Of a stretch of 64,000 bases of DNA, positions 1 to 64,000 are shown one piece after another. Location of the stretch: NCBI GenBank assembly GCA_025449845.1, contig JANWIP010000020.1:1-64000 (forward strand), read 5' to 3'. A program made the position numbers and the translations under genes. Origin of the DNA: Solirubrobacteraceae bacterium (GTDB lineage Bacteria; Actinomycetota; Thermoleophilia; Solirubrobacterales; Solirubrobacteraceae). The stretch's first letter is position 1, and each line of letters starts with the position of its first letter. The notes under the pieces are model-generated. The model saw only the letters and a list, made by a program, of their open reading frames with translations. It ran no database searches and was not told where the DNA came from.

Positions 1-1
1 G

Positions 2-2674
2 CTCAAGCTTACGATCGCTTGCCTGGCAGCGCTGGGGACGCTGGCCGTGGGGGCCGCAGGGGCAAGCGCCACGCCATACATCGACGTCTGCACAGGTCTG
101 GGAAATCCGGCCCTCTGCTCCAATGGCTTCAGTCAGGTGTTTGACGTGGCAGTCGACAACAGCTCAAACCCGGGCACCGCCGGAGATGTGTATGTCACCG
201 ACATTCCCGGCACCGTATCCAGATACACCGCACTGGGCGCGCCCGCGCCGTTCTCAGGCACCGACGCTACACACATATCAGGCAACCAGATCACTGAATA
301 TGGCGCTGCCATCGGCGTGGGAGTTGAATATGCCACCGGTGACTTTTTCGTCAGCTATCGTCCGGCCAGCGGCAACGTGCTCAATAAGTTCAGCCCCACG
401 GGTGAACTTATTGCCTCATTCCCCCTTGCAGGCTTCACCGAAGACGCCGGCGTGGCCGTGGATAACTCCGCCGGTCCATCCAAGGGAGATATCTATGTCA
501 CCGATGCTGCGTCCAACACCGTTGACAAGCTCAATTCAACAGGTACGGTAATCGGAACCATCACCAGTGGTGTTGCCACTCCCTATGGTGTGGCGACAGA
601 CGCACACGGTCATGTGTACGTACTCAACTTCGGCAACGCAGTGCGGCAGTACAGCGAAAGCGGCGCCTTTGAAAAAGTGATCAACAGCGAAGCGCCACAG
701 GCAGTCGCTACCGACCCCAGTACAGGAGATATCTTTGTCGCCGAGGGGACCAACGCCCAGATACAGCCATATACAGAAGCAGGCGTGGCGCTTACGCCAT
801 TCGGCCACGAAGACCCCGTTTTCGGCGGCTTTACATCCGGGTTGGGCGTAAGCGGCACAACGCACTACGTATACGTATCCGACCTCGTAAGAGGGCATGC
901 CACAATCTTTGCCGAAGAAGCGCCAGCCCCGTCGGCACCGGTGACAGGAACTCCCGCCACGGAAATCACTGGGCATACCGCGAAGCTCCACGGTACCGTC
1001 AATCCAGGTGGCCCCGCACAGACCGCCTATCACTTCGGCTACAACACCAACGGCACCTGCGAAGGCGAAGGCAGCAATACAACCACGCCAGGCGAACCCG
1101 CCATTCGCAACAACGAAGCAGTGGAATCCGAAGCCACAGGATTAACGCCGAAGACGGTGTATACATTCTGCCTGGTCGCGACAAATCCATTCGGCGCAAC
1201 GCCCGGATCAGCCCAGACATTTGAAACGACGGCGGCCAAGCCAGCCGTCGAAGAAGCGGTCGTTGTAGAACGGGCGACCACGACCGTGAAGGTCTCGGCG
1301 AAGATCAATCCCGGTGGCGCCGCCACCACATGTGAAGTGCAGTACGGCACGACAACCGCATACGGCTCCATAGCTCCCTGTTCGGTGGCCGGCACAGGTA
1401 TCGTCGGCGTGCCTGTAAGCGCTGAACTGACGGGCCTGGCAGCGAACACCGAATACCACTTCCGGTTTGTGGCCAACAACGTGGAAGGCACGACTGAAGG
1501 GAGCGATGTCGTAGTCACCACCAAGCCACTGGTGGAAGCCGAAACCGGTGCAGCCAGCCCGATCGGCTCTGAAACGGCCACGCTTCACGGCATCGTCAGC
1601 ACCGGCGAAGAACCAGGCCGCTATTTCTTCGAATACGGCACGACCATCTCCTACGGCTCGAAGACCGCGGTCCTCGAAGTCTCGGGCGAAGGTGCCCACC
1701 CGGTAAGCATCCAGGTGACGGGCCTCGTGCCCAAGACGGGCTACCACTACCGGCTAGTTGCCACCCCCAAGAACGAACCCGCAGTCGAAATCCAGGGTGC
1801 GGACGCCACGTTCGAAACGTCCGCCGCAAAGCCGGCGATCGTAGAAGAGTTCTCTGAAAACGAAAATCGGCACAGCGTCTCATTGGGGGCGGAAATCAAC
1901 CCCAAGAACAGCGAAGCGACGTACTTCTTTGAATACGAAGAAGCGACTAAGTTCGAAGTGACTCATACCTACGGAAGGGCAACCCAGCACCAGACGCTCG
2001 CGGCCGGCACAGAAGCCGTCGAAGTCGGCCCAGAAGCGGTCACCGAACTGAACCCTGGCACCACCTATAACTACCGTGTGGTTGCGGAAAACGGGGCCGG
2101 CAGGGTGGAAGGCCCCGACGAAACATTCACAACCGCGGCTCCCCAGCTCGCGTTCGAGGAAGTGGAAACTGAGACCAAGCTTCCGCCACTGGTGTCGCAG
2201 ACCAAGGCGACGATCACCGGCCTAATCAACCCGAACGGCCTGCAGACCAACTACATCCTGGAAGTGGGCACCGAAGTCGAAGGTAAGATCGTCTATACGC
2301 CGAGCTTCGGCGTAGTCGGCAGCGGCAACGAAGGAGTACCGCTCGTCTTCACGTTGACGAACCTGCTGCCTGGCACCACCTATCACTACCGGTTCGGCGC
2401 ACAGAATGAAGACGGGACCGTATTCGGCCCCGACCACTCATTCAAGACCGGATCCTTCCCTTCGGGCATCACCCTGCCGGGACCAGTGCAGATCATACCC
2501 ACGCCACCACAGCCGATAGAAAAAATCGAAGGCACCCACATCAAGACCCGTGCGGAAAAGTACAAGGAAGCAGTAAAGCTCTGCAAGAAGAAGCCAAAGA
2601 AGAAGCGGGGGGCGTGCATGCGCAGAGCCAAGAAGAACTTCGGCCCTGTCAAGAAGAAGGGCAAGAAGAAGTAA
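2..2674 (+). CDS. Secreted NHL-propeller / fibronectin-like repeat protein (5' partial)
   Basis: The frame is open from base 2 and the first codons read as a hydrophobic signal-peptide core (LKLTIACLAALGTLAVGAAG) ending near ASA, so the true start lies left of the window; a GTG at 47 would cut the signal peptide. The N-terminal third has repeated D-V-A-V-D-N / G-D-I-Y-V-T-D blades, as in six-bladed NHL propellers. It is followed by about five modules of about 100 residues built on A-T-L-x-G-x-I-N-P-x-G, Y-F-x-E-Y-G-T and T-x-Y-H-Y-R, which look like fibronectin/Ig folds. The protein ends in a Lys/Arg tail (KKKPKKKRGACMRRAKK). This architecture is frequent in Thermoleophilia exported proteins. 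The likely role is extracellular binding or an envelope structure; no catalytic motif is visible. Confidence 0.85.
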   Translation, partial: LKLTIACLAALGTLAVGAAGASATPYIDVCTGLGNPALCSNGFSQVFDVAVDNSSNPGTAGDVYVTDIPGTVSRYTALGAPAPFSGTDATHISGNQITEYGAAIGVGVEYATGDFFVSYRPASGNVLNKFSPTGELIASFPLAGFTEDAGVAVDNSAGPSKGDIYVTDAASNTVDKLNSTGTVIGTITSGVATPYGVATDAHGHVYVLNFGNAVRQYSESGAFEKVINSEAPQAVATDPSTGDIFVAEGTNAQIQPYTEAGVALTPFGHEDPVFGGFTSGLGVSGTTHYVYVSDLVRGHATIFAEEAPAPSAPVTGTPATEITGHTAKLHGTVNPGGPAQTAYHFGYNTNGTCEGEGSNTTTPGEPAIRNNEAVESEATGLTPKTVYTFCLVATNPFGATPGSAQTFETTAAKPAVEEAVVVERATTTVKVSAKINPGGAATTCEVQYGTTTAYGSIAPCSVAGTGIVGVPVSAELTGLAANTEYHFRFVANNVEGTTEGSDVVVTTKPLVEAETGAASPIGSETATLHGIVSTGEEPGRYFFEYGTTISYGSKTAVLEVSGEGAHPVSIQVTGLVPKTGYHYRLVATPKNEPAVEIQGADATFETSAAKPAIVEEFSENENRHSVSLGAEINPKNSEATYFFEYEEATKFEVTHTYGRATQHQTLAAGTEAVEVGPEAVTELNPGTTYNYRVVAENGAGRVEGPDETFTTAAPQLAFEEVETETKLPPLVSQTKATITGLINPNGLQTNYILEVGTEVEGKIVYTPSFGVVGSGNEGVPLVFTLTNLLPGTTYHYRFGAQNEDGTVFGPDHSFKTGSFPSGITLPGPVQIIPTPPQPIEKIEGTHIKTRAEKYKEAVKLCKKKPKKKRGACMRRAKKNFGPVKKKGKKK

Positions 2675-2726
2675 GCGCCAGACCCATTCATCTTGAGCGT
2701 TGCTCCACCTCTCCGGCGACGCTCAG

Positions 2727-2761
2727 CGAGGCCCAGCACCCACCCCTGGTGCTGGGCCTCG
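2727..2761. terminator. Bidirectional hairpin terminator
   Basis: There is a perfect 14-bp inverted repeat (2727-2740 with 2748-2761) around a 7-nt loop, based on GAGGCCCAGCACC. It lies between two convergent genes and has only a short T run, so it probably serves both strands. Confidence 0.7.
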
Positions 2762-2807
2762 GCGTTTGGGGTTGGGGAGCCTCAGCCTCAAAAGCCCCAG
2801 AAGATCC

Positions 2808-3461
2808 TTAGGAGATGGGGCGTCTTTCTGGCAGGGGGATGCCCTGCAGGCGAAAGACGAGCAGTGTCTCCTCAATATGACAGAGCGGCATGCGCTCGGA
2901 CAGCGAGTCAAGGTAGTCTGCCACCTCGGGGCATGCGGGATTGCCATAGTCGTGCCAGATGACCGCTGAGGCCCCGTTGCCTGGTGTCATACGCAATGCG
3001 TTCGCAGTGTCCTTTTCTACGTATTTGAGCGCATGATTGCCGTCGATGAATACGTACTCGATTCTGTCTTCGTAGGGCGTCGGATCAAATAGGTAAGAGT
3101 CGCCCAGCAGCTGCTCGACCTGCGCTTTCAGTCCCTCAAAGCTCCGCTGCGCGAGCACCGACCGGTTGGCCAACACGGCATCCTCTTCTTCAAGCTCAAT
3201 GCCATCGGTAGAGTCGAGATCGAGCGTGTACACCACCCCGCCAGGAGTAGTGAGGTTCTGGGCAAGCAGGCAAGTTGTATCCCCGAGGTAAGTGCCGAAC
3301 TCAAATACGCTCTTCGGTCTCACGGCTCTCAGCAGCGCCACCAGCAGGCAGGCTTCCAGAGCGAAGACGCTGCCGCCGATGACGCGGGGCAGATGAGCAA
3401 TGAAGTCCCTCTCGGAGGGGCTGACCATGGCAAAGATCTGGTGGGGCCGGATGTGCTCCAT
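2808..3461 (-). CDS. Class I SAM-dependent methyltransferase (Methyltransf_24-like)
   Basis: A 217-residue Rossmann methyltransferase. Motif I is VFEFGTYLGDTT, followed by the acidic ribose-binding strand VYTLDLDSTDG. Late motifs YVFIDGNHALKYVEKDT and VIWHDYGNPAC resemble the O-methyltransferase/cephalosporin-hydroxylase-like group that acts on sugars or small molecules. The length fits a stand-alone catalytic domain. It is convergent with the secreted repeat protein and separated from the PafBC gene by about 107 bp, so it is probably its own unit. The ATG at 3461 has only a weak Shine-Dalgarno sequence. The substrate cannot be predicted. Confidence 0.75.
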   Translation of the reverse strand: MEHIRPHQIFAMVSPSERDFIAHLPRVIGGSVFALEACLLVALLRAVRPKSVFEFGTYLGDTTCLLAQNLTTPGGVVYTLDLDSTDGIELEEEDAVLANRSVLAQRSFEGLKAQVEQLLGDSYLFDPTPYEDRIEYVFIDGNHALKYVEKDTANALRMTPGNGASAVIWHDYGNPACPEVADYLDSLSERMPLCHIEETLLVFRLQGIPLPERRPIS

Positions 3462-3568
3462 CGTGACCGCACCATCCTGATACAGAGGATGTCCCTATTC
3501 AAACTGATCCTTGGGACCCGCTCAGCATGTGATTCCCGGTGGAACCAGGTGTTTCCGTTTCTCGCGCC

Positions 3569-5851
3569 TTACACCCCAACGGGCACAGCGCGCAACTTAG
3601 TCACAGCGGCAAGCACCGCTTCGCGGGCGTCCTCGGGCTCGAGGATGGCAGCATCGCCGGCCTCCTTGAGGACCTCGCGGACCAGCCACTGCACGCCCGC
3701 GAAGCTGAGCTCGACCACGATTGACCCATCGGGGCGCTCAGCCACGACGCGACGCTGCTCGCGCGCCCAGCGGGCACGCTCAGGAGAGATCCATACGCGT
3801 GCGCTGCGCGAAGCCTGCACCTCGCCGGTGCGCATCCAGCCGTCGACTTCGGCGGCGGGGTCGACCTCTGGGCGCGGCTCAAAGCTCTCTTTGGTGACGC
3901 TCGCGCGCTTGATGCGATCCAGGCGGAAGTGGCGCATCGCCTCACGCTCGGGGTCGAAGCAGGCCACGTACCAACCCTCCCTGCCGTTGGTCAGCGCATA
4001 AGGCTCGACGCGGCGCAGCGAGAACTCATCCTCGTTCTCCTTGTAGTACTCCAGCTCGATCAGACGGTGCTCGACGATCGCCTTGGAGATCGAGCCCGCC
4101 ACCTCGGAGTCGTCGCCGGTGGCGTGCGCAACCTGCAGACCCTGTTCCATGGGATCCTCGCCGAGCGCCTTGACGATCTTCTCGCGCGCACTCGCCAGCG
4201 AGCCCTCGGGAATGTGCTCGCCGATCAGATCGATCGCCGCGACCAGCGCCTTGCCCTCGACGGGCAGCAGCCGCGCGGGGCGGTCGAAGTTGTCGCTGTA
4301 GGGCTCAGGATCGACCTCGATCTCCCCCTCCTCCTCGAGGATTTCCGCGTACAGCACGTAAGAGCCGCCACCGAAGTTGACGACGTTAAGCACGTCGATG
4401 TCCTCACGCAGCTCCTCATCGCTCAGCTGCAGGCGCTGGCGCAGCTCGGCTATCGGCAGGCGCTCACCGGCGCGGCCAGCCTGGATCAGGATGCTCGCCA
4501 GCGTCACCAGCCGCGCGAAACGCTCGGGACGGATCGCCGCCTCACCGCCAGCAGCCTGACGCGCGCCCTCGGGGTGCCCCCGCAAGGATGTGCCATGCGC
4601 CTCTTCCTCGGCGTCGCCTCGGCGTCGGCGGCCCCCACGGCGCACGCTTTTTGTGGCGCCGCCGTTTGCGCTTGTCGCGGCCGCACGAGCCCCGCGACGC
4701 GCTTTGATGCCAGCGCCATTGCCAGCGGCGTTGTCATCGCCTTGACCCTCGGCATCGCCCAGGCCGTCTTCGCCTGAGACTCCGTCCACCCCATCGACCT
4801 GAGCTCCATCGGTATCAGGCGGGCCCTCCGCGTGCCAGCGCTCCAACAGCTCCACGCGCCGCGCGTACTCTGTCACCAGCTCCTCGGGACCTTGCAGTCT
4901 GGCATTCTCGCCCAGGCCCAACACCCACGAGACGATCATGCGCACGTCACCATAAGGCGTACGCAGCAGCCGATCGCCGCTGTGGCCGTCGGGAGCCGGG
5001 ACGATCTCGCCATAGCGCCCGAAGTGGCGCTCGATCTGCCAGGCGATGCGCTCGCTGAGTACCACTTCGGCGACTCCCAGCTGCTCTCCCAGCTGCCACT
5101 CCGCGCGGTTTGCATAGGCACGCGGGTCGAACTCCTCGCGGCGGGGACGGCGGAAGTCGTGCTCGGCCTTGCTCGCGTAGGAGACCTTGCCGCGGATGCG
5201 CGTCAGGCGAAACACGCGGATCGCCTTGCGCTCATGTGCCCACCCGAGGAGGTAGAACTGCCCGCCCTGGAAGAGCAGGTGGTAGGGGTCCACCTTGCGG
5301 TGACCCACCTCGTCGCGACCCATCGTGTAGTAGTCGAAGGTGATCGTCTTTTGACGGAAGATCGCCGTCTCGATCTTGGCCAGGCGCGTTGACAGCTCGT
5401 GCCCGCCGGCCGAAGCGGTGATGCCCAGCGCCACCGAGCGCTGCTCGGGCGCCTGCAAGGGATTGGCCCGGCCCCAGGTGATCTGCTGCAAGGCCAGCCG
5501 CAGCGGCTCAGCGTAGGCGAACTCGCCATCGAGCAGGTGCAAAGCGGTCTGCAGCGCCGCCAGCTCCTTGTCTGAGAACTCGATCGGCGGCAGGTGGAAG
5601 TTCTCCGAGCGCAGCGAGTAGTTCTCCTGCTCAGCCGCTGCATCGGCGGGGCGCTCCACCGTCAGCTGGATGCGCAGCGACTCGAGCTCCGCCCGATCGG
5701 CGTAGAAGCGCCGCGCGAAGGCGTCTTCGTTCATCGCGCTGTAGCCCTCCACGTCGCGCCGTATCTCCAACGCCGTCACGGGCCGACGCTCGGCCATCAG
5801 GTAGGAAATAAGCGACAGCTGGCGGATCAGTTTCTCGGTGTCCTTGGCCAT
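3569..5851 (-). CDS. pafBC: PafB-PafC fused double WYL-domain transcriptional regulator
   Basis: 760 residues containing two HTH-WYL units. The first has an N-terminal winged helix (KLIRQLSLISYLMAERRPVT) and a WYL domain with ITFDYYTMGRDEVGHRKVDP and VFRLTRIRGKV. The second begins at RFARLVTLASILIQAG and ends in a WYL domain with LIELEYYKENEDE, RRVEPYAL and HFRLDRIKRASV. They are joined by a linker of about 95 residues, first acidic then basic (SVRRGGRRRRGD). PafB and PafC are separate adjacent genes in mycobacteria, where the heterodimer activates the LexA/RecA-independent DNA-damage regulon; natural fusions exist in other actinobacteria. No proteasome genes are adjacent here. The WYL domains probably sense a single-stranded nucleic-acid ligand (inference). 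Confidence 0.85.
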   Translation of the reverse strand: MAKDTEKLIRQLSLISYLMAERRPVTALEIRRDVEGYSAMNEDAFARRFYADRAELESLRIQLTVERPADAAAEQENYSLRSENFHLPPIEFSDKELAALQTALHLLDGEFAYAEPLRLALQQITWGRANPLQAPEQRSVALGITASAGGHELSTRLAKIETAIFRQKTITFDYYTMGRDEVGHRKVDPYHLLFQGGQFYLLGWAHERKAIRVFRLTRIRGKVSYASKAEHDFRRPRREEFDPRAYANRAEWQLGEQLGVAEVVLSERIAWQIERHFGRYGEIVPAPDGHSGDRLLRTPYGDVRMIVSWVLGLGENARLQGPEELVTEYARRVELLERWHAEGPPDTDGAQVDGVDGVSGEDGLGDAEGQGDDNAAGNGAGIKARRGARAAATSANGGATKSVRRGGRRRRGDAEEEAHGTSLRGHPEGARQAAGGEAAIRPERFARLVTLASILIQAGRAGERLPIAELRQRLQLSDEELREDIDVLNVVNFGGGSYVLYAEILEEEGEIEVDPEPYSDNFDRPARLLPVEGKALVAAIDLIGEHIPEGSLASAREKIVKALGEDPMEQGLQVAHATGDDSEVAGSISKAIVEHRLIELEYYKENEDEFSLRRVEPYALTNGREGWYVACFDPEREAMRHFRLDRIKRASVTKESFEPRPEVDPAAEVDGWMRTGEVQASRSARVWISPERARWAREQRRVVAERPDGSIVVELSFAGVQWLVREVLKEAGDAAILEPEDAREAVLAAVTKLRAVPVGV

Positions 5852-5942
5852 CCCTCCCCAGATTAGAACTCCCCGGGGATTGCTTGTTCTGGGAGGCCAG
5901 ATGGCCCCGCAATTTGCGGACTTTCAAGCCGCTTGGCGCGCC

Positions 5943-6017
5943 GGTGCTTCAGGCCGCTCGACGCTCGGTGCCTCAGGCCGCTCGGTGCTTCAGGCCACTC
6001 GGTGCCTCAGGCCGCCT
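5943..6017. repeat. Four imperfect 17-bp tandem repeats
   Basis: Units GGTGCYTCAGGCCRCTC start at about 5943, 5967, 5984 and 6001; the first is lengthened by 7 bp. The array crosses the stop codon of the OB/HD nuclease and is bracketed by two copies of TGGCGCGCCGG. Confidence 0.7.
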
Positions 6018-7002
6018 GGCGCGCCGGAGCCTGCACCGACTCCTCGCCCACGTGAGCGGGTGCCGCGAAGTGAGCCGGCGAACCGATCGCCCTGTCGAAA
6101 CTCGACCAGCGCTCGCCTTTAGCCAGCTCCTTCTCCAGGCGGTCGAAGCTGCCCAGGCGCCCGCCCAGGTTGTCGATCATGTGCACCAGCGTCGCCTCGC
6201 GTGTACACGGCACCACGGGGCTACCGTGCTCGAGCGTGCCATGGTGGGCGAGGATGATGTGGCCCACCGCCCAGGCCAGCTCCTGCGGGAAGCCCTCGAT
6301 CTGCTCCGTCGTACGCCTTACGCGGTAGTAGCCCAGTGCGATCTCGCCGTGCAATCTGCCTAGGTCGGTGAAGTCGATGCTCGACGGGTCCTCCGTGTAG
6401 GCCTCCAGCTTGCCTATGTCGTGCAGCAGCGCACCCGTCACGGCCACATCGCGGTCAATCCCCGGGAAGGTCGCACTGATCGCGCTCACCGCCTGCGCCA
6501 CGCCGAGGCAGTGCTCCAGCAGGCCGTGGCGGTAGGCCTGGTGGTAGTGCTTGGCAGCTGGGGCCATGCGATAGGACTGCCACAGCTCGCTGTCCGCGCC
6601 CAGAATGCGCTCCAGCAGCTCGCGCAGATGGGGCTCTTGGATCGTGGCCGTCAGCTCACGTAGGTCGCCCTCCATCTGCTCCGCGCTGCGCGCCGGGCCG
6701 TCCAGCAGGTCCTCAAGCAGATACGTCCCGTCCGCGGGTTTTGACAGTCCACGCAGGTTGATCTGCGGCCCGTAGCGTTGGTGGCGGCTGTAGCGGCCCT
6801 GCACGTGCACCGGCTCACCCTGCTTGGCCAGCTCCTGCGTCGGTCCAATCTCATCCCACACCATCGCACTCACCGCGCCCGTGCGGTCGCCCAGCTGCAA
6901 ACGCAGGTAGTCCCCGCCCTCTCGGCGCGTGCGGCGCTCGACATCCCGCACCAGCAGAACCTGGTCGATCTCCGTGCCGTCTGTGAACTCGCTCACCCGC
7001 AC
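6007..7002 (-). CDS. YhaM-like 3'-5' exoribonuclease (OB-fold + HD domain)
   Basis: The N-terminal OB fold (VLLVRDVERRTRREGGDYLR, LGDRTGAVSAMVWDEI, VHVQGRYSRHQRYGPQ) is followed by an HD phosphohydrolase domain with HGLLEHCLGV, GALLHDIGKL, HGEIALGYY and HIILAHHGTLEHGSP, i.e. the metal-binding H...HD...H...H...D pattern (last D in HMIDNLGG). This is the layout of YhaM/CBF1-type 3'-5' exonucleases (about 315-330 aa). The open frame continues about 70 codons upstream to 7212, but that part is low complexity (WGGWEGDRQGRSWCGRVRR) and unlike the family. I therefore place the start at the GTG at 7002 (331 aa); the GTG at 6996 and TTG at 7035 are alternatives. It probably acts in RNA or single-stranded DNA trimming in the cytoplasm. 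Confidence 0.8.
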   Translation of the reverse strand: MRVSEFTDGTEIDQVLLVRDVERRTRREGGDYLRLQLGDRTGAVSAMVWDEIGPTQELAKQGEPVHVQGRYSRHQRYGPQINLRGLSKPADGTYLLEDLLDGPARSAEQMEGDLRELTATIQEPHLRELLERILGADSELWQSYRMAPAAKHYHQAYRHGLLEHCLGVAQAVSAISATFPGIDRDVAVTGALLHDIGKLEAYTEDPSSIDFTDLGRLHGEIALGYYRVRRTTEQIEGFPQELAWAVGHIILAHHGTLEHGSPVVPCTREATLVHMIDNLGGRLGSFDRLEKELAKGERWSSFDRAIGSPAHFAAPAHVGEESVQAPARQAA

Positions 7003-7426
7003 GCCCTGGAAGGTAAAGACCTCCGCGGACAGCAATCCAGCCCCAGGCTCGCCGCCACCCGCCGGCCTGTGTGGTGCTTCCCAGGCCGGACACCCCACGC
7101 GCGTTCGGCCACGCCTCACGCGGCCACACCAGGACCGGCCCTGCCGGTCCCCTTCCCACCCTCCCCAGCTCGTCCTTGGGAGACTTCTTACTGTCAAGTG
7201 TCCAGCTGTCAAACGCTCGCGTCACACCTCATACCTTGATATCAGGTGCCAAACAGAAACTATGACTCTCCTCAATGTCTAAACGCCGCTGTACATATTG
7301 GCCGCGATAGACCTAGCCGTTTGCCGTTCTCATCCTTAGCTTTCTCTTTTCTGCATTGGAGGGTGGCGCAGGCGGCCACCGGCCGCCGAGCCGGGCCCCT
7401 CCTTTCCCAGTCATAGGGAGAACATC
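7003..7426. other. Intergenic region between divergent nuclease genes
   Basis: No gene is supported here. The minus strand holds an open but low-complexity extension of the nuclease frame up to 7212. A stretch at about 7190-7350 is clearly richer in A/T than its surroundings and probably carries the promoters of both divergent genes, but no clean -35/-10 pair stands out. Confidence 0.5.
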
Positions 7427-8281
7427 TTGATAACGACGGACCCCACGCTACGAGTAATCAGCTGGAACGTAAACGGCATTCGCGCACGCTGGGCGCGCCT
7501 CACCGAGATGCTAGCCGGCGAGCGGCCAGATGTCGTTTGCCTGCAGGAGACTCGCTGTCCCGACAAGCGCTTTCCGCGTGGTCGCCTGCGCGAGCTTGGC
7601 TATCTCTCTCAACACTCTCCCGGCAGCCGCCGCGGGGGCGTCGCAATCCTGGTGCGCGCCGATCATCGCGAACACATGACGCACCCTTCCGGTGCGCTTG
7701 ACCACAAGCACGACATCGCCGAAGGGCGCTGGCTGGAGGTGACCGTCGAGGGCATCACCATCGGCTCGGTCTACGTACCCGCCGGGCACACGCGCTCTGA
7801 ACTGGATGACGCCGGCAAGCTCGCCTTCCTGGAGGCCATGGCCCGCCAGGCCCAGGAGGAGCACGAGCACCCGCTGCTGATCGTCGGCGACTTCAACGTC
7901 GCGCCGACCGACCAGGACGTCTACGAGCCTTCGTGGTTTGAAGACTCCTACCTCGCCGGCAGCGTCGAGCGCGAGGACCTCCGCGAGATCATGCGCGAGG
8001 GGCACCTGGTCGACGTCTACCGCGAGTTGCATCCCGACGATCGCGGCTTCACCTGCTGGGATCAGCGCGACGGGCACTATGCGCGCGACTACGGCCTGCG
8101 CATCGATCTGGCCCTCGCCAGTCAGCCGCTCGCCTCGCACGTCTCCCGCTGCGAGGTGGACCACGCTTATCGCCAGGGTCATCGCCCCTCCAACCACGCG
8201 CCTTTGCAGATCGAGCTAGACGACGTCGAGCAGTGCGCCCACTGCCTTGACGCCACCGCCGCGGCAGGCGCTGGGGACTAG
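7427..8281 (+). CDS. xthA: Exodeoxyribonuclease III (AP endonuclease)
   Basis: 284 residues of the exonuclease/endonuclease/phosphatase superfamily. Visible motifs are ISWNVNGIRARW, VCLQETRCPD (catalytic Glu), GSVYVPAG, LIVGDFNVAPTDQDVY (Asp/Asn), GFTCWDQRDGHYARDYGLRIDL and the terminal SNHAPLQIEL (catalytic His). The enzyme cuts at abasic sites and degrades the 3' strand in base excision repair. The start is the TTG at 7427, supported by AGGGAG at 7415-7420 with a 6-nt spacer; the downstream residues match the family N-terminus. A hairpin follows 20 bp after the stop. Confidence 0.93.
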   Translation: MITTDPTLRVISWNVNGIRARWARLTEMLAGERPDVVCLQETRCPDKRFPRGRLRELGYLSQHSPGSRRGGVAILVRADHREHMTHPSGALDHKHDIAEGRWLEVTVEGITIGSVYVPAGHTRSELDDAGKLAFLEAMARQAQEEHEHPLLIVGDFNVAPTDQDVYEPSWFEDSYLAGSVEREDLREIMREGHLVDVYRELHPDDRGFTCWDQRDGHYARDYGLRIDLALASQPLASHVSRCEVDHAYRQGHRPSNHAPLQIELDDVEQCAHCLDATAAAGAGD

Positions 8282-8300
8282 CCGCGGGGGAGGGACAACT

Positions 8301-8336
8301 CCGTCCGGCCGGGGGTGGGGGCCTCCGGCCGGACGG
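8301..8336 (+). terminator. Hairpin terminator after xthA
   Basis: A perfect 12-bp inverted repeat CCGTCCGGCCGG / CCGGCCGGACGG with a 12-nt G-rich loop, 19 bp beyond the xthA stop. It has no T tract. Confidence 0.65.
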
Positions 8337-8381
8337 TGTCCTCTGCATGTCCTCTGCATGCCGGTGTCCTCTGCATGCCGG
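8337..8381. repeat. 17-bp direct repeats
   Basis: Two exact tandem copies of TGTCCTCTGCATGCCGG (8348-8364, 8365-8381) preceded by an 11-bp partial copy (8337-8347). Confidence 0.8.
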
Positions 8382-8631
8382 TGAGTCTCCTCCGGTGGGG
8401 GAGGCAGCGGCCACGTCTCAGCGAGAGCGGGGGGCAACAGCAGAGGGCAACTGGGTGCGGGACTTTGTGGCTGGACTTTGTGGGCTTGGGACTTTTGGAG
8501 GTTAGTTAAAGGAGCGGCCATGGGAGGTCCGTCCACTTTTTTATTCGAATAACAATGGTATATGCGCTGTAGATACCTTTGCTAACAAATTTTGAAAACA
8601 ATGACCCCCTTCTAGCCTCTTTAAGTCTCTC

Positions 8632-9942
8632 CTACGGCTCGAGTCGATTGGGGCCCCGGTATAGGAACGTGACCTCGCGCACGTTGTCCTGCCCGGTCAT
8701 CTGCATCAACAGCCGCGTCAACCCGAAGCCGAAGCCACCATGCGGAGGTGCTCCGTAGCGGAAGAAGTCCAGGTAGTACTGGATCGGCTCGACCTCCACG
8801 CCCTTGTCGTGGGCCTGCTCAAGCAGCGGCTCGTAGCGGTGCTCGCGCTGGGCACCAGTGGTGATCTCGATGCCCTTCCAGAGCAGGTCAAAGCTCTTGG
8901 TCAGCGTCGGCTGATCGGCGTGGCGCATGTGGTAGAAGGGCCGCACCGAAGTGGGATAGTCGGTGACGAACACAAACTCGTGACCGTGCTCACGTGCAAT
9001 CAGCGCTGACAGCGCCCGCTCGCTGGGCGGATCGAGATCGTCATCAGGCCCCGGCACAGCCTCGTGTCCATTGGCCCGCAGCAGCTCCTTGGCGTCAGCC
9101 AGGCTGATCCTGGGGAACGGTGTCGCGGGCACCACCGTGTCCACGCCGAAGGTCTCCTTGATCGCGTCTCCGTGCACCTCCTTAACGACCTTGAAGACGT
9201 GCTCCAGCCACTGCTCCTCGAAAGCCATCACATCCTCGTGGGAATCAACCCAGGAGAGCTCGACGTCCACGCTCGTGAACTCCGTGTCGTGGCGCGAGGT
9301 GAAAGAGGGGTTCGCGCGGAACACCGGCCCGATCTCGAAGACCTTTTCAAAGCCACCTGCCATCGCCATCTGCTTGTAGAACTGCGGCGACTGCGCCAGA
9401 TAGGCGGTGCGCTCGAAGTACTCGACCTTGAAGAGCTCTGCGCCGGACTCGCTGGCCGAGCCCATGAACTTGGGGGTGTGGATCTCCATGAAGCCCTGCT
9501 GGCGCCAGAACTCGCGCATCGCATGCTCGACCGTGCCCTGCACCTCGAAGATCAATCTGCGGTCGGGACGACGCAGATCTACGTAGCGCCAATCGATGCG
9601 CTTGTCGAGCGCCGACTCCGCCGTGACCGGCAGCTCGGGCTCGGCCATCGCCTCCACCTGCACATCCTGCAACTGCAACTCCAGACCGCCCAGCTTGACC
9701 CGCTCATCCGCCACGACCAGGCCACTTACGGTTACCGCTGACTCAGGCGTCAGCGCGGAGATCCGCTCGTTGAGCGCCGTCGGTGGCTCCTCCTTGGAGA
9801 CGACCGTCTGAGCCATACCGGTGGCATCGCGCACGATCACGAACTGCACCCGCTTCTGATCACGCACCGCGTTGACCCAGCCGCGAAGCTCGACGACCTC
9901 GCCGACCTTGGATTTCAGTTCGTCTATCAGCGTTCGCGCCAC
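8632..9942 (-). CDS. aspS: Aspartyl-tRNA synthetase, archaeal-type (probably Asp/Asn)
   Basis: 436 residues, the length of archaeal/eukaryotic-type AspRS; bacterial AspRS has about 590 and an extra GAD domain that is absent here. The N-terminal OB anticodon-binding fold (VVELRGWVNAVRDQKRVQFV) leads to the class II core: motif 2 (FEIGPVFRANPSFTSRHDTE), EITTGAQREHRYE and motif 3 (GFGFGLTRLLMQM). It charges tRNA-Asp and, in many bacteria carrying this form, also tRNA-Asn for GatCAB amidation. By eye, the position equal to Thermococcus Trp26 is Asn, while that equal to Lys85 stays Lys, so specificity is unclear. The start is the GTG at 9942. Confidence 0.92.
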   Translation of the reverse strand: MARTLIDELKSKVGEVVELRGWVNAVRDQKRVQFVIVRDATGMAQTVVSKEEPPTALNERISALTPESAVTVSGLVVADERVKLGGLELQLQDVQVEAMAEPELPVTAESALDKRIDWRYVDLRRPDRRLIFEVQGTVEHAMREFWRQQGFMEIHTPKFMGSASESGAELFKVEYFERTAYLAQSPQFYKQMAMAGGFEKVFEIGPVFRANPSFTSRHDTEFTSVDVELSWVDSHEDVMAFEEQWLEHVFKVVKEVHGDAIKETFGVDTVVPATPFPRISLADAKELLRANGHEAVPGPDDDLDPPSERALSALIAREHGHEFVFVTDYPTSVRPFYHMRHADQPTLTKSFDLLWKGIEITTGAQREHRYEPLLEQAHDKGVEVEPIQYYLDFFRYGAPPHGGFGFGLTRLLMQMTGQDNVREVTFLYRGPNRLEP

Positions 9943-10033
9943 GGCGGGCAGACTATCGACTGCACACCAGACAACGCGAACTCGGCTGCGCTAACTCGAC
10001 GCCGTGGATTGGGCATGCGCAATCCCGCAAGAG

Positions 10034-10330
10034 CTATCCGGCCAGCGTCAGACATGCTTCGCGCTCGCTTTCCTCGGCGAGGCGCTGCAAGCGCGGGGTG
10101 CGCGCGTCGCGTTGGGCGCAGTGGGTGGGGCAGTACACGCCCCGCACCATTCCGTTGGGCAGCCCATAGCCCAGCCACTCACCGCCGTTCCAGAGGAAGC
10201 GAAAGAACCCCTCGGGCACGCGCCTATCCCGCAGCTCGCGCTGCCACGCTCCTGTGGCCACCTCGGGGGCTATCCGCACCCGACAGTTGCAGTCGCTGCG
10301 GGGGTGGTTTGTCCATACACAGCGCATCAT
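10034..10330 (-). CDS. Small Cys-rich hypothetical protein
   Basis: About 98 residues. I do not recognise it. It contains RCVWTN, DCNCRVRI, an aromatic patch (GFFRFLWNGGEWLGYG) and GVYCPTHCAQRD, so six cysteines and a histidine could form a metal site. The open frame runs upstream through the tRNA-Gln gene to 10585, but that part is tRNA sequence in translation; the ATG pair at 10330/10327 is a more credible start, although no strong Shine-Dalgarno sequence precedes it. It lies between the tRNA and aspS on the same strand. Confidence 0.45.
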   Translation of the reverse strand: MMRCVWTNHPRSDCNCRVRIAPEVATGAWQRELRDRRVPEGFFRFLWNGGEWLGYGLPNGMVRGVYCPTHCAQRDARTPRLQRLAEESEREACLTLAG

Positions 10331-10413
10331 CTCATTTGTTGGGACCCACAAATCGGTCCCAACCGCACGCGCGCTGGACGTCTGTTCGATGTCTCTTTGC
10401 TGTCTACCTGCGA

Positions 10414-10623
10414 TGCGTCCGACGGGGATCGAACCCGTATCTGCGGCTCCAAAGGCCGCTGCTCTTAGGCGCATGAATTCGGCAAAAGCTCTAGGCACCA
10501 CGACCGCGATCGGTACGGGGTCGCCGGCTTGACGCATAAGGATGGTCTCCGGTTGGATGACTCCCGTGGTGCCCTTCCCCCTCACCTACTGACTTCGCCG
10601 TTAACCGGTTGAGCTACGGACGC
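10414..10623 (-). tRNA. tRNA-Gln(UUG) interrupted in the D-loop by 136 nt
   Basis: Reading the minus strand, GCGTCCG (10623-10617), TA, GCTC and AACCGGTTAA form the 5' acceptor strand, D-stem and D-loop. After 136 nt the tRNA resumes at 10464 with GAGC, then anticodon arm GCGGC-CTTTGGA-GCCGC (anticodon TTG), a 4-nt variable loop, T-arm ACGGG-TTCGATC-CCCGT, 3' acceptor CGGACGC and discriminator A (10414). All stems pair perfectly: 7/7 acceptor, 4/4 D, 5/5 anticodon, 5/5 T. The spliced form would be 74 nt, with no encoded CCA. The insertion contains a 9-bp stem (GGCACCACG at 10573-10565 with CGTGGTGCC at 10502-10494). Either an intron or a disrupted gene; the perfect pairing favours function. 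Confidence 0.75.
10465..10600 (-). other. Intervening sequence inside tRNA-Gln
   Basis: 136 nt separate the two tRNA parts. The boundaries are ambiguous by 2 nt because both ends carry AA (10465-10600 or 10467-10602). The piece is too short for a typical group I intron, shows no obvious P7/P3 core to the eye, and has no archaeal bulge-helix-bulge. The 9-bp internal stem encloses about 62 nt. Confidence 0.6.
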
Positions 10624-10653
10624 GCGGGAAAGGCTTGCTGGCGCTGCTTTGGT

Positions 10654-13194
10654 TTACATGGCCTCCTCCGGCGCCGCTTCCGTGGTCACCTCCTCTTCGA
10701 GCGGGGGCTCCGTCGCGACAGTGCCCTCCTCCCCCTCGAGAGTGGCCTCCTCCGCGATGGGAGCCTCCGCGGTGGGCACCTCCTGTGGCCATTCGCTGGT
10801 CGCGAGCAGCGTGGGGTTGCCGGCGAGCGACCATAGCTCCTCGGCGATATGTGGGGTCAGCGGTGCGAGCATCTGGACCAACAACAACAGAGCCGCCACA
10901 ACCGCCTCGCTGTCCTGCGCCCGCGGCTGCTCCCGGCGCTCGCAAGCGCGCTGCTCGAAGTCCTGGATGCGGGTCAGCAACAGCATCGCGTTGTGCGCGG
11001 CGCGCTGCATCTCCAGGCGCTCCAGATCCTCGGTGACCTTCCCCAGCGCGGTCTTGCACCAGTTCACAAGGCGCCGCCGGCGCTTGTCGCTGAGCTCGAT
11101 GCGCGGCTGGCGAACCTCCGCCGGGAGCCCCTCGCCGCTGCTCTCTTCGGCGCCGCTCTCCTCACCAGCCCCGGCAGCCCAAGCCCGCAGCCGCGGCTCC
11201 GCATACCCATAGAGCTTCTTCAGAAACGTCTGGCAGTAGCGAATCGGCTGGTCGTTCCAGTTGAAGATGCGCCCTGGAGAAGCGGCCTGCAATACGGCGA
11301 GGCGCACGGTGTCAGCGCCGACATGCACCACCAGCTCGTTGGGGTCGACAACATTGCCGAGGTGCTTGCTCATCTTGCGCCCCTCCAAGCGAATCATCTG
11401 GTGCATCAAGGCTCGCGAAAATGGCTCGCGCCCGGGCACGGGGGGCAGCGTGTCGAGATCCTGCAGGACCTTGCCGATCAGGCGCTGGTCGAACATATAA
11501 CCCCCGGCGTCGGCTCCCCAGACGATCTGCTTGGCGGGCAGCCAGCGCTTGTATTCAGGGTGATCGAACATGTGCTCGGGCCGGTCCTCGAAAGGCACAC
11601 AGATAGGCATCCACATCCACATGCCATCGACGTGGCAGTCGATCGTGTCTGTCTCACGCCGGGCCTCGCCACCACAGGTGGGACAGACACAGCGCGTGAA
11701 CTCCTCGATCCCCTCCAGCGGATTGCCGGCGCCGGTCACCTGCAGATCCTCAGGCAGGCGCACGGGCAGATCCGCAAAAGGCACGGGCACTACGCCACAG
11801 GCTTTGCAGTGCACGAGCGGGATCGGCGCACCCCAGGCGCGCTGACGGGAGATGGCGAAGTCACGAGCGCGGTAGCGCACCGCGGGCCGCGGCTTGGCCT
11901 CCGAGCGGCTCTCCACCTTCCACGAACTGCCCAGAGCGCCCACCCCTTTTGCGCCGGGCCCAAAGGCCGAGCCCAGGCGCTGGGCGATGCTCTCATCGGT
12001 GGCATCGAGCGCGGGGATGCCGAGCACTGCGGTGGGCCCAAAACGGGCATCCACCAGAGGCGAAATGACGATCGGCAGCGTCCCGGCCACACCGGGCACG
12101 CTGGCGATCGCGCCGGTGGGCACGACGGGCACCTGCTCAAGGTCACGATCGTCGCGGCGCCAGCCGGCCTCGCGCACGCGCGTGAGCTGCTCGGCCACCT
12201 GCGGCTGCTCGGTCCATACGTCGACGAGCGGATGTGCGGGTGAAACCACGATGAAGGCCGCCTGCTCAACCGCATCCGCGTAAGGGGTAAATACGGTAAG
12301 GGGCGTGCCGTCGAACAGGGCGGCGTCCACCTCAACGCCCTCGACGCGTCCGATGACAGCGCGCTGGGCGCCCACGGCCGCCTTGCTCCAGCCCGGCAGC
12401 GTGTCCAACCCGCTCTCATTGTCCTCTACATAGGCCGAGATCCGCATGAACCACTGCGGCAGGCGGCGGAAGCGGACCTCCTCGTGACAGCGCCAGCAGG
12501 TGCCCTCCTCAACCTGCAAGGCAGCCAGCACGGTCTGGCAGGAATCACACCAGCTGACCTGCGCCACGTGCTGGTAGACGAGGCCCTTCTCAAGCATGGC
12601 TAGAAACAACCACTGTGTCCAACGATAGTGGTCGGGCTCGGAGGAGACGAAGCTGCGCTCCCAGTCGCAGGAGTAACCGAGGCGCTCGAACTGCCCCCGC
12701 ATACGCTCCACGCAGCGGGCAACCCACGCCTGCGGTGTCACTTCCCGGCGCACCGCCTCAAGCTCTGCGGGCAGACCAAAGGAATCGAAGCCGAGCGAGA
12801 AAAGGACGGCGTCTCCACGGGCGCGCAAAAAGCGGGCGTAGGCGTCACTGATGGTGTAACTGCGGATATGACCCATATGGGCATCCCCGGAAGTGAAAGG
12901 GCAGCCAGCGAATACGTAGGCGGGCGTGCGTGTGTCCTGTGGCGGCGAAACCGCAAAGGCCCGCTGCGCCAACCACACCGCCTGCCAACGCGCCTCAATC
13001 GCTGCCGGGTCGTAGTCCGAGACAGAGACCGGGGGAGTCAAAAACGAATCTGCGCTACTGGCGCGGGCGTCCTCCTGCTGACTGACACCAGAAGCCGCCT
13101 TCCCGAGCCGATCCGGGGTCCCAGGGGCCTGCACAGGCGCCTCAGCAGGCGCGGGGACGGCGGTAGGGCTTGCAGAATGAGCGGAATTGTTCAT
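10654..13194 (-). CDS. leuS: Leucyl-tRNA synthetase
   Basis: A class I synthetase of about 846 residues. HIGH-like motif FTSGDAHMGHIRSY, catalytic core GFDSFGLPAE, zinc-type cysteines (SWCDSCQTVLAALQVEEGTC), editing domain (CP1) and KMSKS-type RKMSKHLGNVVDPN are in order, followed by the helical anticodon domain (WNDQPIRYCQTFLKKLYGY). The last 40 residues are an acidic, low-complexity tail. The open frame extends to 13341, but the upstream 49 codons have no family similarity; the ATG at 13194 is preferred, while the recognisable enzyme starts only at YDPAAIEARWQ. It charges tRNA-Leu in the cytoplasm. The gene lies 30 bp upstream of the tRNA-Gln gene on the same strand and may be co-transcribed with it. 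Confidence 0.92.
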   Translation of the reverse strand: MNNSAHSASPTAVPAPAEAPVQAPGTPDRLGKAASGVSQQEDARASSADSFLTPPVSVSDYDPAAIEARWQAVWLAQRAFAVSPPQDTRTPAYVFAGCPFTSGDAHMGHIRSYTISDAYARFLRARGDAVLFSLGFDSFGLPAELEAVRREVTPQAWVARCVERMRGQFERLGYSCDWERSFVSSEPDHYRWTQWLFLAMLEKGLVYQHVAQVSWCDSCQTVLAALQVEEGTCWRCHEEVRFRRLPQWFMRISAYVEDNESGLDTLPGWSKAAVGAQRAVIGRVEGVEVDAALFDGTPLTVFTPYADAVEQAAFIVVSPAHPLVDVWTEQPQVAEQLTRVREAGWRRDDRDLEQVPVVPTGAIASVPGVAGTLPIVISPLVDARFGPTAVLGIPALDATDESIAQRLGSAFGPGAKGVGALGSSWKVESRSEAKPRPAVRYRARDFAISRQRAWGAPIPLVHCKACGVVPVPFADLPVRLPEDLQVTGAGNPLEGIEEFTRCVCPTCGGEARRETDTIDCHVDGMWMWMPICVPFEDRPEHMFDHPEYKRWLPAKQIVWGADAGGYMFDQRLIGKVLQDLDTLPPVPGREPFSRALMHQMIRLEGRKMSKHLGNVVDPNELVVHVGADTVRLAVLQAASPGRIFNWNDQPIRYCQTFLKKLYGYAEPRLRAWAAGAGEESGAEESSGEGLPAEVRQPRIELSDKRRRRLVNWCKTALGKVTEDLERLEMQRAAHNAMLLLTRIQDFEQRACERREQPRAQDSEAVVAALLLLVQMLAPLTPHIAEELWSLAGNPTLLATSEWPQEVPTAEAPIAEEATLEGEEGTVATEPPLEEEVTTEAAPEEAM

Positions 13195-13365
13195 GATTGC
13201 GACGCTACCGGATACGTCCGGCGAAGTAAAGAATGATCTAAACACGTCTAATATATTGACGATTGCCCGATGTCCTGCCAGACCCCCCGGCGGTGCCTGC
13301 ACTGGCCGTCGGGGGCGGACATACCCCATCCCCACCAGCACGACATCCAGACGGAGGAGACGCCT

Positions 13366-13950
13366 GTGGCCCGCTGTGCAGTCCTGACGAACGACCTGCA
13401 GTACGACCTAGTCAACAAGAACGAGGAACGCCGCGGAGCCGTTGCGGCATTCACGCCGAAGATGACAGCGTTCCTGGCAGATATGCGTCAGTTGGACGTG
13501 CCAATTGTGCACCTTCAGCTGATCAACAAAGAGGACGATCCGCGAGCTGAGCGCTATGACGGGTGGCTGCCCGTCACGAAGGGCTCGGATGGGGCGCGGA
13601 TCATGGGGGAGTTCCTGGCCGAGGAGGACGTGATCGTGGAAAAGAACAAGGACAGCGGCTTCTACGAAACGGACCTCGACGAGCGCCTGAAAGAGCTAGG
13701 CGTGGACACGGTCGCGATCACCGGCATGCAGACGCAGATCTGTGTGCAGACCACGGCTGCCGATGGCTTCTTCCGCGGCTACAACGTGATCGTCCCCAGC
13801 GACGCCGTGGTCAGCGCGCGCGAAGAGGACCAGACGCGCGCGCTTGAGTGGCTGCGCAGTTACTGCGCAACGATCCTCACCACCGATGAACTCGTGGCTG
13901 CGGTGGCAGCCGATGAGCTGCCGCAGTTCAACACGGTAGCCATCCCATGA
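13366..13950 (+). CDS. Cysteine hydrolase, isochorismatase-like
   Basis: 194 residues with the isochorismatase-fold triad: Asp in VLTNDLQYD, Lys in VIVEKNKDSGF and nucleophilic Cys in MQTQICVQTTAADGF. Family members cleave C-N or C-O bonds (nicotinamidase, N-carbamoylsarcosine amidase, isochorismatase); the substrate here is unknown. The start is the GTG at 13366 with GGAGGAGA at 13353-13360; an ATG at 13270 would add an unrelated His/Pro-rich leader. The stop overlaps the hypE ATG (ATGA), so it is translationally coupled to hypE, which hints at a joint role in a carbamoyl or nitrile pathway. Confidence 0.8.
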   Translation: MARCAVLTNDLQYDLVNKNEERRGAVAAFTPKMTAFLADMRQLDVPIVHLQLINKEDDPRAERYDGWLPVTKGSDGARIMGEFLAEEDVIVEKNKDSGFYETDLDERLKELGVDTVAITGMQTQICVQTTAADGFFRGYNVIVPSDAVVSAREEDQTRALEWLRSYCATILTTDELVAAVAADELPQFNTVAIP

Positions 13951-14966
13951 GCGCCACCGGCAAGCTGATCGAGCTGGACCACGGCACGGGCGGAGGCATG
14001 AGTCAGGAGCTGATCGGCGAGCTGATCGCGCCGCGCCTGGGCGAGGTACACCATGGGCGCATGGAGGACAGCGCGGTCCTCGGCATCGAGAGCTCACGCA
14101 TAGCCGTTACCACCGACTCCTTCGTGGTGGACCCGATCTTCTTCGGCAATGGCGATATCGGCAAGTTGGCGGTGTGCGGGACGGTCAACGACCTCGCTGT
14201 GAGCGGCGCGATGCCGCGCTTCCTGACGCTGGCGCTGGTTTTGGAGGAGGGCTTTCCGATCGCCGACCTGGAGCGGATCCTTGACTCGGTGAGAGAGGCG
14301 GCAAGCGTGGCGGAGGTGACGATCGTCGCGGGCGACACCAAGGTCGTGCGTGGCGGAGAGATCGACAAGATCTTCATCAACACCACGGGTATCGGCGAAC
14401 TGCATCGCGACCACGAGCTGGGCATGGCGCATGTGACGCCGGGCGATGCGGTGATCGTGACGAGCTGGCTGGGTAACCACAGCATCCACATCCTCTCCAT
14501 CCGCGAGGGCCTGGGCTTTGAGGAGCGCATCCCCAGCGACTGCGCGCCGCTCGATGGCCTGGTGTGGAACCTGCTGGAGGAGCACCCGGAACTGGTGCAC
14601 TGCATGCGCGACGTGACGCGCGGCGGCCTGGGCACGGTGCTCAACGAGGTGGCTGACGGAGCAGGCGTGTCGGTGGCGATCGACCACGAGCGCCTGCCGA
14701 TCCAGCGTGAGACGGCGATGGCCGCCGACATGCTCGGTGTCAACCCGTTGTACCTGGCCAACGAGGGCTGTCTGTGTCTGTTTGTGGATGGCGATGCGGC
14801 AGCGGAGATCGTTGAGACCGTGCGTCTGCAGCCCCACGGGCACGCGGCGGAAATCGTCGGCAGCGTGGTGGAGCGGCGCGAGAGTGCCGTGTCGATGCGC
14901 CAGTCAGACGGCACGGAAGCAACCGTCGAGGTGCTCTACGGAGCCGAGCTGCCGAGGCTCTGCTAG
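13947..14966 (+). CDS. hypE: HypE, cyanide-forming maturation protein
   Basis: 339 residues of the PurM/AIR-synthetase fold, starting with LIELDHGTGGGMSQELI and containing DSFVVDPIFFGNGDIGKLAV and VTIVAGDTKVVRGG. It ends in ELPRLC; the terminal cysteine is the residue that receives the carbamoyl group from HypF and is dehydrated with ATP to a thiocyanate. In hydrogenase maturation this supplies CN ligands of the NiFe active site. Length and C-terminus are canonical, so the enzyme looks active. It overlaps the upstream hydrolase by 4 bp and lies 6 bp before hypF. No other hyp gene or hydrogenase subunit occurs in the window. Confidence 0.93.
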   Translation: MSATGKLIELDHGTGGGMSQELIGELIAPRLGEVHHGRMEDSAVLGIESSRIAVTTDSFVVDPIFFGNGDIGKLAVCGTVNDLAVSGAMPRFLTLALVLEEGFPIADLERILDSVREAASVAEVTIVAGDTKVVRGGEIDKIFINTTGIGELHRDHELGMAHVTPGDAVIVTSWLGNHSIHILSIREGLGFEERIPSDCAPLDGLVWNLLEEHPELVHCMRDVTRGGLGTVLNEVADGAGVSVAIDHERLPIQRETAMAADMLGVNPLYLANEGCLCLFVDGDAAAEIVETVRLQPHGHAAEIVGSVVERRESAVSMRQSDGTEATVEVLYGAELPRLC

Positions 14967-14972
14967 CGAACG

Positions 14973-17279
14973 ATGTTCGAGACGCGCCGCTACCAGATCC
15001 GCGGGATCGTGCAGGGGGTGGGGTTCCGGCCGTTTGTGTGGCGCACAGCCGCAAGACACGCACTGGGAGGTTGGGTGCGCAACGACAGCGACGGCGTGGT
15101 GCTGGAGGTGCAGGGCCACGAGGAAGCGCTCGAAGCATTCATCATGGAGGTGCGCACCTCCGCGCCGGCACTGGCGCGCATCGACTCGGTGGCGCTGCTT
15201 GAGCAGCGCTCGATCGAGGTGGTCGTGGAGGCCTTTGAGATCCAGCTGAGCGCGCAGGGCGAGCGCGCGCAGACGCTGGTGTCGGCGGACACGCGCGTAT
15301 GCGACGAGTGCCTCGCGGAAATGCTCGACCCGGCAGACCGCCGCTACCGCTATCCGTTCATCAACTGCACCAACTGCGGCCCGCGCTACTCAATCATCGA
15401 AGGCGTTCCCTACGACCGCGCGATGACGACGATGAGTGTGTTTCCGATGTGCGCTGAGTGCTCCGAGGAGTATCACGACGTTTGCGACCGGCGCTTTCAC
15501 GCACAGCCGGTGGCCTGCTGGAAATGCGGCCCCAGGGTGGAGCTGTGGGACTCACGGCGCGGGCGCCTGGAGACCACGCAGCCGGTGAGAGATGCGGTGG
15601 TCCTGCTGCGCGCGGGCGCAATCGTCGCGGTGAAGGGCATCGGCGGTTACCACCTGATGGTGGACGCCCGCAACGAGGACGCCGTGGCAGAGCTGCGCCG
15701 GCGCAAGCGGCGCGAGGAAAAGCCCTTCGCGGTGATGTCACCGACACTCGCGGCAATGCGCAACTACGCGCGCATGGAGGAGTGCGAGGCGGAGCTGCTC
15801 AGCAGCCTCGCGCGGCCGATCGTGCTGGTGGCCAAGCTCGACTCCGCACAGGCCCCTGCAGAGCTTGCGCCCAGCGTAGCCCCGGGCAACCGCCGCTACG
15901 GAGCGATGCTGGCATACGCCCCGCTGCACCACCTGCTGTTCGAAGGTGAGCTGGACACGCTGGTGGCGACGAGCGGCAACGTCTCGGACGAGCCGATCGC
16001 GTTCACCAACCAGGACGCGCTGGAGCGCCTCGCGGGCATCGCCGACGCGTTCCTGATCAACAACCGTGACATCTACACGCGCGTAGATGACTCGATCGTC
16101 CGAGCGGTAAGCGTTGGAGGGCGTACAGAGGTAAGCCCCTTGCGGCGTGCGCGCGGCTATACGCCCGTGCCCGTGAACGCTCCCTTCGAGATGCCCCAGG
16201 TGCTGGCCGTGGGAGCCGAGCTGAAGAACACGATCTGCATGTCCCGTGGTGAGGAGCTGTTTCTGAGTCATCACATCGGTGACCTCAAGAACGACGCCAC
16301 GCGTCGTAGTTTCGAGCACGCCATCGGCCACCTGGCGAAGCTGCTGGAGGTAAACCCGCAGGTGGTGGCGCACGACATGCACCCGGGTTACATGAGCACG
16401 CGCTTCGCGCGCGAACAGCGTCAGCTGCCGACGGTTGAGGTGCAGCATCACCACGCGCACATGGCGGCGTGCATGTGCGAGCACGGCCTCAACGAGCCGG
16501 TCATGGGAGTGATCTTCGACGGCACCGGCTATGGCATCGACGGCAACATCTGGGGCGGCGAGTGGCTGATCGGCGACTACAGCGGCTTCGAGCGCGCCGG
16601 CCAGCTCGAATATTTCCGTCTCCCCGGAGGGGACAAGGCGGTGGAACAGCCATTCAGGGTGGCGCTGTCGCTGCTTGCACAGGCCCATGGCGAGCTCGGA
16701 GAGCTGACGGGAGTGCCGGTCGTGGCAGCGCGCAGCGAGCAGGAAAGGCACGTGCTGGCCAGGATGGTGGAAGCGGGGATCAGCTCACCGCTGACCTCCA
16801 GCATGGGCAGGCTGTTCGACGGCGTCAGCGCCCTGCTGGGGGTGAGGGAGCACTGCCACTACGAAGCCCAGGCGGCGATCGAGCTGGAACAGCTGATCGA
16901 GCCGGGCACACGCGCGGAGCCGCTTGAGTGGGCATTGCACAGCGATGAGCAGCCGCTGCGCATCGACGCGCGCCCGATGGTGCGAGAGCTCGCGGGGCTG
17001 GTCGCGCGCGGCGGCGCCAAAGCAGCGGAGCTGAGCTTGCGCTTTCACTGCACCGTCGTTGAGATGGTGCGCGTCACCTGCATGGAGATAGCCAGGCGCA
17101 CCGGCCTACGCAAGGTGGTGCTGAGCGGCGGCGTGTGGCAGAACGAGTGGCTGCTGCGCGGGGCGCACGAGACGCTGGAGCAGGCGGGCTTTCAGGTGCA
17201 CACCCACCGTCTGGTGCCAGCCAACGACGGTGGCGTGGCGCTGGGTCAGGCGGCAGTGGCAGGCTGGCGCGCCCGATGA
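14973..17279 (+). CDS. hypF: HypF, carbamoyltransferase
   Basis: 768 residues with the full HypF order: acylphosphatase domain (GIVQGVGFRPFVWRTAARHA), two C4 zinc modules (CDECLAEM...NCTNCGPRY and CAECSEEYHDVCDRRFHAQP...CWKCGP), YrdC-like domain (AGAIVAVKGIGGYHLMVDA; KRREEKPFAVM) and Kae1-like domain (VQHHHAHMAACMCEHG; VIFDGTGYGIDG; LSGGVWQNEWLL). It makes carbamoyl-adenylate from carbamoyl phosphate and passes the carbamoyl group to HypE. It starts 6 bp after hypE, and its stop overlaps the next gene's ATG, so the four genes form one operon. Confidence 0.95.
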   Translation: MFETRRYQIRGIVQGVGFRPFVWRTAARHALGGWVRNDSDGVVLEVQGHEEALEAFIMEVRTSAPALARIDSVALLEQRSIEVVVEAFEIQLSAQGERAQTLVSADTRVCDECLAEMLDPADRRYRYPFINCTNCGPRYSIIEGVPYDRAMTTMSVFPMCAECSEEYHDVCDRRFHAQPVACWKCGPRVELWDSRRGRLETTQPVRDAVVLLRAGAIVAVKGIGGYHLMVDARNEDAVAELRRRKRREEKPFAVMSPTLAAMRNYARMEECEAELLSSLARPIVLVAKLDSAQAPAELAPSVAPGNRRYGAMLAYAPLHHLLFEGELDTLVATSGNVSDEPIAFTNQDALERLAGIADAFLINNRDIYTRVDDSIVRAVSVGGRTEVSPLRRARGYTPVPVNAPFEMPQVLAVGAELKNTICMSRGEELFLSHHIGDLKNDATRRSFEHAIGHLAKLLEVNPQVVAHDMHPGYMSTRFAREQRQLPTVEVQHHHAHMAACMCEHGLNEPVMGVIFDGTGYGIDGNIWGGEWLIGDYSGFERAGQLEYFRLPGGDKAVEQPFRVALSLLAQAHGELGELTGVPVVAARSEQERHVLARMVEAGISSPLTSSMGRLFDGVSALLGVREHCHYEAQAAIELEQLIEPGTRAEPLEWALHSDEQPLRIDARPMVRELAGLVARGGAKAAELSLRFHCTVVEMVRVTCMEIARRTGLRKVVLSGGVWQNEWLLRGAHETLEQAGFQVHTHRLVPANDGGVALGQAAVAGWRAR

Positions 17280-18676
17280 GTGAGGAGCGCTTCAAAGAGT
17301 TGCACTTCGCCCCGGCGCCGGAGGTGGCGGGCCATGTGCCGGGCCCCGAATCGCAGCGGATGCTGGCCGAACAGGCGGCGGTCGAGAGCCGCGCGCGCAG
17401 CTACCCCCGCAGCGTGCCCGTCGCCTGGGAGGAGGGCCGCGGAGCGACGGTGAAGGACGTCGACGGAAACACCTACCTGGACTTCTTCGGCGGAGCGGGC
17501 ACGCTGAACGTGGGCCACGGCAACCCCAGGGCGGCCCGAGCGGCGAGCGAACAGCAGCGCAAGCTGGTGCACGCGCTGGACTTCCCCACGAAAGCGCGCC
17601 TGACGTTGATGCACGCGCTCAAGCGTGTGATGCCGGGCGCGCTGAAGCGCACCGCGCGGGTGCACTTCGGCGGGCCTACAGGCTCGGATGCCGTGGAGGC
17701 GGCCCTGAAGCTGACGCGCAGCCACACGGGGCGCCGCGCCGTGGTGGCCTTTCAGGGCAGCTACCACGGCATGACGGAGGGCGCGATGGCGGTGACAAGC
17801 GACACCTCCTGCAACGGCCCGGTGGATACGCCCGTGCACTTCATGCCCTACCCCTACTGCTACCGCTGCCCCCTGGGCCTGCGTCCGAACAGTTGCGCCC
17901 TGGCATGCGCCAAGCTGCTTGAGACCACGCTGGAGGACCCCCACAGCGGCGTGCCCAAGCCGGCCGCCGTGATCGTCGAGCCGATCCAGGGCGAGGGCGG
18001 CACGATCGTGCCCCCGAAAGGCTGGCTGAAGGAGGTGCGGCGCATCACGCACACCCACGAGGTGCCGCTGATCGCCGATGAGATCCAGACCGGCTTCGGG
18101 CGCACGGGCACGCTGTGGGCGTGCGAAGCGGATGAGGTGACACCTGACGTGATGGTGATGAGCAAGGCGCTGGGCGGCATCGGCCTGCCGCTGTCGGCTA
18201 TCGCCTACGACGCCACGCTCGACACCTGGGAGCCGGGTGCGCACATCGGCACCTTCCGCGGTCACCAGCCGGCGATGGCGGCAGGCGCGGCGGCGCTGGA
18301 GTTCACGCTGGAGCACGACCTGCCCGCGCACGCGGCCGCGCTCGGCGAGCTGGCGCTGGCGACACTGCGCGAGGCGGCTAAGGAGTTGCCGAGCGTGGGC
18401 GAGGTGCGCGGCCGGGGGCTGATGATCGGCATCGAGCTGGTGCGCGACGAGCACACCAGGGAGCCCTGGCGGGAGCTGGCCGACGAACTGCGCAGGGCCT
18501 GTTGCGGCAGGGGATTGATCATCGAGCTTGGCGGCCATTACGGCAACGTCGCGCGGCTGCTGCCCCCGCTGGTGCTCACGCGCGAGCTGCTGATGCGGGG
18601 GCTAGAGATCTTCTGCGAAGCCCTGCGCGAGACCGAAGCAACCCTGACGCGCCGGGGGGCGCTCATCGCAGGTTGA
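17276..18676 (+). CDS. Class III PLP-dependent aminotransferase
   Basis: 466 residues, fold type I. Motifs are DVDGNTYLDFFGGAGTLNVGH, HFGGPTGSDAVEAALKL, GSYHGMTEGAMAVT, PAAVIVEPIQGEGG, LIADEIQTGFGRTG and the PLP lysine in MVMSKALGGIGLPLSA. The sequence sits near the diaminobutyrate / 4-aminobutyrate aminotransferases, which move an omega-amino group to 2-oxoglutarate or pyruvate. The start is the ATG at 17276, overlapping the hypF stop by 4 bp; a longer frame to 17135 lies inside hypF. An unusual Cys-rich patch (YPYCYRCPLGLRPNSCALAC) is shared by some diaminobutyrate-type enzymes. Confidence 0.88.
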   Translation: MSEERFKELHFAPAPEVAGHVPGPESQRMLAEQAAVESRARSYPRSVPVAWEEGRGATVKDVDGNTYLDFFGGAGTLNVGHGNPRAARAASEQQRKLVHALDFPTKARLTLMHALKRVMPGALKRTARVHFGGPTGSDAVEAALKLTRSHTGRRAVVAFQGSYHGMTEGAMAVTSDTSCNGPVDTPVHFMPYPYCYRCPLGLRPNSCALACAKLLETTLEDPHSGVPKPAAVIVEPIQGEGGTIVPPKGWLKEVRRITHTHEVPLIADEIQTGFGRTGTLWACEADEVTPDVMVMSKALGGIGLPLSAIAYDATLDTWEPGAHIGTFRGHQPAMAAGAAALEFTLEHDLPAHAAALGELALATLREAAKELPSVGEVRGRGLMIGIELVRDEHTREPWRELADELRRACCGRGLIIELGGHYGNVARLLPPLVLTRELLMRGLEIFCEALRETEATLTRRGALIAG

Positions 18677-18765
18677 GCGAAGGTCGGCCTTTGGTTGGGA
18701 GAGGGATGGGCCGCGCGCGGCGAGAGAACGCGGCTCAGGGCTGAAGCCCGCCGGCTCGCGGTGCG

Positions 18766-19737
18766 CTATGGCTGTGTCCGGCCGGTCTGCTCACGGATTG
18801 TGCGCTCGACGTCCTGCCCTCTGGAGGTGAGCCGCCAGGCGTTGGGCTCACCGCGCACGGGCCCCACCCCAACATTGCGGATCAAGCCGAGATTCTGCAG
18901 GCGCAGGAGCAGCTTGGAGATCTGCCCTTGGTCCGCGATCCCCGCGGCCTCCGCGACTTGGCGGTTTGACGCCCCGGGGCTCGCGGCGATCGCGACGAGC
19001 ACCCTGACGGTGCGATAGGTGAGCCGCATGTCCAGATCGCGCAGCGGATCGCCGCGCCGCGCTGAAGGGCGGGGGGGCAGAGTGGGCAGCGGGCGCTCCC
19101 CCTCACGCCTGGCGGCGGCGGGACCGAAGTAGGGCAGCACGATCATCCCCATCAGCGGGTTGACAAGCACGATCAGCGAATCCGCCTCCCCCCGCTGCAG
19201 CCGCGCGTGCACGACGGACAGCACGGCCCCGACGACGCCCTCAGCGCTGAGCGCCGGCTGCCCATACCCCCGTTTGGTCTCGCTCTCACCCTCCCGGACG
19301 GCATCCACGAGCATCGCGACGAGCTGCGCACGACGCTCGATCGCGCGGGGGCCCGCAGTGAGGCTCTCCACGATCAGCAACCGTCCGAGGTCGGGCTCCT
19401 CCTCGATGAACGCGAGGATCGCAAGCAGCCCACCCCTGACACGCATCTGCCACGACCCCGAGCCCCCAAACACTGGCAGCACCCGCTCGGCCACACGCCC
19501 CAGCGCGTCCTCGAAAGCCGCGAGGAAGCAGTCCTCGCGATCTTCGAACAGGTCATAGAACGTGCGCCGCGAGACCCCTGAACGCGCCACGACACGCGCG
19601 ACGCTGGCGTTCTGCGCCCCCTCCTGCGCCGCGACCTCCGCCATCGCGTTGAGCATCCGCGCCCGCTGGATCTCACTCACCCGCGAGCGCGGAAGAGCAC
19701 CCTTGCTGCCCACACGAGTGTCCATGACGATCGACAC
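18766..19737 (-). CDS. TetR-type regulator with an extra C-terminal MarR-like winged helix
   Basis: 323 residues. Residues of about 15-65 form a TetR HTH (ARMLNAMAEVAAQEGAQNAS; VVARSGVSRRTFYDLFEDRE), followed by a helical ligand domain. The last 90 residues form a second DNA-binding module (LTYRTVRVLVAIAASPGASN; AEAAGIADQGQISKLLLRLQ; LGLIRN) of MarR/ArsR type. Two DNA-binding domains in one chain are unusual for TetR proteins, normally about 200 aa. It begins 6 bp after the stop of the 1097-residue secreted protein on the same strand, so it is probably the last gene of that operon. The start is the GTG at 19737, with the ATG at 19725 as an alternative. Confidence 0.82.
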   Translation of the reverse strand: MSIVMDTRVGSKGALPRSRVSEIQRARMLNAMAEVAAQEGAQNASVARVVARSGVSRRTFYDLFEDREDCFLAAFEDALGRVAERVLPVFGGSGSWQMRVRGGLLAILAFIEEEPDLGRLLIVESLTAGPRAIERRAQLVAMLVDAVREGESETKRGYGQPALSAEGVVGAVLSVVHARLQRGEADSLIVLVNPLMGMIVLPYFGPAAARREGERPLPTLPPRPSARRGDPLRDLDMRLTYRTVRVLVAIAASPGASNRQVAEAAGIADQGQISKLLLRLQNLGLIRNVGVGPVRGEPNAWRLTSRGQDVERTIREQTGRTQP

Positions 19738-19743
19738 CCGCCC

Positions 19744-22700
19744 CTACCCCTTCTTCTTCCCGGCCTTCTTATGCTTCTTCGCCTTCTTAGTCTTGGGGCA
19801 GCCGGTGATCTGGATCTTGGTGTTCTGTTTGAGTTGCGCTCCGTTCTGGCCGGTGAGGGTGGTGGGCATCGTGAGGCTCGTGCCGCAGAGGTTGCCCTTG
19901 GCCTTGGCGGGGAGAACGGCGGCGAGCCCGGAGTGTGGTCCCGCGGGGAGCTTCAACTCGAAGCTCGAGATCGGGGCGTCGGGGATGCTCGCGAACGTCG
20001 AGCTGGTGATGCTCTTCTTGATGTTGATACTGCCTATGAGTTCGAGCTTCACGCCTTCGCCCTGCAGGATCAGCACCAGGTCGGGGAACGCCGCGCCGCC
20101 GTGGGACACCAGGTACGCCGGTCCCGTCACAGGGCTTGCGAGGACGGGTGTGTGTGCGATCGCGATCCCGATGTCAGAGCCCGCGGGGCACGACGCCGGA
20201 TTCGCCTTGAACGTCGCTTCAGGACAGGCCTGCTGGATCGTGGTGAGCCGGGAGGGCAGCGCCTTGGGGAGCGTCACTGCGACACTGCGGATGTTCGCCT
20301 GTGCCCCCGTGGGGTAGCCGACCTTCACATCGAGGCTCGCGCCGTTCTTCTTGCTCGTGCTCGCCTGGGTGGAGACCGTGAACGACGGTTTGAACGCGAG
20401 TTCGCGGCACCCGGCCGCCTGGAAGCGGGAAGACACGTTCGTGGTGGCGCCCTGGGTGGAGGTCACTGTGCCCGTGATCTGCATGGGGGTGCAGTTCGTC
20501 GGGTTAAACGTGAACCCGGGCCTGTCGAGGGTCACGTCCACGCGGCGGACCCGTAGCGGGATGCCCTGCAGGATCGTCGGGAAGGGGTCCGAGACGTCCG
20601 TGACCTGCGCGGTGTGCTGGTCGATCCGCAGCGACTGGCGCACCACAACCGTCCCAAGGTTCAACGGGCCCGCGACCGCGGGGACCTCGACAACGAGACC
20701 ATAGGGACCACCGTTATATGGGCCCGTCAGGTACGCACTGCCACCCACGAAGAACGGGTCAGGGCCAACACCCGCACCAGCCTGGACACTCCCGACCCGC
20801 GAGGATTCGGGGCACGTCCCCGCGTTCGCGTTCGCCTCGGGGCACAAGGGTATCCCGGCGATCTTCCCCAGCAAACCCGGGGGGAGGGTCACCGTGAGCC
20901 CGGACAGGTTCTGGTCACCATCAGTACGCGACAGCGACAACACGAACGGCGAGTAGCCGCCCGCCTGCGGGTTCGCGCTGCCCGCTGTGAAGCCGGGGGC
21001 GAAGACGGTCGCGCACCCGGTGTTGATCGGGAAGCTGTCCGATGGTGTCGCGTCCGGACCGGAGTCAGGTGCGGACCACGGCATCAGATCCGACGTGGTG
21101 GTGTACGTGCCGCAGCCGGTGGGGGTCGCGAGCTCCCCCCTGGGGCCACCGAAGAAATGCAGCTTCAACAAGCTGAACGGGAACTGCGGGTTTTCCCTGA
21201 ACACCCCCGTCACCTGGCCCGACACAGGATCCGGTGTCAAGTTCCCCGGGATCTTCACAACCACCCCCGTCACCGGGTCATCGATCACGATATACCCCGC
21301 CAACAACGTGTGGAACGGGTTTTCATTCTGCCTCGCCAAATACACCGACCCCACGAGGGTGCCCTCGACCAGCGGCGTACTCACTTCCACCGACCCGATC
21401 TTCGAAGCTTCAGGGCAAGACGGCGCGCTCGCCGTGAAATCGCTCAGGCTCCCCCCCTGCCAGCCGATCTGCGCCTCACTGCACGCAGCCAACCCACCGG
21501 CAGCAGCAGGGTTCACCGTCAACCCCGCCGGGAGGACCACGCTCGCATCCCGCAGCGGAGGCGTCGCAAGCGTTTCAGGGTCCTCGCTCTGGGGAACCTT
21601 GATGGCGACGTTCAACCCCGTCGGACTGTCCGCTGTGGTCGTTTCGGGTTGCAGGGCGAGCGACGGTTCGAAACGCAACAGGTTACAACCCGTCACCGGC
21701 GGAGATTCCGAGGTGCTCGACACCCACGCCGGATCACTCAGATCGATCGTGCCGTCCGCGTTGAGCCGCCCGGGGTTCTGCCACGAATCCATATGGACCG
21801 ACGTGACCAACGGTTCACCCGAACAGCTGGAGGGGTTCGTGAAGAACGCCACCGGTGTTGTCCCCGCACCGTCGCGTGCAGCGGGATCCCCATACAACGT
21901 CACTTCGACATTCACCAGGGGGATCTGCGGCACATCGGGGGCCGTCGCGCGCAGCACATAACCCTTGAGTGTCGGCACGACGCTCGCATACAGCACATGC
22001 GAGGTCCTGAGTTCATCGATGTAGCCGAACTCCGCCGCGACACCACGCTCGGGCACCATGTTGTACAGCCGGCTGCTGACGCCCGTAATCGCACTTGGCT
22101 CAGTCTTTATGAATCCAACCCGCGACGCGAGCGGACAATCATTGGTGCTACCAAAAGTGGGGGTTCCGGCGGAGAGTTGCGCGAGCGTGCACTTCGGAGT
22201 CGCCAGCGCGCTGCCAAGGAAACCCAACGGCAGATCCACCGCGACATCCTTGACATCCTGCACACTCGTCGCGCCCGCACCTTCCCCAGGAATCCGGACG
22301 GGGTTTGCTTCCGGGTTGTGCGAATGATCGTTATTGAGATCGATCCTCGTCGTAAACCCATACGGGTGAGCACCCGCCTGGATATCAGGGCCGCCATCCA
22401 ACCCAACGATATACGAGCTCAGACCCACACCGAACGGCGCCGGAGAGGACGAGATCTCATTCCCCCCGCTCGTCACAGCTTCCAGGGCGCCGCCACCCGA
22501 CACCCGCACCGTGTTCACCACCGCACCCGAAGCGCCCGGTTCGAGCGCCACATAGATATACATCTTCAGCGTCGCGTCAGGCGCCAACACAAGCGGGGAC
22601 GGGAGTTCACACCGCACCGATACCGCATCACACGAGAATTCCTGTTCCGTGAACCCCGGGCTGCGCAAGACGAGATCGGCGCTCTGCGCCGTCACACCCA

Positions 22701-23037
22701 CGGGCAACGTATCCGCGATCACGATCGGCGTTCCATCCGTCGGCGTGCTCCCCACATTCCTCACCGTCACCTCATACACATCACACGCAAACGTACTCAC
22801 GCTACTGACACGCGACAAACACGACGCGCTCTGGTCATCCCCAACAGAGAAATTGCTCGGCGACGCGAACGAATGGATCGTCAACGCCGCACCCGGCGTC
22901 ATCGCGAACGCCGAACCCGCAGACAGCAGCGAAACACAACCAGCCGCCACGAACACCGCCAGCCACACCGACAACAACGACCGCCCTGCCGTGATCCACC
23001 CGCGCACAGAGACCTCCCCAGTCCGATACCCATTCAT
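19744..23037 (-). CDS. Large secreted repeat protein with DUF11-like start and Lys-rich tail
   Basis: 1097 residues. An N-terminal signal peptide (hydrophobic SLLSVWLAVFVAAGCVSLLSA, cleavage after AFA) is followed by a DUF11-like domain (CDVYEVTVRNVGSTPTDGTP). At least four long repeats each carry a C-P-x-x-S-x-[IV]-G motif followed by a Y-L segment (CPLASRVGFI, CPEASKIGSV, CPESSRVGSV, CPAGSDIGIA). It ends in KTKKAKKHKKAGKKKG. No catalytic site is visible. It is an exported envelope or extracellular protein of a type common in Thermoleophilia. The start overlaps the stop of the upstream 1149-residue gene (ATGA), and the TetR-like gene follows after 6 bp. Confidence 0.85.
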   Translation of the reverse strand: MNGYRTGEVSVRGWITAGRSLLSVWLAVFVAAGCVSLLSAGSAFAMTPGAALTIHSFASPSNFSVGDDQSASCLSRVSSVSTFACDVYEVTVRNVGSTPTDGTPIVIADTLPVGVTAQSADLVLRSPGFTEQEFSCDAVSVRCELPSPLVLAPDATLKMYIYVALEPGASGAVVNTVRVSGGGALEAVTSGGNEISSSPAPFGVGLSSYIVGLDGGPDIQAGAHPYGFTTRIDLNNDHSHNPEANPVRIPGEGAGATSVQDVKDVAVDLPLGFLGSALATPKCTLAQLSAGTPTFGSTNDCPLASRVGFIKTEPSAITGVSSRLYNMVPERGVAAEFGYIDELRTSHVLYASVVPTLKGYVLRATAPDVPQIPLVNVEVTLYGDPAARDGAGTTPVAFFTNPSSCSGEPLVTSVHMDSWQNPGRLNADGTIDLSDPAWVSSTSESPPVTGCNLLRFEPSLALQPETTTADSPTGLNVAIKVPQSEDPETLATPPLRDASVVLPAGLTVNPAAAGGLAACSEAQIGWQGGSLSDFTASAPSCPEASKIGSVEVSTPLVEGTLVGSVYLARQNENPFHTLLAGYIVIDDPVTGVVVKIPGNLTPDPVSGQVTGVFRENPQFPFSLLKLHFFGGPRGELATPTGCGTYTTTSDLMPWSAPDSGPDATPSDSFPINTGCATVFAPGFTAGSANPQAGGYSPFVLSLSRTDGDQNLSGLTVTLPPGLLGKIAGIPLCPEANANAGTCPESSRVGSVQAGAGVGPDPFFVGGSAYLTGPYNGGPYGLVVEVPAVAGPLNLGTVVVRQSLRIDQHTAQVTDVSDPFPTILQGIPLRVRRVDVTLDRPGFTFNPTNCTPMQITGTVTSTQGATTNVSSRFQAAGCRELAFKPSFTVSTQASTSKKNGASLDVKVGYPTGAQANIRSVAVTLPKALPSRLTTIQQACPEATFKANPASCPAGSDIGIAIAHTPVLASPVTGPAYLVSHGGAAFPDLVLILQGEGVKLELIGSINIKKSITSSTFASIPDAPISSFELKLPAGPHSGLAAVLPAKAKGNLCGTSLTMPTTLTGQNGAQLKQNTKIQITGCPKTKKAKKHKKAGKKKG

Positions 23038-26000
23038 GACCTACCACCCACACTCCCACGCCCACCACGATGCGCGGCCCCACGACCCTTCACACGCCGC
23101 TTGCCCGGCCGCCCACGGCGCCGCCTGTGCCTGACATGCTTCTTCACCGCAACCTTCCTGTGCGCCGCGACCGGGGCAGCGAGATTCCCCGGGCCGCTGA
23201 ACGTCATAGTCGCGCCAACCGGCGCCGCGGGCGCCACACCCGCGACACCGTGGCACGCTTCTCCATCGCACGACGTCACCGCCGCGGGACCGGAGGGGAC
23301 ACACGGGTCGCCTGCGGTACACACCCGCGCGTCATATACATCAAGCTCGGTGTCCGTGTCCGACCCGACCAGCCGATCGGAGGTCGCGAAGAACACATTC
23401 GCGCCCGTCGCATCGCTGCCGAGCAGAAACACATCAGACGGGCGGCGCTGGTCAAACGGCGGAACATTTGTCTGCCCGGTGTCCCTGCCATCGGAGATCA
23501 GGAACACCCTCCCATCGTGATACTCGTACACATTCTGCGCATACCCCGGCAGGATGCCGCCGACTCCTCCTCCTCCTTCTACCCCGACCCGTACGTCATC
23601 GAGCGCACCGGGCGTCAACGCGACAGGACTGCGGAAGAACACAAACGACCCGTCATGAGACATCGTCGGATCCGAACGCGCCGCGCCAGCGCGGTGGCCG
23701 GCCTGCGGTTCCGCGATGCTCGCGTCCTCCGAACAAATCCCAGTGCCGCAGGGCGTACCGGCGGAGCGGTTGCCGTTGTCGTTGAACCCGCGATCCCCGA
23801 CCGAGACCCTGACCAGTCCGCCCGTCTGCGCGTCATAGCGAAACACCTGCGCCGCGCCGCTCATACTCGTATCGTCCGCGGTCAACGCACCATAACTCGT
23901 GAACACCAGGAAACGCCCATCGGGAGTCACATTCGCTGGCCGAGGATGATAATCCCAAGTCTCGTGGTCGGATTGGGGCAGCGACGCGATGAACGCCACA
24001 CGGCCTTCCGGGTGAGCCGCGTCACGCTCAAACACATACAGGTTATCCGCACCATCCCGCGCAACACCACCCCCACTGTTCGCGACACCACTCAACACAC
24101 CCCGCGCGACGAAATACACATGCGAACCATCGGAAGAGACCGCCACCACACCCTGCACACGCGGCCCACCACCACTCGAATCCCCCGCCGAGACCGCAAG
24201 CAGACCACGCCCAGCGGGATCCGCGGAATCATACTCATACAAATTACAACCATTCACACCAGCCGCCTGAATGCACCCGAGATCTCTCGCGCTGTCGCCG
24301 CTGTCCTCGCTCGCCGTGTCCGTGAGCTGCTGCGTGCTCGTGAAGAACGCCTTGGACCCATCCACCGACGCCCCTTCGAAATGGGCATCGCTCGCGGGAG
24401 AACCCAAGCACGCGACACTCGTACAGCCAGCCGGCGAACGACCCGACAACAACACCGACCGCGACCCATCGATACGCGCAAACAACTCATACGCCGGCAC
24501 AGGAACACCCGCATTGACACCCGAACCCGACGAGCACGGTGCCACGGTGAAGAACACCACCCGCCCATCGGCAGACAACGACCCCGGAGTTTCTTGGTTC
24601 AAACTTGTTTGGGTTCCGCACGTGCCGATCAGATCGGTGCTGCCAGCACCGCCACTCACACCCACAAGAACAGGCGCGACATTGCCAGCGCCCACATACT
24701 CATACACTGAACTATCTCCACCTACCGCCGTCGTGGCATCGAACGGCCACAGCCCACCATCATTGGCGCTTATGCCCCACACGATATGCGAAAGATCAGC
24801 CGTCGCCCCCACCGCGCCATACGCTCCTTCAGCCAATGCTCCCAGGGAAGGAGGAGTCACCGGGCCGACACCAAGGAACGACCCATCGGGCCGGCGCGCA
24901 TACCAACCATCCCCACCCGCCGGAGGCGTCTGGGCAGCGAACAACGCGGTACCGGTGTCCGCGTTCACCAACTGAGGGGTGTTCCCGCCGAACTGGGTCG
25001 CCGGCGGCGCCAACGGCGCCGTCACCCAACCACCACCCGTACGCGAAAACGCAAACGGATCACCTTGGGCTTCCCTCTGCCCAGTACACGAACCCGCACC
25101 ACCAAAACACTGAATACTAATGATGACCACACGCGAACCATCCAGTGAGACATCAGGTGCAAAACGCACAAGAGACTTCCCGATCACAGCCCCGTTCTTC
25201 CGCGGCGGCGTCACCATCTCATACGCACGGTTATCCGGCAAACCCGCACCGGGGATGATGTAGACGAACGTGTGATCACCCGTAGTGGTCGTCCCGCTCG
25301 CGTTCGTGGCGGTGACACGCCAGTGATAGGTGACGTTCGCGCTGAGACCCGACAGGTGCGCGCTCACCGACACAGCACTCGTACCCGCGCCGATATCCGC
25401 AGCCGGCAGACACGGCACGCTCTGCCCATAGGAGGAGCTCGTACCCCATTCGAAGTGGCAGATTGTATCCGAGCCGTTCGGGATGATCGTCGTATTGAGC
25501 GTCGCGCTCGCCGCGCCCACGCCGGACGCTGGGGCGGTCGTGATCTTCGGCAGCACTTCGGGCTTGAAGACAGCTACGACACCCGCGACGGAATCCGCGA
25601 CGTACACCGCTTCGCTCCCAGGGTCCACCGCGATGCCGCTGCCGCCGCTGAGGTGTTCAGCGCCGAAGCGCTCCAGCAGCGACCCCGTGGAGCCGAATAT
25701 CGCGACGGTGCTCACGTTGTCGATGAACACCTCGTTGCTCGACATGTCCACGGCGGCCGCGGTAGACCTTTCGCCATCCACTGCTTCGTTCAGGACTTCC
25801 CCGGAGCTGTTGAGCTTCGCGAAGTGTTCAGAGCCCCGGTTCACGTACAGGTCATCTTCGGAATCAACAGCAAACCCCGGGCTCGTTTCAAACGGCGATC
25901 CCCGCGCAGAGAGGTATTCATTGACCAGCGCATCGCTGAAACTGTCAATCTCACCACTTGCCTGGTACACCCACACCACACCGCTCACGTCGACCGCCAC

Positions 26001-26483
26001 GCCACGCAACAGACCGAATGCGGCGCCGCCCGTCGTTTCGGTCAACTGCCCTTCATAGCCGCCCGCCGCGTTGAACTTGTCGATCACTGAATGGCCGGTG
26101 TCGACCACGTACACGTCGCCCGCCGAGGGATCCAACGGGCTCTGAGAGTTATCGACTGCGATCGCACTCGGTTCGGAGAACGCACCAGTCGGCGCCGCGC
26201 TCCCATCGAACTGCGAGATGAAAGCGCCCGCGGAACTGAACCGCTCAACGCGATTATCCCCCTTATCGACCACATACACGTCGTGCGTCGACGCGTTCAC
26301 AGCGACCCCCGACGGTTCCTTGAACTGCCCCGCACCACACGGTCCACCGGCACAGGGCGCACCAAAAGAGCCGACGAAGACATGCGCGCGCAACGCAAAC
26401 GCCGGAGCGCCACCCAACACCAGACCCCCACCCACGACACACAGCAGAACCCCAACCACCGACACCAGCCGCCGATTCAGCAT
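23034..26483 (-). CDS. Large secreted double beta-propeller protein with FN3-like module
   Basis: About 1149 residues. The signal peptide is MLMLNRRLVSVVGVLLCVVG... ending at AFA. An NHL propeller follows (EPSGVAVNASTHDVYVVDKG and similar blades), then one FN3-like module (SATLNTTIIPNGSDTICHFE), then a TolB/PD40-like propeller (DGRVVFFTV, DGSHVYFVARGVL, DGRFLVFTSYG, DGSFVFFRSPVAL). The C-terminus is strongly basic (KHVRHRRRRGRPGKRR). The start is the ATG at 26483, because GGGAGGGG lies 6 nt upstream; the ATG at 26489 touches that sequence and the 26540 start adds a non-signal leader. It is the first gene of a three-gene operon. Confidence 0.85.
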   Translation of the reverse strand: MLNRRLVSVVGVLLCVVGGGLVLGGAPAFALRAHVFVGSFGAPCAGGPCGAGQFKEPSGVAVNASTHDVYVVDKGDNRVERFSSAGAFISQFDGSAAPTGAFSEPSAIAVDNSQSPLDPSAGDVYVVDTGHSVIDKFNAAGGYEGQLTETTGGAAFGLLRGVAVDVSGVVWVYQASGEIDSFSDALVNEYLSARGSPFETSPGFAVDSEDDLYVNRGSEHFAKLNSSGEVLNEAVDGERSTAAAVDMSSNEVFIDNVSTVAIFGSTGSLLERFGAEHLSGGSGIAVDPGSEAVYVADSVAGVVAVFKPEVLPKITTAPASGVGAASATLNTTIIPNGSDTICHFEWGTSSSYGQSVPCLPAADIGAGTSAVSVSAHLSGLSANVTYHWRVTATNASGTTTTGDHTFVYIIPGAGLPDNRAYEMVTPPRKNGAVIGKSLVRFAPDVSLDGSRVVIISIQCFGGAGSCTGQREAQGDPFAFSRTGGGWVTAPLAPPATQFGGNTPQLVNADTGTALFAAQTPPAGGDGWYARRPDGSFLGVGPVTPPSLGALAEGAYGAVGATADLSHIVWGISANDGGLWPFDATTAVGGDSSVYEYVGAGNVAPVLVGVSGGAGSTDLIGTCGTQTSLNQETPGSLSADGRVVFFTVAPCSSGSGVNAGVPVPAYELFARIDGSRSVLLSGRSPAGCTSVACLGSPASDAHFEGASVDGSKAFFTSTQQLTDTASEDSGDSARDLGCIQAAGVNGCNLYEYDSADPAGRGLLAVSAGDSSGGGPRVQGVVAVSSDGSHVYFVARGVLSGVANSGGGVARDGADNLYVFERDAAHPEGRVAFIASLPQSDHETWDYHPRPANVTPDGRFLVFTSYGALTADDTSMSGAAQVFRYDAQTGGLVRVSVGDRGFNDNGNRSAGTPCGTGICSEDASIAEPQAGHRAGAARSDPTMSHDGSFVFFRSPVALTPGALDDVRVGVEGGGGVGGILPGYAQNVYEYHDGRVFLISDGRDTGQTNVPPFDQRRPSDVFLLGSDATGANVFFATSDRLVGSDTDTELDVYDARVCTAGDPCVPSGPAAVTSCDGEACHGVAGVAPAAPVGATMTFSGPGNLAAPVAAHRKVAVKKHVRHRRRRGRPGKRRVKGRGAAHRGGRGSVGGRS

Positions 26484-26683
26484 CAACATCCCCTCCCAGA
26501 GCAGTAAAGAACATGACCACCCGGGAGGCCCGAGCAGCACACGACCATCCCCGGCACACGACCCGAGACGGCAGACGAACCAAGCGCGCCAAACGCGCGC
26601 GAAAGACCAACCCGGCCCACACGACCGGGGCGAGCCGCCAACCGACGGCGGCGAAATGGCCTAGAAGCTAGAGAGCCGGGCCA

Positions 26684-26708
26684 AGAGAGAGAGAGAGAGA
26701 GAGAGAGA
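26684..26708. repeat. (AG)12 dinucleotide tract
   Basis: 25 nt of uninterrupted AG, rare in high-GC bacterial DNA. It runs directly into the adjoining hairpin. Confidence 0.9.
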
Positions 26709-26732
26709 TGCGTCAGTGATGCTGACGCATCT
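26706..26732. promoter_or_regulatory. Perfect 11-bp inverted repeat
   Basis: AGATGCGTCAG (26706-26716) and CTGACGCATCT (26722-26732) around a 5-nt loop. Read on the minus strand, the hairpin is followed by a (CT)12 pyrimidine tract, about 220 bp upstream of the 26483 start. It could be an operator or a leader attenuator. Confidence 0.5.
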
Positions 26733-27207
26733 GGAAGGACCCCCAGTTGGGGTCACAACGAGTCCCGGCACGTATGTCGAAAACGACTCCACGCGAACAA
26801 CATCTCCCTCGAAAGTTCTGATCCAGTCCCTCTCCAACAGACCCTGCTGAGCTGCAAGCCGGCAACAAGACCCGGCCCAAACCGACCATATGTCCGGCAT
26901 CCCAACCCGGGGATGCCATTACAAAAATGCACTGTACACCAGCTCCACCGTACTTGTCAATAGAGAACCCACAGGGACCTCCGCAGACATCCAGGTCAGG
27001 TAAGAGTCCGCCCGAAGTCGCCCACTGGCTCAGCGAACTGATGCGGCCAAGCTGATCGCCCACTCGCTCAAGGCAATGCCCTCGGCAAGCAGCTCGTCCT
27101 GGTCGCGTCCAGCGTCGCGGACCAACCGGTAACCCCTGATACGACATGCGCCTACAGCGCACGATGAATGCTGGTGCCAACACGCAGACGGAGCCGAAGG
27201 TCCGAAC

Positions 27208-28782
27208 ATGGTCCTCAGCCGCAAGCCCGGCTCGCGTAAGAAGCCATCCAAGCACCACACCCAGGGGGCGCACGGCAAGCCCAAGCATCACTCCAAGCAC
27301 CTCAAGAAGCACCACGGCAAGCACAAGCACCACAAGCGCAAGCACAAGAAGCGGCCCTCCACCTTGCACAAGGGCGCTCCCGGCGCACCTCTGACGCCGG
27401 TCGCGGCCCCGCCGCCTCCGTCCAACAGCCCGCCGCCGGTGTACAGCGTGCCGACGACGCTGGCACACATGAACCGCCTGATGTGGCGGGCGGGCTTCGG
27501 CGGCCGCTCGGGCGAGGTGCAGGCGCAGGTGGGGCGTCCACTGCAGGATGTGGTGTTTGAAATGACGCGCCCGAGCGGCGCGGCGGTGCTGAGCGGCCCG
27601 GCGCCGACGGACGACGAAGGCCACGCGCTGGCCCCGGCGGACCAGTGGGGCGACGATCACTGCTGGTGGCTTGACCGCATGGTGCGCAGCAATCAGCAGC
27701 TGGTGGAGCGGATGACGCTGATGTGGCACGACTGGTTCGCCAACAGCGACGACAAGGTCGGCGACCAGCAGATGATGCTGGACCAGAACGAACTGTTCCG
27801 TGCGATGGCGCTGGGCAGCTTCCAGGACCTGTTCATGGCGGTCACGCAGAACCCGGCGATGCTGGTGTTCCTCGATGGGATCTACAACGACAAGGACAAC
27901 CCCAACGAGAACTACGCGCGGGAGATGATGGAGCTGTTCTCCCTGGGTGCCGATCGCGGCGCCTACACCGAGGACGACGTGCGCGAAATGGCGCGCGCGC
28001 TGACGGGCTGGACGGCGGACTGGTCAAACGAACTGGGATTGCACAACTTCCGCTTTGACCCCCAACGGCATGACAACGGCACCAAGACGGTGTTCGGCCA
28101 GACGGGCAACTGGGGTTGGGAAGACGCGGTGCGCCTGTGCGTGAACCATCCCCTGCACGCCTCCTTCTTCGTGACCAAGCTGTGGGGTTACTTCATCCCG
28201 TCCCCACCCGACGCCGCGACGCTCGGGTCGCTTCAGGGTCTCTACCTGCGCTCGGGCTTCAACATTCAGGCGGTCGTGGAGGCCGTGTTGCAGCACCCGG
28301 ACTTCTACGAAGGCGCGGAGATGGTGACGCCGCCGGTCGTCTACAACGCCGGGCTGCTGCGGGCCGTGGGCAGGTACGTCGATACGAATGCGTGGGCGTG
28401 GCTGTCGGGCGGCGCTGGTCAACAGCTGTTTCACCCGCCGAATGTCTCCGGCTGGGACTACACGCGCTGGCTTGACACCTCGACCGCGAAGGCGCGATGG
28501 GAACTGGCCAACTACGTGACGCAGAACTCCTATGTGAACCCTTGGCCGGAAGGCGGCTCGAACTACCCCGCGACCGAGGAAGGGCCGCAGGCGATGGAGA
28601 ACGCCATGGCCTACTGGGGCAATCCTCTGTTGAGCTCAGAAAGCGAGGCGCGCCTGCAGCAGTTCGCGGCCACGTGCCTGAACGGACAGACGGCGAAGTG
28701 GGAGCAGAGTCCCTATCGGGCGATACGGCAGAACGCGCTGCGCATGCTGATCGCGACATCCCCGGATATGCAGGTGAGCTGA
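27208..28782 (+). CDS. DUF1800 domain-containing protein
   Basis: 524 residues. The first 65 are dominated by Lys and His (KHHSKHLKKHHGKHKHHKRK), then a Pro-rich linker and a DUF1800 domain: HMNRLMWRAGFGGRSGEVQ, MVRSNQQLVERMTLMWHDWF, NENYAREMMELFSLG, YTEDDVREMARALTGWT, HPPNVSGWDYTRW. DUF1800 genes usually stand before a DUF1501 gene, as here (2 bp apart); the pair is thought to be exported, but no biochemical role is established. No standard signal peptide is seen, so export would need another route. It is the first gene of a three-gene operon. Confidence 0.85.
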   Translation: MVLSRKPGSRKKPSKHHTQGAHGKPKHHSKHLKKHHGKHKHHKRKHKKRPSTLHKGAPGAPLTPVAAPPPPSNSPPPVYSVPTTLAHMNRLMWRAGFGGRSGEVQAQVGRPLQDVVFEMTRPSGAAVLSGPAPTDDEGHALAPADQWGDDHCWWLDRMVRSNQQLVERMTLMWHDWFANSDDKVGDQQMMLDQNELFRAMALGSFQDLFMAVTQNPAMLVFLDGIYNDKDNPNENYAREMMELFSLGADRGAYTEDDVREMARALTGWTADWSNELGLHNFRFDPQRHDNGTKTVFGQTGNWGWEDAVRLCVNHPLHASFFVTKLWGYFIPSPPDAATLGSLQGLYLRSGFNIQAVVEAVLQHPDFYEGAEMVTPPVVYNAGLLRAVGRYVDTNAWAWLSGGAGQQLFHPPNVSGWDYTRWLDTSTAKARWELANYVTQNSYVNPWPEGGSNYPATEEGPQAMENAMAYWGNPLLSSESEARLQQFAATCLNGQTAKWEQSPYRAIRQNALRMLIATSPDMQVS

Positions 28783-28784
28783 GA

Positions 28785-30164
28785 ATGCCCAAGGCATGCG
28801 CATGCAATGACTTCAACCGCGCACAACTGCTGCGCAAGGGCGTTGCGGCGGCGGGTCGCGGCCTGCCGAACATCGAGCCGGGGATGCCGATACCGGCGGG
28901 CACGGGCATGGACCGCCGCACGTTCATGCTGCGCTCGGCGGGCGCCGCGCTGTCGGTATATGGCGCCTCGATGCTGGGCGTGCGTCACTTCGAAGAGGGC
29001 ATCGCGAAGGCCGCCGAAGGTCCCGCCAAGCCCGTGCTGGTGTCGATCTTCATGGAAGGCGGCTGGGACGCGATGTCGGTGCTGGCGCCGATCGGCGACG
29101 CGCGCTACACCCAACTGCGTCCGACGCTGGCGCTGAAGGAAGGCGAAGGTCTGAAGTTCACCGAGGACGAACGCCTGATGTGGCATCCCCAGGCGCAGGG
29201 CCTGGCGACACTGCACGGCGAGGGCAAGGTGAGCGTGCTGCCGGCGGTGGGCTACGACCCGCCCGACGAGAGCCACTTCACGAGCCGCCACTACTGGGAG
29301 GTGGGCCAGCTCGACACCGAAACGCGCAGCGGCTGGATGGGGCGCCTGCTGGATGCCACGGGTGAAGAAGACAACCCGCTTCAGGGTCTGAGCCTGGACT
29401 ACAGCCTGGCCCCCGCGCTGGCCACGACGCGGGTCCCTGTGGCAGCCGTGTCCACCCCCGCCGACTATCGCCTGTGGGCGTATGGCGTGGATGAACCGGT
29501 GATGGCTCCTGCGGTGCAGGCCTATGGCGACCTGGGTGCCCTGCCCGCCCCCTCCCCCGCCTATGCGCAGGCGCGCGGCGCCTCGCTTGACACGAGCATC
29601 GTGCTCGGCCAGATGGCCTCGTTCGTGGGCAGCAGCGGCGAACCTAAGTACGAACCCAAGGCGACCTACCCAACCGGCGACGCCTTCCCCGAACGCCTCG
29701 AAGCGCTGGCGGCGATGCTGCACGCCGGACTGCCGATCCGCTGCGTGTCACTCAACGGCGTCGGCGGCTATGACACCCACAGCGACGAGGTCGAAACGCT
29801 CAAGAGCAACCTCGGCAAGACGGTGGAATCGGTGCTGGCCTTCCAGCGCGACCTGGAAGCGCGCGGTCTGGCCGATCGCGTGCTGGTGGAGCTGTGGTCT
29901 GAGTTCGGCCGCCGTCCCGAAGAAAACGGCTCGGGCACCGACCACGGCGCGGCCGGCGCGGCCTTCCTGATCGGCACGCGGGCGAAGGGTGAAATGGTAG
30001 GCGAGTTCCCCGGCCTCGCGCAGCTGGACGAAAACGAAAACCTGCGCAATACGAGCGACTTCCGCGCGCTCTACTGCTCGCTCGTGGAGCAGTGGTTCCA
30101 GACCGAAGCCGGTCTCGTGATCCCCAACGCCGCGGAAATGCCCAGGCCGGTGCTGGTCAAGTGA
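28785..30164 (+). CDS. DUF1501 domain-containing exported protein (sulfatase-like fold)
   Basis: 459 residues. A twin-arginine-like signal starts about 43 residues in (MDRRTFMLRSAGAALSVYGA), after a Cys-containing leader (MPKACACNDFNRAQLLRKG). The core shows DUF1501 landmarks: VLVSIFMEGGWDAMSVLAP, DESHFTSRHYWEVGQ, VGGYDTHSDEVETLKSNLGK, VLVELWSEFGRRPEENGSGT and DHGAAGAAFLIG, consistent with a metal-binding alkaline-phosphatase-like fold. The start is the ATG at 28785, 2 bp after the DUF1800 stop. The stop overlaps the next GTG, so it is translationally coupled. Function unknown. Confidence 0.85.
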   Translation: MPKACACNDFNRAQLLRKGVAAAGRGLPNIEPGMPIPAGTGMDRRTFMLRSAGAALSVYGASMLGVRHFEEGIAKAAEGPAKPVLVSIFMEGGWDAMSVLAPIGDARYTQLRPTLALKEGEGLKFTEDERLMWHPQAQGLATLHGEGKVSVLPAVGYDPPDESHFTSRHYWEVGQLDTETRSGWMGRLLDATGEEDNPLQGLSLDYSLAPALATTRVPVAAVSTPADYRLWAYGVDEPVMAPAVQAYGDLGALPAPSPAYAQARGASLDTSIVLGQMASFVGSSGEPKYEPKATYPTGDAFPERLEALAAMLHAGLPIRCVSLNGVGGYDTHSDEVETLKSNLGKTVESVLAFQRDLEARGLADRVLVELWSEFGRRPEENGSGTDHGAAGAAFLIGTRAKGEMVGEFPGLAQLDENENLRNTSDFRALYCSLVEQWFQTEAGLVIPNAAEMPRPVLVK

Positions 30165-30802
30165 GCACGCGCGCCTGGCGCCGGCTGGCCGTGGCGCTGT
30201 GCGCGGTGTGCCTGGCAGGGACGACGGCTGCCGTGGCGTTGGGAGCCACGCACGGCGCGGCTGCCGGCAAGCATGTGTGCCGCCGACGGCACCACCACAA
30301 GCACAAGCACTGTCAGGCATCGCCTAGACGCAAGGCTCTGGGCGCAGCACACAGCCAGCGCGTCCCCGCGCCATCCGGTCCCCTTACCGGCCTGCCAGCC
30401 CCCGGCAACCCATCGACACCGGGCACCGCCGCTACCCAGCCCGGAGCGCCGACGCCTCCATCCGGTGAAGCCCCTCCGGCAGAAGGCGGTGCTGGTGGGG
30501 GCGGGAATCCTCAAGGGCCGGGCCACGTGCAGGTGAGCGCCAAGGAGTTCAGCCTCACCCTCTCGCGCCCGAGCACCACCGCTGGCCCGATCGTGGTGGA
30601 GCTCGTCAACGCCGGGCAGGACGAACACAACCTCCACATCCGCCCTGCTGCCGGCGGCCCCGACGTGGGCGCGGTGGGAATCGTGCTGCCAGGCCATCAC
30701 TCGGACGTGGAGTTTCACCTGGCCCCCGGGAGCTACACCTTCTACTGCGCCTTGCCCGCCCATGAGGAACTGGGCATGAAGGCGACATTCACGGTGCAGT
30801 GA
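30161..30802 (+). CDS. Secreted cupredoxin-like protein
   Basis: 213 residues. The signal peptide is WRRLAVALCAVCLAGTTAA..., followed by a His/Lys patch (CRRRHHHKHKHC) and a Pro/Gly linker. A plastocyanin-type domain has type 1 copper ligands: His in DEHNLHIRP, then Cys, His and Met in FYCALPAHEELGMKATF. The GTG at 30161 overlaps the DUF1501 stop by 4 bp, so it belongs to the DUF1800-DUF1501 operon and may pass electrons to or deliver copper for those proteins (inference). Confidence 0.83.
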   Translation: MSTRAWRRLAVALCAVCLAGTTAAVALGATHGAAAGKHVCRRRHHHKHKHCQASPRRKALGAAHSQRVPAPSGPLTGLPAPGNPSTPGTAATQPGAPTPPSGEAPPAEGGAGGGGNPQGPGHVQVSAKEFSLTLSRPSTTAGPIVVELVNAGQDEHNLHIRPAAGGPDVGAVGIVLPGHHSDVEFHLAPGSYTFYCALPAHEELGMKATFTVQ

Positions 30803-30845
30803 GGACCTCGTCGAGCCTAACTACCTCGTCACACCAGCCCAGACC

Positions 30846-30929
30846 CTCCAGTTGCGGAAGTAAAGGGGCTCCAGTTGCGGAAGTAAAGGGGCTCCAGTTG
30901 CGGAAGTAAAGGGGCTCCAGTTGCGGAAG
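30846..30929 (+). repeat. 23-bp tandem repeats in front of the AAA/DUF4143 gene
   Basis: Three exact 23-bp copies (from 30846, 30869, 30892) and a 15-bp partial copy (from 30915). Each carries the core CCAGTTGCGGA (30848, 30871, 30894, 30917). The last core ends 20 bp before the GTG start. Confidence 0.93.
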
Positions 30930-30947
30930 ATGCGGTAGACTGAGCTC

Positions 30948-32216
30948 GTGCACGCGACTCTTTCCAAGACCATCGACCGTCGCCTGGGGGAGGTTGTGCG
31001 CCGACGCTTGGCGGTCGAGCCGGTGGTAGTACTCGAAGGCCCGCGGGCGGTGGGCAAGTCGACCTTGCTGCGAACATTGGCGGTGGCAAAGGGCCGCGAG
31101 GTGGTCGACCTCGACGATCTTGCGACGCGCGACGCCGCGCGGGCCGATCCGGCGCTGTTCGTGCGCGGCGAGGCGCCGGTGCTGATCGATGAGTTTCAGC
31201 ACGTGCCAGAGCTCCTTGACGCAATCAAGGCGGAGCTTAACCGCGACGGCGCAGCGGGTAGGTTCGTGCTGACCGGCTCGACCCGCTACGCGACGCTGCC
31301 AGCGACGGCCCAGGCGCTCACCGGCCGCGCCCACCGCATTGAGGTCCTGCCGCTTTCCCAAGGCGAGATCACTGAGGTTCACGAGGATTTCGCCGAGGTC
31401 CTGCTCCACGACCCCGCCTCCTTGGCGGACCCCAGCCTGCCGGCGACGGCCCGCGATGAGTACGTCAGCCGCGTGGTCACTGGAGGATTTCCGTCGGCGC
31501 TGCGCCGCGCCACCCCCGCTGATCGCACGCGCTGGTTCGACGACTACGTCAACCTCGTGGTCGAGCGCGACGTTCTGGAGCTCTCGCGCGTGCGCCAGCG
31601 AAGGCAGCTGCCGCTGCTGCTGCGCCAGCTCGCAGGTCAGACCGCCCAGTTGCTGAACATCGCCAACGCGGCCTCCGCGATCGGCATGGAGAAGTCCACG
31701 GCCGAGAACTACACCAAACTGCTGGAGACCGTCTTCCTCATGCACCAGCTCCCAGCCTGGGGCAGGACACTCGCCTCACGCGTCACCGCGGCGCCGAAGA
31801 TCCATGTGATCGACAGCGGACTGGCCGCGCGGCTGCTGCGTCTGACCGAGCGCAAGCTCGGAGCGGCCTCTGCCCCCGCTCTCACCGAGTTCGGGCATCT
31901 GCTGGAGACCTTCGTCGTCGGCGAGGTGTGCAAGCAGCTCGCCTGGCTCGACGCACCAGTGCAACGCGGGCACTGGCGCACAAGGGACGGCGCCGAGGTC
32001 GACCTGGTCGTGGAGCGCGAGGATGGGATGGTGGCCGCGCTCGAGGTCAAAGCCGCGTCTCGCGTCTCCCCTACCGACCTGCGCAGCCTGCTGCAGCTGC
32101 GCCGCAAGCTCGGCAGCCAGTTTCTGGGAGGCGTCGTCATGTATACCGGCGCTCAGGCCTACCTCCATCCCGACGGGATCGTCATCCTGCCAATCAGCCG
32201 GCTCTGGCGGGGGTAG
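30948..32216 (+). CDS. AAA-family ATPase with DUF4143 domain (copy 1)
   Basis: 422 residues. Walker A is VLEGPRAVGKSTLL and Walker B is PVLIDEFQHVPELL; sensor-like strand is FVLTGSTRYATLP. The C-terminal DUF4143 part follows with LLRQLAGQTAQLLNIANAAS (HTH-like), IHVIDSGLAARLLR, ETFVVGEVCKQLAW and the PD-(D/E)xK-like strand DGAEVDLVVEREDGMVAALE. This family is widespread in prokaryotes and of unknown function; a link to defence or selfish elements is often suspected. The GTG at 30948 has no clear Shine-Dalgarno sequence. A paralogue lies at 43892-45130. Confidence 0.88.
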   Translation: MHATLSKTIDRRLGEVVRRRLAVEPVVVLEGPRAVGKSTLLRTLAVAKGREVVDLDDLATRDAARADPALFVRGEAPVLIDEFQHVPELLDAIKAELNRDGAAGRFVLTGSTRYATLPATAQALTGRAHRIEVLPLSQGEITEVHEDFAEVLLHDPASLADPSLPATARDEYVSRVVTGGFPSALRRATPADRTRWFDDYVNLVVERDVLELSRVRQRRQLPLLLRQLAGQTAQLLNIANAASAIGMEKSTAENYTKLLETVFLMHQLPAWGRTLASRVTAAPKIHVIDSGLAARLLRLTERKLGAASAPALTEFGHLLETFVVGEVCKQLAWLDAPVQRGHWRTRDGAEVDLVVEREDGMVAALEVKAASRVSPTDLRSLLQLRRKLGSQFLGGVVMYTGAQAYLHPDGIVILPISRLWRG

Positions 32217-32229
32217 AATCATCAACGCG

Positions 32230-32466
32230 ATGCGGCACGACAAACAGCCCAGCTCAGGCGCCATCGGCGCTGGCGCGGTGGGAGCTACAGCGCTCGGGGC
32301 GTTGGCCATTGGCGCCTGCGCGATTGGGGCGCTGGCCATCGGGCGCATCGCGATCGGCCGTCTCGCCATCAAGCGCGGAGCGATCCGCACCTTGGAGATC
32401 GGCGAGCTGCGAGTCGCTAAACTGCACGTCGATGAGTTAACGGTGGCCCGCAAGCTGCCGGAGTAG
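32230..32466 (+). CDS. Small beta-helix-like repeat protein
   Basis: 78 residues made of five- to seven-residue repeats of the type G-A-L-A-I-G (GALAIGACAIGALAIGRIAI), turning into a more polar end (LEIGELRVAKLHVDELTV). Such sequences form short left- or right-handed beta-helices; small stand-alone versions are common but uncharacterised. The start is the ATG at 32230, 13 bp after the AAA/DUF4143 gene, so the two are probably co-transcribed. Confidence 0.65.
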   Translation: MRHDKQPSSGAIGAGAVGATALGALAIGACAIGALAIGRIAIGRLAIKRGAIRTLEIGELRVAKLHVDELTVARKLPE

Positions 32467-32491
32467 GACCGATGCGCGCCTCGACGGCGAG

Positions 32492-33015
32492 ATGGTGCGC
32501 CACCGCGACCACCTGGTGGTCAAGTGTATGGGCGAACAGTACGCCGCCAGGCTCGACCACCTCGAAGCGCTGATGGGCAGACGCACGATGACGACGCGCA
32601 ACCTGGTGGAGCGGCTGTGCGAGACCGGCCACCTGCGCGCTCGCCACATCCTCGTCGGCGAGTGCGCCTGCACATCCAGTCTGGGGCTCCCGGCACACGC
32701 TGGATCTGCGAGCGCGAGCTGAGCGTGCGCGGCCGCGGCGGATGGCACCGTACGTTCAAGACCCGGCTGCCGCGAGGGCACGTGCCCGACGGCGTAGCGA
32801 TTCACGAAGGATTTAGGACCGCCATCGAGGTCGAGCTGAACACCAAGCCACGGCGCGAAGTGTGCACGAAGCTCGACGCCCTAGAGGACCGCTTCGACGC
32901 GGTCCTCTACTTCTGCGCCCCCAAGCAGCACCGCGAGCTGACGGCGCTGCGCGAGACCGGCCGCTGGAGCAAGCTCGAGGTGCGCGAGGTGCCCAACTGG
33001 GAGGAGCGGCCATAG
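32492..33015 (+). pseudogene. Replication-relaxation family protein, broken
   Basis: Two frames each hold part of one protein. The first, from 32492, encodes a winged-helix-like start (LEALMGRRTMTTRNLVERLC; GHLRARHILVGE). The second, ending at 33015, encodes the conserved C-terminal half (TRWICERELSVRG; RGHVPDGVAIHEGFRTAIEV; EVELNTKPRREVCTKLDALE; FDAVLYFCAPKQHRELTAL). The switch lies near 32670-32690, and the usual middle segment is short or missing, so a deletion plus frameshift is likely. Such proteins belong to plasmids and integrative elements. Confidence 0.65.
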
Positions 33016-33057
33016 GGAGCGCTTGAGCAGGGCGCACCCGACGTTTAGACTCCTCCG

Positions 33058-34386
33058 ATGGGGCTTCCGCCTGGACCTCGCGGTCCTGCCGTGCTCACCA
33101 CGCTGCGCTTCGCGCGCAGGCCGGTGGAGATGCTGCGCACCTGGCACGCGCGCTACGGCGACCTCTTTACGGTGAAGCTGACCGGCTTCGGCATCGGCGT
33201 TTACGTCGCCGATCCCGAAGCGATCCGCGAGCTGTTCACAGGCGATCAGTCCGACCTGCGCGCCGGTGAGGCGAACTCGTTCCTAGAACCGGTGCTCGGG
33301 CCGCATTCGGTGCTGGTGCTCGACGGCCCCGAGCATCTGCGCCAGCGCAAGCTGCTGCTGCCGCCCTTCCAGGGCTCGCGGGTGGGCGCGTTCCGCGAGG
33401 TGACGCGCGAGGTGGCCGAGCGCGAGGTCGCCGGCTGGCGAGCGGGCGAGGAGCTGGTGTTGCGTGAGCGGATGCGCTCGCTCACCTTCGAGGTGATCTG
33501 CCGGGCCGTCTTCGGCGTGACACGGCCCGAGCGCGTGGAGCGCCTGCGCCAGCGGCTGGGGGCGGTAATTGACAGCAGCCCGATCTTCGTGCTCGCGGCA
33601 GCCCGCAAGGATCTTGGGCCGCTGAGCCCGGGCAGGCGATTCGCCCAGCGCCTGCGTGCGGCGGATGCGCTGCTCTACGAGGAGATCGAGGAGCGCCGGC
33701 GCGAGCCCGACCTGGAGGAGCGCACCGACGTGCTTTCACTGCTGCTGCGCGCCCGCGATGAGGATAGGCACGCGATGAGCAACGCGGAGCTACGCGACGA
33801 GCTCTTCACGATGCTCGGCGCAGGGCACGAGACCACCGCGACAGGGCTGGCCTTCGCCTTTGATCTGCTGCTGCGCAACCCACCGGTGCTGGAGCGGTTG
33901 CGCGAAGAGATCGCCGCGGGCGAGGATGACTCCTACCTCGACGCGGTCGTCAAGGAGACCCTGCGCCTGCGTCCCGTGATCGACGCCGCCGAGCGCACGC
34001 TGACGGTGCCGCGCACCGTCGCAGGGTGGGAGCTGCCCGCCGGAGTGAAGGTGTATCCGGGGATCGCGCTGGTGCATCTACGCGAGGAGCTCTACCCCCA
34101 GCCGCACGAGTTCCGCCCAGAGCGCTTCATCGACGAGGGTGCCGAGTCCTACGCATGGCTGCCTTTCGGCGGCGGCATCCGCCGCTGCATCGGCGCCGCG
34201 CTCGCGCAGGCCGAGATGGCCGAGGTGCTGCGCATCGCCGTGCCGGCGGTGCAGCTGGGACTGCTGCGCGAGCGGCCTGATCCGGTGGTGCTGCGCGGAG
34301 TTACGCTGGCACCCAAGCACGGCGTGCGCGTGATGGTGCAGCGAGCCACGGTCCCGGCACGCAGCACCGTCGCCGCAGCGGTTTAG
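33058..34386 (+). CDS. Cytochrome P450
   Basis: 442 residues with the complete P450 signature: I-helix MLGAGHETTATGLAFAFDLL, K-helix ETLRLR, PERF segment (HEFRPERFIDEG) and heme loop FGGGIRRCIGAALAQAEMAE with the cysteine ligand at about residue 377. The N-terminus (LPPGPRGPAVLTTLRFARRP) lacks a membrane anchor, so it is a soluble monooxygenase needing external redox partners. It is very similar to the P450 half of the fusion at 55207-57255, which implies a duplication. Starting from an ATG 42 bp after the pseudogene, it is probably transcribed alone. The substrate is unknown. Confidence 0.93.
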   Translation: MGLPPGPRGPAVLTTLRFARRPVEMLRTWHARYGDLFTVKLTGFGIGVYVADPEAIRELFTGDQSDLRAGEANSFLEPVLGPHSVLVLDGPEHLRQRKLLLPPFQGSRVGAFREVTREVAEREVAGWRAGEELVLRERMRSLTFEVICRAVFGVTRPERVERLRQRLGAVIDSSPIFVLAAARKDLGPLSPGRRFAQRLRAADALLYEEIEERRREPDLEERTDVLSLLLRARDEDRHAMSNAELRDELFTMLGAGHETTATGLAFAFDLLLRNPPVLERLREEIAAGEDDSYLDAVVKETLRLRPVIDAAERTLTVPRTVAGWELPAGVKVYPGIALVHLREELYPQPHEFRPERFIDEGAESYAWLPFGGGIRRCIGAALAQAEMAEVLRIAVPAVQLGLLRERPDPVVLRGVTLAPKHGVRVMVQRATVPARSTVAAAV

Positions 34387-34424
34387 TTATCCGACGGACT
34401 CCCTGCGTCCACTAACCTTTTGGC

Positions 34425-34919
34425 ATGAGCGATCCATCCCAGCTGCGAGTCTCGGATGCCGATCGTGAGCGCCTGATCGAGGAACTGCACGAGCACACGG
34501 TCGCGGGCAGACTCACCGCCGAGGAGCTGGAGGAGCGGATCGGCGGGGCCTACCAGGCCACCACCTACGCCGACCTCGAAGCGCTCCACGCCGACCTGCC
34601 GGTCAGCGCGTCCTCGGTGCAGCTTGAGCTGAGCAAGCGCAAGTCGCGCCTACGCCGCCGTCTGGCACAGGAGGCGGGCGGCTCGCTGAGCCTCTCCGCC
34701 ATCTGCGTCGGGGTCTGGTTCGCAGCGGGTGCCGACGCGAGCTTCTGGCCCGGCTGGGTGATCGCCGTCACGATGCTGCCCTTCGTGCGTGACGGCTGGC
34801 GTCTGCTAGGGCCAGCCTCGGATGTCGAGGCCGTCGAGGCTCGTCTCCAGGCCCACCGCAACCGCCGGCTTGCACGTGGCCGCCGCCGCGGTAGATATCG
34901 CGGCCTGCCTTGGCCCTGA
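34425..34919 (+). CDS. DUF1707 / 2TM membrane protein
   Basis: 164 residues. The first 55 form a DUF1707 domain (LRVSDADRERLIEELHEHTV; GRLTAEELEERIGGAYQA). Two membrane segments follow (SLSAICVGVWFAAGADASFW and PGWVIAVTMLPFVRDGWRLL) with a basic tail. DUF1707 proteins are frequent in actinobacteria; the function is unknown. It is 38 bp after the P450 gene and abuts the convergent carbonic anhydrase with no spacing. Confidence 0.85.
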   Translation: MSDPSQLRVSDADRERLIEELHEHTVAGRLTAEELEERIGGAYQATTYADLEALHADLPVSASSVQLELSKRKSRLRRRLAQEAGGSLSLSAICVGVWFAAGADASFWPGWVIAVTMLPFVRDGWRLLGPASDVEAVEARLQAHRNRRLARGRRRGRYRGLPWP

Positions 34920-35528
34920 TCAGGTCGTAGCCGATCCAATCGGGGCGCTTTCGGTCCTTTCCTCCCGCAGCGGCGAACGGCGTTCGACAAGCTCGGCTCG
35001 GCCGCTGGCAACGTCGTAGACGAGTCCTGAGACTGAGAGCGACCCCGGGATGAAGGGGTTGGCGGCCAGCGCGTCGATGTCGACACGAATCCCCGCATGA
35101 GGATCGGCGACCGCCTTCTGATCCAGTTCCTCGGCTGCGACACCGAGGAACGCCGCGAGCGCCTCGCGGTGCTCTGGTCCCTGCAGGTGGGTGATGCCGC
35201 AGTCGGTGTGCTGCATCAGGACGAGCTCAAGCCCGACATCGCTCTGGCCGGCGGCGGCTCCCGCGAGCTGCAGAAACAGCAGCTGCTGCAAGACGATCGG
35301 CGACACTCGCCCGCCGGCGGCGCGCACCACGGCCGCGTCCCCCAGCTCGATGCCAAGCACCTGTGCGGGATCCACGCGCGGATCGGGGCAGGTGACGATG
35401 CAGGTCCGCAGACGCGGCAGAAACGACAGCTCGCTGTGCCCCTCCTGGACAAAGCGCTCATTGCGCGCCAGCAGCTCGGTGGTGGGATTCACGTGCGTAT
35501 AGCTCCTTGTAGATGGGTGCTCGGACAT
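34920..35528 (-). CDS. Beta-class carbonic anhydrase
   Basis: 202 residues. Zinc ligands are in CIVTCPDPRVDP (Cys; Asp-Arg dyad) and LMQHTDCGITHLQG (His, Cys); AAVVRAAGGRVSP is the conserved strand-turn. The usual CxDSR motif reads CPDPR, with Pro in place of Ser, while Asp and Arg are kept. The enzyme interconverts CO2 and bicarbonate. Its C-terminus is longer than the core. It is convergent with the DUF1707 gene and divergent from the GlxA-type regulator. Confidence 0.87.
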   Translation of the reverse strand: MSEHPSTRSYTHVNPTTELLARNERFVQEGHSELSFLPRLRTCIVTCPDPRVDPAQVLGIELGDAAVVRAAGGRVSPIVLQQLLFLQLAGAAAGQSDVGLELVLMQHTDCGITHLQGPEHREALAAFLGVAAEELDQKAVADPHAGIRVDIDALAANPFIPGSLSVSGLVYDVASGRAELVERRSPLREERTESAPIGSATT

Positions 35529-35612
35529 TTGGGCGCTCAGGCCATGCCTGCACGCCGATGAAAGCCAGAGGCTAGACCCCGCCAGGGTAGGAAATGCGAC
35601 GCGTCGACTATC

Positions 35613-36572
35613 ATGTGCGACATGCGCGTAGGTATCGTCGCGGTCCCTGGCTGTTTTGACTCAGGCCTGACGACGCTGCTCGATGTGATGCGCACGGCCG
35701 AGGGACTGCGCGCTCTCGTGGACCCTTCGATCGAGGCCTTCGAGGTGCACGTGTTCGGCAGTCGCGCGCGCGTCGCGACCGCGAGCGGCCTCTCCCTGAA
35801 AGTGGACCAGCGCGTGGGGGATGACGAAGCGCTGGCCGTCCTCGATGTGCTCACCATTCCCGGCATCGGCGTGGCGAGCCCGCCGACCCTCGAAGAAGCG
35901 CTGGGCAGCCGCGAGGTGCGCCAGGTGCGCAACTGGCTCGCCAACCGCGAGGACTCTCCGCGCCTGGCGGCGGCCTGCACCGGCACCTTCGTGCTGGCCG
36001 AGGCCGGGGTGCTGGACGGCCGCACGGCCACGACCAGCTGGTGGCTCTCGGGCGAGTTCCGCCGCCGCTACAAGCAGATCGACCTCGATATGTCGCGCAT
36101 GGTGATCCATAGCGGCCCGATCACGACGGCCGGCGCTGCGTTCGCGCACATCGACCTGGCGATGAGTCTCGTCTCGCGCGCCAGCCCGCAGTTGGCTGAT
36201 GCCGTGGCCCGCTTCCTGCTTGTGGACGAGCGCCCTGCGCTGAGCGTGGAAGCGGCGATCGGCTACCTGGCGGACACCGATGGCCTCGTGAGCGAGTTCG
36301 AGGACTGGGCGCGCGAGCATCTGGACACCGAAATGAACATCGACACCGCGGCGGGCGCGATCGGCACCACGCGCCGCACCCTTGAGCGTCACACGCGTGC
36401 ACGCACCGGTCTGACTCCCCATGCGCTGGTCCAGCGCCTGCGCGTGGAGCGCGCGAACCACCTGCGCCGCACGAGTGGCATGAGCTACGAGCAGATAGCC
36501 CCGCTCGTGGGCTACCGCAACGGCTCCACGCTGCGCGCGCTATTGCGGCGTCAGAGCAAGCCGGGCGTCTAG
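35613..36572 (+). CDS. GlxA-type AraC-family transcriptional regulator
   Basis: 319 residues: an N-terminal DJ-1/PfpI-like domain ([20 protein letters not shown]; nucleophile-elbow-like [34 protein letters not shown]) and a C-terminal AraC double HTH ([39 protein letters not shown]). Such regulators usually activate nearby catabolic genes. The ATG at 35622 ([10 protein letters not shown]) is as likely a start as 35613; no clear Shine-Dalgarno sequence decides it. Confidence 0.88.
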
Positions 36573-36607
36573 CTCCCTCGGCGCTGGACCCGTTCAACGC
36601 CTGGCGT

Positions 36608-37294
36608 CTAGCTCCCAGGCAGCGAGATGCTGTTGGCCTGCACATCGCGCAACGCCGCGACCGCGTCAGCGTACATCCGCCCCTTGATCGTGGCGAGCGT
36701 CGCGGGGTCCTTGCCGGTCTGCGCGGCCGCGAGCGCGATGGCGTGCGAGCGCACCTCATCCTCGCCCACCGCGGCGTTGACGATCCCCGCGTCGAGCGCG
36801 GCCCCGCCGCCGTAGCGCCGTCCCGTGGTCATCGCCTCGTGGGCCGCGCCGATCGGCAGCCGCGCCATGATCAGCGCGCTCATACCCGGGCTGAAAGGGA
36901 TGTTGATGTCGGCCTCGGGCAGGCAGAAGTAACCGCGGTCCGAGCGCATCACGCGCTGGTCGTGCGCCACCGCGAGCATCGCGCCGGCCGCGAAGGTGTG
37001 TCCCTGCAGCGCCGCGACCGTGGGCACGCCGATCGTGAGCACGCGCGCGAACAGCTCGTGCACCTGCGTCAGGAAGGCATTGGCCTGCTCGATATTGGCC
37101 GCCAGCCATTCGAGGTCCAGGCCGTTGGACCAGATCTTGCCCTGCGCGACGGTTACAAGGGCGCGCGGCGCGGGCGCCGCCTCGACCTCGTCCAGCAGTG
37201 AGTTGACAGCCCCGACCCAATCGGGGTTGAAGCGATTCTCGTCATCGCCGAGGTCGAGCAGAAAGACGTCCTCGTGGCGGCTCAGGCTCGGCAT
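36608..37294 (-). CDS. Enoyl-CoA hydratase/isomerase family protein
   Basis: 228 residues of the crotonase fold. The oxyanion-hole region is IWSNGLDLEWLAANIEQANA, followed by VPTVAALQGHTFAAGAMLAV and YFCLPEADINIPFSPGMSAL, which resembles the Delta3-Delta2 enoyl-CoA isomerase (ECI) branch more than the hydratase branch. The start is the ATG at 37294 with AAGGAG close upstream; the longer frame to 37438 is not homologous. A role in fatty-acid beta-oxidation is likely. Confidence 0.85.
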   Translation of the reverse strand: MPSLSRHEDVFLLDLGDDENRFNPDWVGAVNSLLDEVEAAPAPRALVTVAQGKIWSNGLDLEWLAANIEQANAFLTQVHELFARVLTIGVPTVAALQGHTFAAGAMLAVAHDQRVMRSDRGYFCLPEADINIPFSPGMSALIMARLPIGAAHEAMTTGRRYGGGAALDAGIVNAAVGEDEVRSHAIALAAAQTGKDPATLATIKGRMYADAVAALRDVQANSISLPGS

Positions 37295-37395
37295 GGTGCT
37301 CCTTGCTGTCGGGGTGTGAATGCGGATCGAAAAGTTTCCCATGCCCGTCGCTGCGATGCCCGATCGCACTGGCTCCACGCCCCGGGGCCGGAACG

Positions 37396-38520
37396 TCAAC
37401 TGGTGCCGCGTACGCGATAGATCGTTCCGCTGCCCCAATCAGCCACGAGCAGCGAGCGATCGGGGGCCAGCGTGAGCGCCAGCGGATTACGCAAGCCGCT
37501 CAGGAAGGGGCTGACGGTGCCCCTGTATGTTGAGCCCCTTCTGTCGAGAGCTACGCGCAGCACCTTTGCTGACTGCCACTCCGCGACGAGGGCGGAGGTG
37601 CCCACGCTCGCGCCTAGCTCGCCACTGACCATCACCACGCCTCCGGCGGCGGCGTGCTTGTCGAGCACCGCGATCGGCTGCGGCACGCCCGCGCAGGCTG
37701 GGCCACCCTGCCCGTAGCAGTCAGGGAAGCCCCAGTCCTGACCTGCTCGCACCAAGGACAGCCAATCTCCAGGGGTGCGCGCGCCGAGGTCGTCGCGCTG
37801 GTTCATCGAAACGAACAGATCGCTCGTGCCCGGGTAGAAGGCCAGCCCGAACGGGGCGCGGATGCTCTTCGCGTAGAGGCGCAGATCGCTGCCATCGGGT
37901 CGGAAGGAGACGATCGAGCCTGACCACCTGGACTTCGGCGTGCAGTGGTCGCAGGTCGCCGTGACGCCCATCAGGAAACGACCGTTGGGCGCCATCGCGA
38001 GCAGATTGTTCTCGCCGCCCGCGACCGGTCCGTCGATGATCCTCGTGTGCTCGGTGAAGCGTCTGCCGTTAAATGCGCCGTAGGCGTCGACCCGCCCCGT
38101 CGAGGCCACATACAGCCGCTTGTCAAACCACGCCAGACCGAGCGGGTCTTCGAGCCCCGAGATGACCTTGATCGCCTGGCCGCCGGGGTGCGCGAGCAGA
38201 TATACGCCATCCGCGCTTGCGTGGGCTTCCAGGCCCGCGGCTGCCAACCACAGCCGCCCCTGGGGATCGAACACCATTGAGGCCACCGTCACCGGGCCTT
38301 TGGCGTAGACCGTCGCCTGTAGACCTGCGGGTCCATGCAGGCCGGCGCCGATCGGCACGAGCGCCGAGCCCGTCTGGCTCTTGCCGGCCGAGCCGCAGCC
38401 GGCAAGGACCAGGAGTAGGAGGGACACGAGCGCGCTGCTCGCCAAACGGCGTCGCCGCATCGGGTAGGGCGTCGATGGCATCGGGGAAGTATCGATCAGA
38501 AGACCTCGCCCCCGGCTCAC
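37396..38520 (-). CDS. Lipoprotein, sorbosone/glucose dehydrogenase-like beta-propeller
   Basis: 374 residues. The signal peptide has a lipobox (SALVSLLLLVLAGCGSAG), so the mature protein is anchored through Cys. The propeller shows YLLAHPGGQAIKVISGLEDP, GGENNLLAMAPNGRFLMGVT, APFGLAFYPGTSDLFVSMNQ, GDWLSLVRAGQDWGFPDCYG and LRNPLALTLAPDRSLLVADW, the pattern of PQQ-dependent soluble aldose/sorbosone dehydrogenases. The GTG at 38520 overlaps the upstream TauE/SafE stop by 4 bp, suggesting coupling; ATGs at 38481 or 38460 would give a more usual signal peptide. Confidence 0.8.
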   Translation of the reverse strand: MSRGRGLLIDTSPMPSTPYPMRRRRLASSALVSLLLLVLAGCGSAGKSQTGSALVPIGAGLHGPAGLQATVYAKGPVTVASMVFDPQGRLWLAAAGLEAHASADGVYLLAHPGGQAIKVISGLEDPLGLAWFDKRLYVASTGRVDAYGAFNGRRFTEHTRIIDGPVAGGENNLLAMAPNGRFLMGVTATCDHCTPKSRWSGSIVSFRPDGSDLRLYAKSIRAPFGLAFYPGTSDLFVSMNQRDDLGARTPGDWLSLVRAGQDWGFPDCYGQGGPACAGVPQPIAVLDKHAAAGGVVMVSGELGASVGTSALVAEWQSAKVLRVALDRRGSTYRGTVSPFLSGLRNPLALTLAPDRSLLVADWGSGTIYRVRGTS

Positions 38521-39272
38521 GTGAACAGCAGGCGGATGATGGCCGAGGTGCCGACCACGACGATCACCGCTCGCAGGGCGGTCGGTGAGAGCCGCCGCCC
38601 ATAGCGTGCGCCGAGCTGCGCCCCGATGATGGAAGAGCCGGCGATCACAGCCGCCGGGCCCCAGTCGATGTGCGCGGCGAAGATGAAGTACAGACCGGCG
38701 ACGCCGTTGACGAGGCCGGCGAGCACGTTCTTCAGCGCGTTAGTCCGATGCAGGTCCTGTGACAACGCCACACTGAGGATTGCCATCAACAAGATGCCCT
38801 GCGCTGCCCCGAAGTAGCCGCCGTAGATCCCGACCAGGTAGATGGCGAGGGGCAAGAGAACCCCTCCCCCTCCCTCCAAGTCGAACTCACGCCGGGATAG
38901 CCACACTCTCAAACGGGGCTGCAGCACGGTGAGCACCAATGCGACGGCGATGAACACGGGCACGATCGCCTCGAACGCCGAGGCGGGTAGCACCAGTAGC
39001 AGCACGGCCCCGGTGGCGCCGCCCAGCACCGACATGCTGCCCAGGCGCAGCGCGCGCGGGCGCTGGCCCGCCAGCTCGCGGCGGTAGCCCCAGGCGCCGC
39101 TGACCGAGCCGGGCACGAGGCCGACTGTGTTGGAGACGTTGGCCGTCACCGGCGCGTAGCCGAAGGCCAGCAGCACCGGAAAGGTGATCAGCGTGCCGCT
39201 GCCGACCACCGTATTGATCGTGCCTGCGCCCAGGCCCGCGAGGGCCAGGGCGAGGATTTCGCCCGCGCTCAT
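38517..39272 (-). CDS. TauE/SafE (TSUP) family membrane transporter
   Basis: 251 residues with about eight hydrophobic segments. The repeated family signature is GLGAGTINTVVGSGTLITFP near the N-terminus and LAGLVNGVAGLYFIFAAHID near the C-terminus. TSUP proteins export sulfite, sulfoacetate or related anions. It starts 7 bp after the quinone-oxidoreductase-like gene and overlaps the following lipoprotein gene, making a three-gene minus-strand operon. Confidence 0.88.
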   Translation of the reverse strand: MSAGEILALALAGLGAGTINTVVGSGTLITFPVLLAFGYAPVTANVSNTVGLVPGSVSGAWGYRRELAGQRPRALRLGSMSVLGGATGAVLLLVLPASAFEAIVPVFIAVALVLTVLQPRLRVWLSRREFDLEGGGGVLLPLAIYLVGIYGGYFGAAQGILLMAILSVALSQDLHRTNALKNVLAGLVNGVAGLYFIFAAHIDWGPAAVIAGSSIIGAQLGARYGRRLSPTALRAVIVVVGTSAIIRLLFT

Positions 39273-39279
39273 GCGTCGC

Positions 39280-40212
39280 TCAAGGCACGAGCACGATCTT
39301 GCGGTGCGAGCCTGCCGCCAGGCGCTTCCAGGCCTCGCCGACCTGCTCCAGCGGGAGCGCGTCCACGTCGACCGTCAGGCCGCCGTCGGCGGCGGCCTCG
39401 GCCAGCTGCAGGTACGCCGCGCGCTTGACCTCCGCTGGCGTCGCCATGCTGGCGTACCCCATGATGACGAGCATCTTGCCGCGGATCGCCGCCGATTCAA
39501 GCGTCGCCTCGGCGCCTGCGCCGGCACCGATCTGCACCAGGCGCGCGCCGAAGCTCGCGGCGTTCACCGCCGCCGCGAAGGGTGCGCCGAAGAGCGGGTC
39601 CAGGACTACGTCGATGCGTCCTTGCGCGGCCTCGGCCAGGGCTGCCGCGAGATCGGGGGGCTCATCGAGGCGCACCGCGGCATCCGCGCCCAGCTCCAGG
39701 CAGCGCGCCAGGCCCTCCGGGGAGCGCGCGGCGGCCACGACGCGGCCTGCGCCGAGCAGCTTCGCGCCCTGCACCGCGATCTGGCCGAGCACGCCCGAGG
39801 CGCCGAGTATGAGCACGTGCTCGCCCTCCTTCAGCTGAGCGCGCGCGGTCAGCGCCAGCCAGGCCGTGACGCCGGAGATGCCGAGCGCCACCGCGACGCC
39901 GTCCTTGAGCCCGTCGGGGACCGGGTAGGCCGCCTGCGGGTCGATCAGCACGCGCTCGGCCATCGAGCCATACGGGAAGATCGGCGCGTCGAAGTACACC
40001 CGCCGGCCGGCCAGCATCCCGACCCCCTCGCGCCCTGCGACACACGGCAGCGGCGGCTTGCCGGCGTAGTAGCGCCCGGCGCTGATCGCCACGTCCACGG
40101 GGTTCACGCCGGCGGCCAGCACCTCCACGACCGCCTGCTCGGGGCCGGCCTCGGGCTCCTGGAACTCATCGGCGCGGGGCACTCCGTACTCGCGCAAGAC
40201 AGCGGCCTTCAT
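39280..40212 (-). CDS. Zinc-type alcohol dehydrogenase-like / quinone oxidoreductase
   Basis: 310 residues of the MDR superfamily. GroES-like part: MKAAVLREYGVPRADEFQEP, AGVNPVDVAISAGRYYAGKP, CVAGREGVGML. Nucleotide-binding part: VLILGASGVLGQIAVQGAKLLGA split around the GASGVLGQ dinucleotide loop. No structural zinc cysteines are seen, which fits NADPH:quinone reductases. First gene of the operon with TauE/SafE and the lipoprotein. Confidence 0.88.
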   Translation of the reverse strand: MKAAVLREYGVPRADEFQEPEAGPEQAVVEVLAAGVNPVDVAISAGRYYAGKPPLPCVAGREGVGMLAGRRVYFDAPIFPYGSMAERVLIDPQAAYPVPDGLKDGVAVALGISGVTAWLALTARAQLKEGEHVLILGASGVLGQIAVQGAKLLGAGRVVAAARSPEGLARCLELGADAAVRLDEPPDLAAALAEAAQGRIDVVLDPLFGAPFAAAVNAASFGARLVQIGAGAGAEATLESAAIRGKMLVIMGYASMATPAEVKRAAYLQLAEAAADGGLTVDVDALPLEQVGEAWKRLAAGSHRKIVLVP

Positions 40213-40293
40213 CGCGGGAAGGATAGGCGAGAAAGTGCGTCACATATGGCAGAGGACTGTTTTGCCATGCGGTCGATACCAGAGGAGCTTCAG

Positions 40294-40641
40294 ATGACGA
40301 TGAGAACGAGAGCAGCACGAGCGGCGGTCCTCTTCGCGGTGGCTGCCGCGGTGATCGTCCCAACGAGCGCCTGGGGTGGCGCTCACGCGGCGCGCAGCCA
40401 CACCGTCACGCTGAAGAACATCGCCTTTCACCCCGGCAACCTCTCGATCAACCGCGGCGACAGCGTGACCTGGCAGTGGCGCGATGGTGAAACCGAACAC
40501 AACGTCACGGGTCACGGCTTCCACTCCCGCACCCAGTCCCGCGGTTCATTCACCGTGCGCTTCACGCACAGCGGCACCTTCAACTACCACTGCACCATTC
40601 ACGTCTCCGAAGGCATGAAGGGCAAGATCGTCGTTCACTGA
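40294..40641 (+). CDS. Secreted plastocyanin-like cupredoxin
   Basis: 115 residues: signal peptide (RAARAAVLFAVAAAVIVPTS, cleavage near AWG) and one cupredoxin domain. Copper ligands are His in TEHNVTGHGF, and Cys, His, Met in FNYHCTIHVSEGMKGKIVV. The start is the ATG at 40294 with AGAGGAG at 40281-40287; a far longer frame from 39184 is antisense to the oxidoreductase. A likely role is extracytoplasmic electron transfer or copper binding. It is single and divergent from the oxidoreductase operon. Confidence 0.88.
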   Translation: MTMRTRAARAAVLFAVAAAVIVPTSAWGGAHAARSHTVTLKNIAFHPGNLSINRGDSVTWQWRDGETEHNVTGHGFHSRTQSRGSFTVRFTHSGTFNYHCTIHVSEGMKGKIVVH

Positions 40642-40660
40642 GCGCAGCCGGCACCGACCG

Positions 40661-42037
40661 CTACGGCTCGGTGTGGACGACCACATCAGCGATATCGGGA
40701 AGCTGCTGGCGCAGCTGGTCCTCCAGCTCGCCGGCCAGCAGATGGGCATCGACCAGTGAAGCAGCGGAGCCTACCTCGACCGTCAGGAATACAACCCGCC
40801 CGGACTCGGTCGACAGCAGTCTTACCGAGTGCAGCTCGATGCTCACGCGCGCGGCGACGAGGCGCTCGATCTCCTGCATTGCGTGCTGCTCGGCACGATC
40901 GTCAATCGGGCGCGCGCGCAGGGGAAGCTCAAGCGGCTCCAGGTGGGTCTGGACATCTGCCACACCGGGCCGTAGATGTATTGCCTGCTCGACGCGCTCG
41001 GCGACGGCATGCGCGGTGCGCAGGTCCAGATCGGCGGGGAACTTGAGATGCAGCGAGACGCTGACTGCGCCGTCCTGCTCGAAGATCGTCACGTCGTGGG
41101 TTTCGCGCACCAGCGGCTCGGCCAGGGCGATGGCCAGCACGCGGTCGCGCAGCTCAAGGCCGCTGCGACGTGGCTCGACATGGACGACGACATCGCTGCC
41201 GGGCAGCACGTTCTCGACGGCGGCCTCGACGAGGCTCGCGGCCTGGTGGCCCTCCACCACGGCCTGCCCGGGGGCGACGGCGACGACGACATCGGCGAAG
41301 TAGCGTCCAGCTGACTCGCGCAGGCGTAGGCGCGTCAGCTCGATGTCCGCGCCCAGTGCGGCGATCGCCCCCTCGGCCGCCTCCCGCGCCTCGGCGGGCG
41401 TGCGATCCATTAACACGTTGGCGTTCTCGGCAATCAGTCGCAACGCGGCCGCGAAGATGATCACCGCGATTACCAGTGCGGCGATAGCGTCCGCCTGCGC
41501 AAAGCCGGCGCGCACAAGCAGCAGGCCGATCAGCACGGCGACCGAGCCGGCCATGTCGCCGGCGAAGTGGAAGGCGTTTGAGCGCAACGCGGCGCTGCCG
41601 TATTGCCGTGCGGTGCGGAAAGAGACGACGGTGCGGCTGAAGTCGACCACAAGCGCTATGACGATGACCAGGAATACGTACCACTGAGCGTTGGGTGCGA
41701 CGCCACCGCCCAGCAGGTGGCTGATCGCGCCGATGCTGACGATCACCCCACCGGCGAGCAGGATGACGGCCTCGCCCAAGGCCCCCAGGTTCTCGGCTCG
41801 GCGATGACCGTATGGGTGCCCGGCATCGGCAGGGCGTCCCCCTAGCCGCACGGCGAAGAAGGTGAGCACCGCGGCGACGACATCGCCGCTGGACTCAACG
41901 CCGGCCGAGACCAGGCCAAGGCTGCCGGCGGCCAGCCCCACGCCCAGCTTGAGTGCGACCAGCAGACTGGCCGCGCCGATCGAGACCAGCGTGCGCCGCC
42001 GCACGACGACCTGCTCATCCTCCGGGGGCGGCGTCAT
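40661..42037 (-). CDS. Cation diffusion facilitator transporter with extended cytoplasmic part
   Basis: 458 residues. Six membrane helices contain the metal sites SAGVESSGDVVAAVLTFFAV and NAFHFAGDMAGSVAVLIGLL (the usual HxxxD is kept in the second; the first has ESSGD) and HPYGHRRAENLGALGE. After the transmembrane part are about 240 residues in place of the usual 90: three ferredoxin-like ZT-dimer modules (RYFADVVVAVAPGQAVVEGH; DVTIFEQDGAVSVSLHLKFP; RVVFLTVEVGSAASLVDAHL), each ending in a V-V-H-V/T-E-P-like strand. It exports Zn, Fe, Co or Mn. It converges with the cupredoxin gene. Confidence 0.9.
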   Translation of the reverse strand: MTPPPEDEQVVVRRRTLVSIGAASLLVALKLGVGLAAGSLGLVSAGVESSGDVVAAVLTFFAVRLGGRPADAGHPYGHRRAENLGALGEAVILLAGGVIVSIGAISHLLGGGVAPNAQWYVFLVIVIALVVDFSRTVVSFRTARQYGSAALRSNAFHFAGDMAGSVAVLIGLLLVRAGFAQADAIAALVIAVIIFAAALRLIAENANVLMDRTPAEAREAAEGAIAALGADIELTRLRLRESAGRYFADVVVAVAPGQAVVEGHQAASLVEAAVENVLPGSDVVVHVEPRRSGLELRDRVLAIALAEPLVRETHDVTIFEQDGAVSVSLHLKFPADLDLRTAHAVAERVEQAIHLRPGVADVQTHLEPLELPLRARPIDDRAEQHAMQEIERLVAARVSIELHSVRLLSTESGRVVFLTVEVGSAASLVDAHLLAGELEDQLRQQLPDIADVVVHTEP

Positions 42038-42119
42038 CCGCAGAGCCTAAGCCTCCGTCCCCCCGACCCGCGCTCCCTGTCGCTGCACCCTTGCGCCCGA
42101 TCAGGATCGGGGGTTCGGC

Positions 42120-43040
42120 TCAGATATCCGGCAGGTAATCGATCTCGGGAGAGCGGAGCGCGATGCCGAGGCCGCGCAACGACACGCGTCCCGACTCGGG
42201 GTAGAAGCACATGTCGCCGGACTCGCGGGTGCCGTAAGCGAGGTAGGTGAGCCCATCGGGGCCGGCGCGGAAGGCGTGCGCCACCCCTGTTGCCGACGGC
42301 CGCGAGATCACATCGCCGACGCGCAACGGATGCTCCTCGGCGCTGTCCGCGCCACGCCCCCACAGCTCAAGCACGCCGCTACCGTCGAGCACCACGAAGA
42401 GCTCCTCCTCCAGGGAGTGGCAGTGGGCCGGCGCGCCCTGCCCGGCGGCGGGCAGCACGGCGTGGTTGAGGCCCGTTGCCGTAGCTCCGGTGGCCTGTCC
42501 CAGACGACGAACGCGACCTCCGAAGACGGCGGGCACATCGGCAAGCGCGACGAGATTGCGCGGGCGCTCGGCGCCCGGAGGGGGACACTCCGGCGCCCCG
42601 GCGGCAGCCTCACGGGCGAAGGGCGAGTCGCCGTCGGCAAGCTCGACCCAACGCGGGAATGACCAGGCGATGCCGGCACGAGGCAGTGCGGTCAGGGCCG
42701 GGTCACGGCGCTGACCGAAGACGAGCACGTCGAGGCCGCCATCGCCTGCGCGCAGGGTGTGCGCGCCGCGCTTGGGCCGATGCGCGATGCAATCGCCCGC
42801 GGCAACATCCCAGGTCTGGCCTTCCTGCCAGAGCAGGCCGCTGCCGCCGAGGATGAAGAAGATCTCCTCATCGGCGCCGTGGTCGTGCGCGGGCGTGGAG
42901 AAGTGCCCCGCGGCTACTTCGATGCGGCACAGCCCCACGGTGCGACTGCCGGATCCTCGCCCAAGATCGCGCCAGACCCCCTTGATATGGCCGACGGCCA
43001 ACTCACGGGAGGGACTCTCGTGCAGATTGGCGATCTTCAT
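42120..43040 (-). CDS. Double cupin-domain protein
   Basis: 306 residues with two cupin barrels. First: HDHGADEEIFFILGGSGLLW, metal-type H-x-H...E pattern, then CIAHRPKRGAHTL. Second: PAHCHSLEEELFVVLDGSGV and VISRPSATGVAHAF. This bicupin layout is seen in dioxygenases, sugar isomerases and storage-like proteins; the activity is not predictable. It lies 33 bp upstream of the SHOCT gene on the same strand. Confidence 0.83.
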   Translation of the reverse strand: MKIANLHESPSRELAVGHIKGVWRDLGRGSGSRTVGLCRIEVAAGHFSTPAHDHGADEEIFFILGGSGLLWQEGQTWDVAAGDCIAHRPKRGAHTLRAGDGGLDVLVFGQRRDPALTALPRAGIAWSFPRWVELADGDSPFAREAAAGAPECPPPGAERPRNLVALADVPAVFGGRVRRLGQATGATATGLNHAVLPAAGQGAPAHCHSLEEELFVVLDGSGVLELWGRGADSAEEHPLRVGDVISRPSATGVAHAFRAGPDGLTYLAYGTRESGDMCFYPESGRVSLRGLGIALRSPEIDYLPDI

Positions 43041-43073
43041 CGCCGTGCGATTCTGTCGGCTACCTCGGCTGGC

Positions 43074-43334
43074 TCAGCCGAGGATCTTGGCCTTCTCGGC
43101 CGCGAACTCCTGGTCGGTGAGGACACCGGACTCATGCAGCTGCCCAAGCTCCTTGAGCCGCTCGATCGGGTCCACTTCCGGTGCGGCCGCGGCGACGGGC
43201 GCGGGCGCCGCAGCCTGCTGCTGCTGTTCCTGGGCGGCCCAACGGCCCTGCTGACGGCGGCTCGTACGGTTTGAGACGCTCGTGGCAGTACCGGCGATGA
43301 CTGCGGTGCGGGCCATGGTGCGAAGTAGTGGCAT
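43074..43334 (-). CDS. SHOCT-domain protein
   Basis: 86 residues. An N-terminal stretch (LRTMARTAVIAGTATSVSNR) and Gln/Ala/Pro linker precede a SHOCT motif (LKELGQLHESGVLTDQEFAA, ending EKAKILG). SHOCT motifs mediate oligomerisation in small proteins. It starts 17 bp after the DUF6325-like gene, a pairing often seen in actinobacteria. Confidence 0.85.
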   Translation of the reverse strand: MPLLRTMARTAVIAGTATSVSNRTSRRQQGRWAAQEQQQQAAAPAPVAAAAPEVDPIERLKELGQLHESGVLTDQEFAAEKAKILG

Positions 43335-43351
43335 ATCAAATCCCTTTCAGT

Positions 43352-43798
43352 TCAGGATGCGGCGTCGAGTGCCTCGACCGCGTCGAGGACGTCCTGCGCG
43401 GGAATGCGCTGGAAGGCAAGCATGCGCCCGCCATTACGACGGACGGCGGTGGCAAACGGCGCCGCCCAGGTGTTCTCAAAGCAGATCAGCAAGGCCATCT
43501 CGCCGGGCTCAAGCAGCTCGCCCGCGGTGCCGGCATCCTCGTCGTCGAGCATTCCTGTGCGGGCGCCGGCGAACACGACCAAGTCGTTGACCCCGTCCCC
43601 GTCGAGGTCGGTGATCTCCACTCCGGAGACATTCCCCTCTGGGTCCTTCTGCACCATCAGCACGTCAAGCACCCGGATGACACCGCGGTCGACGAGATCC
43701 ACGAACAGCGGCAGCGCCTCGCCGGTTCGCGGTGCGTCGGCCGGGTAGCCGATGACAATGACGTCGACGGGACCGAGCTCCAACTCCTCGTAACTCAC
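43352..43798 (-). CDS. DUF6325-like protein
   Basis: 148 residues, ELGPVDVIVIGYPADAPRTG, LVDLVDRGVIRVLDVLMVQK, EITDLDGDGVNDLVVFAGAR, MALLICFENTWAAPFATAVR. It matches my memory of DUF6325, cytosolic alpha/beta proteins next to SHOCT genes; the function is unknown. It is followed closely by the SHOCT gene in an operon. Confidence 0.8.
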   Translation of the reverse strand: MSYEELELGPVDVIVIGYPADAPRTGEALPLFVDLVDRGVIRVLDVLMVQKDPEGNVSGVEITDLDGDGVNDLVVFAGARTGMLDDEDAGTAGELLEPGEMALLICFENTWAAPFATAVRRNGGRMLAFQRIPAQDVLDAVEALDAAS

Positions 43799-43891
43799 GG
43801 CTGCTCCTCATGTCGTCTGGCGATACGCCTTTGGCGCGGAAGCCGAGTGTATCGCCCCCTTACCTCAAACAACACCCCCGCATGTGCCCGT

Positions 43892-45130
43892 CTACTGCCA
43901 CAGGCCGCTGACTGGCACAGCCCAAATGCGATCCCCGAGGGGGACCGTCTGTCTGCCGGTGTAGACGACTATGCCGGCCTTGAACTGCTTGTCCATGGCG
44001 TCGCGCAGCCGGGTGATCGCTGAGTAGTCACGGGGTCGTATGGTCGCGGAGGACTTGACCTCGATGGCGGCCACCGCGCCCGCGCGACTCTCGAGGATGA
44101 GGTCGATCTCTTCGCGGCCCTGGCGGTAGTGATACAGGCGTGTGTCGATCTTGGCCCAGTCGGCCAGGCGCAGTACCTCCATCGCCACGAAGTTCTCCAG
44201 CACTTTGCCGGTGACCTGATCGTCCTCTCCGATGCGCCGCTCACCGGCGCCGAGCAGGTGCGCCAGCAGGCCGGAGTCGACTATGTACCCCTTGGGCGCT
44301 CGAACCTCGCGCGCTCCGATGCCGGGGCGCCAGGCGGGAAGCCTCCTCGCAAGGAACACCATCTCGAGCAGCTCGATGTAGCTCTTGACGGTGGCGTGGG
44401 TCAGGTCAAGCCTTCTCGCCAGGTTCCGGTAGACAAGCTCGTTGGCCGCCTGCGCCGCAATCAGGCGAAGCAGCCTTGGGAGCTCTGTCAGCTTCAGCGC
44501 GTCGCTGATGTCCCGCAGGTCGGTTTCGAAAGTGTCATGGACATAGTTGGCAAACCAGCGATCCCGACGCCTGCCTGGAGAGCGCAGCAAGGCCTCGGGG
44601 TAGCCACCGGCGGCGGCGATCGAGGCAAATGCGGCACGACCAACGGGTGCCCCCTGCACGTCGGGGGCGCGGCCGGCAAACAGCAGATCGACGATGTTGG
44701 TGTCAGCGTTACGCGTCTCGGCCTGCGCGAGCGGCCACAGCACGATCGTCTCCATACGGCCCGTCAGTGCCTCGTGCACTCGCCTGGAGGCGAACACATT
44801 TGCCGAGCCCGTGAGCAGGAAGCGGCCCGGCCGGGTGTCCCGGTCCACGCGGTACTTGATCGCCAGCAGCAACTCTGGGACCCGCTGAACCTCGTCGATC
44901 AGAACAGGGCCGGGCAGCCCCTCCAGGAACCCCGTTGGGTCCAGCCTGGCCGCCGCGCGTGGACCCTCATCATCGAAGCTCACCACCGTCGCGGGATGCT
45001 CGTTCGCGACGATCTCCTGAGCCAAGGTGCTCTTGCCGACCTGTCTGGCACCCGTCACGAACACCACTCGGGTATCGGCGAGCGCTTCCACCACCAGCCT
45101 CCTTGCCCGGCGGGATACGAGCTCGGTCAT
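43892..45130 (-). CDS. AAA-family ATPase with DUF4143 domain (copy 2)
   Basis: 412 residues. Walker A VFVTGARQVGKSTLAQEI, Walker B GPVLIDEVQRVPELL, sensor-like FLLTGSANVFASRRVHEAL. The DUF4143 part has LLRLIAAQAANELVYRNLAR, GYIVDSGLLAHLLG, ENFVAMEVLRLADWA and the nuclease-like strand EEIDLILESRAGAVAAIEVK. The start is the ATG at 45130, supported by GGAGG 8 nt upstream; the frame extends to 45163 without ribosome-site support. It is clearly diverged from copy 1 at 30948 but has the same layout, including periodic repeats upstream. Confidence 0.88.
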   Translation of the reverse strand: MTELVSRRARRLVVEALADTRVVFVTGARQVGKSTLAQEIVANEHPATVVSFDDEGPRAAARLDPTGFLEGLPGPVLIDEVQRVPELLLAIKYRVDRDTRPGRFLLTGSANVFASRRVHEALTGRMETIVLWPLAQAETRNADTNIVDLLFAGRAPDVQGAPVGRAAFASIAAAGGYPEALLRSPGRRRDRWFANYVHDTFETDLRDISDALKLTELPRLLRLIAAQAANELVYRNLARRLDLTHATVKSYIELLEMVFLARRLPAWRPGIGAREVRAPKGYIVDSGLLAHLLGAGERRIGEDDQVTGKVLENFVAMEVLRLADWAKIDTRLYHYRQGREEIDLILESRAGAVAAIEVKSSATIRPRDYSAITRLRDAMDKQFKAGIVVYTGRQTVPLGDRIWAVPVSGLWQ

Positions 45131-45148
45131 GACGATCGCCTCCAATCC

Positions 45149-45225
45149 TGCGCATATGGCCAACGATGATTGCGTATTTGGCGAAAGCTACATGCGCATA
45201 TGGTAAAAGTCTGCTGCGCATATGG
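45149..45225 (-). repeat. Four 11-bp repeats with exact 22-bp period upstream of AAA/DUF4143 copy 2
   Basis: TGCGCATATGG on the plus strand at 45149, 45193 and 45215, and TGCGTATTTGG at 45171; each is 22 bp from the next. In gene direction they read CCATATGCGCA or CCAAATACGCA. The intervals differ in sequence. The nearest copy is 18 bp before the start codon. Confidence 0.93.
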
Positions 45226-45293
45226 TAGCTCACGCAGGGGCAGACGGCGATCGGTGATTTGGCAGATCGGCAGATCGCGACCGCGCGCGACGC

Positions 45294-46073
45294 TTAGAGC
45301 GCTGTCTCCTGCCCCGGGTTCAGAATGCGCACCTCGACGTTCGGAGCCAGCTCGGCGACGTGCCGGGCGAACAGGCGCGGCGGATCGGTGAAGTCGGGCC
45401 GGGCGCGGCCGACGGGTCGCAGCGTGCCCCAGTGGATGGGGATTGCGATGCGCGGCTGCGTCAGACGGGCCGCGCGAGCGGCGTGAAGCGGGTCCATGTG
45501 GCCGGGGCCCAGCGTGGGCCCCCAGCCGGTCACGGGCAGCAGGGCCGCGTCAAGGGAAGGCGAGAGATGTGCCATCTCCGCGAAGAGCTCTGTGTCGCCG
45601 GCGAAATAGACGACCTGACTGCCACGTACGAGGTAGCCGAGAGCGGGGGCATGGGGGCCGCGCGGGAGGCGGCGGCCGTCGTGACGAGCCTGCACCGCCG
45701 TGATCGTGAGCGCGCCCACGCTCGCCTCCTCGCCGACGCGCAGCTCGCGCACGTCGGCGAAGCCCTGCCCGCGCAGCCAGGCTCCGGCGCCGGCGGGGAC
45801 GAGTAGCGGCGTATCGCTGCCCAGCAGCCGCAGCGACGGGAGGTCGAGGTGATCCTGGTGCAGGTGTGAGATCAGGACCGCGTCGGGCGCCGCGAACAGG
45901 CTCGGCTCAGGCAAGGCGACGGCGCGGCGCAGGTGCAGGATGCGTGAGCGCAGCAGCGGGTCGGTGAGCAGACGCACGCCGTCCAGCTCGACCAGGGCAC
46001 TCGCGTGGCCCAGGAAAACGATACGGTCCGCGCCGGTGCCTGCGCGACGGGCCTCACCCGCGCCATCGGCCAT
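45294..46073 (-). CDS. MBL-fold metallo-hydrolase
   Basis: 259 residues, UPF0173/NAPE-PLD-like. Metal ligands: LISHLHQDHLDLPS (HxHxDH), GGQ-less RHDGRRLPRGPH loop, VVYFAGDTELFAEM (Asp) and IAIPIHWGT (last His). Its members hydrolyse phosphodiester or lactone-like substrates; the substrate is unknown. It is divergent from the holin-phosphodiesterase gene with a 59-bp gap. Confidence 0.87.
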   Translation of the reverse strand: MADGAGEARRAGTGADRIVFLGHASALVELDGVRLLTDPLLRSRILHLRRAVALPEPSLFAAPDAVLISHLHQDHLDLPSLRLLGSDTPLLVPAGAGAWLRGQGFADVRELRVGEEASVGALTITAVQARHDGRRLPRGPHAPALGYLVRGSQVVYFAGDTELFAEMAHLSPSLDAALLPVTGWGPTLGPGHMDPLHAARAARLTQPRIAIPIHWGTLRPVGRARPDFTDPPRLFARHVAELAPNVEVRILNPGQETAL

Positions 46074-46132
46074 GGACGAGAAGGTAGCAACGAGATGCTG
46101 TCAGTGAGCGATCAGGCAAAGGGCGGGAACGC

Positions 46133-48160
46133 ATGAAGGCCGGCAGAGCTGCCATCGGTTTCGCAGTGCGCACGGCCGTCATGCTGGGCGTTGAGGCGCT
46201 GGTGCTGGTCGTGATGGGCTCACTGCTCTCCGGCACGGAAGCGCTGTCGTTTGAAGCGGCGCTGCTGGTGGCGGTGGCGATGGCGCTGATCAACGCGATC
46301 CTCTGGCCGATCGTCATGCGCATCGCGCTGCCGCTGACCATTCTCAGCTTCGGGCTCGCCTCGCTGGCGCTTAGCGCGGGCGCCGTCTCGCTGGCTTTCT
46401 GGCTGGTCGACGGCCACACGCCGTCCTTCGGTGCATCTGTCGCGATCGCCTTCGCTCTGGCGCTCGTCTCGATGCTCGTCGCCCCGCTGCTCGACGTCGA
46501 AGGCGACGCGCGCAATCTTCGCGTGGTCAGGCGCCGCGCGCGCGGCTCGCGCGGGCGCAACAGCAGCGAGGTCCCCGGGGTGATCATGTTCGAGATCGAC
46601 GGGCTCGGCGAGACCGTCATGCGCGAGGCGCTGCGCGACGGGCACGTGCCTACGATCGCGCGCTGGCTCTCCGACGGCTCGCACCGCATGTTTGGTTGGG
46701 AGTGCGACCTCAGCTGCCAGACCGGCGCCAGTCAGGCGGGGCTGCTGCTCGGCAGCAACTGGGACATGCCCGCCTTCCGCTGGTATGAGAAGGAGACGGG
46801 GCGCACGATGGTCTCCAACCATCCTTCTGACGCTGCCGAGATCGAGCGCCGGCACTCCACCGGTCAGGGGCTGCTGGCCAACGGGGGCGCCAGCCGGGGG
46901 AACATGTTCTCCGGCGACGCCCCGCGCTGCACCGCCACGATGAGCGTCATCCGCGACCGCAGCCGCTCCAAGGCGAGCGACATGTTCGCCTACTTCTCCG
47001 ACCCTCATGGCTTCATCCGCACCGTGCTGCTCTCGCTCGCCGACATCGCGTACGAGCGCCGCGCTGCCTCCCGCCAGCGCCGCAGCGGCGCACCTCATGT
47101 CGAGCGCGGTGGCTTCTATCCGCTGATCCGCGCCGCCATCGCCGTCGTTATGCGCGACGTCAACACCGCCATGCTGATGGCCGACATCGTCGAGGGCGTG
47201 CCCGTGAGCTACGCCACCTTCGTCGGCTACGACGAGGTGGCACACCACTCGGGCATTCGCGAGCCCGACGCTCTCGCTGTGCTGCGCCGCCACGACCGCG
47301 AGCTGGAGCGCCTGGAGCGCGCGACGGCGCAGGCCCCCCGGCCCTATCACCTCGTCGTGCTCTCCGATCACGGCCAGACGCGCGGCGCGCCCTTCCGCCT
47401 GCGCTACGGCCACACGCTTGAGGATGTCGTACGCGGCGCGCTCGCACAGGGTGATGTGCGCGCGCCGGCTGCGATCGACGAGGCCTGGGGCGACATGGGC
47501 GCTGTGCTGGCCGACGCCCGCGGCGAGCCCAGCGTCGGCGGTCGCATGGTGGCGCGCGCCACGCGCGAGCGCATGGTCGACGGCACCGTCGCGCTCGGGC
47601 CCAACCGCGAGGCGCTCGCCGAGCGCGATGCCCCCGCCGACGCCGGCGAGGACGAGGCCGTAGTGCTCGTCTCCGGCAACCTCGGGCTGATCTACCTGCC
47701 GCTCAGCAAGGAGCGCCTGACGCTGGAGCGGATCGACGCCCGCCACCCGCGCCTGCTGCAGGAGCTCAGCGCCCACCCCGGCGTCGGCTTCGTGATGGTG
47801 CGCTCCGAGCAGCACGGAGCTGTGGTGATCGGCGGCCGCGGGCGGCTGCACCTCGCGGACGATGCCGTCGAGGGTGAGGACCCGCTCGCTCATTTCGACG
47901 CCACCGCCGCCGACCACCTGCGCCGCCACGATGAATTCCCGCACTGCCCCGACATCCTCGTCAACAGCATGTACGACCCCAGCGCCGAAGAGGTTGCGCC
48001 GTTCGAGGACTTCATGGGCTCCCACGGCGGCCTCGGCGGCCCTCAGACCCGGCCTTTTGCCGTCGTGCCGGCTGAGTGGAGCGAGCCCGCCGGGCCGATC
48101 GTCGGCGTGCAGGCGATGCACGCCGCACTGCGCGATTGGATCGCAGAACCACAGGGGTAA
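46133..48160 (+). CDS. Membrane phosphodiesterase: 4-TM holin-like domain + alkaline-phosphatase-type domain
   Basis: 675 residues. Residues of about 8-120 form four membrane helices of the Phage_holin_4_2 (PF04020-like) type (ALLVAVAMALINAILWPIVM). A basic linker leads to a nucleotide pyrophosphatase/phosphodiesterase-like domain: MFEIDGLGETVMREAL (first Asp), LSCQTGASQAGLLLGSNWDM (nucleophile Thr/Ser), VGYDEVAHHSGIREPD (Asp, His), VVLSDHGQTRGAPF (Asp-His) and FMGSHGGLGGPQTRPF (last His). The enzyme would sit at the inner face or outside of the membrane and cleave phosphodiesters of lipids, glycans or nucleotides. Confidence 0.87.
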   Translation: MKAGRAAIGFAVRTAVMLGVEALVLVVMGSLLSGTEALSFEAALLVAVAMALINAILWPIVMRIALPLTILSFGLASLALSAGAVSLAFWLVDGHTPSFGASVAIAFALALVSMLVAPLLDVEGDARNLRVVRRRARGSRGRNSSEVPGVIMFEIDGLGETVMREALRDGHVPTIARWLSDGSHRMFGWECDLSCQTGASQAGLLLGSNWDMPAFRWYEKETGRTMVSNHPSDAAEIERRHSTGQGLLANGGASRGNMFSGDAPRCTATMSVIRDRSRSKASDMFAYFSDPHGFIRTVLLSLADIAYERRAASRQRRSGAPHVERGGFYPLIRAAIAVVMRDVNTAMLMADIVEGVPVSYATFVGYDEVAHHSGIREPDALAVLRRHDRELERLERATAQAPRPYHLVVLSDHGQTRGAPFRLRYGHTLEDVVRGALAQGDVRAPAAIDEAWGDMGAVLADARGEPSVGGRMVARATRERMVDGTVALGPNREALAERDAPADAGEDEAVVLVSGNLGLIYLPLSKERLTLERIDARHPRLLQELSAHPGVGFVMVRSEQHGAVVIGGRGRLHLADDAVEGEDPLAHFDATAADHLRRHDEFPHCPDILVNSMYDPSAEEVAPFEDFMGSHGGLGGPQTRPFAVVPAEWSEPAGPIVGVQAMHAALRDWIAEPQG

Positions 48161-48247
48161 GAGGAGCAGCAGGCAGCTCCGCGTCCTGCGTTATTGGAGG
48201 CCTATGCGACCAACACGGCGTAGCGAAGCGGAGCCTCTCAAAAAAAG

Positions 48248-48493
48248 TCAAGTGACCGCTTCGACCTCAGGGTCCGTCTCGGCCGCCTTCACGTTCCCCT
48301 CCTCCTGCACACCGGCGCGCAGCCCGATGAAGCCCGCCACCGCCGCCGCGGCCATGATCGCGGCCATCACATACAGCACCGAGCGCGTCGCGTAGGCGAT
48401 GAACGTCATCGCCACGGCGAAGATCATCGCCGCGAGGATCAGGTTCCGTGAGCCTCCGCCGGCGCCAGTGCCAGTGCCGTTGCCGACCGCCAC
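48248..48493 (-). CDS. Small two-helix membrane protein
   Basis: 81 residues: Gly/Thr-rich start, two hydrophobic helices (NLILAAMIFAVAMTFIAYAT; VLYVMAAIMAAAAVAGFIGL) and an acidic end. No family is recognised. The GTG at 48493 lies 9 bp after the GH27 stop, so it could be co-transcribed with that gene. Confidence 0.6.
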   Translation of the reverse strand: MAVGNGTGTGAGGGSRNLILAAMIFAVAMTFIAYATRSVLYVMAAIMAAAAVAGFIGLRAGVQEEGNVKAAETDPEVEAVT

Positions 48494-48502
48494 GGCACAC
48501 GC

Positions 48503-51421
48503 CTACCTCGCAAAGACGCGCAGCAGAACCGTCGAGTTGCCCGGCACGTTCGCCGCGATGCTGCCGGGTGAGCGCAGACTTGAAAGCGCGCCGCTCCAGA
48601 CGTTGCGCAGCGCATAACTGCTCGCCGACGGCATTCCCGCCGCCTGCGCGCTGGTGGCGATCCGCAGCGCATGGGAGCCGCGATTGAGCAGTGCGATCGC
48701 GCGCGAGCCATCGCTCAGCGGCTTGACCCACACCTGCGCTTCGCCGCCCGAGGCAAGCAGCCGCGCCTGCAGGCCCGCGGGGTCCTGATCGATCGCGATC
48801 GCTTCGCGATTGGCGACCGTCGCCGCGCTTTCGGGCGTGAGCGTGATCAGGTCCGCGCTCACCATCAGGGGCGCCGCCAGCATCGCCCACATGCTGAACT
48901 GGCTGCGGAACTGAGCGGCGGTCATGCCCTGGTCCGGCCCCAGATAGTCCGGGTCGTTCCAGTGGCCCGGTCCCGCTGCCTGCGGCTGCGCCGCGTCCGC
49001 GTCGAGGTTGCTCAGCACATTGGCGAAACGCACTTCCCCCGGTATGCCCAGGTCGGTATTTGTGCGCCAGCTGTTGCCGCTGCTCGGACCGAAGGTGTAT
49101 GAGGCGAAGGCCGAGTTTTCCGGGGCCGGGTTTTCCGGGGCGAACTGGCCCGGCTGCAGGAAGTTGCAGATCGACAGCAGCAGCGGGCGGCGGCTCGCGT
49201 TGTGGACGATCGCTTCGTGGAAAGCCGCGTAGGCGGCTGCAGGCTGCAGGCCCTGGCGCACGCCGCCGCAGAAGTCGACCTTGACCGCGTCAATGCCCCA
49301 GGCCGCGAAGGTGTTCACGTCCTGCTGGTAGTGGCCATAGCTGCCCTGGCTTGGGCCGCCGCAGCCGACGCTGCCCGCGTCCGTGTAGAGGCCTACCTTC
49401 AGCCCGGCCGCATGCAGTGTGCTCACCAGCCACGCCATTCCGTGCGGCCACTGCGCCGGGTTCACGGCGATCGCGCCGGTCGCATTGCGCACGCCCTGCC
49501 ACCAGCCGACATCCAGCCACACATAGCGGTAGCCCTCGCGCGCCAGCCCGCGTGTGAGCAGCAGGCTGGCCTGCTCCAGCACCCCCCCCTCGTCGAAGTG
49601 CCCGCCGAAGGTGAAGTACGTATCCCAGCCCATGTAGGGGGTCGGGGCCAGCACGCTGGCCGGAGTTGCGCCGCCGGCCTGGGATGCCAGCTCTCGGTGA
49701 CCGGAGCGGCGTGCCTGCGTGGATCGGCGTGCCTGCCGGGAGCGGCGTGCCTGCCGGGAGCGGCCTGCCTGCCGGGAGCGGCCTGCCTGCGCCTTCTTGC
49801 CCGCGGCCGCCTTCGCTGAGCCCGTGAACGTGACCGTCGCGCTCTTCAGCGAGGCGCTGATGGCGCCCACCACCGTGCCGCTGACCGAGAGCCTCACCGC
49901 CAGCCGCCGCACGTGTGCCAACAGCCGCCTACCCGTTGTGCTTAGGGCAACCGTCGCGCTCGAGCGCTGGCCTGGTCTCAGCCGCACCGTACTCGCGCCG
50001 ACCGTCACCGTCACACGCCTGCTCAGCACGCTGAGACGCAGCTTTATCGTGCATCGGCCTACTGCCTGCGGCGAGCACGTCAGCGGCACCTTGACCGCGA
50101 ACCGGCCGGCATGCGGAGCGCCGACGAACGTCTCGGAGATGCTGCCGAGCCCGCCCGCTGGCACCGTCACGAACGCGCTGCTGGCGCTCAGGCTGCCCGC
50201 TGCGGTGGTGGCCGTCACCCGGCACTGCAGGTGATGGGAGACATCGTTGTTGCCAACGACGTAGACGGGGCTGCCGCCCCCGGCGATTGCCCTCGTGTCG
50301 CGCAGCCATGCGTAGCTGAGTGCCACCCCGCTGGTGCCTGTCACACCGCTGGTGCTTATGCCCGGTCGGCACGTCAGGGGCTGCCCAAGCGCGGGCGTGC
50401 CGGCGATCGACGGGTGCGGCTGCACCAGGCCGACTTCGCTTGGGGGGCTTGGCACGGCCGGTGCCGGAAGCTCGGCCGTGAAGACGCGACCGCTCGCATC
50501 GACTGCCGCGCACAGCCCTGGCCCTTCCGTTACACACGAGACGCCCGTCAGTGCCCTGGCGGGCTGGATGTCGATGCCGCTTGGGACCCAGGCAGGCAGC
50601 AGCGCTGTGGGATTGTCGCTGGCATAGGCGTAGCCGGTGCTGTCGACGGTCACGCACAGCCCGGTAGTGGCGCACGAGATCGCAGTGGGAGTGCCGAAGA
50701 GATCGAAGGCAGTAGAGCTCCAGGTCGCGCCTGAGCCCGGGAGGCCGCCCGTACCAAGCGCGGCGGCGACATTGGAGCTGGCAAACGCGTTGCCCGTGTT
50801 GTCGACCGCCACGCATGAGGCGGGGGCGAAGCAGGAGATCGCCACCAGGCCGAGGCTCGGATCGAGCAGACGCGTATGCCAGGAGGACGCGCCGGCAGAC
50901 GGTTCGGTGCTTACGGCCACGCGCCCTTCGCTGGCGACCGCCGCACAAAGCGTCGGCGAGGCGCAGGAGACAGAGCTGAGCCCCGCGACGCCTTCAGACG
51001 CAAACGGCGCGGACCACGAAGACGGCTGCGCGATCGCGGGGTGGGTGCTGCGCACCGCGTGTCCTTCGCTGTCCGTGGCAACACACAGCGACGTCGAGGT
51101 GCAGCTGATCGACGTCAGCCCGGCGGCGCCGTCGATCATGAACGGTGCCGACCACGAGCCCCGTCCGCCAGCGGCCGGCTGCGTGCTGACCACCGCGCCT
51201 CCCGCACCGTCGACCGCAACGCACAGTCCCAGCGATGGGCACGAGATCGCGCTCAGCGTCCGGCCCTGGTCGATTTCCACGGCGCCGCTCCAGCTGGGGG
51301 AGACTGCCGCGTCAGCTGGGACGGCGATCGCGCCGGCAACCGCGCAGGCCAACCCGCAGACGGCGCACAGCAGCGCGAGCGCTGAGAATCGGTTTGTCGC
51401 GCGCCAGTTGAGGATGACCAT
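48503..51421 (-). CDS. Secreted GH27 alpha-galactosidase with N-terminal six-repeat propeller-like region
   Basis: 972 residues. A signal sequence (ALALLCAVCGLACAVAGAIA) is followed by six repeats of the form S-x-S-C-x-x-x-x-L-C-x-A-V-D-x-x-G (AISCPSLGLCVAVD, SISCTSTSLCVATD and others), then an Ig-like module, a basic linker of five RSRQAR-type hexapeptides, and the GH27 domain. The barrel begins PYMGWDTYFTFGG; nucleophile Asp is in GIDAVKVDFCGG and acid/base Asp in GHWNDPDYLGPD. The C-terminal beta domain follows. It removes alpha-galactosyl (or related) residues from plant or microbial glycans outside the cell. Confidence 0.9.
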   Translation of the reverse strand: MVILNWRATNRFSALALLCAVCGLACAVAGAIAVPADAAVSPSWSGAVEIDQGRTLSAISCPSLGLCVAVDGAGGAVVSTQPAAGGRGSWSAPFMIDGAAGLTSISCTSTSLCVATDSEGHAVRSTHPAIAQPSSWSAPFASEGVAGLSSVSCASPTLCAAVASEGRVAVSTEPSAGASSWHTRLLDPSLGLVAISCFAPASCVAVDNTGNAFASSNVAAALGTGGLPGSGATWSSTAFDLFGTPTAISCATTGLCVTVDSTGYAYASDNPTALLPAWVPSGIDIQPARALTGVSCVTEGPGLCAAVDASGRVFTAELPAPAVPSPPSEVGLVQPHPSIAGTPALGQPLTCRPGISTSGVTGTSGVALSYAWLRDTRAIAGGGSPVYVVGNNDVSHHLQCRVTATTAAGSLSASSAFVTVPAGGLGSISETFVGAPHAGRFAVKVPLTCSPQAVGRCTIKLRLSVLSRRVTVTVGASTVRLRPGQRSSATVALSTTGRRLLAHVRRLAVRLSVSGTVVGAISASLKSATVTFTGSAKAAAGKKAQAGRSRQAGRSRQARRSRQARRSTQARRSGHRELASQAGGATPASVLAPTPYMGWDTYFTFGGHFDEGGVLEQASLLLTRGLAREGYRYVWLDVGWWQGVRNATGAIAVNPAQWPHGMAWLVSTLHAAGLKVGLYTDAGSVGCGGPSQGSYGHYQQDVNTFAAWGIDAVKVDFCGGVRQGLQPAAAYAAFHEAIVHNASRRPLLLSICNFLQPGQFAPENPAPENSAFASYTFGPSSGNSWRTNTDLGIPGEVRFANVLSNLDADAAQPQAAGPGHWNDPDYLGPDQGMTAAQFRSQFSMWAMLAAPLMVSADLITLTPESAATVANREAIAIDQDPAGLQARLLASGGEAQVWVKPLSDGSRAIALLNRGSHALRIATSAQAAGMPSASSYALRNVWSGALSSLRSPGSIAANVPGNSTVLLRVFAR
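49702..49791. repeat. Five 18-bp in-frame tandem repeats
   Basis: Units of the GGGAGCGGCGTGCCTGCC type encode the basic hexapeptide linker of the GH27 protein on the minus strand. Copies differ by 1-4 bases and length would change in frame. Confidence 0.85.
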
Positions 51422-51526
51422 GGTTTAGCGCACGCCGCCGGTCAAGGCGCCAGCCGCACCGGTTTAGCGATGACAGCAGAGGGCATCTATGCATCAAAGA
51501 GCCGTGCGACCTTGAAGGAGCAATGT

Positions 51527-51802
51527 ATGGCGATGACCGATATCGAAGAGGCCAAAGACCAAGCGCAGGAGCGGATCGAAGAGGCCAAAGGCCACGCGCA
51601 AGGGCGGATATCCGATCTGAAGGATGCCGCCCAGGAGAAGAAGGACGAGTTTGTCTCCAAGGCGAAGGAGGCAACACCTGACTCGGCCCAGGCAGGTGTG
51701 CAGCAGGTGGCGAGCACCGCCAAGCGTAAGCCCGTGCCGTTCGCGGCAGCCGGGATCATCGCGGCGGCCCTGCTAATCGGCTGGTTGGTCGGCAGACGCT
51801 AA
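51527..51802 (+). CDS. Small membrane-anchored coiled-coil protein (YtxH/DUF883-like)
   Basis: 91 residues: an amphipathic Glu/Lys/Ala-rich helix with 11-residue periodicity (DIEEAKDQAQERIEEAKGHA; EKKDEFVSKAKEATPDSAQ) and one C-terminal membrane helix (VPFAAAGIIAAALLIGWLVG) ending RR. This is the plan of ElaB/YqjD and YtxH-like stress proteins. The start is the ATG at 51527 with AAGGAG 6 nt upstream. The 3' end overlaps the convergent permease gene by 30 bp. Confidence 0.75.
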   Translation: MAMTDIEEAKDQAQERIEEAKGHAQGRISDLKDAAQEKKDEFVSKAKEATPDSAQAGVQQVASTAKRKPVPFAAAGIIAAALLIGWLVGRR

Positions 51803-53035
51803 GGGCCACTTCCCCCAAGTGTTCGGCGGGGTTGTCTCGAAAGCGTGGAGGCAATGCTCTGAGCAGAAGTAGAACGTCTCGTCGGCGAAGTCCATGCGGA
51901 GCGCCTTGGCCTTATCTACCTTCATGCCACACACCGGGTCGGTGACGCCACGTCGCATCGTCAGAGCAAAGAACGCCGCGAAGACAGCTACGCCGAGGAT
52001 GTTAGTGAACAGCTTGTAGTCGATCTTGACCTGGCTAAAGATGTCCGCTCGGGTCGGCCTGGCCTGGGGGATGAGCCCAGCGACGCTGAACAGGCCATCT
52101 ACGATCAGGGCCGCTGCCACCATCGTCACGAACATCAGCGCGACGATCCGCTTCGTGTAGGTGTCGCCGTAATACTTGCGGTAGATCAAGACGATCGGCA
52201 CCACGATCAGGTCGGCGAAGATAAAAGCGATCACCCCGGCGAAGCTGATCCCGCCTGACCACAACACCGCAGCGAGCGGCACGTTGCCGACCGAGCAGAC
52301 GAACGACAGGACGGCGATGATCGGGCCGATGATCGCGTTCTCGATCAGCTTCAGCCCAGCCGGGGCTTCCGTAATGAACAGAGCGTTGAAGAAGCTGTTG
52401 GGGAGCTGGCCGATGAATCCGGCGAGCAGGAAGCCGATCAGGATCTCCTTCCACACCATCGACCAGTCGTTACGGAAGTTGTGCGCCACATCCGACCAGG
52501 CGCTCGCGCTCGTCAGACGCTGGCGGATCGTCATGTGCTCGCCCGCGCTGTGGTGCTGATGGCCGCTGTCGGCCTCCTGGGCGTGCTCGCGGGCCTGCTC
52601 CTCCAAACGCTTTGACACGAACAGGCGCAGCAGGACGGTCATGATCGCTATGAGCACGAGGCCGCCGATGAACTCCGCGAGCGTGAACTGCCAGCCGATC
52701 AGAACCCACATCACGATCCCGAGCTCGACCACGAGGTTCGTCGAGCTGAACTGGAACGCGAGAGCGGAAGCCGCCGATGCGCCCTTCTGAAACAGGCTCT
52801 TGGCAATCGCGATCGCCGCATAGCTGCACGACGAGGAAGCAGCACCAAGAGCCGTCGCCACCGCGACCGGGCGAAAGCCCGAACCTCCGAGCGCGTTCTG
52901 GATGCGCTCGCGCGGCACCCATGCCTGGACGATCGCCGAGATGGCGAAGCCGAGCACCAGCGCCCACCACACCTCCCAAGCCATCAGAAACGCATCCTTG
53001 AAGCCGTCACCGATCGTCGTCAGTACACCCGTCAC
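51773..53035 (-). CDS. Permease (DUF318/ArsP-like) with C-terminal YHS domain
   Basis: 420 residues with about eight to ten membrane helices; the family signature ALGAASSSCSYAAIAIAKSL and FVCSVGNVPLAAVLWSGGIS occurs in both halves. A His-rich loop (GHQHHSAGEHM) divides them. The last 50 residues are a YHS/TRASH-type metal-binding domain (VTDPVCGMKVDKAKALRMDF; TFYFCSEHCLHAFET). Relatives export organoarsenicals or metals. It is divergent from a CsoR-type repressor with a GC-tract palindrome between them, so metal control is likely; Cu is a good guess. Confidence 0.87.
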   Translation of the reverse strand: MTGVLTTIGDGFKDAFLMAWEVWWALVLGFAISAIVQAWVPRERIQNALGGSGFRPVAVATALGAASSSCSYAAIAIAKSLFQKGASAASALAFQFSSTNLVVELGIVMWVLIGWQFTLAEFIGGLVLIAIMTVLLRLFVSKRLEEQAREHAQEADSGHQHHSAGEHMTIRQRLTSASAWSDVAHNFRNDWSMVWKEILIGFLLAGFIGQLPNSFFNALFITEAPAGLKLIENAIIGPIIAVLSFVCSVGNVPLAAVLWSGGISFAGVIAFIFADLIVVPIVLIYRKYYGDTYTKRIVALMFVTMVAAALIVDGLFSVAGLIPQARPTRADIFSQVKIDYKLFTNILGVAVFAAFFALTMRRGVTDPVCGMKVDKAKALRMDFADETFYFCSEHCLHAFETTPPNTWGKWPLASADQPAD

Positions 53036-53071
53036 GGGATTGCCTTCGAGGTCATGGACACGAAGCTAGCA

Positions 53072-53087
53072 TACCCCCCCGGGGTGT
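53072..53087. promoter_or_regulatory. Putative CsoR-type operator
   Basis: TACCCCCCCGGGGTGT lies in the 69-bp divergent region between the permease and csoR-like genes. The AT-flanked C/G tract is typical for CsoR/RcnR/FrmR boxes. Confidence 0.65.
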
Positions 53088-53104
53088 CTTGCTAGAGTGC
53101 CCGT

Positions 53105-53404
53105 ATGAGCGCAAAGACCACGCCGCCGACGCGCGGCTACACAGCCACCAAGGACCAGCTCCAGACGCGGTTGCGGCGCATCGAGGGCCAGGTGCGAGGC
53201 ATCGAGCGCATGGTCGAGCAGGACCGCTACTGCATCGACGTCCTCACTCAGATCGCGGCGATCCAGGCCGCGCTGGATAAGGTCGCGCTCGGGCTGCTCG
53301 ACGGGCACGCCCATACGTGCGTGATCGGAGCTGAACCGGGCGAGAAGGATGCGCGAACCGCCGAGATGATGGCCGCCATCGGGCGGCTCATGCGCCACGG
53401 ATAA
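53105..53404 (+). CDS. CsoR/FrmR-family metal-sensing repressor
   Basis: 99 residues, all-helical DUF156 family: LQTRLRRIEGQVRGIERMVE, RYCIDVLTQIAAIQAALDKV, LDGHAHTCVIGA. The Cys / His-x-x-x-Cys ligand set fits Cu(I) sensing as in CsoR. The ATG at 53105 follows the C/G operator. It probably represses itself and the divergent permease. Confidence 0.88.
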   Translation: MSAKTTPPTRGYTATKDQLQTRLRRIEGQVRGIERMVEQDRYCIDVLTQIAAIQAALDKVALGLLDGHAHTCVIGAEPGEKDARTAEMMAAIGRLMRHG

Positions 53405-53455
53405 CGGTCTATCCAGGTTGGGTGCTCTCGCGTGGTCGCGGGCCGAACGTGAGGA

Positions 53456-53710
53456 TCAACCCCCAAATGACGATGTTGCTCTATGGGCCGCCGCGGGCGC
53501 CTGCCCGCCGCTCGCGGGTAGGGCGTGGAAACGGAAGTCGCAGCAGTCAGCGCCCGCGACGAGGGTGCTGGATCGCTGTAGGCGGGCTCCCCACATCTCC
53601 GCGAGGGCATAGTCCAGGTTGCACCACGAGCCCGCGCAGAGATCGGCGGCGGCGTGCTTGCCCAGGTAATCAGCGACCGGGCAGCGCACCATGTTCAGTG
53701 AGCGCCCCAT
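53456..53710 (-). pseudogene. C-terminal fragment of an L-2-amino-thiazoline-4-carboxylate hydrolase-like protein
   Basis: About 84 residues: VRCPVADYLGKHAAADLCAG, WCNLDYALAEMWGARLQRSS, LVAGADCCDFRFHALP. This matches the conserved C-terminal third of ATC hydrolases (about 230 aa), including the cysteines. The N-terminal two thirds are missing, and the upstream DNA codes for the M56 peptidase end in another frame. It is a remnant, probably cut by a rearrangement. Confidence 0.6.
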
Positions 53711-54791
53711 CGGCCTCGGGCCGTCGTTGAACCTGTAGCCCGGCCGACCGAACGGGTGGGTCGGGCCATCCGGCCGACTCCCGCTTTGTGACCAGCGGTC
53801 GGCTCGCGCGTCGGGCAATGAGCCAGTACGCCACCAGCCCTGCGGCTGCAAATGGAGCGGCACAGATCAACCCGCTCAGCAGATCGACGGTGCTAAGGCC
53901 GGTGCCGGTTGCCCGGTCCACCGCCGCGGGGCCGCCGAAGCTGAACACCGATGCGAGGAAAATGGCTGCGAACAACGCCGCGCCGACGAGCGAGACCGTG
54001 GCACGGGTGATACTGAGCGTGGCGAGCTTTGGCTGGACGCCGGTCTCCAGTTGCGCTACGCGAACGTCAAGCAGTTCGGGGCCCCCGATCGCCGCGACCC
54101 CCTCCAGCTCGCTCCAGTCCGGGCCACGGACGACCTTCAGCAGCGCGCCGACGAGGGGCCGGCGCCCACACGCTCTGAGTGCCCGACGGTCTGCGGCAAG
54201 CTCTCGGCCCGCGAGATAGCGGGCGCATAGAGCATCCAGCGCGGGCAATAAGAAGAGCGCGGCCGAGAGCGCCTGCACCAATACGACCTTCAACGGGTCG
54301 AGGTTGCATACGTGGTAGCGCTCGTGCTCAAGCACTGCCCGCAGCTCCTCATCCGAGACGCCTTGCAGGAGCCCTCGGCTGACCGCGACGCGGGGAGTCA
54401 GGACTCCGTAGGCGAAGGAGAACCGCTCGGGTGCATCAAGGAGCACCACGCGCCCACCCAACCCGACCTCTGATGCTCTAAGCGCCAGCTTGTCAGGCAG
54501 CTCAAGCGCCAGCCCGCGCACACGGCGCGCAAGCCCTTGGGAGGCGAGGATCTGACGCGCAATCGACCGGGCTCCGAACGCAAGGCCAACGGCTATCAGG
54601 ACGATGAAAAGGAGAACGGGCAGCATCGCGCCCCCGCTGCCCAAGAGTCCAGCGATCCCTCCGTGAGAAATCCGCGCGAGGACAAGCGGCACGAGCACGC
54701 TCCCCACAGCGCCACAGAGCACATACATACCCAGTAGCAGCGAGAGGGACATCAGGGCAGGGAAGCTGCGATTGGCGCTATCGAGCCTCAT
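53670..54791 (-). CDS. M56 (BlaR1-like) membrane metallopeptidase
   Basis: 373 residues. Two N-terminal membrane helices, a gluzincin site (RAVLEHERYHVCNLDPLKVV, HExxH) with the third ligand region YLAGRELAADRRALRACG, and two C-terminal helices. It lacks a penicillin-binding sensor domain. M56 proteins cleave the partner BlaI-type repressor on signal. The start overlaps the blaI-like stop by 4 bp. The last 40 residues look unusual because the gene end overlaps the ATC-hydrolase fragment. Confidence 0.83.
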   Translation of the reverse strand: MRLDSANRSFPALMSLSLLLGMYVLCGAVGSVLVPLVLARISHGGIAGLLGSGGAMLPVLLFIVLIAVGLAFGARSIARQILASQGLARRVRGLALELPDKLALRASEVGLGGRVVLLDAPERFSFAYGVLTPRVAVSRGLLQGVSDEELRAVLEHERYHVCNLDPLKVVLVQALSAALFLLPALDALCARYLAGRELAADRRALRACGRRPLVGALLKVVRGPDWSELEGVAAIGGPELLDVRVAQLETGVQPKLATLSITRATVSLVGAALFAAIFLASVFSFGGPAAVDRATGTGLSTVDLLSGLICAAPFAAAGLVAYWLIARRASRPLVTKRESAGWPDPPVRSAGLQVQRRPEADGALTEHGALPGR

Positions 54792-55165
54792 GCGTCCTCC
54801 GCGAGCAGATCACGCATACGGCGCAGCACATCGGGATCGGCGCGCGCCTCATCCACGAAATGAGCCACCGCCGCATCCCCGTAGGTGCGGATCACGTCGC
54901 GCACCGCAATCCCAGCGGCGTCTGCGGCCGTCGCCTCGTACACGTAGCTGCGGCGCTCACCCTGGCGCGTCAGGACGTTCTTTGCGGCGAGCCGGTTCAT
55001 CACCGTCATTACGGTCGTGTAGGCCAAAGGCTCGGGCCGCCGCTCGTTGAGTGCGTCCACGATCTCACGAACCGACACGGGCCGACTCGCGTCCCAGATC
55101 GCATCCATTACCTCGGACTCAAGGGGAGCAAACCCCCGGCTTGCGCTTCTCGGCCTTCCTGCCAC
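54788..55165 (-). CDS. BlaI/MecI/CopY-family repressor
   Basis: 125 residues: winged helix (FAPLESEVMDAIWDASRPVS; PLAYTTVMTVMNRLAAKNVL; GERRSYVYEAT) and a C-terminal dimerisation helix. It is paired with the M56 peptidase as in bla/mec systems. The 41-bp gap to the divergent P450-methyltransferase gene implies shared control. Confidence 0.9.
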   Translation of the reverse strand: MAGRPRSASRGFAPLESEVMDAIWDASRPVSVREIVDALNERRPEPLAYTTVMTVMNRLAAKNVLTRQGERRSYVYEATAADAAGIAVRDVIRTYGDAAVAHFVDEARADPDVLRRMRDLLAEDA

Positions 55166-55206
55166 GAGCGGGACTCTACTACATTCTCGTCGTGTATGCT
55201 CGGATT
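55166..55206. promoter_or_regulatory. Divergent promoter region with BlaI-like half-site
   Basis: The 41-bp gap contains CTACTACAT, like one half of BlaI operators, and TGTATG 9 bp further. A full symmetric operator is not evident. Confidence 0.35.
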
Positions 55207-57255
55207 ATGAGCCATCATGCCTACGGGCCGCTGCCGCCGGGTCCTCACGCCCCAGCATCCGTCAACACCGCTCGCCTCATCCAACGACCGTTGCAGTCGC
55301 TGCTCGGTTGGCGCGAGCGCTACGGAGACGTCTTCACCGTGCCGCTGCTCGTCTTTGGCGTGGGCGTCTACGTCTGCGATCCGAGCGCGATCCGCGAGAT
55401 GCTGACTGGCGAGCAATCCGATCTTCACGCCGGCGAGGCGAACGCTCCCCTGTCGGCGGTGCTCGGCGAACGCTCCCTCCTGACCCTCGACGGACGCGAG
55501 CACCTGCGCCAGCGAAAGCTGTTGCTACCGCCGTTTCAAGGAGCGGCCATCCAGAACTTCTGCACGGTCATCCGCGATGTCGCCGCAGCCGACATCGGCA
55601 GCTGGAGGGAGGGCGAGCGTTTCCTCATGCGCGAGCGGATGCGGGCGCTCACCTTCGAGGTGATCGTCCGTGCCGTCTTCGGAGTGACTGACAGAGACCG
55701 CATCAAGCGGCTACGTAGCACCCTGGTCTCCGTGCTCGACATGCAGGCCGTTCTCTTTCTGCCGGACATGCTGCGCCGCGATCTCGGTCGCTTTAGCCCG
55801 TGGGGCCAGTTTCAACGTCGCTTGCGGGCAGCGGACGCACTGATCTACGAGGAGATCGCCCTTCGTCGCTCCGAGCCGAACCTTGAGGACCGCACCGATG
55901 TTCTCTCGTTGCTGCTGCGCGCCCGCGACGAGAACGACCAGCCGATGACCGATGTCGAGCTTCGTGACGAGCTGATGACAATGCTGCTTGCCGGTCACGA
56001 GACGACTGCTACCGGCCTCGCTTTCGCCTTCGACCTGTTGCTGCGCAATCCCCGCGTGCTTCACCGCTTGCGAGAAGAACTGCTCGCCGACGACGACACC
56101 TACCTCGATGCCGTTGTGAGCGAGACGCTGCGACTGCGGCCGGTGATCGACGCCAACGCTCGCACGCTCACCAAGCCCCGCACGATCGGCGGCTGGGACC
56201 TCCCAGCCGGTATCCGTGTCTACCCGGCGATTGCCGTCGTTCATCTGCGCGAGGATCTCTACCCGCAGCCCCACGAGTTCCGTCCAGAGCGGTTCATCGA
56301 CGGCGAAGCGGAGTCCTACGCTTGGCTGCCGTTTGGTGGCGGCATCCGTCGCTGCATCGGTGCGTCGCTCGCCCAGGCCGAGATGGCGGAGGTGATCCGC
56401 ACCGTCGTCTCAAGCGTCGACCTCCAACCGACACGGCCCGATCCCGAATCCGTGGTCATGCGCGGGATCACGCTCGTCCCACAGCACGGTACGCCGGTCG
56501 TCGTGGGACGCATCGACGGGAAGCAGTCACGGACTGTCATTGGGGAGTACCCCAACCGCAGGCCGCTGGGAGAGATCGTCAAGGGCTACGACCGAGTTGC
56601 CCGGCTCTACAGCACCTTGGAGCCCCTTTATCTGATCTTCCCTCCTGCCCGACGCAAGGCGGTCGCAGCACTCAATCTGAAAGCCGGCGACGTAGTTCTT
56701 GAGATCGGAGCCGGCACCGGGCGCAACCTTCCCTACTTGATCGACGCGGTTGGCCCGACTGGAACCGTCATCGCTGTCGATGCCTCCGAGGGGATGCTGG
56801 CCGAGGCACGCAAGCTCACCGAGCGCCACGGCTGGTCAAATGTTCAGCTGCTCCGCCAGGACGCCGCCCAATTACAACTCGATCGAGACGTCAATGCTGT
56901 GCTTTTCAGCCTCAGCTACTCAGTCATACCCGAACCCGGTCCCGCGCTGGCAAGGGCCTGGAAGCTGTTGCGTCCAGCCGCTCGGCTCGTCGTGATGGAC
57001 ATGGGACTAACCGACTCCAGACACCGTCGCGCGCTTGGCCTGATCGCCCGCCTTCTGGAGAAGCTCGCGCCAGGCGACCCCTACTCCCGCCCGTGGGACG
57101 ATCTCGCCATCTATGGGCCAGTAGCAACTGAGCGCTTCCTGCTTGGCCTCTACTACCTCTGCATACTCGAAAAGGTTGCGAGCGATGAACCCACCCCAGC
57201 ACGCAGCCGCTGCCTGCGATTCTACGCCTCCAAGCCCAAGCGTTCCTCGAGATAG
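55207..57255 (+). CDS. Cytochrome P450 - SAM methyltransferase fusion
   Basis: 682 residues. Residues 1 to about 435 form a P450: MLLAGHETTATGLAFAFDLL (I-helix), ETLRLR, HEFRPERFIDGE, heme loop FGGGIRRCIGASLAQAEMAE with Cys near residue 383. After a short linker (GKQSRTVIGEYPNRRPLGEI) comes a complete class I methyltransferase: VVLEIGAGTGRNLPYLIDAV (motif I), GTVIAVDASEGMLAEARKL, VNAVLFSLSYSVIPEPGPAL. The start is the ATG at 55207; the frame extends to 55051 inside blaI. The P450 part closely resembles the stand-alone P450 at 33058. The enzyme may hydroxylate and then methylate one substrate. It is divergent from blaI/M56. Confidence 0.9.
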   Translation: MSHHAYGPLPPGPHAPASVNTARLIQRPLQSLLGWRERYGDVFTVPLLVFGVGVYVCDPSAIREMLTGEQSDLHAGEANAPLSAVLGERSLLTLDGREHLRQRKLLLPPFQGAAIQNFCTVIRDVAAADIGSWREGERFLMRERMRALTFEVIVRAVFGVTDRDRIKRLRSTLVSVLDMQAVLFLPDMLRRDLGRFSPWGQFQRRLRAADALIYEEIALRRSEPNLEDRTDVLSLLLRARDENDQPMTDVELRDELMTMLLAGHETTATGLAFAFDLLLRNPRVLHRLREELLADDDTYLDAVVSETLRLRPVIDANARTLTKPRTIGGWDLPAGIRVYPAIAVVHLREDLYPQPHEFRPERFIDGEAESYAWLPFGGGIRRCIGASLAQAEMAEVIRTVVSSVDLQPTRPDPESVVMRGITLVPQHGTPVVVGRIDGKQSRTVIGEYPNRRPLGEIVKGYDRVARLYSTLEPLYLIFPPARRKAVAALNLKAGDVVLEIGAGTGRNLPYLIDAVGPTGTVIAVDASEGMLAEARKLTERHGWSNVQLLRQDAAQLQLDRDVNAVLFSLSYSVIPEPGPALARAWKLLRPAARLVVMDMGLTDSRHRRALGLIARLLEKLAPGDPYSRPWDDLAIYGPVATERFLLGLYYLCILEKVASDEPTPARSRCLRFYASKPKRSSR

Positions 57256-57321
57256 ACGAGCTGGTCTGCGTCAAGGACGCAGCGCGCCTCTCAACGCACA
57301 TCGGAAGAGTCGGGCGAGCGT

Positions 57322-57346
57322 CCGCTTGCAGTTATTTTGCAAGCGG
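57322..57346 (+). terminator. Hairpin terminator after the P450 fusion gene
   Basis: Perfect 9-bp stem CCGCTTGCA / TGCAAGCGG with loop GTTATTT, 66 bp after the stop. Confidence 0.65.
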
Positions 57347-57458
57347 CTAGTCCTCGTAGCGGGAGATACCGTCTGATTTTGAGCGGGTCCGTGTGTTTAT
57401 GATTCACGGACGGGATCGCGGTCCCAAACCCAACACGGCCAAACCCAGCCGAGGCCGA

Positions 57459-57505
57459 TGGCGAGACCCGGACTCGAACCGGGGACACCACGATTTTCAG
57501 TCGCG
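57459..57505 (-). mobile_element. 3' part of a tRNA-Phe(GAA) gene, probable island attachment site
   Basis: On the minus strand: anticodon stem CGCGA, loop CTGAAAA (anticodon GAA), TCGTG, variable GTGTC, T-arm CCCGG-TTCGAGT-CCGGG, acceptor TCTCGCC and discriminator A. The matching 5' acceptor GGCGAGA and a D-arm are absent upstream. Such 3' tRNA halves are left by integrases at the distal end of islands. Orientation puts the island to the right, with the intact tRNA-Phe expected beyond the window. Confidence 0.65.
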
Positions 57506-57664
57506 TCGGGACCCACTCTCCCGCTCGCTCCAGGTACCCTCGTGGGGGCCTTCCGGGGCATCATGCCGGAGCCCATTCCATAGCCATTTTTGGCTTAGGC
57601 AAGCGGAAATTCACAGCCAACGGACTCTCGGTCGGCGGCCGTCGCGGCCAGCTTCGCTGATAGC

Positions 57665-57694
57665 GCGGATACTCGCGGATGCTTGCGGATACAC
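57665..57694. repeat. Three 10-bp direct repeats
   Basis: GCGGATACTC, GCGGATGCTT and GCGGATACAC follow each other with exact 10-bp spacing (57665, 57675, 57685), as in arm-type integrase or iteron sites. Confidence 0.7.
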
Positions 57695-57696
57695 GG

Positions 57697-57734
57697 GGGT
57701 TTTGGCCGAAAACGGCGGACTTCGGCCAAAACCC
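57697..57734. repeat. 14-bp perfect inverted repeat
   Basis: GGGTTTTGGCCGAA (57697-57710) and TTCGGCCAAAACCC (57721-57734) around a 10-nt loop, next to the direct repeats. Confidence 0.8.
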
Positions 57735-57903
57735 TACGGGGCCGACAGGGGGGCTCCGCTGGCGGCGGACCAATCGGGACGATGTTCGGATACGTCGGGA
57801 TGCGCCCACTGGATCGCGAGAGCCAGCGCTTTGACCCAGGATCCCATCAGGCGCTGCCATTATGCCGCCAGAAAGGGTTGCAGTTGTTCTGACTCGACAT
57901 GCC

Positions 57904-59085
57904 TCAGAAGGCGACAATGAAGCGTGGGGCGAAGGGTCGGCTGGTGGGTCGGACGGCGGCGATACGGTCGATGCGGTAAGTACGCGTTTCGCCCTGGCCG
58001 TTGACGGCGAGCAGAACGATGTCGCCCGACCGGGTGCGGCGGAACTCGTAGGGCTCGACCAGCCGGCGTCCGGGATGCCCCTCGGCAGGTTGGTAGTCGA
58101 TCTCTACCTTCAGGCGGTTGGCGCCCGCATAGCGGATCAACTCCAGCGGCGCACCCCGTCGCCAGGACGCGATCGCGTGTGGGGGCCGCCAGGTGTCGAG
58201 CTGTTCTCTGGAGGGCACACGGCTGAGCCTGCTGCGGGGCAGTGTGCCGGCGAGCCAAGCAAACACTTCCTCGAGCGTCTCCCAGAACATCTCGAACGGC
58301 GGAAGTGGTCGCGGCAGCTGGTGGCCAAGCATGTTCTCCCACTCGCGCTCGATCTCCTGGGCGTGGGGCGAGGCGCGGATCGAGTCCGCGTCGGGCACCG
58401 CGACGCCGGCGTGCGCGCACTTGGCGCCGAGGACCGTTCGCACTCGCTCGGCCCGGCCGATCAGGTCGGGGTGGCGGTGCATGTGCACGACGTCGTAGAG
58501 GTCGCGCGGGCGGCAGCGGGTGGCAAGCGCTCGTGTCTTCTCGGCGAGCAGCTCAGTCGGCGAGTAGCACAGAACACCGCCCCCCGGGAGCGGCTGGTCG
58601 CTGTATGAGTGCACGACCCTTCTCCGCAGTGGCCGCTCGACGAGTACCTCATCGCTGGTCAGGTCGAGCTTGAGCTTTGGCAGCGTCCCGCGTGGGGCGT
58701 TCGGCCCACGGTAGGCGATGCGCGCCTGCGTCGTCGGTAGGCCGCGCAGGTTTCGCCGCCGCGCGAACGTGTCCTGCTCGATCTCGAACTCGACCCCCGT
58801 CTCGCGCGCGAGCCAGGTGGAGATCCCCTTAAAGACCTCGACCAACTCGGCGGGCTCCTCCGGGCCGCCGTCGACGACGGTGAAGTCGAGATCCTCGGAA
58901 AAGCGGTAGGTCTCGTAGTAGCACTTTCGCAGGCACGTGCCGCCCTTGAAGACCCAGGTGTCCGCAAGCGCCGACTCGGCCGCGATCGCAGCAAGCACCC
59001 AGCCGAGCACATAGTCCTTCTCGATCACGCCGACATCGAGCTGCCACTCGCCGCGGAGTCGCATGAGCTCCTGCTTGGCGATCAC
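57904..59085 (-). CDS. AbiEii-type nucleotidyltransferase toxin with C-terminal WYL-like domain
   Basis: 393 residues. The nucleotidyltransferase core shows VIEKDYVLGWVLAAI, TWVFKGGTCLRKCYYETYRF and SEDLDFTVVDGG (GG-T and D-x-D of DUF1814), then PKLKLDLTSDEVLVERPL and LAEKTRALATRCRPRDLYDV. AbiEii toxins act on tRNA or GTP. After residue 310 comes an extra domain (LKVEIDYQPAEGHPGRRLVE; PYEFRRTRSG; RTYRIDRIAAVR) with the layout of a WYL sensor. The start is the GTG at 59085 with CAGGAG upstream, overlapping the antitoxin stop (GTGA); the frame runs on to 59205 inside abiEi. Confidence 0.85.
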   Translation of the reverse strand: MIAKQELMRLRGEWQLDVGVIEKDYVLGWVLAAIAAESALADTWVFKGGTCLRKCYYETYRFSEDLDFTVVDGGPEEPAELVEVFKGISTWLARETGVEFEIEQDTFARRRNLRGLPTTQARIAYRGPNAPRGTLPKLKLDLTSDEVLVERPLRRRVVHSYSDQPLPGGGVLCYSPTELLAEKTRALATRCRPRDLYDVVHMHRHPDLIGRAERVRTVLGAKCAHAGVAVPDADSIRASPHAQEIEREWENMLGHQLPRPLPPFEMFWETLEEVFAWLAGTLPRSRLSRVPSREQLDTWRPPHAIASWRRGAPLELIRYAGANRLKVEIDYQPAEGHPGRRLVEPYEFRRTRSGDIVLLAVNGQGETRTYRIDRIAAVRPTSRPFAPRFIVAF

Positions 59086-59915
59086 GACGGCTCCTGGGGC
59101 TCCACGATGACGTTGGCTCGCAGTCGCCACCCTGGCACGCGCGGACCCGTGCGGGGGCCGTCGGGGTCGAGCAGCGAGATGCCACTCGAGAGGCCCGCGC
59201 GGCACGCGGCGATCAGCTCAGGCTCGCCCCAGCCCTGCGATTCCAGGAGGTAGCCCAAGCGCTTCAGGACAGCGCGGTTGCCGAGCCGCAGCGCGTACTG
59301 CACAAGGCGCTCACCCTCGTGGTCGTCGAGATACGCCTGCAGGATCTCCGCGGCGTGCCGGATGCCACCACCGACCCGCGGGGCATCGAGGATCTCAACG
59401 ACCGTCCGCGCGGGGTCGGCGAACAGCAGCCGCACCTCCTCCCGCCACACCAACTCCAACCCCCACTCGAGTGCGTCCTCGGTGGTATGCATCAGCAGAT
59501 ACTCCGCATCCAGCAGGCTGGCCGTCGATGCGCGCACGCGCTGTGTGGTCTTCACGATCGTCGTGCGAAAGACCTGCTCGGTCAGACCCCAATGGTGCGC
59601 CGCCGTGAACCCGCTGAAGTAGCACGGCGACCACACCGCGCTCGCTAGTACCAGCGCATCCTGCGACCAGCTCTGCGGCGGCGCCTCGACCGGCACGGCG
59701 ATATACAGGCCCCGCCGCACCCGACGCAGCCACCCCTGCTCAGCCCAATGCGCGAGCTTGCGCGCCGCAACCTTGGCATCCACGCCCAACACGCGTGCGA
59801 CGAGCTCCGGGGAGACAAACCGACGATCCTCAAGCACGGCCGACAACTCGGCACGCCCCACCCCTGAGATTCCACGCCCATTTTGTAACATCAGAAAGCC
59901 AGTAGTTTGGTCCAC
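59082..59915 (-). CDS. AbiEi-family antitoxin / transcriptional regulator
   Basis: 277 residues: N-terminal winged helix (FVSPELVARVLGVDAKVAAR; LAHWAEQGWLRRVRRGLYIA) and the AbiEi C-terminal region (SPCYFSGFTAAHHWGLTEQV; TTIVKTTQRVRAS; DPARTVVEILDAPRVGGGIR). AbiEi represses its promoter and neutralises AbiEii. GTG start at 59915. Placed 4 bp overlapping before the toxin, as in classical AbiE. Confidence 0.88.
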   Translation of the reverse strand: MDQTTGFLMLQNGRGISGVGRAELSAVLEDRRFVSPELVARVLGVDAKVAARKLAHWAEQGWLRRVRRGLYIAVPVEAPPQSWSQDALVLASAVWSPCYFSGFTAAHHWGLTEQVFRTTIVKTTQRVRASTASLLDAEYLLMHTTEDALEWGLELVWREEVRLLFADPARTVVEILDAPRVGGGIRHAAEILQAYLDDHEGERLVQYALRLGNRAVLKRLGYLLESQGWGEPELIAACRAGLSSGISLLDPDGPRTGPRVPGWRLRANVIVEPQEPS

Positions 59916-59987
59916 ATTGAATCTAGCGGTCCCATGATAGCCGATATCTAGATAGCGTCACACCAGAACCTTCGTTTACAAAGGAAC

Positions 59988-60003
59988 TAGCGGCTCACCG
60001 CTA
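59988..60003. terminator. Small hairpin between CBASS and AbiE operons
   Basis: TAGCGG-CTCA-CCGCTA, 6-bp stem, between the end of the CBASS operon and abiEi; possible weak terminator. Confidence 0.4.
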
Positions 60004-60085
60004 TCCCACCTTGTAGGTCGTCCCTTCGGTCTTGCCGGGCCAGCCGAACTCTTTATCAGGGTCGGCCGCCGCAGCACCGTCCTAA

Positions 60086-61312
60086 TCAGGCTCCAGGGTG
60101 CAGGAGCGCAGCTCGCTGGTAGCGGCCGATGGCGTCGTCCGGGATGTGCTCGTATGTCTGGATCGGCCCAAGCCCGTTGAGCAGCTGGCCGACTAGCATC
60201 GCGAACCCGGCAGGGCCGGCGATGAAGAGATGTATCCGGCGGATGTCGCGCCATCGCGTCCTCGCCGTCTTGATCGCGTCGACCAGCCTCAAGGCCGCGT
60301 CGGCAGCCTCGCCGGGGCTGCGCAGCGTGACCTGGGCGCCGCCTGTGCCGCGCAGCCGCACATAGCCACGGAACTCGGGCACCTCGCCGCGGCTCTCCCG
60401 CAGCGCCTCCTCGGCATCGTGGTTGATCGACACGAGCACGGCAATGTCCTCTGAAGAAGCGGTGACCTCGCGAGTGTCGATCTCGACTTGCGCGTCCTCG
60501 CGCTCCGCCGCGAATGACCACACCTCGTCCGGGACGCCTCCCCGTCGCTGACGCCACCGCAGCTCAGGGCCGCCCGGAGCGAGAAAGGCGGCGCCGAGCG
60601 CAAGGGCGGCGGGTAGCGCGCAGCGCCCTTCGGCCTCGACGGGCGTGCCGGGTGCTAGCTCGCGCACGGTGGCAGCGACGAGACCGACCGCTGGTAGTAG
60701 GAGGTTGCGCCATGCGGCAGCGCTCGCGCAGCGTCCATCGAAGCGCTCGAACCAGTCGAGGGCCAGCGCCACTTCTGTAGTGCGCGGAGCACGCTCGCGC
60801 GTGTGGAGGCAAAGGCGCAGGGTGTCGCCATCTGCTAGCGCGCTGGCGATGGCCTTCACGCGCTCGCGCAGCACCAGCTCGGCGATCTCGGCGGCCCCCG
60901 CCTCGTCGATGGGACTTGAGGCCGTACGGGCGAGGTTCCACGCGCCTAGATCCTCGATCCCGAGATGACGACTGGCGATCTCACCGGCTTCGGCATAGTC
61001 GAGTCCGCCCGCGGCGACCGGCCGCACGAAGAAGCCCTTGCCGGCTCGCTTGCGCTCGATGATCGCCGGAAGCTCGACCTTGCGGATGATGTCCGAGTCC
61101 TCCACGTCCGGTGTTATCCAGGCGAGCGCGCACGCTGTCGCACCGTCGCCGATTACCCTCCGCAGCTCTTCGACAGTCGGCTCGGAGCCCAGGTCGGTGA
61201 CGTCCTGCCATGTGGGCACGCCGACGTCGTGTAGTGCCAGCACCAGCAGCCTCGCTTCACCCGTGCGCTCGCGCCGATAGCTGACGAAACATCTGCCTGT
61301 CGGGTCAGTCAT
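60086..61312 (-). CDS. TIR-SAVED CBASS effector
   Basis: 408 residues. N-terminal TIR domain: RCFVSYRRERTGEARLLVLA, DVGVPTWQDVTDLG, ALAWITPDVEDSDIIRKVEL (the Glu of RKVEL is a candidate catalytic residue). The C-terminal SAVED domain has VEIDTREVTASSEDIAVLVS, VRLRGTGGAQVT and the final IHLFIAGPAGFAMLVGQLLN. Known TIR-SAVED proteins bind a cyclic oligonucleotide, form filaments and hydrolyse NAD+. The start is the ATG at 61312, overlapping the TRIP13-like stop by 8 bp; the frame to 61402 is antisense-like extension. Last gene of the CBASS operon. Confidence 0.88.
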   Translation of the reverse strand: MTDPTGRCFVSYRRERTGEARLLVLALHDVGVPTWQDVTDLGSEPTVEELRRVIGDGATACALAWITPDVEDSDIIRKVELPAIIERKRAGKGFFVRPVAAGGLDYAEAGEIASRHLGIEDLGAWNLARTASSPIDEAGAAEIAELVLRERVKAIASALADGDTLRLCLHTRERAPRTTEVALALDWFERFDGRCASAAAWRNLLLPAVGLVAATVRELAPGTPVEAEGRCALPAALALGAAFLAPGGPELRWRQRRGGVPDEVWSFAAEREDAQVEIDTREVTASSEDIAVLVSINHDAEEALRESRGEVPEFRGYVRLRGTGGAQVTLRSPGEAADAALRLVDAIKTARTRWRDIRRIHLFIAGPAGFAMLVGQLLNGLGPIQTYEHIPDDAIGRYQRAALLHPGA

Positions 61313-62237
61313 TACGGCGTTCGGAGAAGGGTGCCGTGGGCGGATGGGCCTCCACGATCTCCACGATGCGCGCGTAGTCCAAAGCACGGTCAGGGAACGC
61401 ATCGATGAGTACGCCGGGGATGAGCCGCGTGGTCAGATCCGAGTACGTGTAGCCGTAGGGGCGTCCCTTCGTTGGGCCTGTGCGTCGCACGAGGTCCGCG
61501 AGGTCCGCCTCGCTGAGGCCGGCACCCTCGAACGCGCGCTTGAGCACGTCAGCGCGCTGCGCGTCGTTCGGGCGCTCGAACTGGAAGATCTGCGCTGCTC
61601 GACGCTTGATGGCTGGGTCGATGGCGGAGCTGCGGTTGGTGCACATCACGGTGATCACCGGCATCCCTTCCGCTGAGACGTGGCCGATTCCGCGGATGAG
61701 CGCATTGACCCCGGCCCGGTCCTCGTGGTGCATCTGCGAGGCCTCACGCGACTGCGCGAGCGCGTCCGCCTCGTCTATGAGGAGGATCACCGCCGACGTC
61801 GAGCGCGCAGCCCCCCGCTGGCCGGACACACGCTCCTCGACCGCGCGGAAGGCCGAGGCGATGAGACTCGTCATCTCTCCCACGCGCCCAGAGCCACGCG
61901 CGTTGAGACTCAGCGGCATCAGCGTCACTGAGACGCGACAGACACGCGCCAGCTCATTCCCGAACGTCTCAGCCAGGGCGGTCTTCCCGGTCCCCACGTC
62001 GCCGGCGAATACGAACAGGGGGATCCGCTCGCCGAACGCCTCCACCGCTGGCAAGACCGCGCCGCCGTGGTGCTTCCGGCTCCAGTCGCTGAGGAGCTGC
62101 GGATCGAGGAGCAGACGCGCCTCCTTGAGCAGACGCTCCTTGACGTCATCCAGGCCAACCAAGCGGTCGTAGCGGTCCCCGGCACTTGGGTTAGGGAACT
62201 TCTGGGCGGGGTCGAAGAGGTCGGTAGGTTCGGTCAT
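61305..62237 (-). CDS. TRIP13/Pch2-like AAA+ ATPase (Cap6-type)
   Basis: 310 residues: LVGLDDVKERLLKEARLLLD, Walker A FVFAGDVGTGKTALAETFG, Walker B VILLIDEADALAQSREASQM, sensor VITVMCTNRSSAIDPAIKRR. TRIP13-like ATPases remodel HORMA proteins and switch off the CD-NTase in type III CBASS. It overlaps both neighbours by 4 and 8 bp. Confidence 0.88.
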   Translation of the reverse strand: MTEPTDLFDPAQKFPNPSAGDRYDRLVGLDDVKERLLKEARLLLDPQLLSDWSRKHHGGAVLPAVEAFGERIPLFVFAGDVGTGKTALAETFGNELARVCRVSVTLMPLSLNARGSGRVGEMTSLIASAFRAVEERVSGQRGAARSTSAVILLIDEADALAQSREASQMHHEDRAGVNALIRGIGHVSAEGMPVITVMCTNRSSAIDPAIKRRAAQIFQFERPNDAQRADVLKRAFEGAGLSEADLADLVRRTGPTKGRPYGYTYSDLTTRLIPGVLIDAFPDRALDYARIVEIVEAHPPTAPFSERRND

Positions 62238-62740
62238 GCAGGCACGAACCGCCGCCGCCGAAGACCCGTCCCCGCAGCCGCGTAGCTTCGGTCTTCAGCG
62301 ATCCAGCGCCCTTCCCCGTCGATCGGGGCGTAGCCAAAGACCCGCCGGACCGGCATCCTCGCCTTAAAGGCTTCTCGCTGCAGCTGCGGCAGGCGACCAA
62401 AAGCCTCGGACCGCTTCAGGAAGTTGAACGGCGACGCGCCCTCAACATCGACGTCCGCCGGGACGCCACCGGCTCGCGAGTCCGAGAGCGACCCATCGGC
62501 AAGCACCTCGTAGTAGAGCGTGAACAGGCGGCGCCCATTGCGCTTGAAGCCGATCTCGAAGCTGTAGAGGTAACTCTCCATGAGATGCTGCGCAAGCTCC
62601 TCAAGGTAGTTGTCGATCTCCGACTCGTCGGGGTAGCCGTAGTAGCGGTTCATCTGCCGCATGTCGGCGGCGACGCGCGAGCAGACGTGTCGTGCGTGCG
62701 CGATGGTGAAACTCTCGGATTCGCTGTATGAGCCGCTCAT
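62234..62740 (-). CDS. Bacterial HORMA-domain protein (Cap7-type)
   Basis: 168 residues: SESESFTIAHARHVCSRVAA, DMRQMNRYYGYPDESEIDNY, GASPFNFLKRSEAFGRLPQL, and the C-terminal safety-belt-like RWIAEDRSYAAAGTGLRRRR. This fits the CBASS HORMA family that senses phage peptides and activates the CD-NTase. The ATG at 62740 follows the CD-NTase stop at once; a GTG at 62743 is possible. Confidence 0.85.
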   Translation of the reverse strand: MSGSYSESESFTIAHARHVCSRVAADMRQMNRYYGYPDESEIDNYLEELAQHLMESYLYSFEIGFKRNGRRLFTLYYEVLADGSLSDSRAGGVPADVDVEGASPFNFLKRSEAFGRLPQLQREAFKARMPVRRVFGYAPIDGEGRWIAEDRSYAAAGTGLRRRRFVPA

Positions 62741-62743
62741 CAC

Positions 62744-63724
62744 CTACACCGCCCCCGCGAAGGTAGGGCCGAGGATGTCGCGCCAGTCTTCGACCGAGCG
62801 CCCCTTGGTGGTGGCGTAGGCGGCGTCCGCCAGTGCGTCGTGCGCCTCCGCAGCGGCGGTCACGATCATCTCGCGGTGCGTGCGCGTGTATGAGGCGGCG
62901 ACGTTGTTCTCCGGGTTGACGGGGTCGAGGATTTCGATCTCCGCGCCGGTCAGCGCCGGCAGGTCGCTGGCGGAGCAGAAGTCCGTGAAGGCGATGCGCT
63001 CCTCCAGGCCGGTGGTCACGATGTAGGTGAAGAACGCCTCCATCGCCTCCACGTAGTCGGCGAAGTCGGTGCCGATGTCATGGACGTGAGCGCAGATCAG
63101 CTCGATCATGAAGGACTTGAAGCGGAAAGACGGATCGCGATCCTTCAGCTCGCCCGCCCACCACTTGAGCAGACGGATCACCTGCGCGAAGTCGCTCGGC
63201 GAGACCCCCTTACGCGCGCGGATGAAGTCGAGGTGCCGGGAGACGCTGGTGATCACGCGCTCGCCGGTGTCCCTGACGATCAGGCAGCCGACGTTGTCGG
63301 GCTCTCCGTCGTAGAGGACGGGCACCACGTCAACGTCCACGAGGTTGTGGGAGCGAAACCGGAGCTGGACGCAGTGATCCCGCAGCTCGAACTGATCGTC
63401 GTCCAGTTGCGGGTAGCACTCTCGCAGGCGGTCCCTCAGCCATTCGACCAGCTCCTCGTCGCCTTCGGGCACGGCGGCGCGCTTTACGTACACAGCGAGG
63501 TCCATGTCACCGATCGTGGCGAGCGCCGTGCCCTTGGCCACGCTCCCCGCGTTGAGCATCTTCACGAGCGCGTAGCCGGGGTGGGCGGCGATGTGCTTCT
63601 CCAGCTTGTCCCGCATCCGGTTGCCCTGTTCGCGGTATTCCCGCGCCCGCTGGGGTGAGAGGTTCACGTGGTCCTGTGCGAACTTGGCCAAGACCTCATG
63701 CTGTACGTATCGCGCGATCGTCAT
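62744..63724 (-). CDS. CD-NTase, cyclic-oligonucleotide synthase of type III CBASS
   Basis: 326 residues. NTase core: MLNAGSVAKGTALATIGDMD (GS and D-x-D) and HNLVDVDVVPVLYDGE (third Asp), then the helical domain (DFAQVIRLLKWWAGELKDRD; FKSFMIELICAHVHDIGTDF; DPVNPENNVAASYT). It probably belongs to the C/D-like clades that pair with HORMA. The start is the ATG at 63724; the frame continues to 63847 with a non-homologous leader. It makes the second messenger that triggers the TIR-SAVED effector. Confidence 0.9.
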   Translation of the reverse strand: MTIARYVQHEVLAKFAQDHVNLSPQRAREYREQGNRMRDKLEKHIAAHPGYALVKMLNAGSVAKGTALATIGDMDLAVYVKRAAVPEGDEELVEWLRDRLRECYPQLDDDQFELRDHCVQLRFRSHNLVDVDVVPVLYDGEPDNVGCLIVRDTGERVITSVSRHLDFIRARKGVSPSDFAQVIRLLKWWAGELKDRDPSFRFKSFMIELICAHVHDIGTDFADYVEAMEAFFTYIVTTGLEERIAFTDFCSASDLPALTGAEIEILDPVNPENNVAASYTRTHREMIVTAAAEAHDALADAAYATTKGRSVEDWRDILGPTFAGAV

Positions 63725-63846
63725 CTGGGGTTGAGCCCTCCTTTTGGCTGCGCACCGGTGGTACGCATTGAAGGTTTTGCAGTTCTTGATCGAGAACGCT
63801 AGCAGGTCCGCTGCCAGGCATGCAAGAATGAGATCTCGCGTTCGCA

Positions 63847-64000
63847 ATGGAGAACCACCAATTATCGCTGTTCGAGCAGCTCAGCCAAGTAGAGCCGGCC
63901 TTGACCGACGAGGCGATCGTGCGGCGCCTATGCGAGGATCTGCTCGACCAGTCCGCCACCGTTCCTCCGGTGCCCGTCGAGCTGCTGGCATCCATGCGGG
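63847..64000 (+). CDS. Divergent gene at window edge (3' partial), possibly ImmA/IrrE-like peptidase
   Basis: The ATG at 63847 opens a frame that runs off the window: MENHQLSLFEQLSQVEPALT, then IVRRLCEDLLDQSATVPPVP and VELLASMR. The last part (R-L-L-x-D-L ... P-P-V-P-V-E-x-L-A) resembles the start of ImmA/IrrE metallopeptidases, but no HExxH is reached, so this is a guess. It is divergent from the CBASS operon with a 122-bp gap and may share its regulation. Confidence 0.5.
   Translation, partial: MENHQLSLFEQLSQVEPALTDEAIVRRLCEDLLDQSATVPPVPVELLASMR

Follow-up and report, generated by a model that had tools for sequence, protein, structure and literature searches.

A split tRNA gene beside an extra leuS

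The window, i.e. the whole stretch of 64,000 nucleotides analysed here, belongs to the genome of a Solirubrobacteraceae bacterium (G000; 3.27 Mb, 36 contigs, 92.6% complete) and carries on its minus strand, from 10623 to 10414, a tRNA gene of 210 nt with 136 extra nucleotides in its D-loop (table 1). Once these 136 nt are taken out, the acceptor (7), D (4), anticodon (5) and T (5) stems consist of standard pairs throughout (21/21), and fold computation brings the 74-nt remainder into a cloverleaf at -32.4 kcal/mol. A preliminary description of the locus was right in recognizing a tRNA with a Gln-type anticodon, UUG in the loop CUUUGGA, as well as a 136-nt insertion that lies in the D-loop and whose removal leaves all four stems perfectly paired. 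ARAGORN does not call this gene, and the Rfam tRNA model RF00005 barely reaches its gathering score (30 versus 29 bits) on the 3' half. A mere chance match to a tRNA seems unlikely, given that the sequence upstream supplies the fitting 7-nt acceptor strand as well as a D-stem strand and the consensus letters of the D-loop.

Table 1. Positions of the split tRNA gene, its parts and the gene upstream of it in the window.
Feature	Position	Strand	Remarks
Armed tRNA(UUG), whole gene with expanded D-loop arm	10414..10623	-	cloverleaf with 21/21 pairs without insert; RF00005 30 bits on 3' half
Acceptor stem, 5' strand	10617..10623	-	partner 10415-10421; A73 is 10414; CCA not encoded
D-stem, 5' strand GCUC	10611..10614	-	partner GAGC at 10461-10464
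D-loop, 5' part AACCGGUUAAC	10600..10610	-	contains family flank GGUNAA plus 1 nt ahead of the arm
Expanded D-loop arm	10468..10599	-	free fold retains 4-bp root; tip about 115 nt larger than in the family
Arm root pairs	G10599-C10468, G10598-C10469, C10597-G10470, G10596-C10471, A10595.G10472, A10594-U10473	-	
Internal 9-bp stem of the insert	10494..10573 (10494-10502 with 10565-10573)	-	whole-insert fold z only -1.44
Anticodon UUG	10450..10452	-	in loop CUUUGGA, 10448-10454
Anticodon-stem 3' strand, 4-nt variable loop AGAU, T-arm ACGGG-UUCGAUC-CCCGU, acceptor 3' strand	10415..10447	-	from sequence and RF00005 alignment
Leucyl-tRNA synthetase gene (leuS)	10654..13341	-	Pfam tRNA-synt_1; ends 30 nt upstream of the window tRNA, same strand

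The base of the insert consists of four G-C pairs (10599-10596 with 10468-10471), followed by an A.G mismatch and an A-U pair; the 9-bp stem that had previously been taken for its closure lies further inside. Compared with shuffled sequences, neither the fold of the insert (20 of 200 shuffles as good) nor that of the whole gene (z -1.59; 13 of 200) is significant. There is no second copy of the insert in the genome, where besides itself only chance-level matches turn up, and no direct repeats longer than 2 nt flank it, as judged by a search for repeats of at least 7 nt and by eye for shorter ones. An Rfam covariance search of 10380-10660 found no group I or group II intron up to E = 5, which agrees with the lack of an intron core noted before. 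The insert as a coding sequence was rejected, the overlapping 183-aa frame matching no Pfam and no PHROGs family. Measured against the identity sets in the available part of PMC9976931, the gene has neither that of tRNA-Gln, with G1-C72 and A73 instead of U1-A72 and G73, nor that of tRNA-Glu, with C11-G24 and C13-G22, although nucleotide 47 is absent. The finding at 10414-10623 is real, does not correspond to any known type of intron and leads to an unusual family of tRNAs.

The neighbouring leuS is an extra and divergent copy, with 45-53% identity to matches in the genus versus 58-71% for the copy on contig C10, which is of the genus type (a comparison that sets apart one locus, L109, with 32% and 34%). 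The flanks of 17 aspS loci from 16 relatives, covering about 0.6-1.5 kb upstream, are free of leuS and of split or armed tRNAs; at the aspS locus L278 an ordinary tRNA-Leu(UAG) is located about 1.2 kb upstream. A simple scan of positions 10000-10800 revealed no promoter-like site, nor did it in shuffled sequences. Elsewhere in the window, a weak tRNA-Phe(GAA)-like sequence lies at 57459-57529 (28.5 bits, below cut-off), with an intact tRNA-Phe being present at C20:67927 of the same genome.

A fifth arm in the D-loop of a family of tRNAs

A second tRNA of the same genome, L014 (C7:57832-57927; L014:1501-1596), is 96 nt long, has the anticodon UUC and features a 7-bp hairpin with one A.G mismatch, which, as read by hand, occupies the same place in the D-loop as the window insert; ARAGORN takes it for a tRNA-Sec with an intron. 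Genomes of the same genus carry the same 96-97-nt gene, in some cases with arm sequences that are quite different and still pair. Among seven distinct sequences from the genus, four of the seven arm pairs are changed on both sides. In an alignment of 17 distinct sequences (A2; eight from the genus, nine viral) this applies to six of the seven pairs, and 91.6% of the arm cells are paired, with row L238, which is one position off in the arm and can form 8 pairs with one mismatch, being counted as partly unpaired. When all partners were slid as a control, pairing over the whole structure dropped from 97.3% to 39-51%. By eye, 10 of the 17 arms end in a UNCG loop. All 17 rows have the flank GGUNAA, yet the constancy of the D-loop flanks and the D-stem is partly built in, because the patterns by which viral and genus rows were partly found demand both. 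The D-stem of the family, GCUC/GAGC, features C11-G24 and C13-G22 instead of U11-A24 and U13-G22, and nucleotide 47 is present in all 17 rows. With a covarying 7-bp hairpin in this place throughout the family, this D-loop position appears to be where an arm, and not an intron, is housed.

With canonical bacterial tRNA-Glu and tRNA-Gln (RF00005) the armed family shares the four stems, the T-loop and the 7-nt anticodon loop, whereas the 7-bp D-loop arm (in the window copy the 136-nt insert) and the D-stem lacking U11-A24 and U13-G22 set it apart. Unusual or enlarged arms tolerated by the ribosome are also found in type II tRNAs, tRNA-Sec and the 8/4 and 9/3 allo-tRNAs described in the accessible part of PMC7609411; in contrast to these, the family has its extra arm in the D-loop and not in the variable region or in altered stem lengths. 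In this part of PMC7609411, which covers tRNA-Sec, selC tRNA-Cys, allo-tRNA, tRNA-Pyl and mitochondrial tRNAs, we found no D-loop-armed tRNA. According to the portion of PMC4033280 at hand, bacterial tRNA genes are surprisingly uniform, with introns at position 37/38 being the only significant exception by then, and the corresponding portion of PMC9897764 deals with tRNA gene fragments, some of them derived from mobile elements. Titles and abstract beginnings in the open-access literature yielded no recognizable D-loop arm in a bacterial tRNA, in a search with poor probe words and many matches to displacement loops.

The covariance model R1 detects the armed tRNA with at least 109 bits in 21 of the 24 genomes of the genus, including that of the window, and the other three are 58-74% complete. 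For the other 122 genomes of the family, the best among the matches listed reaches 71 bits, with ordinary tRNA lengths, and among 396 genomes drawn from the phylum only that of the window passed the strict cut-off. A second model, R2, had matches within the cut-off in 53 of 399 genomes of the class: 17 of the genus and 11 from two genera of another family of the same order (f3) showed the armed form with at least 103 bits (in eight of these 11 it was also read as sequence), and the remaining 25 have tRNAs of ordinary length with at most 77 bits. A pattern scan of genome contigs returned 22 stretches, of which 16 are labelled Solirubrobacteraceae or Solirubrobacterales and the other six Actinobacteria (two), Actinomycetes, Acidimicrobiaceae, Chlamydiae or just bacterium.

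Armed tRNAs also occur on contigs of IMG/VR, whose viral status is the collection's own label. Pattern scans produced five and then 12 contigs (the five included), with armed tRNAs on 11 of the 12 in nine distinct sequences, nine of the 11 having the anticodon UUC and two CCU; the remaining contig, L251, is a chance match. The two CCU-bearing genes (L246:2151-2248 and L248:3503-3600) are identical in sequence. A first viral pattern with three N, spaced incorrectly for the family, found no armed tRNA and was discarded for a two-N version. Phage genomes in INPHARED contain no match to an armed tRNA from a viral contig at E up to 1e-5, nor to the window gene at E up to 0.01. In plasmids the single match is a partial one that covers 52% of the query and falls between tuf and secE in a Legionella record whose table lists no RNA genes. 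Some viral-classed loci are rich in tRNAs, with 15 ARAGORN calls in L237 and 30 in L250; the latter also has an open frame (9978-10700) with a KIDG motif resembling that of RNA ligases. Directly upstream of the armed tRNA, L247 (1003-1125) and L236 (9631-9719) contain tRNA-like sequences with an acceptor and a D-arm and an enlarged, hairpin-bearing anticodon region, which are possibly decoys or debris.

Lone 3' halves of the armed gene were found in L227 (G012 C70), L056 at position 1500 (G014 C50), L263 and L276 (both G693) and L265 (G737). They are likely to be attachment-site remnants, and integrating elements thus seem to use the armed tRNA gene. Since tRNA genes are common integration sites anyway, these copies could speak for a mobile element, i.e. 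a MITE or an IS remnant, having entered an ordinary tRNA gene in the window. However, the single-copy nature of the insert, the lack of terminal repeats or a target duplication and the presence of both tRNA halves make such an element very improbable, and it was rejected.

For annotation the armed tRNA is a trap. ARAGORN, with introns allowed or by default, assigns armed genes to Sec, Gly, Trp, Asp, Tyr, Arg, Pro or Thr or misses them; Glu(UUC) was called for L247 and L260.

Decoding of CAA and GAA

The genome of the window has 48 tRNA matches, 47 of which could be typed, the 48th being the window gene itself. Among them are two for Gln, an ordinary tRNA-Gln(UUG) at C3:110451 and one with the anticodon CUG at C7:28734, so the cell does not depend on the window gene for reading CAA and nothing forces its splicing. 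The earlier proposal of an intron that would have to be spliced if this were the only tRNA for CAA, which had come with the advice to look for a second tRNA-Gln(UUG), is not supported in view of this ordinary gene.

Introns in tRNA genes are not as such exceptional: archaeal tRNA introns can occupy non-canonical sites, the D-loop included, and in bacteria further tRNA genes, besides those named below, also carry group I introns. The latter are likewise insertions into a tRNA gene, for which the part of PMC4033280 available names Leu UAA, fMet and the 37/38 site, whereas the window insert resides in the D-loop, has no group I match and corresponds to covarying short hairpins in relatives. Archaeal non-canonical introns are alike in location, but here the genome is bacterial, and a 7-bp hairpin with a 4-nt loop, as present in the relatives, would leave no room for a bulge-helix-bulge. 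A D-loop intron that some unknown splicing activity in bacteria excises, with ligation of the ends, would explain why removal of 136 nt produces a perfect 74-nt tRNA, and non-canonical archaeal introns (PMC4033280, same part) provide a precedent. Yet the absence of a group I or II match, the dispensability of splicing in this genome and the short arms at the same site, which covary like a lasting helix and have UNCG loops in 10 of 17 cases, render it improbable, and with neither an intron family nor a need in this cell the spliced intron was rejected.

For GAA the situation differs, with L014 being the sole UUC (Glu) tRNA among the typed tRNAs of this genome. In G017, a genome of the same genus that is 97% complete, 44 of the 45 RF00005 matches were typed, the 45th is the armed gene and there is no other UUC. 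G748 of family f3, given as 100% complete, has 48 such matches, one of which is the armed gene; of the 47 others, all extracted, 46 were typed by ARAGORN, none as UUC, and it left untyped L354 (C18:27136-27226), a 91-nt sequence of 49.6 bits with the acceptor GCCCCCA and a different body. Read by hand, L354 has the loop CUUUCGA, i.e. the anticodon UUC, and its D-loop can form a 4-bp hairpin (GGCC-CACA-GGCC), which gives G748 two UUC tRNAs, each with a D-loop hairpin. No UUC tRNA devoid of such a hairpin was seen in these three genomes, for which the tRNA sets were read.

Glu tRNAs with an ordinary body exist in the genus as well, with the anticodon CUC in all 22 loci (of 23) in which it is readable. 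In other genera of the family, ARAGORN calls an ordinary tRNA-Glu(UUC) in 36 of 37 displayed loci, the pattern used having limited sensitivity with matches in 93 of 146 family genomes. The one exception, L213 (near 1500; G083 C13:122770), is an odd UUC tRNA-like gene with an unusual D-region that ARAGORN does not call, in a genome where the pattern also matched a sequence with CTTTCAC, the loop that is typical of tRNA-Glu(UUC) of the ordinary kind.

With reading frames picked by G+C at position 3, GAA/GAG codon counts are 150/775 in the window, 279/3441 in loci of the genus, 90/913 in sister genera and 126/610 in f3 loci. GAA being avoided or recoded was dismissed, as its use is not depressed and is similar to that in sister genera. 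In columns where one of 16 AspRS genes uses GAA, Glu accounts for 53% of the remaining codons, followed by Ala with 13%; in 24 LeuRS genes, Glu also comes first, but with only 24% (D 18%, Q 14%). As a test this is weak, because strictly conserved Glu columns are almost always GAG, with GAA used in 2 cases versus 270 GAG in AspRS and in none versus 151 GAG in LeuRS. Overall, the plain armed tRNA(UUC) looks like the only GAA reader of this cell, and the sequences suggest that it reads GAA as Glu.

Descent and possible fate of the window copy

An important question is whether the window gene, with its different anticodon and much larger insert, belongs to this family. Its insert starts with GGUUAA-C-GGCG and ends with CGCC-U-AAGAGC, which is the geometry of the family, i.e. 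a hairpin rooted between GGUNAA plus 1 nt and 1 nt plus AAGAGC, and the A.G mismatch that comes next is also seen in several members. Taken alone, a root of four G-C pairs says little, being expected by chance in about 2% of cases by our estimate. When the body of the window gene was compared with the 17 armed tRNAs and 45 ordinary tRNAs of the same genome, armed bodies took ranks 1-15 of 62, the best scoring 41.0 (60/73 identical) versus 30.5 for the best ordinary one, tRNA-Lys(UUU). This margin is small for L014 (33.5), and the armed L246 and L249 are exceptions at rank 17 (29.5) and rank 29 (19.5). The gene does not have a 7-bp arm with a short loop, nor does it match the family model over its full length: R2 rejects it, because about 115 nt replace the arm tip, giving 42.6 bits with a wrong 5' half that starts at 10507, in comparison to 95-117 bits for members. 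Unlike the 17 family rows, it lacks nucleotide 47, and its variable loop and T-arm agree by eye in 23 of 24 letters with the ordinary tRNA-Glu(UUC) of G053 (L054); because of this resemblance the gene may be a mosaic.

A search for the same insertion in relatives, as had been recommended, revealed no orthologue of the expanded form among the matches listed by BLAST in 60 other genomes, with at most 12 candidates scored per genome; listed were armed tRNAs and weak matches, and the six weak ones displayed contain no tRNA. IMG/VR patterns with arms of 39-69 or 110-140 nt likewise had 0 matches.

Taking these data together, we consider it fairly probable that the window gene is a diverged accessory paralogue within the five-armed family and that its arm tip has grown by about 115 nt, with the plain form having replaced tRNA-Glu(UUC) and having kept its arm. 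Descent of the window copy from the five-armed family is what its flanks and body point to, and the covarying helix in relatives would fit an arm that is retained in the mature RNA. The balance tips slightly against this particular copy being charged and used, and the data would accommodate a functional giant tRNA as well as one that died recently.

A dead copy, in which unrelated DNA broke up an ordinary or armed tRNA and left a silent or degraded pseudogene, is a less probable alternative, which overlaps with the preferred explanation as to descent from an armed tRNA. It would be in line with the intact Gln tRNAs elsewhere, the lack of an orthologue among the matches listed in relatives, the single-copy insert with its non-significant fold and the adjoining extra leuS, which is not seen beside aspS of relatives. 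On the other hand, all 21 stem pairs have stayed intact despite 11 to 22 mismatches plus gaps between the window body and the 17 armed bodies, there is no target duplication and the insertion sits exactly at the arm site of the family. The recent disruption envisaged in the preliminary description gains from the spare Gln tRNAs and the lack of orthologues among the matches listed, while the undamaged stems speak against it.

Fragmented 23S rRNA is the precedent for intervening sequences that are removed without ligation. Here, RNase III or a similar nuclease might correspondingly cut out the arm and leave a two-piece tRNA held together by the D-stem. The 136-nt insert at a hairpin tip, comparable in size to 23S rRNA intervening sequences, and its perfect 9-bp internal stem would suit such processing; however, its fold is no better than that of many shuffles and the host is a tRNA, and we regard such cleavage as hardly to be expected. 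Rather unlikely, in our view, is a bolder generalization by which bacteria of the order, together with the viruses in which the same tRNA occurs, would read GAA only by five-armed tRNAs with the arm kept, and the window gene would be a working giant whose arm of about 136 nt is either retained on the ribosome or excised without ligation to give a tRNA in two pieces.

Returning to the diverged paralogue as the preferred reading, the arm leaves the D-loop at the 20/20a/20b site, flanked by G19 and A21. This region of a tRNA is exposed, which is why an arm could be kept there, and the armed tRNA would work whole, with the arm projecting from the tRNA elbow. In its plain form, which measures 96 nt, carries a 7-bp arm that often ends in a UNCG loop and has UUC as its anticodon, it appears to have taken over from the ordinary tRNA-Glu(UUC) in the genus and in the f3 genera. 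The window copy, with its anticodon UUG and an arm tip larger by about 115 nt, is superfluous for decoding CAA, and would probably be released by normal end processing from a transcript that we infer it shares with leuS.

What the arm is good for may be related to tRNA identity. In the available part of PMC9976931, bacterial GluRS is described as using U11-A24, U13-G22 and the absence of nucleotide 47, and U20a and G1-C72 as preventing amidation of Asp-tRNA(Asp). The armed tRNA has G1-C72 and an insertion in the D-loop, but lacks the D-stem elements U11-A24 and U13-G22 of GluRS recognition, which tells against the preferred reading; ideas are that the arm serves as an identity flag, U20a being an amidation antideterminant (PMC9976931, same part), or that GluRS is altered. 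Alternatively, and more speculatively, the arm might protect the tRNA from tRNA-cutting defences, with which its carriage by viruses would fit.

If true, a conserved and covarying fifth arm in the D-loop of the GAA reader of whole genera, which is also found on contigs classed as viral, would represent a new tRNA architecture. It raises the question of how a fifth arm can be accommodated by RNase P, GluRS, EF-Tu and the A site of the ribosome.
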